Assembly: GCA_001871495.1 (NCBI GenBank)
Contig: MNVG01000035.1
Span: 1-33,512 of the forward strand
Direction: 5' to 3'
Source: Candidatus Micrarchaeota archaeon CG1_02_51_15
GTDB lineage: Archaea > Micrarchaeota > Micrarchaeia > Norongarragalinales > UBA8480
DNA: 33,512 bases
In this document: positions 1-33,512 of the stretch, in pieces
Layout: each line of letters begins with the position of its first letter
How positions within the stretch are numbered: the first letter of the stretch is position 1
The notes under the pieces: generated by a model
Databases searched by the model: none
What the model was told of the DNA's origin: nothing
What the model saw: the letters and a program-made list of their open reading frames with translations, nothing else
Translations under genes and position numbers: made by a program

Positions 1-120
1 AAAAGCAGTACGCCAAGCAACACGACAAAAAAATTTAACTAAAATGTTCCAATATTTAACATATTAGCTATATATGCGGAGTAACCATAGCATTGCGTGG
101 TGTTTGCTAACGTAGACGTT

Positions 121-210
121 ATGGAAGGCATTATGCTGGCCTATTCGATAATATTGCTTGCAGCAAGCGCGGTTTATTCTTCGAAATACAAAGAAAGCAA
201 CGCCAAGTAG
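121..210 (+). CDS. putative 29-aa single-TM microprotein (MEGIMLAYSIILLAASAVYSSKYKESNAK)
   Basis: ATG ORF not in supplied track; hydrophobic; stop 3 nt before the next membrane ORF, same strand. Confidence 0.35.
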   Translation: MEGIMLAYSIILLAASAVYSSKYKESNAK

Positions 211-213
211 TTC

Positions 214-402
214 ATGGGCTTGCTTTTGTTGCTGGCATTCGCGTGTTTTTTTACGGTGGCAGAAGGATTTGTTTTTGGGGAGTTGTTTAATCTGCTAGAG
301 CACGCGTCAATGGCTCTTTTCGCTGTTCTTTCGTTCTTTTTCGTCAAGCAGTTCGTTGAAAACCTGGCTAAGAAGTATAGTGCGTTGAAGGTGAAGAAAT
401 GA
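214..402 (+). CDS. small two-TM membrane protein, unknown function
   Basis: 62-aa hydrophobic ORF; ATGA overlap with following ORF. Confidence 0.6.
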   Translation: MGLLLLLAFACFFTVAEGFVFGELFNLLEHASMALFAVLSFFFVKQFVENLAKKYSALKVKK

Positions 403-704
403 CGGACGCCGTGATTATTGCGTTGGAGGCAATCGCGTTCTTGTTCTTCCTAGGCTCGGCATTACTGGGTTTGCTTGTATTCAAGCAGACGAGACACTTT
501 ACCCAAGTTTGGCTAATGCCTCTTTTGGGTTATGCTGCCCTCGTGCTTTTTTCTTTTGCAACCGTGTTGGAGTGGTTTGGAATCGCGCCGGACCTGATGG
601 ACGTCGGATTACAACCGTTTGCAATGGGAATTGCAATCACGTTTTTCATTTGTTTTTACTTAATGACGTTCGAAGACTGGTTCCGACCATTTTCATTCGA
701 TTAA
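399..704 (+). CDS. small membrane protein (about three TM), unknown function
   Basis: 101-aa hydrophobic ORF translationally coupled to upstream ORF. Confidence 0.65.
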   Translation: MTDAVIIALEAIAFLFFLGSALLGLLVFKQTRHFTQVWLMPLLGYAALVLFSFATVLEWFGIAPDLMDVGLQPFAMGIAITFFICFYLMTFEDWFRPFSFD

Positions 705-756
705 GTAAGAAAAAAGAGAATGCCGCAGGGGAGACTTGAACACCCGGCCTCCAGAT

Positions 757-792
757 GGCTTAGAGCAAAAACCTTGAGTTTGCTTTTGCGCT
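757..792 (-). other. tRNA-Met intron 2 (36 nt, compatible with canonical 37/38 position)
   Basis: Sequence AGCGCAAAAGCAAACTCAAGGTTTTTGCTCTAAGCC between CTCATA and ATCTGG; one-nt boundary ambiguity. Confidence 0.8.
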
Positions 793-799
793 TATGAGT

Positions 800-833
800 T
801 TCGTGCAGTCCTTTTTAGGTTAAAAAAAGGCTA
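800..833 (-). other. tRNA-Met intron 1 (34 nt, between positions 30 and 31)
   Basis: Sequence TAGCCTTTTTTTAACCTAAAAAGGACTGCACGAA; hairpin CCTTTTT/AAAAAGG; boundary fixed by anticodon stem complementarity. Confidence 0.8.
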
Positions 834-929
834 CTGGCGCTCTATCCAGCTGAGCTACTGCGGCAACTTAATTATTTGGGGCAACCAATCAATAAAAACC
901 AGTGAGGCGTAAGAAGCTCTGGGTTAATA

Positions 930-1418
930 ATGGATTTTTCAATTGTTTTGGCGTCTCTTGAACACCCGGTCGTGACTGCACTCGCCGCTTTTTTGGACGG
1001 GTATTGGGCGATGTGCCTTATAGTTGCTTTCGTTGCGGCAATGTTTTTCACTAAAAAACGCTTGGCGCTTGCAATCGCGTTGCTTTTGGCACTTGCCTTG
1101 CTTCCGGGGATACGTGCGTTTTACGACCTTCCCCGGCCGTGTTCTTCGGATAAAGCGGCTTGCGTTGCCGAGCCCGGCTTTCCGTCGGTTCACGCTGCAA
1201 CCGCGTTCATTTTCGTTGCAAACGCAGTCGGGACTCCGTTGTTTTTCGTGTTCCTGCCGCTGGGCTTGTTTACCGCGTTTTCCCGCGTCTACTTGGGAGT
1301 CCATACTTTCGAGCAGGTTGCAGGCGGCATCGCGTTTGGAGTAATATTGTTTATTGCAGTCGACGTAGTGCTCAAAAAGGCACTGCCGTTGCTGCGCAAG
1401 GAGACCGGATTGACTTGA
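930..1418 (+). CDS. PAP2-superfamily phosphatase (membrane lipid phosphatase)
   Basis: DLPRP, PSVHA and SRVYLGVHTFEQV match PAP2 motifs; multiple TM segments. Confidence 0.85.
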   Translation: MDFSIVLASLEHPVVTALAAFLDGYWAMCLIVAFVAAMFFTKKRLALAIALLLALALLPGIRAFYDLPRPCSSDKAACVAEPGFPSVHAATAFIFVANAVGTPLFFVFLPLGLFTAFSRVYLGVHTFEQVAGGIAFGVILFIAVDVVLKKALPLLRKETGLT

Positions 1419-1963
1419 ACGAAACGCACCGGCAGTTGGCTCACGTTGCAGCAGGTACGGCGGTACTTGTTTCGGTGCTTACTTGGGGAGGGCAGGAAAC
1501 CCTTGCGGCATTAATTGCCTTGGTTTGCGCAGGAATGGCTTTTGCAACAGTGAAACTCTTGGGTTTTTCACTAGGGCCGCTTGAAAAACTGCTTGCTCGC
1601 TTTGAACGCGCAAAAGCAACGCCGTTCCAAGGGGCGATTACGCTTATGACCGGGTGCTTGTTTGCCCTTACTTTCTCGCCTTCAATCGCGTTCGGCTTGG
1701 CTGCAATAGCGATTCTGGCTTTCGGAGATGGGGCTGCAACTCTTTTTGGAAAAGGCGGCCGCGCGCCAATTCCGTGGAATTCCAACAAGACATGGCGAGG
1801 AAGCCTTGCGTTTTGCGCAATAGGCGGGCTTGCGGCGCTGCCGTTCATCGGAATAACCGCATTCGGTTACGCGGGAGTGCTTGCATTAATTGAAAGCATC
1901 GACTTGCAAGTGGATGATAACATAGTGATTCCGGTTGCGGCAGTATTGCTTAAACTGGTTTAA
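1415..1963 (+). CDS. dolichol/phytol kinase-like (SEC59/DGK1-type CTP-dependent lipid kinase family) membrane protein
   Basis: TM protein with LAFGDGAATLFGK...NSNKTWRGSLA; probable TTG start overlapping the stop of the PAP2 gene. Confidence 0.75.
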   Translation: MNETHRQLAHVAAGTAVLVSVLTWGGQETLAALIALVCAGMAFATVKLLGFSLGPLEKLLARFERAKATPFQGAITLMTGCLFALTFSPSIAFGLAAIAILAFGDGAATLFGKGGRAPIPWNSNKTWRGSLAFCAIGGLAALPFIGITAFGYAGVLALIESIDLQVDDNIVIPVAAVLLKLV

Positions 1964-1982
1964 ACCAAATGAGGGGAATAGA

Positions 1983-2609
1983 ATGGCGGGCGTTTTTATA
2001 GTGGTTGAAGGCATTGACGGCGCGGGAAAAGGCTTTGTCATGATGAAGCTCCAAGAACACATAACAGAACGCAGTAAAAAATACGATCACGTGCTGCTGA
2101 CTAGGGAGCCGACGCACGAAAAGCACGGCGCGAAGCTCCGCGAACTGCTGAAGAAGCATGACGACCCGTATTCTTCCAACCACGAGTTCCTCGACTTGTT
2201 CACTTCAGACCGCCGCGACCACTTGAGACACCACATCGAACCCTGCCTCGCCAAAGGTTATGTCGTACTCTGCGACCGCTTCAAGTACTCTACAATAGCG
2301 TTCCAGCAGGCACAAGGCATTCCGTTGGCGGAGGTAATCAAGTCGCAAGAAGGGTTCAAGGCCGCGGATTTGACGATATTGTTGGACTTGCCTGCAAATA
2401 CCGCTTTGGAGCGAGTTGCAAACCGGGCTGAAGGAACGGAGAAATTCGAGAAACTCGATTTTCAAGAGAAAGTCAGGCAAAATTATTTGATGCTCTCGCG
2501 AATGTTTCCCAACGAAAAAATCGCGGTAATCGACGCGTCAACGGACAAAGAAAACGTTTGGACGCAAGTTAAAACCGCTTTGGAAGAAAGCAAGGTGCTT
2601 CCTTACTAG
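1983..2609 (+). CDS. tmk: thymidylate kinase
   Basis: FIVVEGIDGAGKG P-loop region, LTREPT, CDRFKYSTIAFQQAQG, LLDLP..TALERV. Confidence 0.88.
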   Translation: MAGVFIVVEGIDGAGKGFVMMKLQEHITERSKKYDHVLLTREPTHEKHGAKLRELLKKHDDPYSSNHEFLDLFTSDRRDHLRHHIEPCLAKGYVVLCDRFKYSTIAFQQAQGIPLAEVIKSQEGFKAADLTILLDLPANTALERVANRAEGTEKFEKLDFQEKVRQNYLMLSRMFPNEKIAVIDASTDKENVWTQVKTALEESKVLPY

Positions 2610-2627
2610 AAACGTTTGAAAAAAAAG

Positions 2628-2652
2628 GGGGTTCAAAACCAATTTTAACCCC
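2628..2652 (-). terminator. hairpin followed on the minus strand by a T-run; candidate terminator
   Basis: GGGGTTcAAAA-ccaa-TTTTAACCCC (10 bp, one bulge); minus strand continues CCCCCTTTTTT. Confidence 0.5.
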
Positions 2653-2699
2653 GCGCGTCACAATAACTAACGCGCTCCAGTCGTCTAGTTCGGTCAAAG

Positions 2700-2742
2700 T
2701 AACTTTTTTTTAAACAAAAAAAGGCGTTTTACTGCCGAAAGG
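2700..2742 (+). other. tRNA-Glu intron 1 (about 43 nt) in the D-arm 3' strand
   Basis: TAACTTTTTTTTAAACAAAAAAAGGCGTTTTACTGCCGAAAGG; removal restores GTCT/AGAT D-stem pairing; one-nt boundary ambiguity. Confidence 0.78.
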
Positions 2743-2778
2743 ATACCGGCCTTTCAAGCCGATGACTCGGGTTCAAAT

Positions 2779-2822
2779 GCAAGCAAAACTGCGTTTTGCA
2801 GCTTTTTCGCTTGCGCGAAAAT
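2779..2822 (+). other. tRNA-Glu intron 2 (about 44 nt) in the T-loop
   Basis: GCAAGC/GCTTGC helix with inner CTGC/GCAG hairpin; removal restores GGGTTCAAATCCC; boundary can slide within AAAT. Confidence 0.8.
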
Positions 2823-2906
2823 CCCGGCTGGAGCACTCGTTTTTTTACAACACTCTGACAGCAACGACTTTGGGTTAGACCGTAATTGCCTATTAACGCG
2901 TCGAAT

Positions 2907-3845
2907 TCAAGGCAGGATTAGTTTTTCGGCCCTGAATGCCGAAATCAAAAAGATTGCGTAAAGGATCAACAGCACTATTCCTTGGGGCCGCTCGAGCTTG
3001 TGGTCGCGCTGGATGAAGTACCACACCAGCACCGAACTGATGCACATAAAAGCAACCAAATTGGTGAAGGCGGTGACGTTTGCGGTCAACGGGTTTATCA
3101 CTGCCGCCACGCCCATTACCAGCGTGAGGTTGGTAATGCAGCTTCCGAGTATGCTGCCCACTGCAAGCGCGGAGTGCTTGCGTTTTACCGCTGCCACGCT
3201 TACAGCAAGTTCTGGCAACGTAGTTCCCAAGGCGACTATTGTCGCGCCGACAAACGCGTTGGAAGCCCCTATTTTTCCGGCGAGGACTACCGCCAAGTCG
3301 ACGGCGTAATTGGAGCTTATAAGTATTAACACCAAACCTATTGTGAAGAGGAACGCGCTAGTTACGGCCTGGCGGGCGGAAACGGTTTCACCGTCGCCTA
3401 TTGAAACCCTCTTTTTGAGCATGAAGTAAGCAAATGCCGCGAATATCGAGAGTAATGCAACTGCCTCAAAACCATTGAACCAGTTAAGCATTATCACCAA
3501 CGGCAGTACGGATGCCGCAAGAAGTATGGCGGTAAGATCTTTCATCTCTTTCCGCTTGACCACTATTCCCCCGAACAAAGCAGCGATTCCAAGCACTAAA
3601 CACAAGTCCGCTATGTTAGCGCCGAGTATGTTACCCACGGCCAAGCCTGTGTTGCCCTGAAGGGTGGCCAAAACGGATATGACGAGTTCAGGCAATGACG
3701 TTGCCACCGCCACTAAAAGGAAACCTACTTCCATCTCGCCTATCTTGAAGAAACGGGCGAGGTTTATCGCGTGCGTTATCAGCCAATTAGACGCGTAGTA
3801 CAAGACCAGCAGTGAAATGACTAGTAGAGCCAGAGTTTCAATCAT
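2907..3845 (-). CDS. Na+/Ca2+ exchanger family (CaCA) membrane antiporter
   Basis: Internally repeated VGNILGANIADL / VGSILGSCITNL and ATSLPELVIS / GTTLPELAVS motifs. Confidence 0.9.
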   Translation of the reverse strand: MIETLALLVISLLVLYYASNWLITHAINLARFFKIGEMEVGFLLVAVATSLPELVISVLATLQGNTGLAVGNILGANIADLCLVLGIAALFGGIVVKRKEMKDLTAILLAASVLPLVIMLNWFNGFEAVALLSIFAAFAYFMLKKRVSIGDGETVSARQAVTSAFLFTIGLVLILISSNYAVDLAVVLAGKIGASNAFVGATIVALGTTLPELAVSVAAVKRKHSALAVGSILGSCITNLTLVMGVAAVINPLTANVTAFTNLVAFMCISSVLVWYFIQRDHKLERPQGIVLLILYAIFLISAFRAEKLILP

Positions 3846-3847
3846 TT

Positions 3848-5098
3848 TTAACCGGCTCTTTTTTGCGGCTTAGCACGCGGCGGCTTGGCGTAAGCCGCCG
3901 GAACCGATTCGGAAGCGCCGGACTCGAAGAAAAACACTCCAATTGTAGTGATTATGTTGGTGAAAAATATGCCCATGAAGACTATCTCCGCAAACATCGG
4001 AATGCCCACTCCCATTGAGAAGGGAAGCGTGGCGAGCACTGCGGCAGCCAAGCCGCGGGGCATCATCGAGATTAGGATGAGTTCGCTTCCCCGCAGTTGC
4101 TTCAAGCGACCGAACCACGCTTTTACCGCCAAGGCGCGGGCAATCAACGCGATTGCAACGAACGCCACCGAAATAAGCGTTACTTCCAACGACAACGCGG
4201 ACAAGTCGAATATGAACCCGATGTATATGAAGAAGAAGGTGCGCACGAAAAAGGAAATCTCGCGTTGAAACTGCCTTATCTCTTCGGACAGCACGAAGCC
4301 GTTCTTCATTCTCGCCGCGCGAGCAATCGGGTCCATGTTGGCGAGCATGAGCCCAAAAATAAGCACGCCTACTGCCCCGCTTCCCCCGAAGTAATCTATT
4401 ACCGAATAAGTAATGAATATGAACGCCAAGGTAAGCATGTAGCCGAAGTGCTCCAAGTTAAGCAAGCGAAGCGCCCACGCCCACACCAACGCCAGCAGCA
4501 GCCCGCCGACTATGGCTATCGAGAACGCGCTTGCAATGCTTGCCGAAGCCGCGTTGAAATCGGCGGTGGCGGAAGTCATGAACTGCATCAACGCCAGCGC
4601 CACTATTACGCACAACGCGTCGGTGAGGGCGGATTCAAGGCCGAGTATTATTTTTACGTCGGGCTTTACTTTCAGTTGTGAAACCACGGTGAAAACTATT
4701 GCCGAACTAGTTCCTCCAAGCACCGCGCCGAGCAAAAGGCCTTGAAGGAACGGCCACCCGAAGAAAGTCATCAACGCCCCGCTCAACACCACGGTCAACA
4801 CGAAAGTAAGGACGGTGAATACGCTGGCGTTGAAGAGGTCGCGGATTACCTTGAAAAAGTTGAGGTTGATTCCGCCGTCGAAAAGTATTATTATCAACGC
4901 CGCAGTCCCGATTAATGGCGCGAAGGAAGTTATGGCGGCGCCGGAAACGGTTTTGGAAAACCCGAGCACGGGCCCCAATAACACGCCGACTGCCATCAGA
5001 AGCAGAACGTCGGGAATCCCGGTCTTCTTGAAAAACTGGAGGCTGAAATAGCCTATAAACAGCAATGCGCCGAGAAGGAAAAACTCTTGTGCAATCAT
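3848..5098 (-). CDS. cation:proton antiporter (CPA/NhaP-like)
   Basis: About 12 TM; FDGGINLNF, LGGTSSAIVFTV, ESALTDALCVI, MMPRGLAAAVLA. Confidence 0.88.
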   Translation of the reverse strand: MIAQEFFLLGALLFIGYFSLQFFKKTGIPDVLLLMAVGVLLGPVLGFSKTVSGAAITSFAPLIGTAALIIILFDGGINLNFFKVIRDLFNASVFTVLTFVLTVVLSGALMTFFGWPFLQGLLLGAVLGGTSSAIVFTVVSQLKVKPDVKIILGLESALTDALCVIVALALMQFMTSATADFNAASASIASAFSIAIVGGLLLALVWAWALRLLNLEHFGYMLTLAFIFITYSVIDYFGGSGAVGVLIFGLMLANMDPIARAARMKNGFVLSEEIRQFQREISFFVRTFFFIYIGFIFDLSALSLEVTLISVAFVAIALIARALAVKAWFGRLKQLRGSELILISMMPRGLAAAVLATLPFSMGVGIPMFAEIVFMGIFFTNIITTIGVFFFESGASESVPAAYAKPPRAKPQKRAG

Positions 5099-5195
5099 AG
5101 CAAAGCTAACGCCAAGAGAATATAAAAATGCGGCAGGGTGAGACTCATGGCTATTGAAAATGAACTATACGGGAATAAAGGAGAGAAGCAATTAT

Positions 5196-5237
5196 TTAAA
5201 AAAAGAAGATACGCCCTCCATAAAATTAAGAGAGGGC
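5196..5237 (-). terminator. hairpin plus T-run downstream of the pilin gene
   Basis: Minus strand GCCCTC...GAGGGC stem followed by GTATCTTCTTTTTTT. Confidence 0.6.
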
Positions 5238-5252
5238 ATTTTTACAAACAAT

Positions 5253-5729
5253 TTAAGCCGTGCTTCCAGAGAAGAATGAACAGGCGCGGACGTTCTGAGG
5301 CGCAATAGCCACTGCCGTTCCAGTTGAACCGGTTGCAAGATATGTTGCAGATATATTACAAGTACTCCCGTTCTCGTTGGATGGAGCGTTCTCGTCGGAT
5401 GCACTCCAGAAACAGTTATTATAATGATCAAATGACGAATTGCCGGCAAGCAGAACTGCATCCGTACAGTACCCTGAAACAGCGTAGTAGCTAGCATTAT
5501 AACCCGTTCCGATGTATCCTTTCCACGCTCCTTCTCCACACCAATTCAAGCATTGGGTTCGTGTGTTGATTTGAGCAGCATTAGCAGACTCTTGTACATT
5601 CGTCTGAGTATCATTCAACAGTCCTCCTTTGAGGATTACTATTACTAATACTACTATTAGCAGGATTCCTGCCAAGAGCAGTATGTATTCGAAGGCCCCC
5701 TGGCCTTTCTTTCGAGTGGGAATTTCCAT
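5253..5729 (-). CDS. class III signal peptide (archaeal type IV pilin-like) protein
   Basis: N-terminus RKKGQGAFEYILLLAGILLIVVLVIVIL is the class III signal-peptide QGAFEYILLLAG motif; Cys-containing secreted domain. Confidence 0.85.
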   Translation of the reverse strand: MEIPTRKKGQGAFEYILLLAGILLIVVLVIVILKGGLLNDTQTNVQESANAAQINTRTQCLNWCGEGAWKGYIGTGYNASYYAVSGYCTDAVLLAGNSSFDHYNNCFWSASDENAPSNENGSTCNISATYLATGSTGTAVAIAPQNVRACSFFSGSTA

Positions 5730-5845
5730 TTTTATTTACTACCTCCGTACGAACGGTTTTTTTACGCAACTGAAAGCGTTTTAACTGGATTAAGCTACTT
5801 TAAAGGGGTTTAAAAACGTTTACTGAACCGCCCTTTAAGGAAGGG

Positions 5846-6211
5846 TCAGTCTCGCTCGGCTATCATTGCAAGGCGTTGTTCGATTTCCTTGAGCTGTTTT
5901 TGAGAGTCGTTTATTACTCCACGGTAAGTTGAAGCGGCTATTTGTCCTTTGGAGTACTTTTTTTTCGCCTGTTTTACTACTGCTTCGAGGTTGTCGCGCT
6001 TGGCTGCAAGCTCGTCAATTTCGGTGACTTTATAGGCGACGATGTCGTCCATCAAGTCTTTTTCCCTATCGCCCGGCTTCAGTGGGGCAAATGCAGCTGC
6101 GACTTCAGGCGTGAAGGGAAACAAGCGTTTTTGGTACCAGAAGTAGAGCAGTACGACTACTTCAAAGGCAATTATTGCGTCGAGCAGCAACTCGACTTCA
6201 GGCGACGCCAT
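5846..6211 (-). CDS. N-terminally membrane-anchored coiled-coil protein, unknown function
   Basis: One TM then charged helical region; coding on same strand as neighbours. Confidence 0.6.
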   Translation of the reverse strand: MASPEVELLLDAIIAFEVVVLLYFWYQKRLFPFTPEVAAAFAPLKPGDREKDLMDDIVAYKVTEIDELAAKRDNLEAVVKQAKKKYSKGQIAASTYRGVINDSQKQLKEIEQRLAMIAERD

Positions 6212-6279
6212 GTTTTTTCCCTCATACTAAGTGTTAGAAAGTGGGAGCGGGATTGCTTTTAACGCTTGCGGACTATGCT

Positions 6280-6864
6280 TTAAGGCGCGAACCTTTGTTC
6301 AACTGCTTTCCAGCCTATTGCTTTAAAGAACGAGTCAAGGTAGTCGGCGCGTTTGAGGCCGTAGTCGGTCAGGTAAGCGTGTTCGAACACGTCGGCAACT
6401 AGGATTGGCACGCAGCCGGTCAAGTGGCCGACGTCGTGTTCGTTTATCCAGCAAGTGAAAATGAAGTCGGATTGCTTGTCGTAGTAGGATACTGCCCAGC
6501 CGATTCCGCGCATTGCGGCGGTTGCGCGGAAGTATTCTTCGAATTCTTTTAACGAACCGTATTGGGCAGTTATTTTTTTGTACAACGCCGAGTTTTCGTC
6601 TGGTGGAACCGGGTTTTTGGAGAGGTTTTGGAAGTACAGTTCGTGGAGGCGCATTCCGTTGAATTCCCAGCCGAGCCTGTGTTTGAGTTCCGCGAACTCG
6701 AGGGTTGCGGTTTGTTTTGAGTCCGAGAGGGCAATGATTTTTTCAACGAGTTTGTTGGTGTTGGCAACATACCCTTGGTATAGCGTGAAGTGGTTTTTCA
6801 GGATTTGGTCGCTGAAGCCCGGGGTTCCGAGTAAGTGTTCGAATTTAGTTGGTTCGAAATACAT
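6280..6864 (-). CDS. Fe/Mn superoxide dismutase family protein
   Basis: KNHFTLYQGYV, RLHELYFQNL, GWAVSYYD, ADVFEHAYLTDYGLKRADYLDSFFKAIGWKAVEQRF; the four expected ligands H, H, D, H present. Confidence 0.85.
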   Translation of the reverse strand: MYFEPTKFEHLLGTPGFSDQILKNHFTLYQGYVANTNKLVEKIIALSDSKQTATLEFAELKHRLGWEFNGMRLHELYFQNLSKNPVPPDENSALYKKITAQYGSLKEFEEYFRATAAMRGIGWAVSYYDKQSDFIFTCWINEHDVGHLTGCVPILVADVFEHAYLTDYGLKRADYLDSFFKAIGWKAVEQRFAP

Positions 6865-6919
6865 TTTTGATTACGCCTCCTCGTTTTATTTCTCGGAGTC
6901 TTCAAGGGAGGGGACTATT

Positions 6920-7834
6920 TTAATTTTTGTTGGCTTTTGTTGAAGGCGGCGATTGGGAGGCGTTTTTTCCAGTTTTGCGTCCGTCGCTTATTTTTTTGAG
7001 CGCGTAACCGATTAGGAATACGCCAAAAAGCATTATTAGTGCGGCCAGAAGTGCGCGGAGCGGGTCGGTTTGCACGACTTTGGTTCCGCGGTCTACTGCG
7101 TCGGGAAGGGCATACTCGATTCCTTCAGGCCAGAGTTCTGGAGTCACCTGAGGATCTTTTACCAAAGGAGTTTCGGCGAAGGTTGAAACCAGTAAGGAAA
7201 CGCGGATTGGAGTGCGGCCGGGGGCCGAACAGTTGGCTGCAACGTAGTGCGTGCCTAACTCGGTTATTTTGAAAGAATAGGGAAACGTGTGGCTGATGGT
7301 TTCGCCTGAAGGAAGGATGGTGGTTGCGCCGCAACGGGTTTGGTTTTGCTGCGAGCGGACGAACAGGAAAACGGTTTGGCCTGCTTTGAATACGTTGGAG
7401 TTTACGTAACAGTTTTCGTCGGCGCAGGCTTCGAGCACGGCGTTTGTTTCGCGGATTGCGCCGAATACGGAGAACTGGGTTTGCGAAAGTGCGATGAGCC
7501 CTTCGCGGGATTCGAGCGAGGCGGTTACTTCGTAGCTTCCTTGGTTGAGTTCGCCTGGAGTGAAGTTGTAAAGCATTATTATTTCGTGGGTAAGCGGCGG
7601 CAGCGCGACTTCGTAGGACGAGACGCTTGTTGCCTGTTCGCCGCTAGCAAGTGAGGCGAATATTGTTGCGGAAAGAGAGTGGTTGGCGTCGTTGGACACG
7701 TTGGCATAAACGGTTATGGGCGAGGTTCTCGCGTATTCCGTTGAAGGCGAGTATACTTTGAATGAAAGGGAGGAAGCGAGCGCTGAAGCAAGCAGTAGTG
7801 CCGCAATAATCAGGATTGTTTTTTGCGGATTCAT
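6920..7834 (-). CDS. secreted/membrane protein with N-terminal signal sequence and C-terminal TM
   Basis: MNPQKTILIIAALLLASALASS start; many N-glycosylation sequons; TM LLAALIMLFGVFLIGYAL; ATG overlaps stop of upstream gene (ATGA). Confidence 0.7.
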   Translation of the reverse strand: MNPQKTILIIAALLLASALASSLSFKVYSPSTEYARTSPITVYANVSNDANHSLSATIFASLASGEQATSVSSYEVALPPLTHEIIMLYNFTPGELNQGSYEVTASLESREGLIALSQTQFSVFGAIRETNAVLEACADENCYVNSNVFKAGQTVFLFVRSQQNQTRCGATTILPSGETISHTFPYSFKITELGTHYVAANCSAPGRTPIRVSLLVSTFAETPLVKDPQVTPELWPEGIEYALPDAVDRGTKVVQTDPLRALLAALIMLFGVFLIGYALKKISDGRKTGKNASQSPPSTKANKN

Positions 7835-10800
7835 TGGTTCCACCTTGTTTTGGGCTTTAGCGAGGGGTCGCCCCAGAGTATTTGCACTGCGTCGCCGTGG
7901 CCTGCGCGCCAAGTTGACGCGCTTTTTCTTGTTGCCAGCGTTCTTTGGGCGTTCTTTGCTTCCATGAATGCCTGTCCTATGCTCTTGCCTTCAGTGAAAC
8001 ATGCTTTTACTATTGATTGGAATTCCGAGTTGCGGGAGCCTATTCCGGCAGACCCTTGGAACTCCAATGCGCCGTAACGGAGGTTGTTTGCGCAAAACAG
8101 TTTTGTTTTGTCGGGCCGGCTGTAATCGCAAGTGGAAGGCGCCATTGAAAGCACGGTTGAAGCAGGCAACCAGACGTTATCCTGCCAAAGCGAATCGGTT
8201 TGCATTATTGAAAATCCTTGGCTCGAACCCTTGCCTTCGTACAACACCAGGTAACTGGAGCCATAGGCCAACGCGGCTTTTGCGTCAAGCGAGTTGTTTA
8301 CGGCGCCGGCCGACAACAATACGTGGTCGAACTGGTTTTCCACTCCTTGGGTCCAGAACTGCGCGCGCGCATATGCTTCGAGCACTGCAGGATCAAGCGC
8401 GTCTTTTGAATCGAATCCTTCGTCCCAGTGTTCGCGTATTGCAAGCAAGGCATTGCGGTTTTGCACTAGGCGGTCTTGGAAAAGTGCGCGGTTGACGTAG
8501 GAAAAAGTGTCGGAAATAGTCAGCCCTGCTATCCTTCCTACTGCAACGTCTTGAATGCCGGAAGCTTGGTTGGTGGTGCCGTAATAACGGGCATCCAATT
8601 CCAGGCTGTTACCAGGAACGTTGGACCGCCCGGCCGACAAGGAAGTGGGAATTGTTGCTTCCACGTCTTCGTCTTCGAGGTTATAGGCAAGCACGTAACT
8701 CCTTATTCCCCGCGAAGTGTTTACGGGAACTGCGAAAACCGCGCGGTTGCCTTGAAGACGCGGTTTTGCAAGAGTCTTCACGCCTTGGGGCGAAGAGTAA
8801 ATGGTGCGCGTGAAGTTACTGTCCAGGCTGCGCACTTGAATGCGCCAGTTTATGCCGTTGTCGTAACACACCCACGCGATCTTACGTTCCCAAACCGAGG
8901 GATTCATGCAATCGGAATTGCCTAAAGAAATGAGTTCCGAACCGTTGGCATCGCAGGTGCCGAAATCGAGGTTACAGTAGTAAATGCGGGTAAAATTGTC
9001 TTTGTCAACCGACTGCCACGCCAAAATCCCGCCGTACACTGAAGGGTTCGACTGGCTTCCGTTGAAGGTAACCCGCTTGATTACCGAACCGCTTATGCTC
9101 GCAAGGTAAATGTCATAGTCTCCCTTGCGTTGGACGTCGTTGCGGTTGTCGGTCCACGCCACGACGTCGCCGTAAATCGCAGGGTCGCGGCCGGTCTTGT
9201 CGTAAGTAAGGTTTACTGCATTGCCAAAGCAGGCGCCGGGGAGTCCCAACGAAAGGCTGGCGTTGCAGACGAAAATCTTTCCCCAAGGAAAGCCGTCGTC
9301 AACTTCAGTCCAAACGACTACGTCGGAGTACAATGTAGGCGTTTTTTCCTGCGTGCTCTTGCCTGCGACAACCCGCGTTTTATCGCCTTGTTTAAGTATG
9401 ACGTCATAGTCCGTTCTACCCGTGCTTTCTTCGAATGAAGCGGCAGTCCAGGCAACGGAGTTGTTCCAAACAACCGGTTGGCCGTCGCCTTCTTCAGACG
9501 CGCTTAACCTGGTAGTCTCGTGTGAAACCAAGTCATATGCAAAAATGCCGACTGCGCCGTAAGGCATATCTTCGTAAACCACCAAATTGCCGAATATTGA
9601 AGGAGACGGCGAAAGCGGGGCGTACTGCACCATAGGAATTGCCAGCGGACTGGCAACAATAGTGAGGAAAGACGGAGAGCCTGCTTTTCCAATCACGCCA
9701 AGCTCGTGGAAACTTTTTTCTACCAAATTGTCAACCGCGTCGAAATCACGTTCGACCGCCGCCATTATTGCCTCGTGCTTTGCAGCAGCCAGGAACGGCG
9801 CAGCCAACGAATCGCTTGAATACAGCCCGAAGTAATTGCCTGGAATCCGCCTGGGACTGATTGAAAGGTTTGCCTGCAAATTCAAATCGCTTGGGTTCAC
9901 CAACACCAGCTTGTCTGTGGCGGTAATTTTCGCGTATTCCGCAATCGCATCCTTGACGGAATACGCGGCAACAACGTTCATTCCATCTGCCAAACGCCTA
10001 ACTGCAGAGCCGCTCAAATGTCCTATTGTAATCGCACTCGATTGCTGCAGTGCGCCCCAAGCGCTTTCTTCAGAGTCGAAAAACAACGGCGCGTTAACTA
10101 ACGACGCAAACTCGGCACAAACCAATCCGGTTGCATAATCGTCTTCGCAAAGGACGAAAACACTTACATTATTCCAGAATGACAAGTAACGCGAACTCGG
10201 AGAAAGCTCGAGCTGTGCCTCGTTCATTCCTCCTCCCAAGTAACGCGAGGGATTAGAACGTAATTGCTCTTTGGGAACTTCGGAGTCGGCAACCAGCAGT
10301 GCGCTCAACCTATCATCAACCGAATTCAGGAAAACAACGCGGCTTGGCGAATACTGTTGTATAAACTGCGTGGTCGAATCAACGTCTATTGCGCCTCCGC
10401 TCTCACCGTAAACCAACAAAGGGTGCTTGGTCACGCGCAGGAAACGGTGTGAAAAGTTTTCGGCAACCTCCGATTCGACGGCTTCGGTCCAAACCGCTAC
10501 AGGCACGTACTTTAGCATTTCGCGCCAACCCGCAGAAGAGGAAAGCAGGAACAACGGCTCGCTGTAATACCTGCTTTCATTACGTAAGTTCCCTTCTTGA
10601 AAAGCAGTGCAAGCGCCGTTAACACAACCCTGACTGCAGAAATGCGGTTCGCGTGACGAAACACAACTTCCGTTGACCAATGCACGGGAAACGAATTCCA
10701 CTACCGTAACGTTGTCGGAACAATACTCTGCAGCAAGCACGCGGTTCGCAAGGAATTCTGGAGAAAATATTGAGCTGAAAAAATTACGCGCATTCTCGGA

Positions 10801-11985
10801 TGCCGCAGAAACGCCTGCAACCAACCCGCCTAAGTTACGCGAAGAGAACAACGGAGGGCCGGAAAGCTTGTCGCCTGGAAGAACGATTGCATAACCGCGC
10901 TGGAAATAATCGGTTCCGTCAGAGTCGCTGCAAATGCAGATTCCTGCAAGACAACCGCCGGGACATTCTGCGTACTCGAACGACGCGGCATTTCCCTTGC
11001 CGCAATGCACGCGGCGCACCCACGAAGAATTGACGCACTCATCTTCCCAAACCCTCCCTGCAACCGCAAGCCCCTCGCCGCGCTGCGCGCGCACGTCGGC
11101 AACCACACTCCCCCTTTCGAAAAGGCCGCGCGTTGCATTAGACTCCCAACAACCGCAACCGAATTCGTTCACGCTAACTCCGAAGGAAGTATAACCGCAC
11201 GCGTCAACGCTGTCCGAAACATTGTCGCTATCGGAATCAACCAACGAACGCAATGACGGCCGCAATAACCACCGCGGAACTAAAGACGCCTCCAACGCAT
11301 CTGAAGTCCACTCGCGGACTCCTACATTGAGCGCGCCGGTGCACGCGTCGCCCACTCCATCGCCGTCCGAATCCTCCTGCAAATGATTTACTATGGAAAC
11401 GCAGTTGTCGCAAACGTCACCCACGAGATCGCCGTCGGAATCCAACTGAATGGAGTTACCGGCATTAACGCAGTTGTCTTGCGCATCCAAAATTCCGTCC
11501 GAATCCGAGTCATTACAATCTGCAGCCCCGAAAGTTACAGCGCAAGCGTGCCAGCCTTCGAAACCGCTTTTGACAACCATTCCCTGCGCCGATGAATTCA
11601 GCACGTACGACGGCCAGAAAACCCACTTGCCGCTTGCATTAATCGAAACGTTGGCTTCTATAATCACACCCTGGCCAGGCAACAACGCCAAGCCCCTTCG
11701 CTCGTTGCCTGCTTCCACCCGCAAGCCGGACGGGCTTTCAACTATCAAAAAAATCCCTTGCTCGCCGAACAACACGCCGGACTGCAGCTTGTTAATGAGG
11801 AAAAACCTTACGCTCACGTTCCCGCCTTCGACTAAAGAGGCATTGCCACGGACTTCGAAACTCCGAAGCTCCAAACCGTCGGAATAATCCGGGCCACCGA
11901 AGTAACACAACCTCGTTTGCACAGACGACCCTATACAAAGCCCTGAAAGAACAACGATTGCCAAAAACAAGGCACTTGCACGCAT
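7831..11985 (-). CDS. 1384-aa secreted surface protein: TSP3 repeats, propeller-like repeats, C25 (gingipain)-like C-terminal domain
   Basis: Signal peptide; DSDSDGILDAQDNC / DSDGDLVGDVCDNC / DSDGDGVGDACT; repeated xPSVYGxxVAWxDxxxx units; C-terminal VAVGRIAG...LVLYEGKGSSQGF...GSAGIGSR...IGQAFMEAKNA...LWGDPSLKPK. Confidence 0.8.
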   Translation of the reverse strand: MRASALFLAIVVLSGLCIGSSVQTRLCYFGGPDYSDGLELRSFEVRGNASLVEGGNVSVRFFLINKLQSGVLFGEQGIFLIVESPSGLRVEAGNERRGLALLPGQGVIIEANVSINASGKWVFWPSYVLNSSAQGMVVKSGFEGWHACAVTFGAADCNDSDSDGILDAQDNCVNAGNSIQLDSDGDLVGDVCDNCVSIVNHLQEDSDGDGVGDACTGALNVGVREWTSDALEASLVPRWLLRPSLRSLVDSDSDNVSDSVDACGYTSFGVSVNEFGCGCWESNATRGLFERGSVVADVRAQRGEGLAVAGRVWEDECVNSSWVRRVHCGKGNAASFEYAECPGGCLAGICICSDSDGTDYFQRGYAIVLPGDKLSGPPLFSSRNLGGLVAGVSAASENARNFFSSIFSPEFLANRVLAAEYCSDNVTVVEFVSRALVNGSCVSSREPHFCSQGCVNGACTAFQEGNLRNESRYYSEPLFLLSSSAGWREMLKYVPVAVWTEAVESEVAENFSHRFLRVTKHPLLVYGESGGAIDVDSTTQFIQQYSPSRVVFLNSVDDRLSALLVADSEVPKEQLRSNPSRYLGGGMNEAQLELSPSSRYLSFWNNVSVFVLCEDDYATGLVCAEFASLVNAPLFFDSEESAWGALQQSSAITIGHLSGSAVRRLADGMNVVAAYSVKDAIAEYAKITATDKLVLVNPSDLNLQANLSISPRRIPGNYFGLYSSDSLAAPFLAAAKHEAIMAAVERDFDAVDNLVEKSFHELGVIGKAGSPSFLTIVASPLAIPMVQYAPLSPSPSIFGNLVVYEDMPYGAVGIFAYDLVSHETTRLSASEEGDGQPVVWNNSVAWTAASFEESTGRTDYDVILKQGDKTRVVAGKSTQEKTPTLYSDVVVWTEVDDGFPWGKIFVCNASLSLGLPGACFGNAVNLTYDKTGRDPAIYGDVVAWTDNRNDVQRKGDYDIYLASISGSVIKRVTFNGSQSNPSVYGGILAWQSVDKDNFTRIYYCNLDFGTCDANGSELISLGNSDCMNPSVWERKIAWVCYDNGINWRIQVRSLDSNFTRTIYSSPQGVKTLAKPRLQGNRAVFAVPVNTSRGIRSYVLAYNLEDEDVEATIPTSLSAGRSNVPGNSLELDARYYGTTNQASGIQDVAVGRIAGLTISDTFSYVNRALFQDRLVQNRNALLAIREHWDEGFDSKDALDPAVLEAYARAQFWTQGVENQFDHVLLSAGAVNNSLDAKAALAYGSSYLVLYEGKGSSQGFSIMQTDSLWQDNVWLPASTVLSMAPSTCDYSRPDKTKLFCANNLRYGALEFQGSAGIGSRNSEFQSIVKACFTEGKSIGQAFMEAKNAQRTLATRKSASTWRAGHGDAVQILWGDPSLKPKTRWNQ

Positions 11986-12075
11986 GCAAAAAACAACTCA
12001 ATTACTCCTTATAACTCGAACGCACGCCTGCATTATCCACGTGGTTAAAAACGTTTACAAATTAACTAATGCAAG

Positions 12076-12645
12076 ATGCCAAACAAATACCGCAACCAAT
12101 CAGGACCCGAAGGCGAACGCGTAGCCGCGACTTTGCTTGGAAAAGTACGCTCCGTAGACCTAAAAGGCGCCGACCTTATTAGCACAGGCGCGCGGCCAAA
12201 CCTCTTCGAAGTGAAAAGCACTTTTTCGAGGCCTGGCAAGATAGAAAGAATAATCCTTAAAACCCGGAACGGCCGGTGGACAAACGAACTCGCAGACCAC
12301 TTGATAATAGTCACACGCACACACTTGTTCTTCGCCGACGCAGACCACGTACGTCAACACGTCGAGGAACATTACGACTCTTTCCAAAAACTGGCGGGCG
12401 CTAGTAGAAAAAGAAGAAAAAATGCATCTGTGCTAACCCGCATAAACGTGCCTATACAACACTTGGTGGAACACAGAGTTGCAAAAGGAATTCCACGCGC
12501 TGACGAACTGCGGATACTCAAGGAATTGCGAAAACGGCTCAAGCAACCCCCTGTCGCGTTCATAAGGCCAGTCCGCGAAACCAAGCCAAAGCAGGCACTC
12601 CCGAAACCGCCCGAATACCACTTGAAGCAACCGCTATATAAGTAA
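12076..12645 (+). CDS. putative PD-(D/E)XK-fold (Hjc-like) nuclease-related protein
   Basis: SGPEGERVAATLLG...GADLIS...NLFEVKST pattern resembles archaeal Hjc/PD-(D/E)XK arrangement. Confidence 0.5.
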   Translation: MPNKYRNQSGPEGERVAATLLGKVRSVDLKGADLISTGARPNLFEVKSTFSRPGKIERIILKTRNGRWTNELADHLIIVTRTHLFFADADHVRQHVEEHYDSFQKLAGASRKRRKNASVLTRINVPIQHLVEHRVAKGIPRADELRILKELRKRLKQPPVAFIRPVRETKPKQALPKPPEYHLKQPLYK

Positions 12646-12676
12646 GCAATTGCTCCAACAATCCGAGTTATGGACT

Positions 12677-13084
12677 TCAGCCTGCTGCGTGCGGCTTTTG
12701 TTCGCTCGGTGCGTTGATGCGTGCACGCGGAACGTTTATTGGAGCCTGGATGTTAACTGCAAACGCCATGAGAGTGCCAGTAGTCATTCCAGCGTAAGTG
12801 ATTGCAGCCAAGAGTTCTTCGGCCAAAGCAGGTTCCAAGTGCTTGTTTTTCTTCCACTTGTCCTCCAACTCCCTGCCATTCTTGTCGTCGAGGTAAAGTT
12901 CTCCCATTACCTTGATTTCCCCAACGCTAGGAGAGTAGTCAACGGAATAAGTGTACTTAACCACCACGCGGTTCTTTTCGACCTTCAAGTCCTCAATGTT
13001 GACGTTGACGTTCAAACCGGAAGCAGCTTCGCCTTCCTTCAACTTCTTTGCTTCAACAGCATTAATCTTTCCGCCCGTAATCAT
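12677..13084 (-). CDS. conserved-looking soluble protein, unknown function (weak SecB-like appearance)
   Basis: 135-aa ORF with good coding composition; VVVKYTYSVDYSPSVGEIKVMGELYLDD. Confidence 0.6.
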   Translation of the reverse strand: MITGGKINAVEAKKLKEGEAASGLNVNVNIEDLKVEKNRVVVKYTYSVDYSPSVGEIKVMGELYLDDKNGRELEDKWKKNKHLEPALAEELLAAITYAGMTTGTLMAFAVNIQAPINVPRARINAPSEQKPHAAG

Positions 13085-13169
13085 TTCACAAACACCTCAA
13101 ACTAACTAAAACAACTGAACAAACTAATGCCCGCCAACCGCTTTAAGGTTTTCGCTAAACCACCCTGCA

Positions 13170-13847
13170 TCAGAAACTAAACGCTTGGCCTGGCATTAGG
13201 ACTACTGGTTTGGAGCGGGTGTTTTGCTGCACTCTTTTGGCGAAATCGTCTGGGTCTGCCTTGATGCGTGCAAAAGTGTCGTAATGCATGGGCACCACCA
13301 TCTTGGCACGCATTAGTTTGAGGGCCTTGACTGCCCCAAGCATGTCCATGGTGTAAGTGCCGCCAATAGGCAGCAATGCAATATCGCAGTCTATATTCGT
13401 CATTCCCGAAAAGTCGTAAGTGTCCCCCGCGAAGTAAATCCGCTTTCCTGCAGCGGAGATTATGAATCCGACCGAGCTTCCGGGCTCGCCGTGCTTGGCG
13501 TCAATAACTTCAAGATACACTCCCAGCACGGAAAACGATTCTCCAACGGAAACTGGCATCTTCAAGCGCGGGTTGATTTCCAGCCGCATTAACGCGTCTT
13601 CAGGCCCTATCACCTGCGCCTGCGTCCGCTCGCAAATCAATTCAACATCGCGGGGCGAGCAGTGGTCGAAGTGATCGTGCGAAATAAGTATTACGTCCAC
13701 GCGGCGGAAACTCTCAGGAACCGCCGCAGGAGGCACTAAACGCGTTTCTTCCACCGGATTCTTTTCCAGCCAAGGGTCGGTAAGAATCACGCGACCACCC
13801 AACTCAATTTCGAAACACGCGTGGCCAATAAAACGAATGCCTGCCAT
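13170..13847 (-). CDS. metallo-beta-lactamase-fold metal-dependent hydrolase (UPF0173-like)
   Basis: IRFIGHACFEIELGGRVILTDPWL, ISHDHFDHCS, YFAGDTYDF, PMHYDTF. Confidence 0.88.
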   Translation of the reverse strand: MAGIRFIGHACFEIELGGRVILTDPWLEKNPVEETRLVPPAAVPESFRRVDVILISHDHFDHCSPRDVELICERTQAQVIGPEDALMRLEINPRLKMPVSVGESFSVLGVYLEVIDAKHGEPGSSVGFIISAAGKRIYFAGDTYDFSGMTNIDCDIALLPIGGTYTMDMLGAVKALKLMRAKMVVPMHYDTFARIKADPDDFAKRVQQNTRSKPVVLMPGQAFSF

Positions 13848-13926
13848 AACCGCATCACCCCCCTTTCAACTGAACAAGAGAGTAGCGCAAAGAGTATAAA
13901 AAACGGCTTGAAGTACTTAAACCACA

Positions 13927-14790
13927 ATGAAAACAACGCAACTACGGCACCCAACAATCATTTTCGGCACGGCCGGCGTGCCCGCCCAATGCCAAGAACG
14001 CAGTTCCCTCTCCGGAATACGCTGCGTGCGCCAACTCGGCTTGGACGCAATGGAACTTGAATTCGTGCGCGGCTGCAGAATGAGTTCCGCGCTGGCAGAA
14101 GAATGCGCAAAAGCAGCGAAAGAAAACAACGTAATCCTAAGCGCACACGCCTCATACTACCTCAACTTACTGTCGTTGGAAAAGCCGAAGTACGCCAAGA
14201 CCGTCCACGAGCTTTTGACAACCGCGCGCGTTTTAGAAAAAGCAGGAGGAGGCCGCCTAGTCTTCCACCCCGGCTTCTACTTGGGAAAATCCAAAGACGA
14301 GGCAATGCAGTTGATGAAAAACGCTTTGGGGGAAGTGCTGGAGAAAATGGCTGCCGAAAGCCTGGACGCCGTACGCCTGTCGCCGGAAACAACCGGCAAA
14401 CCAACCGCCTTCGGCTCCCTTGAAGAGTTAATGGAGCTGAGCGCGGAGTTCGGCTGGAAAAAACTCGCGATTACGATTGACTGGGCGCACGTACACGCCC
14501 GCGACAACGCAAGAATCAAAGGAATCGAAACCTATCGACAACTGTTGGACGCATTGGAAAAAAGTTGTGGCCGCGAAGCCCTCTGGAGCCTCCACTGCCA
14601 CATGAGTGGGATAAACTTCAGCTCAAAAGGCGAGCTGAACCACCTGCCAATGGAATGCGGCGTCCCTCCGTTCCCGCCGCTTGCACAAGCGCTGCACGAG
14701 TTCAACTGCGGCGGGGTAATCATCAGCGAGAGCCCGAACATCGAAAAAGACGCGCTGTGGATGAAAAAAACGTACGCGACCACGCAGTAA
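13927..14790 (+). CDS. endonuclease IV-like TIM-barrel (AP endonuclease family 2)
   Basis: IIFGTAGVP, ILSAHASYYLNLLS, LVFHPGFYLG, LSPETTGK, ITIDWAHVHA, HCHMSGI, ISESPNIEKDALWMK. Confidence 0.82.
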   Translation: MKTTQLRHPTIIFGTAGVPAQCQERSSLSGIRCVRQLGLDAMELEFVRGCRMSSALAEECAKAAKENNVILSAHASYYLNLLSLEKPKYAKTVHELLTTARVLEKAGGGRLVFHPGFYLGKSKDEAMQLMKNALGEVLEKMAAESLDAVRLSPETTGKPTAFGSLEELMELSAEFGWKKLAITIDWAHVHARDNARIKGIETYRQLLDALEKSCGREALWSLHCHMSGINFSSKGELNHLPMECGVPPFPPLAQALHEFNCGGVIISESPNIEKDALWMKKTYATTQ

Positions 14791-14791
14791 A

Positions 14792-14821
14792 CCCACCGGC
14801 AAGCCGCTGGGATTTGGCTTT
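14792..14821 (+). repeat. 30-nt repeat copy A, just upstream of TATA-like element
   Basis: CCCACCGGCAAGCCGCTGGGATTTGGCTTT; 28/30 identical to copy B. Confidence 0.75.
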
Positions 14822-14849
14822 AAATCCAGTCCGCATCATCTTAAAGGGG

Positions 14850-15467
14850 ATGAACGGCGTGGAAGTTGAGTTTGGTAAAGACGGCATTCGATTGAAGCGC
14901 GCAGAGTCTTCGCTCGACGCATTCGTCAAGAAGTTCACGCAGGTGCTCGAACGACGGGGGATCGATTACGTCGTTGTTTCAGGTTACGTGGCAATAGTGT
15001 TCGGAAGAAGCCGCGCCAGTGAAGACGTGGACTTTATTCTCGCTCCGTTTAACGAAGACAAGTTCAATGACTTATGAACTGCATTAGAGAAGGCCGGCTT
15101 TGAGTGCATAACCCCCTGTGACCGCGAGGAAGGGTTTTCAGGCTACATTTCCGAAGGCACTGCACTTAGGTTCGCATTGAAAGGAGAGTTTATTCCGAAC
15201 GCTGAAATCAAGTTTGCGGCAAACCAGTTGCACGAGATGGCGTTGCGCGAAAAAACCCCGCTTTACGTGAACGACTGGAGAATCCCTATTTCCCCAATTG
15301 AACTGCAGGTTGCGTACAAGCTGTTCCTCGGCTCTGAAAAAGATTTGGAAGATGCAAGGTTCCTATACCCGTTGTTCAAAGAAAGGCTAGACCGCAAGAA
15401 AGTCGTTTCGCTATCGCAAGCGTTAAAAGCCGAAAAGAACGTCAAGTACTTGGAGGCAACAAAATGA
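14850..15467 (+). pseudogene. nucleotidyltransferase-fold protein interrupted by one in-frame TGA (15075-15077)
   Basis: Frame continues identically across the stop (FNDL*TALEKAGFECITPCDREEGFSGYISEG...); VVSGYVAIVFGRSRASEDVDFIL is an NTase core motif. Confidence 0.7.
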
Positions 15468-15646
15468 GACTCGACCTGCGCAAGCTCAAGGCGGACAAGA
15501 AGAAAAATTTCGAGGAACGCCTAGATTTCATTTCCCGCTACGTCGAATGGCTGAAGAAAACGCCGAATGCAGAGTGGTCGAAACAACAAAACGTTGTAAT
15601 AAACCAGTTCCTCACAACCCGGAAACGCCGCGCAAACCCCGCGTAA
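15464..15646 (+). CDS. small charged protein coupled to nucleotidyltransferase ORF (possible antitoxin/partner)
   Basis: 60 aa, ATGA overlap with upstream stop. Confidence 0.6.
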   Translation: MRLDLRKLKADKKKNFEERLDFISRYVEWLKKTPNAEWSKQQNVVINQFLTTRKRRANPA

Positions 15647-15650
15647 CGCC

Positions 15651-15680
15651 CCCACCGGCAAGCCACTGGGATTTTGCTTT
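15651..15680 (+). repeat. 30-nt repeat copy B, upstream of TATA-like element of JAMM gene
   Basis: CCCACCGGCAAGCCACTGGGATTTTGCTTT; 28/30 identical to copy A. Confidence 0.75.
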
Positions 15681-15732
15681 TTATTTGACGCACGGCACGA
15701 GCGAAATAGGCGAAAGGAAAACTAAAGAGGAC

Positions 15733-16128
15733 TTGAAACGTTTGGTTGAAACAAAAGTATTAGTAAAAAGCCGCCCGTTACTGACTGCATTGCAAGCGTC
15801 GAAAAACATTTTTCCAGACGAGTTCATCGGATTGTTCCGCGGCAAATGGAACGGCGAAGCAATAACAATAGAAGAACTGATTATTCCCCCATTAAGCGAC
15901 TACGGCAACGGCTTTTCATCTTACGCTCCGTGGTTCATCCCCCCAAACACCAACTCGATAGGCAGCTTCCACAGCCACCCCCAAGGCCCCGCGCGGCCTT
16001 CGCGGCAAGACCTACAACACTTCGCGTCAAACGGACCCGTGCACTTCATTGCAGCCCCTCCGTTTACAATCAAAAGCACGGCGTGTTTTGACGCAAAAGG
16101 AAAAAAAATCGGGTTCGAGATGAAATAA
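15733..16128 (+). CDS. JAMM/MPN-domain metalloprotease-like protein (start uncertain, non-ATG)
   Basis: FPDEFIGLF and SFHSHPQGPARPSRQD match JAMM E...HxHx7SxxD; no ATG in the plausible N-terminal region, TTG at 15733 or 15742. Confidence 0.8.
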   Translation: MKRLVETKVLVKSRPLLTALQASKNIFPDEFIGLFRGKWNGEAITIEELIIPPLSDYGNGFSSYAPWFIPPNTNSIGSFHSHPQGPARPSRQDLQHFASNGPVHFIAAPPFTIKSTACFDAKGKKIGFEMK

Positions 16129-16132
16129 TTTT

Positions 16133-16744
16133 ATGAAAGAACCTTGTTTCTTCCGCTCTGGAAAGTTTTACAAGCTTTTGCCTGAGTTGGGGACTATTGA
16201 GATTAACGGCGTGAAAATGCACCAGGTCGTCCGCAGGACTCCGTTGGAAGACGCGGAGAACAAGGCGCGTTTGCTTGCAATACGCAAGGGCCGGAAAGTG
16301 TTGGACGTTTGCACCGGCCTAGGGTATTCGGCGCTGGCTGCGGCAAAACGAGGCGCAAGAGTTACTACTTTGGAAGCGGATGAAAACGTTTTAGAGCTGG
16401 CAAAACTCAATTCCGCTTCGAAAGAGTTGTTTGCAAACCCGGCAGTAAGGATTGTCCCAGGCAATGCGTTCGAGTCGATAAACGACTTCGATGACGGCGA
16501 GTTTGATGTGGTGCTGCATGACCCGCCGCGCTTTAGTTTCGCTGGCGAGTTGTATTCGCTTGCTTTTTACTGCGAGTTGTTCCGCGTGCTCAAGCCAAGC
16601 GGCAAGTTGTTTCACTACACGGGAATGCCCGGCGAAAGACGGGGGAAGGGAATCAGGCAGGGCGTGGCGCGGAGGCTGGCGGAAGCGGGTTTCAAGAAAG
16701 TGGTTTGGAACGAGCAAGCACAAGGTTTTACTGCCGTTAAATAA
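16133..16744 (+). CDS. SAM-dependent methyltransferase (COG2521-like)
   Basis: VLDVCTGLGYSALAAAKRGARVTTLEAD, DVVLHDPPRFS. Confidence 0.85.
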   Translation: MKEPCFFRSGKFYKLLPELGTIEINGVKMHQVVRRTPLEDAENKARLLAIRKGRKVLDVCTGLGYSALAAAKRGARVTTLEADENVLELAKLNSASKELFANPAVRIVPGNAFESINDFDDGEFDVVLHDPPRFSFAGELYSLAFYCELFRVLKPSGKLFHYTGMPGERRGKGIRQGVARRLAEAGFKKVVWNEQAQGFTAVK

Positions 16745-16759
16745 ATAGAGGTTTTAGAA

Positions 16760-17304
16760 ATGGCCATGAAAAAAATAATTCCCCGCGAGATAGTTTTGGA
16801 AATAGGCCACGGCGGTATGCCAATTACGGAAGTCAGTAAACTACGGCGCCCTAAATCTATTTACATAGGAGTGAAAAAGCCGCCGAGGTTTGAAGGAGAG
16901 AGTTACGACGACCTGGCAAGACACCTAAAGGCCGTGGAACAGTATCAGCAGGGGGTTAAAGCAATAGGGAAATCAGAAACGCGCATGCGGTTAAGGCAGA
17001 CGAGGCAAGACTTCCGTTGGCCTGTTCTTCAGTTGACCGGGTTTACTTGCACAACGTACTGAATGCAGCCGGCGTAGATCAAGGACTTATGTTAAGAGAG
17101 GTTCACCGCGTGCTTAAACCAAACGACCGAGTGTTGATAGTCCATAGGTACGGCAAGTTATCTAATCCAACCGAGTGCTTCAATTTACTTAGAATGTATT
17201 TTACGCACGACCCTGAAGAAACGGCTGAGCATAAGGAAGCATTCGTACACGTTTACGACAATCGCGCTTACTACGGGGCTTTCAGGAAAAGGCAACGGGC
17301 TTAG
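16760..17304 (+). pseudogene. methyltransferase-like gene split by a single frameshift near 16970-17000
   Basis: ORF 16760-17062 and ORF 17017-17304 join as ...GKSE(N)AHAVKADEARLPLACSSVDRVYLHNVL...LREVHRVLKPNDRVLIVHR if one nt is restored. Confidence 0.65.
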
Positions 17305-17705
17305 TTGACTATCAGCGTTCCCTGCCCCATTCCCATTGGACAGTGGAAGGCAAACGAGCCTGTTTTGTCCGCAACGAATTCAACGACGTTGTCCGTGCTG
17401 GTTATGGTTTTGCTTATTCCGAAGTCAGGAATGAGCAAGGTAGTCATGCAGCCGCCGAACGTGTTTGCGTCTGCTTCGATGCGCAACCGCGTTCCTTTAG
17501 GGACGGTTATTGTCCGAGGTTCGTAATAACCGTTTTTGACGGACAACTGCACGGTCTGCGTTTGCAACAGGGCAGTGGGTTGGATTGACGCGCTTGGCTG
17601 CGGGGAAGGCGTTTCAACTGCGGCGCCTTTCATTATTATCGACAACCCCGCTAAGGTGATAAAAGCGAGTATTGCGAGGACTGTTATTGCTTCGATTTTG
17701 TTCAA
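17301..17705 (-). CDS. membrane-anchored cupredoxin-like copper protein
   Basis: N-terminal TM; YYEPRTITVPKGTRLRIEAD; FAFHCPMGMGQGTLIVN copper-site motif. Confidence 0.85.
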   Translation of the reverse strand: MNKIEAITVLAILAFITLAGLSIIMKGAAVETPSPQPSASIQPTALLQTQTVQLSVKNGYYEPRTITVPKGTRLRIEADANTFGGCMTTLLIPDFGISKTITSTDNVVEFVADKTGSFAFHCPMGMGQGTLIVN

Positions 17706-17727
17706 TTGAAAACCATTCCTCCTTTTT

Positions 17728-19917
17728 CTATAGTTTTATCAAACGTAGTGACAGTGAGTTGGTTACCACTGAAACCGAGCTTAATGCCATTGCGCCGCCT
17801 GCAATCATTGGGCTCAGCAGCCATCCGGTGAAGGGATAGAGCACGCCTGCTGCAATAGGTATTCCGACTGCGTTGTAGATTAGGGCCCAGAACATATTTT
17901 GGTGGATTTTGCCCATTGTTGCGCGGCCTAATCTGATGCAGCGCGGCACGTCCATCGGGTCGTTTTTCATTAGTACGACGCTTCCTGCTTCGACTGCAAC
18001 GTCGGTTCCGCTGCGCAGTGCAAAGCCGACGTCGGCTTGCGCCAAAGCAGGCGCGTCGTTTACTCCGTCGCCTACCATTCCTACTCCCGTGCCTTTGGCT
18101 TGGAGTTTTTTGACGTGCGCCGCTTTTTCGCTAGGCAGTACTTCGGCAAAGAACTTCTTGATTCCTGCACGGGCTGCAATTGCGGCAGTGGTGCGGGAGT
18201 TGTCTCCGCTGATTATTACCGCTTCAATGCCTAATTGCCTCAGCTCGGTTACTGCAAGCTGCGCAGTGTCTTTAAGCGTGTCTGCAACTGCAATTAGGCC
18301 GGCCTCTTTTCCTGCAATTGAAAGCACAATTACGGTTTTGCCTTCTTCTTCAAGCTTGCGCGCAGTTGCAGACGCGTTTTTTCCAAAAGTCTTTCTTTCT
18401 TGCGCTAGGCGCGAACTGCCAAAGACAACGTGTTTTCCCAAGAGAATTGCTTCCACGCCTTTTCCGGGAATTGATTTGAAGTTAGTTACGCGGGGCAACG
18501 CGAGTTTCTTTTCCTCTGCTTCTTTCACTATTGCGTCTGCTAGAGGGTGCTCGGATTGTTTTTCAAGTGCAGCTACGTAGGCGAGGACTTGCTTTTGAGA
18601 AAGGTTGGAGAGCGGAACAACGTCGGTTACGCGGGGCTTTCCTTCAGTGATTGTTCCGGTCTTGTCGAACACCACGTACTTCAATTTGTGCATCGTCTCG
18701 AGCGCCTCGGCGTTTTTGATGAGTATTCCCTTCTTTGCGCCGATTCCGGTTCCTACCATTATTGCAGTCGGAGTTGCCAGTCCCAATGCACAAGGACAAG
18801 CTATTACCAGAACGGAGACTGCAGTCATTAACGCGAATGAAACGCCTGCACCTAACAGGTACCACGCAATGAAAGTGGTAATCGAAATCAGTATTACTGC
18901 CGGGACGAAGTGTGCCGACACTTGGTCTGCAAAGCGTTGTATTGGGGCTTTGCTTGACTGCGCTTCTTCAACGAGCTTGACTATTTGCGCGAGGACGGTT
19001 TCGAAGCCGACTTTGGTTGCCTTGAATCGGAATGCGCCGTGCTTGTTTATTGTTCCTCCGATTACTTTGCTGCCCTTGGTTTTTTCAACTGGAATGCTTT
19101 CACCAGTGACCATGCTTTCGTCAACCGAAGAACCGCCGTTTAAAACCACGCCGTCGACTGGGATTTTTTCGCCGGGCTTTACTAGTATCACGTCACCTTT
19201 TTGCACTTGGTCTGCGGGAATTACGTGTTCGTAGTTGTTGCGGATTACGCGCGCGGTTTTGGGCGTGAGTTTAAATAGCTCGCGAATGGCTTCACTGACT
19301 TTTCCGCGTGCAATTGCCTCCAAGTACTTTCCAAACAGCACCAAGGTGATTAACACCGTAGAGGTTTCGAAATACTGTTCGCCGACCACGCCCAGGACAG
19401 CTGCGACGCTGTAGAAGTACGCTGCCGAAGTTCCTATTGCAACCAGCGAGTCCATGTCAGCTGAACGGTTTTTGAGAGCGGCCCATAATCCTTTGTAAAA
19501 CCGCGCTCCTGCAATGAATTGGACGGGCGTTGCCAAGGCGAACAAAACGAGTGTGCGGTGAGGAAACTCCATTAGGAACATTCCGATTAGAAGAGCAGGC
19601 ATGCTAAAGATTGCGCTGAAAACCAGGAGTTTGCGCAAGCCGTTTATTTGTTCTGCGCGCAGTTTTTGTTCGCGGTCCAAGTCGCCTGCAATGGAAGCTC
19701 TATAACCGCGGGCTTTGACTACTCCGATGAGTTTTTCGCTGTTGGTAAGCTTTTCGTCATACTCCACGCTTGCGCGGCCTGAAGCAAAGTTTACTCTGGC
19801 AGTCTTTACTCCCGGTGCTTTCGAAAGCGATTTGGTAAGCAGGACCGCGCAACTGGCGCAATCCATTCCCGTTACTGCAAGCTCTGTTTTTTTCAAGCAA
19901 TCACGCCCTCCAGACAA
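17728..19917 (-). CDS. copA: copper-translocating P-type ATPase with N-terminal HMA domain
   Basis: [56 protein letters not shown]. Confidence 0.95.
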
Positions 19918-20875
19918 CTGCGGCAGCCGGGCCGTACAATATTATCAGCGTTACTCCGAAGGCAATCAGTAGGCACATGCCAAAAAAGGAAATGAACGAG
20001 ACTGGAACCACGTCTCCGAGCTTGCCGCCCGCTTCCTTGTAGACGAGATAGCTCAGCCCGCCGCCTATTGCGGCAAAGACTGCAGACAATATTGCGAGAA
20101 ATGGCAGCAAGTTGTCTGATAGCATCATTACCGACAGCATTGCGCCCATTGTTCCCGACATTACGCCGGCCATCATTCCCTCCATCACGCCCATTACGCC
20201 TGCACACGAACCGCACCAAGCGCCGGCAATCATTCCCACTAGCATTCCCACCAGCGAGCCTACGAACATTCCGTTGGTTGCGCCTACTATTGCTCCAATT
20301 AGGAAGCCCGGAATCATTCCGACGGTCATTCCCACCATCATTCCCGTCATGCAGTTGAAGTGCGCGCGGTAGGTGCGCACGTGCCAGAATGCAGCCACGC
20401 TCAAGACAGTTGAAAAGACAATAAGCAGTATGAAAGGCAGCCAGCCGTTCAGGCTTTGGTTTGGTGAAAAGAACGCCAGAAACGCGAGCGCCTCGAAGGC
20501 AAGCAACAGGAAAAAGCTAAGCAAGGCGTTGCGCAGCAAGGCGGATTCTAGTTTGTAAGCAGGCGAGAAGCCGAGAACGCCTTTCGCCATTTTCTTCGCG
20601 CGGTGGAAAGCCGTTTTTTCAGTTTGAGAAGCCAACGGCTGCAAAAGCGGCGAAGCGCACGCTGCAGGCGCTAAGCGCAAGGCATAACCTTTGGCTACAA
20701 CCGCCTCTTTTATCGAACCCAACTGCTCGGGATTACACTCGATGGTAATCGCGCCTGAAACCGGGTCAAGCGAAACCAAGCGCGCGCCTAAAGCAGACAC
20801 TGCCTTTCCTATTACTGCGCGGCAGGAACTGCATTCGATTCCCGACGCGTAAAAAGTATGTTGGTTCAAATTCAT
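19901..20875 (-). CDS. HMA domain fused to Met/Gly-rich multi-TM membrane protein
   Basis: [21 protein letters not shown]-like N-terminus; [16 protein letters not shown]...[37 protein letters not shown]; overlaps both neighbouring copper genes. Confidence 0.8.
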
Positions 20876-21099
20876 TCAACTCCTTTAACAGAATAACCGC
20901 TTTCTTCAACTGCCTTGAAGACGTTGCGTAGTGCAGCCGCGTTTTCGACTTCAACTTCCAAAACGCCTTTTTTCGCATCTGCACGGGCAGAAGAAACTCC
21001 TTTTACTTCAAGCGCAGCCTCGGTCAGCAGCGTTTCGCAACTATGGCAAGTCATTCCGATTATTCCCACTTTCTTTTTCAAACCACGACCACCCAACAT
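20872..21099 (-). CDS. HMA-domain copper chaperone (CopZ-like)
   Basis: KKVGIIGMTCHSCETLLTEAALEVKGVSSARADAKKGVLEVE; start may be TTG downstream of annotated ATG. Confidence 0.85.
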   Translation of the reverse strand: MLGGRGLKKKVGIIGMTCHSCETLLTEAALEVKGVSSARADAKKGVLEVEVENAAALRNVFKAVEESGYSVKGVE

Positions 21100-21133
21100 A
21101 TCCTATTTAGACATATCTATAAATAAACATATA
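21096..21133. promoter_or_regulatory. divergent promoter with three ACATAT repeats spaced 15 and 16 nt overlapping TATA-like sequence
   Basis: ACATATCctatttagACATATCtataaataaACATATA between chaperone and PadR-TRASH genes. Confidence 0.5.
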
Positions 21134-21164
21134 AATACTTTTCGTAGGTAATTAAGTTAAACAG

Positions 21165-21593
21165 GTGAAATCCGTGTCGAACGTCAGAATAAACAATCTT
21201 GTAAAACTTGCGGTAATGCTTGAACTTGCCAAGGGACCTGCGCACGGTTATGGCTTGATGAACAGCGTTGAGACCTTGATAGGCAAGAAGCCTGGCGCTG
21301 CGCAGATGTATCCTTTTTTACGGCTTCTTGAAGGAAAGGGACTGGCGAAAGCAGGCGAGAGCGGAGTGCGCGAGAAGACCGAGTACGAATTGACCTTGAA
21401 GGGAAAGCGGTTCGTGAACGGCTTGCTGCACCGCTTCGGGGGCCTAGTGGACATCGCAGTCGAGCCGAAGTTGACTGTTTGTGCGCATTGTGGATGCAAG
21501 CTTTTTTCAGGCGGCCACGCGGAAACCGTAAGGGGAAGGAAGCTGGTGTTTTGCTGCAGCCATTGCGCGGCGTCTTTTAAAAAATGCGGCTGA
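21165..21593 (+). CDS. PadR-like winged-helix regulator with C-terminal TRASH-like metal-binding domain
   Basis: GPAHGYGLMNSVETL...MYPFLRLLEGKGL; VCAHCGCKLFSGGHAETVRGRKLVFCCSHCAASFKK. Confidence 0.8.
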   Translation: MKSVSNVRINNLVKLAVMLELAKGPAHGYGLMNSVETLIGKKPGAAQMYPFLRLLEGKGLAKAGESGVREKTEYELTLKGKRFVNGLLHRFGGLVDIAVEPKLTVCAHCGCKLFSGGHAETVRGRKLVFCCSHCAASFKKCG

Positions 21594-21655
21594 CACCCTA
21601 AAAGGCAGATGGGTTTTAATGCCTTGGACGCGTGTTTTAGTGAGGTGGGATTTTT

Positions 21656-22012
21656 TTGGAAAAGCCTGTTCTGTATACCGTAATCGCAGGAATAGCAGTA
21701 GGAGTGGCTGCGTTGGCGTTTTTTGCCTTCGGCCGTCCTGCAACCGACCCTGTTGCATTGGCAGACTGCCTTTCTGCAAAGGGCTGGACTATGTACGGCA
21801 CGGAGTGGTGTTCGCATTGCAATGCGCAGAAGGAGGCGTTCGGCGAGGCGTTTGCCAAGGTTGACTTCGTAGATTGTGACGAAAAGCCGTTCGAGTGCCA
21901 GGAAAACGGAGTCGATGCCTACCCAAGTTGGGTTAATCGCGACGGTTCGCGGCACTTGGTTGGCGAACAGTCGCTGGACGTGCTTGCATCCGAAGCAGGA
22001 TGCGTTTCTTAA
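21656..22012 (+). CDS. membrane-anchored thioredoxin-like protein (TTG start)
   Basis: N-terminal TM; MYGTEWCSHCNAQKEAFGEAF. Confidence 0.8.
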   Translation: MEKPVLYTVIAGIAVGVAALAFFAFGRPATDPVALADCLSAKGWTMYGTEWCSHCNAQKEAFGEAFAKVDFVDCDEKPFECQENGVDAYPSWVNRDGSRHLVGEQSLDVLASEAGCVS

Positions 22013-22027
22013 AAGGACGGTTTTGGA

Positions 22028-22951
22028 ATGATTTGCCTTGTTGCCCTGGCGGTTTTTTTAGTGCTTGCAGTGTTCAGCGCGCGCTATAGGCCGCTCGCAA
22101 GAGAGGCGTTCGACTGCGTTTTCAGGAAGATGACGCTACGGCCGTGCGAAAGCGGTTTGGACGAGCGCCTTAAATCAACGTTGGTTGCAAGCGTTTTTTC
22201 CAAGTCTCCGCGGGCTGCAGGCGCGTTGAATCGGAACTTCGAGCTGTTTTCCTGGATTTTGACGGCATTGATGATCGCAAGTTTTGCATACTCTGCTTTC
22301 TCTGCGTACAACTGGGTTGTCTACGGAGATTGCAACGGCCCTGGAAGCGATGGCTTTTGTCCTTTTAACGCAATTGGCGGCGAACACATCTCGGACTGCG
22401 GGACGGGCAATTCCACGTCGCGTACTCTGGTATTACCAGCTACCTTAAACGGACAGGTAGTAGGCCTCGCGGATGCTAAGGTAACGGTGATTGAATTCGG
22501 TTGCTTCGAGTGCAAGTATACTAAGGAAGCCGAGCCAATTGTGGCGCGCGTGCTAGAAGAGTACGCGGGGCGCATCCGCTTTGTTTTCAAGCCTTTTCCG
22601 ATTCCAACTCACAACAACAGTCGTTTGGCCGAGCAAGCCGCGTTGTGCGCAGCCCGGCAGGACCGGTTCTGGGCGTACAAAGACGAATTGTTTTCGATGC
22701 AGCCGTTGTTACTGGCTAATGCATCGGATGCAATCGAACGAGCGGGCGTCAACGCTGCGGTAAACTCAAGTGAATTCCAAGAATGCATGCAATCGAATGC
22801 AACAGCGACCGAAGTCGAGGCGTTCTATCGCGAGGGAATGGCAAGCGGGTTGTACGGCACGCCTACTTTCTTCATAAACAACCGCACGCTCGTCGGGCCG
22901 AAGCCGTTTGAGGCGTTTGAGGCATTAATTGAAGAAGAGTTGAAGAAGTGA
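22028..22951 (+). CDS. membrane-anchored DsbA/thioredoxin_4-like oxidoreductase
   Basis: Two N-terminal TM; VTVIEFGCFECKYTKEAEPIV; FVFKPFPI...AALCAARQDRFWAYKDELF; GLYGTPTFFINNRTLVG. Confidence 0.85.
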   Translation: MICLVALAVFLVLAVFSARYRPLAREAFDCVFRKMTLRPCESGLDERLKSTLVASVFSKSPRAAGALNRNFELFSWILTALMIASFAYSAFSAYNWVVYGDCNGPGSDGFCPFNAIGGEHISDCGTGNSTSRTLVLPATLNGQVVGLADAKVTVIEFGCFECKYTKEAEPIVARVLEEYAGRIRFVFKPFPIPTHNNSRLAEQAALCAARQDRFWAYKDELFSMQPLLLANASDAIERAGVNAAVNSSEFQECMQSNATATEVEAFYREGMASGLYGTPTFFINNRTLVGPKPFEAFEALIEEELKK

Positions 22952-22952
22952 A

Positions 22953-24152
22953 ATGATGGACGTTGAGAGTATCCGTGAAGACTTTACCGTGCTAAAAACG
23001 GGCGTGGCCTACTTCGACAGCGCTTGCATGGCGCTCAAGCCACGGCAAGTAGTGGAAGCACAGGACGAGTACTACTCGGATTATCCGGGTTGCGCCGGCC
23101 GTTCGCTTCACCGCTTGGGCAAGAAAACTGAAGAAAAGTTTGAAGAAGCACGGAGTAAGGTCGCGACGTTCGTGTCGTGTTCTCCTGAAGAAGTTGTTTT
23201 CACACGCAACACTACCGAAGCAATAAACTTGGTTGCGCGCACGCTAGATTTTACCGAGAGGAACGGCGTTACGACTTCGGTTATGGAGCACCATTCGGCG
23301 CTTTTGCCGTTCATGATGCTCTCCAAGCACGGGAAAATAAGGTTGGATTACGTTGCGGCCGACGTTGAAGGCGTGACTCAAGCCGGAGAATGGAGAAAGA
23401 AGATAAACAGCAGCACGCGCCTAGTCGTAGTGCACCACACTACCAACTCCGTCGGAACACGCGCGCCGCTTGCCGAAGTTATTAAGGCGGCGCATGATGC
23501 GGGCGCGTTGGTGCTCGTCGACTCTGCTCAAGGCGTGCCGCATTGTGAAACTAATTTCAAAAAACTTGGCGCGGACTTTATGGCGTTTTCAGGCCACAAG
23601 ATGCTGGGCCCAACCGGAACAGGATGCTTGGTTGCCCGCAGGGAGTTGCTTGAAGAACTGCCTCCTTTTATGACCGGCGGCGAGACAGTTGAACGGGTTT
23701 CTTTGGATTCGGTTACTTTCCTGAAGCCGCCACAGCGCTTTGAGGCGGGATTGCAGAATTACGCCGGAATGATCGGACTGGGTGCAGCGTGCGACTACCT
23801 TTCTAAAGTGGGGATGAAGAATGTCGAAGCGCACGAACACGCGCTTGCATCAAAGTTGTTTGAAGCACTTTCGGACGTCAAAGGAACCCGAATTTACGGA
23901 CCAAGCGATGCAGGCAAACGCACGGCACTTGCGGCGTTCAACTTGGGCAAGGCAAAGCCGCATGAAATCGCAATGCTTTTGGACAAGACGGCCAAGATAG
24001 CCGTAAGGTCAGGGGTTTTCTGCGCGGAACCTGCGATGACGCACCTCGGCGCGGGCTCGGGCGCAGTGCGGGCAAGCCTTTATCTGTATAACACGGAAGA
24101 AGAAGTGCAGTTGTTTGGCGAAGCGTTGAGCAAGATAGCAGAATTATATTAG
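22953..24152 (+). CDS. cysteine desulfurase-like class V aminotransferase (SufS/NifS family)
   Basis: FTRNTTEAINLVA, VMEHHSALLPF, VDSAQGVPH, AFSGHKMLGPTGTG, AVRSGVFCAEP. Confidence 0.88.
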   Translation: MMDVESIREDFTVLKTGVAYFDSACMALKPRQVVEAQDEYYSDYPGCAGRSLHRLGKKTEEKFEEARSKVATFVSCSPEEVVFTRNTTEAINLVARTLDFTERNGVTTSVMEHHSALLPFMMLSKHGKIRLDYVAADVEGVTQAGEWRKKINSSTRLVVVHHTTNSVGTRAPLAEVIKAAHDAGALVLVDSAQGVPHCETNFKKLGADFMAFSGHKMLGPTGTGCLVARRELLEELPPFMTGGETVERVSLDSVTFLKPPQRFEAGLQNYAGMIGLGAACDYLSKVGMKNVEAHEHALASKLFEALSDVKGTRIYGPSDAGKRTALAAFNLGKAKPHEIAMLLDKTAKIAVRSGVFCAEPAMTHLGAGSGAVRASLYLYNTEEEVQLFGEALSKIAELY

Positions 24153-24188
24153 CCGTAATTGAATAAGATTATCGGAGGGAAGAGTATT

Positions 24189-24785
24189 ATGAAAAGTGGA
24201 TTGTTTTTCGTGGCGTCTGTCCTGTTGGTCAGCACTTTGTTGTTTGGCTGTACCGCCCAGAAGGCAGCGCCGTCTTCTTCGGTAATTCAAGCGCCGACTA
24301 CTTTCCCGACTCAGGCGGCGACAGTTGCGCCGACTGCAACCTCGGAAGCAACTGCAACGCCTGAAGCAACTGCTGAACCTACTGCGACTCCAACGCCGAC
24401 TGCCGAGCCCACGATTCAAGTAGTGGCAACGCCGATAGTCACGCCCACTCCGACTCCCGGACCTGACGTGCAGGAGTTTATGATCAACGCCAGTGAGTGG
24501 AAGTTCGAACCAAACACGATTTCGGTCCGCAAGGGAGTGAAAGTCAGGTTTATAGTGCAGAGTTTGGACCAGGGCCACGGCATAGCGATTCGCGAACCTA
24601 ACTGGGGCTTCCAGCGCCAGTTGATTAAGCCCAGTTGGAACGTTGCAACCGGAAAGAACGACTTGTACTTCCCTGAGACAATAGACTTTGTTCCAAACAG
24701 CACTGGAGACTTCAGATACTTCAACTACTACAGCAACGGCGAAGGTGCAGACAAGATGTACGGAATCCTGCACGTGACCGACTAA
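24189..24785 (+). CDS. lipoprotein with Thr/Pro linker and COX2/cupredoxin-like domain lacking copper cysteines
   Basis: Lipobox LLFGC; GGAGGG upstream; EFMINASEWKFEPNTISVRKGVKVRF...QGHGIAI...GEGADKMYGILHV. Confidence 0.8.
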   Translation: MKSGLFFVASVLLVSTLLFGCTAQKAAPSSSVIQAPTTFPTQAATVAPTATSEATATPEATAEPTATPTPTAEPTIQVVATPIVTPTPTPGPDVQEFMINASEWKFEPNTISVRKGVKVRFIVQSLDQGHGIAIREPNWGFQRQLIKPSWNVATGKNDLYFPETIDFVPNSTGDFRYFNYYSNGEGADKMYGILHVTD

Positions 24786-24821
24786 ACCTTTAAACAATTT
24801 ATAGGGCAAAGTAGTGAACTA

Positions 24822-26207
24822 ATGGCCGCTTCGCAGGTAAGGGAATGGAATTGCCGCCTCAAGGTTGCAGTTGCAACCAGTTTGCGCTACAAGGGAATAC
24901 TGTGTGCTTACAACGCGTTGGTTGACAAGCAGGTTTTCCTTGCGAAAAAAGATTTGGACTCTTTGGCAAACGGCGTGTTCGATGAGTTTCGCGAGCCGCC
25001 GCTTGTACACGATGAAAAAACCCTGGCCCAAGCGTTGTTGCCTGCGTTTGCCAAAGGCAAGGCAGCCCATATTCCCACAACGTACGCTTTTGCAAGAAAG
25101 TTGGAATCACGTTTTCACTCAAACACGCCCCGCTTGGGCGGCCAAGCCGGAATAATTGCAAGCCAATTGGCGTCACTTGGCGCAACCTCCGTATTGTATA
25201 GCCCTTCACATTCTAGAGACGTGCTTAAGCTTGCCAGCAGGAACACTTTGTTTCCAATTGCGCGCAGCGGAAGGCTATTGTTGAGTAAGGCAATAGACGC
25301 GGTTAAACGCGGAGACAAGGCTAAAACGAATTGGGTGCTGGAGTTTAAAGAAGGCCAGCGCATTTGCGCAAAAGGGCTTTCTGTGGTCTGCCCGCGTTCA
25401 AACCGCCTTATTCTATCATCGCCGTTCCGCAACGTGCTTGCATTCGAGCCCGGCGTTGAAAAACTGCTTCCGAGTCTGGGGAAGAAAATTTCTTGCGTAA
25501 TGCTCGCAGGACACCATTACCTATCCGACGGCGGCCAAAACGACTTCAAGCGGCTTGTCAAACGCGAGAGTAAGGCAATAAAGGCACTCAAGAAAGGCAA
25601 TTCCCGCTTGCGCGTGCACTTCGAGTACGTGCCCTTCGACTGCAAGAAAATAGAGGAAAGGATAATGGAGCACGCTACGGAAAACTTCGACAGCCTGGGC
25701 ATAAATGAAGTCGAGCTGGTCGAATTATGCCGCAAGCTCGGCTTGCACAAGCACTCGAAAGCAATTGCAGACGGCTATGGCGCCACTGCAGTATACGAAG
25801 CAAGCGCGGCGGTGATGCGCAAACTGCGGTTGCAGCGGATTCACGTACACGGCCCGGGTTTCCACGTCTTAGTTTTGCACAAGCCGTACCCTTTTGCCCT
25901 AGAGCGCGTGCGTAACGCAGTGCTGTTTTCCTCGGTTGCCGCAACTTCGAAGGCAATTTTAGGCCGGGAGATAACCTTGAAGGAGTTGACGCGCTCGCTT
26001 TCAATTCCCCTTTCGCAAAACGGTTTCAAACAAATGAATGCGTTTGCGCGAGACAAGGAACTCGGCGCGGACTTCCTGCGTAACGGATGGGCGGAATTCG
26101 AAAGCCACTATTGCCTCGTAATTCCGGCCCAATTCGCCAAAGTACGCAAGGGAACAGTGGGCTTGGGAGACGTGGTAAGCAGTTGCGCGTTCCTAGCCGA
26201 AGCCTAA
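24822..26207 (+). CDS. ADP-dependent phosphofructokinase/glucokinase family kinase
   Basis: RLGGQAGIIASQLASLGA, LAGHHYLSD, VHFEYVPF, SLGINEVEL, TVGLGDVVSS. Confidence 0.85.
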   Translation: MAASQVREWNCRLKVAVATSLRYKGILCAYNALVDKQVFLAKKDLDSLANGVFDEFREPPLVHDEKTLAQALLPAFAKGKAAHIPTTYAFARKLESRFHSNTPRLGGQAGIIASQLASLGATSVLYSPSHSRDVLKLASRNTLFPIARSGRLLLSKAIDAVKRGDKAKTNWVLEFKEGQRICAKGLSVVCPRSNRLILSSPFRNVLAFEPGVEKLLPSLGKKISCVMLAGHHYLSDGGQNDFKRLVKRESKAIKALKKGNSRLRVHFEYVPFDCKKIEERIMEHATENFDSLGINEVELVELCRKLGLHKHSKAIADGYGATAVYEASAAVMRKLRLQRIHVHGPGFHVLVLHKPYPFALERVRNAVLFSSVAATSKAILGREITLKELTRSLSIPLSQNGFKQMNAFARDKELGADFLRNGWAEFESHYCLVIPAQFAKVRKGTVGLGDVVSSCAFLAEA

Positions 26208-26569
26208 AGCGAAAGCTCAAGCCCTGCTTTTTGCCACGCTAGTATTCCACCTGCAAGGTTAAAGACTTTAGAGTAACCAATTGCCTGCAGTGCATTAGCT
26301 GCATATGCACTGCGGCTGCCCGAACGACAGTACACTAAAACGGGCTTGTTCTTGTCGGCAAGGAGTTCGCGCGCACGCAAGGTTATTTCGTCAACCGGAA
26401 TGCACGCAGCTCCCTGAATCCGTCCTTGAGCATATTCTTGGAAAGTGCGTACGTCGACTACCAACGCTTCTTTTAACTCTATTAGTTTCAATGCATCCAT
26501 CGGGCTTAAATCGGACAATACAACCACTCCCTTAAGTTCGGGTTTCGAAAAACGATTTAAATTAAGCAA
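26204..26569 (-). CDS. rhodanese-domain sulfurtransferase
   Basis: VVDVRTFQEYAQGRIQGAACIP; VLVYCRSGSRSAYAANALQ active-site loop. Confidence 0.9.
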   Translation of the reverse strand: MLNLNRFSKPELKGVVVLSDLSPMDALKLIELKEALVVDVRTFQEYAQGRIQGAACIPVDEITLRARELLADKNKPVLVYCRSGSRSAYAANALQAIGYSKVFNLAGGILAWQKAGLELSL

Positions 26570-26596
26570 CTGCGATAACTACTTCGATTGATTACA

Positions 26597-28039
26597 ATGG
26601 CACTTAAACTATATAACACGCTGGCCCGCGAGAAACAGGTTTTCGAACCTCTGGGAAAAAAAGTTTTGTTCTACGCCTGCGGCCCGACGGTATACAATTA
26701 CGCGCACATCGGCAACCTCCGAACTTACGTGTTTGAAGACGTGCTACGGCGTTACCTAGTTTACAAAGGTTTTGCAGTAAAGCAGGCGATGAACCTAACC
26801 GACGTGGACGACAAGACGATACGCGACTCGCAGAAGCAAGGCGTTCCACTTAAAGATTTCACTAAAAAATACGAAGCAGCGTTTCTTGAAGACCGCAAGA
26901 CACTCAACATGCAAGAACCTGAAGTATGGTGCCGCGCAACCGAACACGTCAACGAAATGGTTGCGTTGGTAAAAACCTTGGAACAAAATGGATTCGCGTA
27001 CAAAAGCGGCGACGGAAGCACTTACTTCTCAATAGCCAAATTCAAAAAGTACGGCCGACTCTCCAATGTTTCGCTAGACGGACTCAAGTCAGGCGCGCGC
27101 GTCGCACAAGACGAGTACGAGAAAGGCAGCGTCAGCGACTTCGTGCTCTGGAAAGCGTGGGACGAAAAAGACGGCAACGTATTTTGGGAAACCGAGCTCG
27201 GAAAAGGCAGGCCAGGCTGGCACTTGGAATGCAGCGCAATGGCAATGAAGCACTTGGGAACCACAATAGACCTGCACGCGGGCGGAACCGACTTGGTTTT
27301 TCCCCACCACGAGAACGAAATCGCCCAAAGCGAGGCCGCAACCGGAAAGCCTTTTGCAAGATTTTGGACTCACGCCGAACACCTCATGTCCGACGGAAGG
27401 AAAATGTCCAAGAAACTCGACAACTTCTACACGCTGCGCGACTTGCTTGCAAAAGGATTCAAACCCGCAGGCATCCGTTATTTCCTGCTTTCTTCGCACT
27501 ACCGCCAGCAACAAAACCTGACAATGGAAGCGCTGCACGCAGCAGAAAACACGGCAACCGGACTCTTCGAGTTCAAAAGAAGGCTGGAAGAAATCCGCGA
27601 AGGCAACTACACCCGACCCAAAGGGGCAGAGCGGCCGTTACGAGACACGGGATACGCCGAAGGGTTGTGCAACGAATTCCTCAAACAATTCGAAAAAGTT
27701 ATGGACGACGACTTGAACACGCCGATGGCCCTGGCCGCGTTGTTTGAGTTCGAAACCAACGTAAACAAACTCGTTTCCGAAAAGACGCTTGACGAAGCGC
27801 GGGCGCAACTCGTACTCGAAACCCTGGAACGCGTTGACTCGGTTTTGGGCTTGTTTGCGCTCGAAGAACGCGCAAAGTTGGCGTTGCCTGAAGAAAAAAT
27901 CAGGCAAATGGCAACGGAACGCGAGGCAGCCAAGAAGGCAAAAGATTATGCGAAAGCAGACTCAATAAGGGCGGAATTGAAGAACAAAGGAATAATCCTC
28001 GAAGATACGCCGAACGGGCCAAAGTGGAGGCAGGCTTGA
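26597..28039 (+). CDS. cysS: cysteinyl-tRNA synthetase
   Basis: YACGPTVYNYAHIGNLRTYVFEDVLRRYL, NLTDVDDKTI, WHLECSAMA, FPHHENEIAQSEA, KMSKKLDNF. Confidence 0.97.
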   Translation: MALKLYNTLAREKQVFEPLGKKVLFYACGPTVYNYAHIGNLRTYVFEDVLRRYLVYKGFAVKQAMNLTDVDDKTIRDSQKQGVPLKDFTKKYEAAFLEDRKTLNMQEPEVWCRATEHVNEMVALVKTLEQNGFAYKSGDGSTYFSIAKFKKYGRLSNVSLDGLKSGARVAQDEYEKGSVSDFVLWKAWDEKDGNVFWETELGKGRPGWHLECSAMAMKHLGTTIDLHAGGTDLVFPHHENEIAQSEAATGKPFARFWTHAEHLMSDGRKMSKKLDNFYTLRDLLAKGFKPAGIRYFLLSSHYRQQQNLTMEALHAAENTATGLFEFKRRLEEIREGNYTRPKGAERPLRDTGYAEGLCNEFLKQFEKVMDDDLNTPMALAALFEFETNVNKLVSEKTLDEARAQLVLETLERVDSVLGLFALEERAKLALPEEKIRQMATEREAAKKAKDYAKADSIRAELKNKGIILEDTPNGPKWRQA

Positions 28040-28059
28040 AAATGGTGCGCGAATAAATT

Positions 28060-29082
28060 GAACGCCAAAAGATAATAGCGATAATCCCAACTAGAGACAG
28101 ACGTTACCTTGGGCTTACTGTAAAATCGTTGCTCGAACAAGCCCACCTATTCGGTCACGACCTTGAAATAGTAGTTTCCGACATGTCAATAGGAGAACTG
28201 CAAAAAAAAAGGAAAACCAACGCAGGATAACGCGATTACGCGCGCGTTTTCCAAAACTGCCTATCCATTACTACGGACCGGATGAAACACCACTGCCAAT
28301 AGCGAAATTGCTTAAGCGCGCAACTAAAGCCGAGCGCAATGCCTATGAAAAACTCGTTCCTCCAGACGGCAACTGGGGAACAAACCGCAACCGCGCTGCC
28401 TTACTCGCGGCTTACCACGGCAGAAACGAGCCTAACGCGGCATATTTGTTGTTTGACGACGACGTTGCAATCCGGCAACTTAAAGAAACCACTCACAAAC
28501 CCAGGCTGAAGATAACTCACCGCCCTCCAGAGTTAGATGCGCTGAATCACTTAATAATGGGATTCAGGCTTGCGCGTGAAACCGGCCACCTTGGATACAA
28601 AGCGGATTACTCTGGAGTATCCGCAGGAGCATCAAGTGAATACACTGACGAACGAAAGTGCGCACTCAAAGGAGCTCTCAATCCTAAAAGAGAGGACTAT
28701 CCCTATAGCCCGTAGGCATGGTCGCGCCAATTGAACTGCTTACAATTCCCTTCGAACCCAAACTTTCCGGCGAAGGCCGCGAATACCATCAGTTGACTAG
28801 AGCTCTATTTGGAAGAGAATAGCTACTTCAGTCCGATTTACGGCAGGGCACATCCAACCAATCACTGCCCACTTTACTATTGCGCCTGGGCACGCGAGGC
28901 TTGAAACAAAACGAGCACCTGTTCTATTCGCCAACCATTACCCGAAACTTGGGATTTCTAACCGTTTTCAACGAAAACTTAGTGAAAAATTGGGAAACCT
29001 AGTTGTCAAAATGCGGTCTACTCCCTTACTCGAACGCGCGAAAACCGCATTAAAAACTAAGCTTAAAAGCAACCGCAGGTAA
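28060..29082 (+). pseudogene. degraded glycosyltransferase-like gene with several frameshifts/stops
   Basis: Frame-hopping translation: KIIAIIPTRDRRYLGLTVKSLLEQAHLFGHDLEIVVSDMS / PIHYYGPDETPLPIAKLLKR / MVAPIELLTIPFEPKLSGEGREYHQLTRALFGRE / SYFSPIYGRAHPTNHCPLYYCAWAREA / GLKQNEHLFYSPTITRNLGFLTVFNEN. Confidence 0.75.
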
Positions 29083-29123
29083 TCAACGCAATCGCTGATG
29101 GGAGGCTAAAACAATTAACGGCC

Positions 29124-29606
29124 TTATTTAGCCGCTTTCTTTTTTTTCGGCGCAGGCACTGGTTGCACCAACACGTTTTTTAGTGAAAGCACTTGACCCA
29201 GCGCGTCTCTGAATTGCTTTAGTGCGTCGCGGTTGAAGTTGCCTTGGAAGACGAGGCCGCCGTCGGTCTTGATGTCCAAGTGAATCATTTCAGGCGCGTA
29301 GTCATTCAAATCCTCGTCCATTATCTTAGGATAAGGCAAAGGATAGATTCTAAAGCCCAAGTTACGGCCCGGCATGGCGTCCGCGTTAACCGTTTTGCGC
29401 GGCTCGTGGTACTCGGTAAGTTGCGCAAACAATTCCGGCGCAAACCGCCTGACCAACGAAAGCATCACGTAGTTTACGGCCATCAAGGCGGCAAAAAGCA
29501 ACAGAAACGAGTACTCGCCTATAATCAAGCCGAACACTACTGCCGCAATGCCCACCCAAAACAACGAGTTTACCGACAACTGCCTTAAAACGAATATTTC
29601 ACTCAA
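29124..29606 (-). CDS. two-TM membrane protein with soluble C-terminal domain, unknown function
   Basis: 160-aa ORF; TM segments near N-terminus; Lys-rich tail. Confidence 0.7.
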   Translation of the reverse strand: MSEIFVLRQLSVNSLFWVGIAAVVFGLIIGEYSFLLLFAALMAVNYVMLSLVRRFAPELFAQLTEYHEPRKTVNADAMPGRNLGFRIYPLPYPKIMDEDLNDYAPEMIHLDIKTDGGLVFQGNFNRDALKQFRDALGQVLSLKNVLVQPVPAPKKKKAAK

Positions 29607-29700
29607 AACAACAACCCCTCCGGGCTTCTCTTACCTTAGTATACGCCTGCGATTATATAAGGCCCACAAACCCACGTTACCCAAACCCCTTTATATTTAG

Positions 29701-29718
29701 AACTACCTAATAGTAGTT
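29701..29718. promoter_or_regulatory. inverted repeat between TATA-like box and start of GH15 gene
   Basis: AACTAC-CTAATA-GTAGTT, 3 nt before ATG, downstream of CTTTATATTTA. Confidence 0.45.
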
Positions 29719-29721
29719 ACA

Positions 29722-30906
29722 ATGAACGAATTGGCTTTGGAGGTAATACGTAGAAACTCTTGCAAGGCAGGGTTAGCCGCGGCCTGCTCGGGGCCTGCTA
29801 CACCAGACGGGCATCTTGAGTACGCCCATGTTTGGCCGCGGGATGCGGCTTTGGTTGCGTTGGAGTTGGCGCACTGTGATGCGGTTGCAGCCGCGGCTTT
29901 GACGAGTTCGCTTGCCGCCTTGCAACGCGATAACGGATTGCTTTTCCAGCGTTACGAGTTGAACGGAAGGCCGGATGAACGGACGTGGTGTAATTTCAAC
30001 TGCAGCCGCCAGTTGGACCAGGATGCGCTGGTGTTGCTTTCAGCGTACAAGACCAAAGTAGTATTACCCGAATTGAAATCGGGGCTTGAAGCGTTGTTTG
30101 CACAAGTCGAAGCAAGATTGCCTTGCACTGACGTTTGGGAGCAGAAACAAGGTTATTTCTTTTACTCTACTTGTGCGTTGGCGTGCGGTTTGGCTGCGGC
30201 AGGGAAGATGATTAAGTCGGAACGCAGTCGCTGCGACGCCACAGTAAGGCGGCTTGCGGAAAGCTTGGACTGTTTTTGGGACAATGAACTGCGCTGTTTT
30301 ACGAAGACGCCTGATGGAACAGTCGATTTCGAAGTTGCATTGGGCATTGCATTGGTGCTGGAGTACAAGCCGTTTGCACCCGACTTCCGCTTTCTCTGCC
30401 GCGTCTTGCTTTCTTTGGGCCGCATTGAAAACGAGCTTGCCGCGCGCGTGGGCAATTCGTTTGCGCTTTTGCGCTACAAGGAAGATTTTTGGGATGGCGA
30501 GCGCGTCGGCGCTGCTGGAATAGGCCGGCCGTGGCCGATGGGCAACTTATTTGTTTCAGAAGCGTATTCGCTATTGGCAATTGAGTTCAAGCAGCTGAAA
30601 AACAAGAGGCTGGACGCGCATTGCAGCAAGAAAGCCGGCGTTTGGCTGGCTGCTGCAGAAGCGATTCCGGGTTTTAATGAATTTCCAGAACAAGTTGGCG
30701 CAAGCGGTTTCGCGCCGCCCAATTCGCCTAAGCAGCTCTCGTGGTGTGCCGCAGAATACCTTAAGGCACTGCGGTTACTGGCGCTAAGCAGGCAGTTGAA
30801 CTCAGCAAGGCAGGCATTCGACGTTGCAAGAGTCGCGCGAACCGCAGCTGTTTCCGCCGTCGTCAATCATGTTGCCCGCGTCGCACACCAAGTCATGGCC
30901 GTTTAG
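29722..30906 (+). CDS. GH15-like glucoamylase family protein
   Basis: EYAHVWPRDAA, RQLDQDALVL, DVWEQKQGYFFYST, FPEQVGASGFAPPNSPKQLSWCAAEYLKAL. Confidence 0.87.
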   Translation: MNELALEVIRRNSCKAGLAAACSGPATPDGHLEYAHVWPRDAALVALELAHCDAVAAAALTSSLAALQRDNGLLFQRYELNGRPDERTWCNFNCSRQLDQDALVLLSAYKTKVVLPELKSGLEALFAQVEARLPCTDVWEQKQGYFFYSTCALACGLAAAGKMIKSERSRCDATVRRLAESLDCFWDNELRCFTKTPDGTVDFEVALGIALVLEYKPFAPDFRFLCRVLLSLGRIENELAARVGNSFALLRYKEDFWDGERVGAAGIGRPWPMGNLFVSEAYSLLAIEFKQLKNKRLDAHCSKKAGVWLAAAEAIPGFNEFPEQVGASGFAPPNSPKQLSWCAAEYLKALRLLALSRQLNSARQAFDVARVARTAAVSAVVNHVARVAHQVMAV

Positions 30907-31701
30907 GCAAACTCGGTTGTCGGAATAAACGTTGTTCGGCCTGGACTCGGTATTTTCGTAAATGCCTCCGCCTGAACCGCCTACTCCGTTGCCTTCAAGC
31001 ACGTTCGCTTCAATAACGTTGTTGAAAGAACCGCCTGCAAGGGTAACGCCGTAATTGTAATTACTATGTAAGACGTTGGCGCGGATTGCATTCCCAGATG
31101 ACGACCAGAGCCAAATTCCTTCCGCGTTTTCATTAAACTCGTTTCCTTCAATCAAGTTGGATTGCGAAATTACGTTCAAGCCGTATTCAAACCCGGTTGC
31201 AACGCAGTTGCGCACAACCGCATTCCATTTTCCAGATTCGGCCGTAGCGCCTTTACGCAATAGGATTGCACTGCCTTGGTTGCTTCCTTGAATCGAATAA
31301 CCGCGGCAATCCAATTCAACGCCGGATGCGTCTATTGTAAAACAACTGAAGTCCTTTCCCGAACTGGATACCACAAGATCCTGCACGAGCACGTACTTTC
31401 CGGGCTTGTCGATTACCGCGCAAGAATCAAGCCTGTTTGCAGGAATGGCAGTTGGAGCTGCAGTCGGGACCGAAGTAGGAACAACGGTTGCATCCGGAAC
31501 ATATTCATAAACCGGTACCGGCGAAGGGACCGGAGTGGGGGTTGAAATGACTGAAACGCGGCGTTCGGGGCTGGCAATCATCACGACGATTGCAATTAGT
31601 AAAAGCAGGCAGACGGCGAAAATCGGGCCTAACGGGATTTCCTTGTGCTCAACAATCGCCGCCTTTCCCGAGTACGCGCCGCGCCGTGTTTCCTTAACCA
31701 A
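30802..31701 (-). CDS. membrane-anchored right-handed parallel beta-helix protein (NosD-like repeats)
   Basis: N-terminal TM, Pro/Thr linker, repeated N-x-I-x-x-N-x motifs (NLIEGNEFNENAEGIWLWSSSGNAIRANVLHSNYNYGV). Confidence 0.8.
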   Translation of the reverse strand: MVKETRRGAYSGKAAIVEHKEIPLGPIFAVCLLLLIAIVVMIASPERRVSVISTPTPVPSPVPVYEYVPDATVVPTSVPTAAPTAIPANRLDSCAVIDKPGKYVLVQDLVVSSSGKDFSCFTIDASGVELDCRGYSIQGSNQGSAILLRKGATAESGKWNAVVRNCVATGFEYGLNVISQSNLIEGNEFNENAEGIWLWSSSGNAIRANVLHSNYNYGVTLAGGSFNNVIEANVLEGNGVGGSGGGIYENTESRPNNVYSDNRVCLNGHDLVCDAGNMIDDGGNSCGSRDSCNVECLPC

Positions 31702-31769
31702 TACAAATCACTTCCCTGAATACCGCGTGTTGAAAAAGAGTAAGCAACAACCGGATTTAAATGCGCGCT

Positions 31770-32468
31770 TCAAACTGCTGTGCCGCGCTTTGAACCCAGC
31801 GGACAAACGGTTTTCAACGGGCATTCTTCGCAACGGGGCTTAACCGGTTTGCAAACAATACGCCCCAACAGAATGAGGTTCGAGTGGCACGCGCCCTTCA
31901 TTTTGTCTTCAACTAGTTCTTCAACAAGCGCGTGAGCCTTTGCATCAGGCATCCTGCGTTGAACCAATCCCAAGCGGTCGAGCACGCGGCGACAATGCGT
32001 ATCCAAAGGCATTGCGTGCTTTCCCAAACCAAAGGCCAACACAACCGCCGCGGTTTTAGGGCCAATTCCCTTGATTTCAGTAAGCCACTCGCGCGCACTC
32101 TGCGCAGTCATTTGCTCAAGGCAATCCAGGTTCAACGCACCGGCCTTGCGTTCGACTTCGGAGAGCACTTGCTTTATCCGCCGCGCTTTAAGGTTGGCCA
32201 AACCCCCGCTCTTTATCGTGCTAACGACTTGAGACTCGGACGCTTCGATTACTTGCTCCCACCTGGGAAAGCGTTTTTTTAACTCGGCAAAAGCGCGGGA
32301 GGAGTTGGCGTCGCTCGTGTTCTGGCTGAGGATCGTTGCGACGAGGAGGTCCAACGGATTGCCCACCTTGGGGCCGAAGAAAACTTGGCGGCTGCCGAAG
32401 CGGCGTTGCAGTAGGGAACAAACACGGGCGAAATCTTTGCGCAGGCCGGCGGACTTCATGGAAAACAA
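31770..32468 (-). CDS. nth: endonuclease III
   Basis: ILSQNTSDANSSRAF, IKGIGPKTAAVVLAF, PLDTHCRRVLDRLGL, Fe-S motif CKPVKPRCEECPLKTVC. Confidence 0.95.
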   Translation of the reverse strand: MFSMKSAGLRKDFARVCSLLQRRFGSRQVFFGPKVGNPLDLLVATILSQNTSDANSSRAFAELKKRFPRWEQVIEASESQVVSTIKSGGLANLKARRIKQVLSEVERKAGALNLDCLEQMTAQSAREWLTEIKGIGPKTAAVVLAFGLGKHAMPLDTHCRRVLDRLGLVQRRMPDAKAHALVEELVEDKMKGACHSNLILLGRIVCKPVKPRCEECPLKTVCPLGSKRGTAV

Positions 32469-32510
32469 CTAACGCTAAAACAATTAAAAGCATCCTGAAG
32501 TATACCCCCA

Positions 32511-33380
32511 ATGGGCAGCCGAGCGTCAGTTGGAACATCCGCGGATATTAAGGCAGGAGTTCGGATAAGCAGGGTCCACAGCGGATATTTTTCTAATGCA
32601 AGGAATGCAGAACTGTTTTGTAAAATCGGGATAGACCCGATACTCACTAATCTGCCTAAAAAAATAACGGTTTTTGATTTCGGAGGCGGAGAGGGATTCC
32701 TAACCAAACGCGTGAAAGAACACCTGGCTTCAAAGGGATATGACGTCAACGCGTCGGTGTTGGATGCAAATGCAGTTTACTTGAAAATCGCAAAATCCGC
32801 GGGGCTGCAAACTATCCTTTCAAGCATTCAAGATTCGAAGGTTAGTTCCGCAGATTTGATTATCGCGAGGGCAGTAATACACTATAATTCCGCAGAACGG
32901 CAACAAGCGGTATTCAACAAGATTTTCGAATCCCTGAAAAAAGGAGGCTATTTCGTACACCAAGTAAGTTCCGGAAGCAAAGAAAACTGCTGCCTGCGCT
33001 CGGACATCTTAAACATTAAGTCGCTGGGCCGTGCTGCTGCAAGGTCGGAATACAACTGGCTGTCCGAGGAAGACTGCCTGTCAATGGCGAAAAAAGCGGG
33101 TTTTAAAGAAAACTTTGTTGCAGGTTACGCCCTCGCCAATTCCTGGAGCCCCCGGGAACAGTGGGACCGATTTAACAAAAAGGCAACCGATGAAGCAAAA
33201 TCAGCAGGCAACCGAACTCTTTTGGATAGGATTGAATGGAGAAAAGCCGCGTATTTGAAGGAGGCAAACCGCTTGGTTGAAGAATACGCGGCCAAACACG
33301 GAATTAACGGCATCAAGAAAACCGGCGAACACGCTTATCGAATAGAATACACGTATCCGATTTTCATCTGCAGAAAATAA
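32511..33380 (+). CDS. class I SAM-dependent methyltransferase-like protein
   Basis: ITVFDFGGGEGFLTKRVKEHL, ADLIIARAVIHYN, IFESLKKGGYFVHQVS. Confidence 0.75.
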   Translation: MGSRASVGTSADIKAGVRISRVHSGYFSNARNAELFCKIGIDPILTNLPKKITVFDFGGGEGFLTKRVKEHLASKGYDVNASVLDANAVYLKIAKSAGLQTILSSIQDSKVSSADLIIARAVIHYNSAERQQAVFNKIFESLKKGGYFVHQVSSGSKENCCLRSDILNIKSLGRAAARSEYNWLSEEDCLSMAKKAGFKENFVAGYALANSWSPREQWDRFNKKATDEAKSAGNRTLLDRIEWRKAAYLKEANRLVEEYAAKHGINGIKKTGEHAYRIEYTYPIFICRK

Positions 33381-33512
33381 CCCTGAAGCTTGCGCTTTGA
33401 GCATATGGCTTGCGGAGGAATAGGACCTAAACCAACAAAACCAGGCGTATCAGATTAGACTGACTTCAGGAGTTGAGCGCTTGTATGTCGAATAGGGAGA
33501 TTTTCTTGCCTT

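Follow-up and report, generated by a model that had tools for sequence, protein, structure and literature searches.

A tRNA-Met(CAU) gene with two predicted introns in the anticodon arm, and intron families shared between tRNA genes, in a lineage of Micrarchaeota

tRNA genes interrupted by more than one intron are known in ARMAN-1, ARMAN-2 and the Thermoproteales (PMC4033280), and reviews give three as the maximum number of introns per tRNA (PMC4033280, PMC8450103). Among the archaeal splicing endonucleases, the epsilon2 type has been reported to accept relaxed motifs (PMC4033280, PMC12397907). Introns have also been found in archaeal mRNAs, including that of cbf5 (PMC2738675). Given the multi-intron precedents, the gene presented here belongs to an already known kind.

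The window, i.e., the whole stretch of 33,512 nucleotides of Candidatus Micrarchaeota archaeon CG1_02_51_15 that was analysed, carries the gene of an elongator tRNA-Met(CAU) on its minus strand at 721..864, corresponding to a precursor of 144 nt. All parts lie on the same strand. Exon 1 (834..864) comprises tRNA positions 1-30 and is followed by intron 1 (800..833, 34 nt) at the non-canonical position 30/31. Exon 2 (793..799, positions 31-37) consists of the seven bases ACTCATA with the anticodon CAU. Intron 2 (757..792, 36 nt) interrupts the canonical position 37/38, and exon 3 (721..756) contributes positions 38-73. As it stands, the anticodon region is 70 nt too long for a tRNA; removal of both introns leaves a complete normal tRNA of 74 nt, which contains CCAGACTCATAATCTGG. 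Its T stem has a U-U mismatch that is also present in a relative of the same genus. A TATA-like element, GGTTTTTATTGATT, is located at 887..900 of the minus strand, 23-36 nt upstream of the gene. In an upstream alignment it is identical in the same-genus relative, and we infer that it is the promoter element.

Rfam (RF00005) matches exactly 721-864 as one tRNA with 42.8 bits (cut-off 29), and ARAGORN types the sequence without both introns as tRNA-Met(CAT). The preliminary description had read the locus as a tRNA-Met(CAT) gene with two anticodon-arm introns, at 30/31 and 37/38, and with a mature form of 74 nt; these tools and the orthologues bear out all three points. It had also relied on the perfect anticodon stem that results from joining the pieces. 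This stem does exist, but 93 two-intron joins of the region give a 5-bp anticodon stem together with U33, and we therefore rejected the stem as proof.

The decisive evidence for the two-intron reading comes from the comparison of orthologous sequences. The pattern GAGCGCCAG-N-ACTCATA-N-ATCTGG occurs in four of the 29 genomes of the order, all of one family, while its reversed version occurs in none of the 29. In the same-genus relative (G001), both introns are found at identical sites, and the exons agree in 30/31, 7/7 and 34/36 positions, i.e., in 71/74 (96%). Intron 2 is identical in 30/37 positions, and intron 1 in 20/45, which is no better than shuffled sequence (shuffled mean 0.46). Exon 2 is likewise identical (7/7) in the family orthologues compared. 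Both introns are also present in three further genomes of this family (G002, G004, and G006), and a fourth (G005) has the 37/38 intron only. Moving to the other relatives within the order, three carry both introns (G016, G017, and G024), one has only the intron at 30/31 (G028), and six have the one at 37/38 as their sole anticodon-arm intron, some of them with another intron elsewhere in the gene (G008, G010, G011, G019, G020, and G026). The tRNA-Met of G023 is intron-free. A class-wide search also returned matches to the 30/31 junction outside the order (G043, G063, and G158), which were discarded as their sequence looks protein-coding and not like a tRNA.

For the bulge-helix-bulge (BHB) motifs, a fixed rule was applied: two exon bases and one intron base in the 5' bulge, two intron bases and one exon base in the 3' bulge, and four central pairs. 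For intron 1, the outer helix (h) is formed by G22A23G24 with C32U33C34 (GAG/CTC, 3/3), the bulges are AG^T and AA^A, and the central helix (H) pairs C25G26C27C28 with the four intron bases preceding the 3' bulge. In this species, H is reduced to two of four pairs (CGCC/CACG), and in the same-genus sister to three of four. It is complete in 8/10 orthologues with an intron at 30/31, compared with 4/495 other 4-mers of the same introns, where two of the eight (G016 and G024), having been retrieved by a search for GGCG, do not count as independent cases. For intron 2, the anticodon stem itself serves as h (5/5), the bulges are TA^A and CC^A, and H combines C32-A35 with, usually, TRAG or TGGG. Here it reads CTCA/TAAG with 3/4 pairs and one C-A mismatch. 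All 18 orthologues with an intron at 37/38 form three or four of these pairs, most of them four, and among other 4-mers four pairs are reached in 8/702. The boundaries of G019 and G052 were reset by eye, since the automatic ones lay too early; both have TGGG before the bulge.

As both motifs require C32-C34, in the outer helix of intron 1 and the central helix of intron 2, they cannot form simultaneously, and splicing would have to proceed stepwise. This is in good agreement with the tRNAscan-SE 2.0 paper, according to which closely spaced introns likewise need stepwise removal (PMC8450103). When intron 2 is taken out of the G002 and G004 sequences, RNAfold predicts the motif of intron 1 without any constraint. 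The preliminary description had found a strict BHB motif drawable for neither intron and had suspected that a relaxed motif or ordered splicing might be needed. BHB geometry can now be drawn for both introns; the two suspicions fit the half-complete central helix of intron 1 and the shared use of C32-C34, respectively.

The genome encodes a splicing endonuclease of 385 aa (contig C15, locus L022) with two PF01974 and two PF02778 stretches, which aligns in full length with the ARMAN-2 enzyme 4fz2 (375 residues, E 4e-119). It displays the alphaN-alpha-betaC architecture in one chain, the catalytic Y/H/K triad and the ARMAN-specific loop Y160-K161. Kept are GTYK (Y160, K161), K228, Y236, H251, R275, K282, and W384, whose roles, together with the broad substrate range of the epsilon2 type, have been described (PMC12397907). 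We predict from its sequence that L022 is a three-unit epsilon2-type endonuclease like that of ARMAN-2. RtcB is encoded on contig C37. The relatives of the endonuclease are almost exclusively Micrarchaeota (best identity 87%), and the enzyme of 'Ca. Norongarragalina' LFW-144_1 is 71% identical; judged by these relatives, the host order is most likely 'Ca. Norongarragalinales' (PMC8561730).

From exon conservation, intron positions, BHB geometry in the relatives and the presence of the enzymes, all of them read from sequence, we consider it very probable that 721..864 is a functional, single-copy Micrarchaeota elongator tRNA-Met(CAU) gene with two protein-spliced archaeal introns. Transcription, cutting, ligation and order are inferred from these observations. 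The precursor would be transcribed as a whole, and a homodimeric epsilon2-type endonuclease would cleave each intron at its two bulges. RtcB would then ligate the exons, among them the 7-nt middle exon bearing the anticodon, and the two introns would be removed one after the other. As only half of the intron-1 central helix is retained in this species, removal of this intron probably relies on an ARMAN-type enzyme with its relaxed specificity.

The same two missing pairs are what a decaying pseudogene, whose intron 1 is no longer spliceable, might display, and the first base of intron 1 can moreover pair in a rival CAGT/ACTG helix in this species. We nevertheless regard decay as very unlikely, as the exons have stayed 96% identical to those of the same-genus gene, the promoter-like element is retained, and cleavage of relaxed motifs has been reported for the epsilon2 enzyme. 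No other elongator tRNA-Met was found in the assembly either, although at a MAG completeness of 91% a further copy could be absent from it.

A second reading originates from the annotation software. ARAGORN at default calls no tRNA anywhere in the window; with introns allowed, it types 721-864 as tRNA-Arg(TCT) with one 63-nt intron. The expectation that default annotation would miss or mistype the gene was thus correct. That the locus truly is a tRNA-Arg(UCU) gene is extremely improbable, since this reading drops ACTCATA, a stretch that every orthologue retains even as the neighbouring introns vary, and since single-intron orthologues show CCAGACTCATA-intron-ATCTGG, uninterrupted at 30/31. A single-intron fold of 721-864 was rejected on conservation. 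Two introns with other boundaries, such as CCAGT + CTCATAA + GCTGG, would also yield a 5-bp stem and a CAU anticodon, but we give them scarcely any credence, because the base after CCAG/CTAG differs between orthologues (T, A, C or G), ACTCATA is invariant wherever the 30/31 intron is present, and the boundaries proposed here follow the BHB rule across the relatives. Two other intron-bearing tRNAs (L013 and L016) are mistyped by ARAGORN as 'Stop(tta)' and Ser(gga); their sequences resemble Gln(UUG) and Pro(GGG), respectively. For genomes of such intron-rich archaea, standard tools will arrive at tRNA counts that are too low.

Among the relatives of the two-intron gene, the tRNA-Met(CAU) of G009 (L035/L169, contig C42) contains four predicted introns of 53, 30, 37, and 62 nt at 30/31, 37/38, 45/46, and 56/57, each with four of four central pairs, and represents a normal 74-nt tRNA once they are removed. 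Our literature search for a four-intron tRNA found no report. The same tRNA-Met with zero to four introns among relatives constitutes a natural series, in which intron gain, splicing order and the tolerable decay of the motif could be studied.

The window holds a second two-intron tRNA gene, a tRNA-Glu(UUC) on the plus strand (2674..2835), which is missed by ARAGORN and by Rfam at its cut-off. Its D-loop intron (2697..2739, 43 nt) shows H CGGT/GCCG with these boundaries, the pairing being read from the sequence; its T-loop intron (2778..2821, 44 nt, position 59/60) conforms to a BHB motif. The latter is near-identical to the T-loop intron of tRNA-Asn (z 14.3, 0/100 shuffles). The Asn, Glu(CUC) and Glu(UUC) genes share an intron family in their T loops (L020, L152, and window 2778-2821). 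Of the tRNA genes encountered in this genome, 17/28 contain at least one intron; the 28 are a partial set, some gathered via intron searches, and the proportion is no unbiased estimate. T-loop introns occur in the Ala, Ile, Lys, Asn, His, Ser, Glu, and Arg tRNAs of this genome, and in these the loop UUC pairs with GAA (GGA in Ser) preceding the 3' bulge.

Another intron family is recognized by the hairpin CTTTTTCTTT-AAAGAAAAAG and a tail behind it, for instance AACCCCAAAAAGAAA. Six different tRNA genes of this genome contain it, four in the T loop (Ser, Ile, His, and Trp) and two in the anticodon loop (Arg(UCG) and Glu(CUC)) (L149, L150, L151, L152, L153, and L177). Here, 5/5 hairpin matches and 6/6 tail matches lie inside tRNA genes, and the reversed pattern gives no match. 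The introns of Ser, Ile, His, Arg, and Glu(CUC) resemble each other with z 11 to 27 against shuffles. The family extends to the relatives, three of which have it in or beside tRNA genes, and the 30/31 intron in the tRNA-Met of G006 is a member (z 8 to 13). This distribution suggests intron transposition outside the Thermoproteales. Intron 1 of the window's tRNA-Met is only weakly similar to the shared families (best z 3.4, to the Glu D-loop intron, 1/100 shuffles), so that we claim no common origin with them. Apparent D-arm or anticodon-arm inserts, e.g., between GCTCAGCC and GGGAGAGC, were also seen in other tRNA genes of the order (L038, L044, and L045).

An insert of the same type is predicted in a protein-coding gene. 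The sole rtcB found in the genome, on contig C37, has a 27-nt insert with an in-frame TAA inside HEG-Y-GFPIGG, and the predicted splice junction restores the consensus tyrosine. At this site, the rtcB genes of G026 and G020 each carry an insert of 32 nt, and that of G015 has a 32-nt insert at another site, GGVGY-DINC. All four inserts (L148, L166, L167, and L168) follow the BHB rule with four of four central pairs. The rtcB mRNA is thus predicted to carry a BHB-type intron, and its splicing may need its own RtcB product. A literature search for an rtcB intron found no report, which is no proof of absence.

Judged by these sequences, the lineage is unusually rich in tRNA introns, and some of these are related copies that occupy different sites. 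The related introns at different tRNA sites, the four-intron relative and the predicted rtcB mRNA intron lead us to a further reading, to which we would assign about even chances: BHB introns may be actively moving between genes in this lineage, with position 30/31 of tRNA-Met as a recurrent landing site, and the capacity for tRNA splicing may itself control the ligase that it uses. In our view, the intron families, the four-intron tRNA-Met and the putative rtcB intron are more interesting findings than the tRNA-Met gene alone.

The comparison with known systems begins with ARMAN-1 and ARMAN-2 (PMC4033280), which likewise are Micrarchaeota with more than one BHB-type intron per tRNA and an epsilon2 endonuclease. 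The lineage studied here differs in its order and in the 30/31 and 37/38 pair in tRNA-Met, with the ARMAN tRNAs known to us by their published listing. Multi-intron tRNAs thus reach another order of Micrarchaeota with the broad-specificity endonuclease type, as a co-evolution of enzyme and introns would predict. The endonuclease aligns over its full length with that of Ca. Micrarchaeum acidiphilum ARMAN-2 (PDB 4FZ2, 9W2K) and shares its catalytic triad and the ARMAN-specific residues of the loop, but is an orthologue from another order, known here from its sequence. Canonical and non-canonical introns within one tRNA, spaced so closely that the motif of one can form only after the other has been removed, are a feature shared with the Thermoproteales (PMC4033280, PMC8450103) and with the Atabeya-/Freyarchaeia (PMC11291895), the Asgard likeness being one by description. 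The Thermoproteales further resemble this lineage in having related introns at different sites. The preliminary description had drawn its parallel to the Thermoproteales, and multi-intron tRNAs are indeed known there, but the host is a Micrarchaeota archaeon and no relative of that group, and its predicted endonuclease is of the epsilon2 type, whereas that of the Thermoproteales is (alpha-beta)2.
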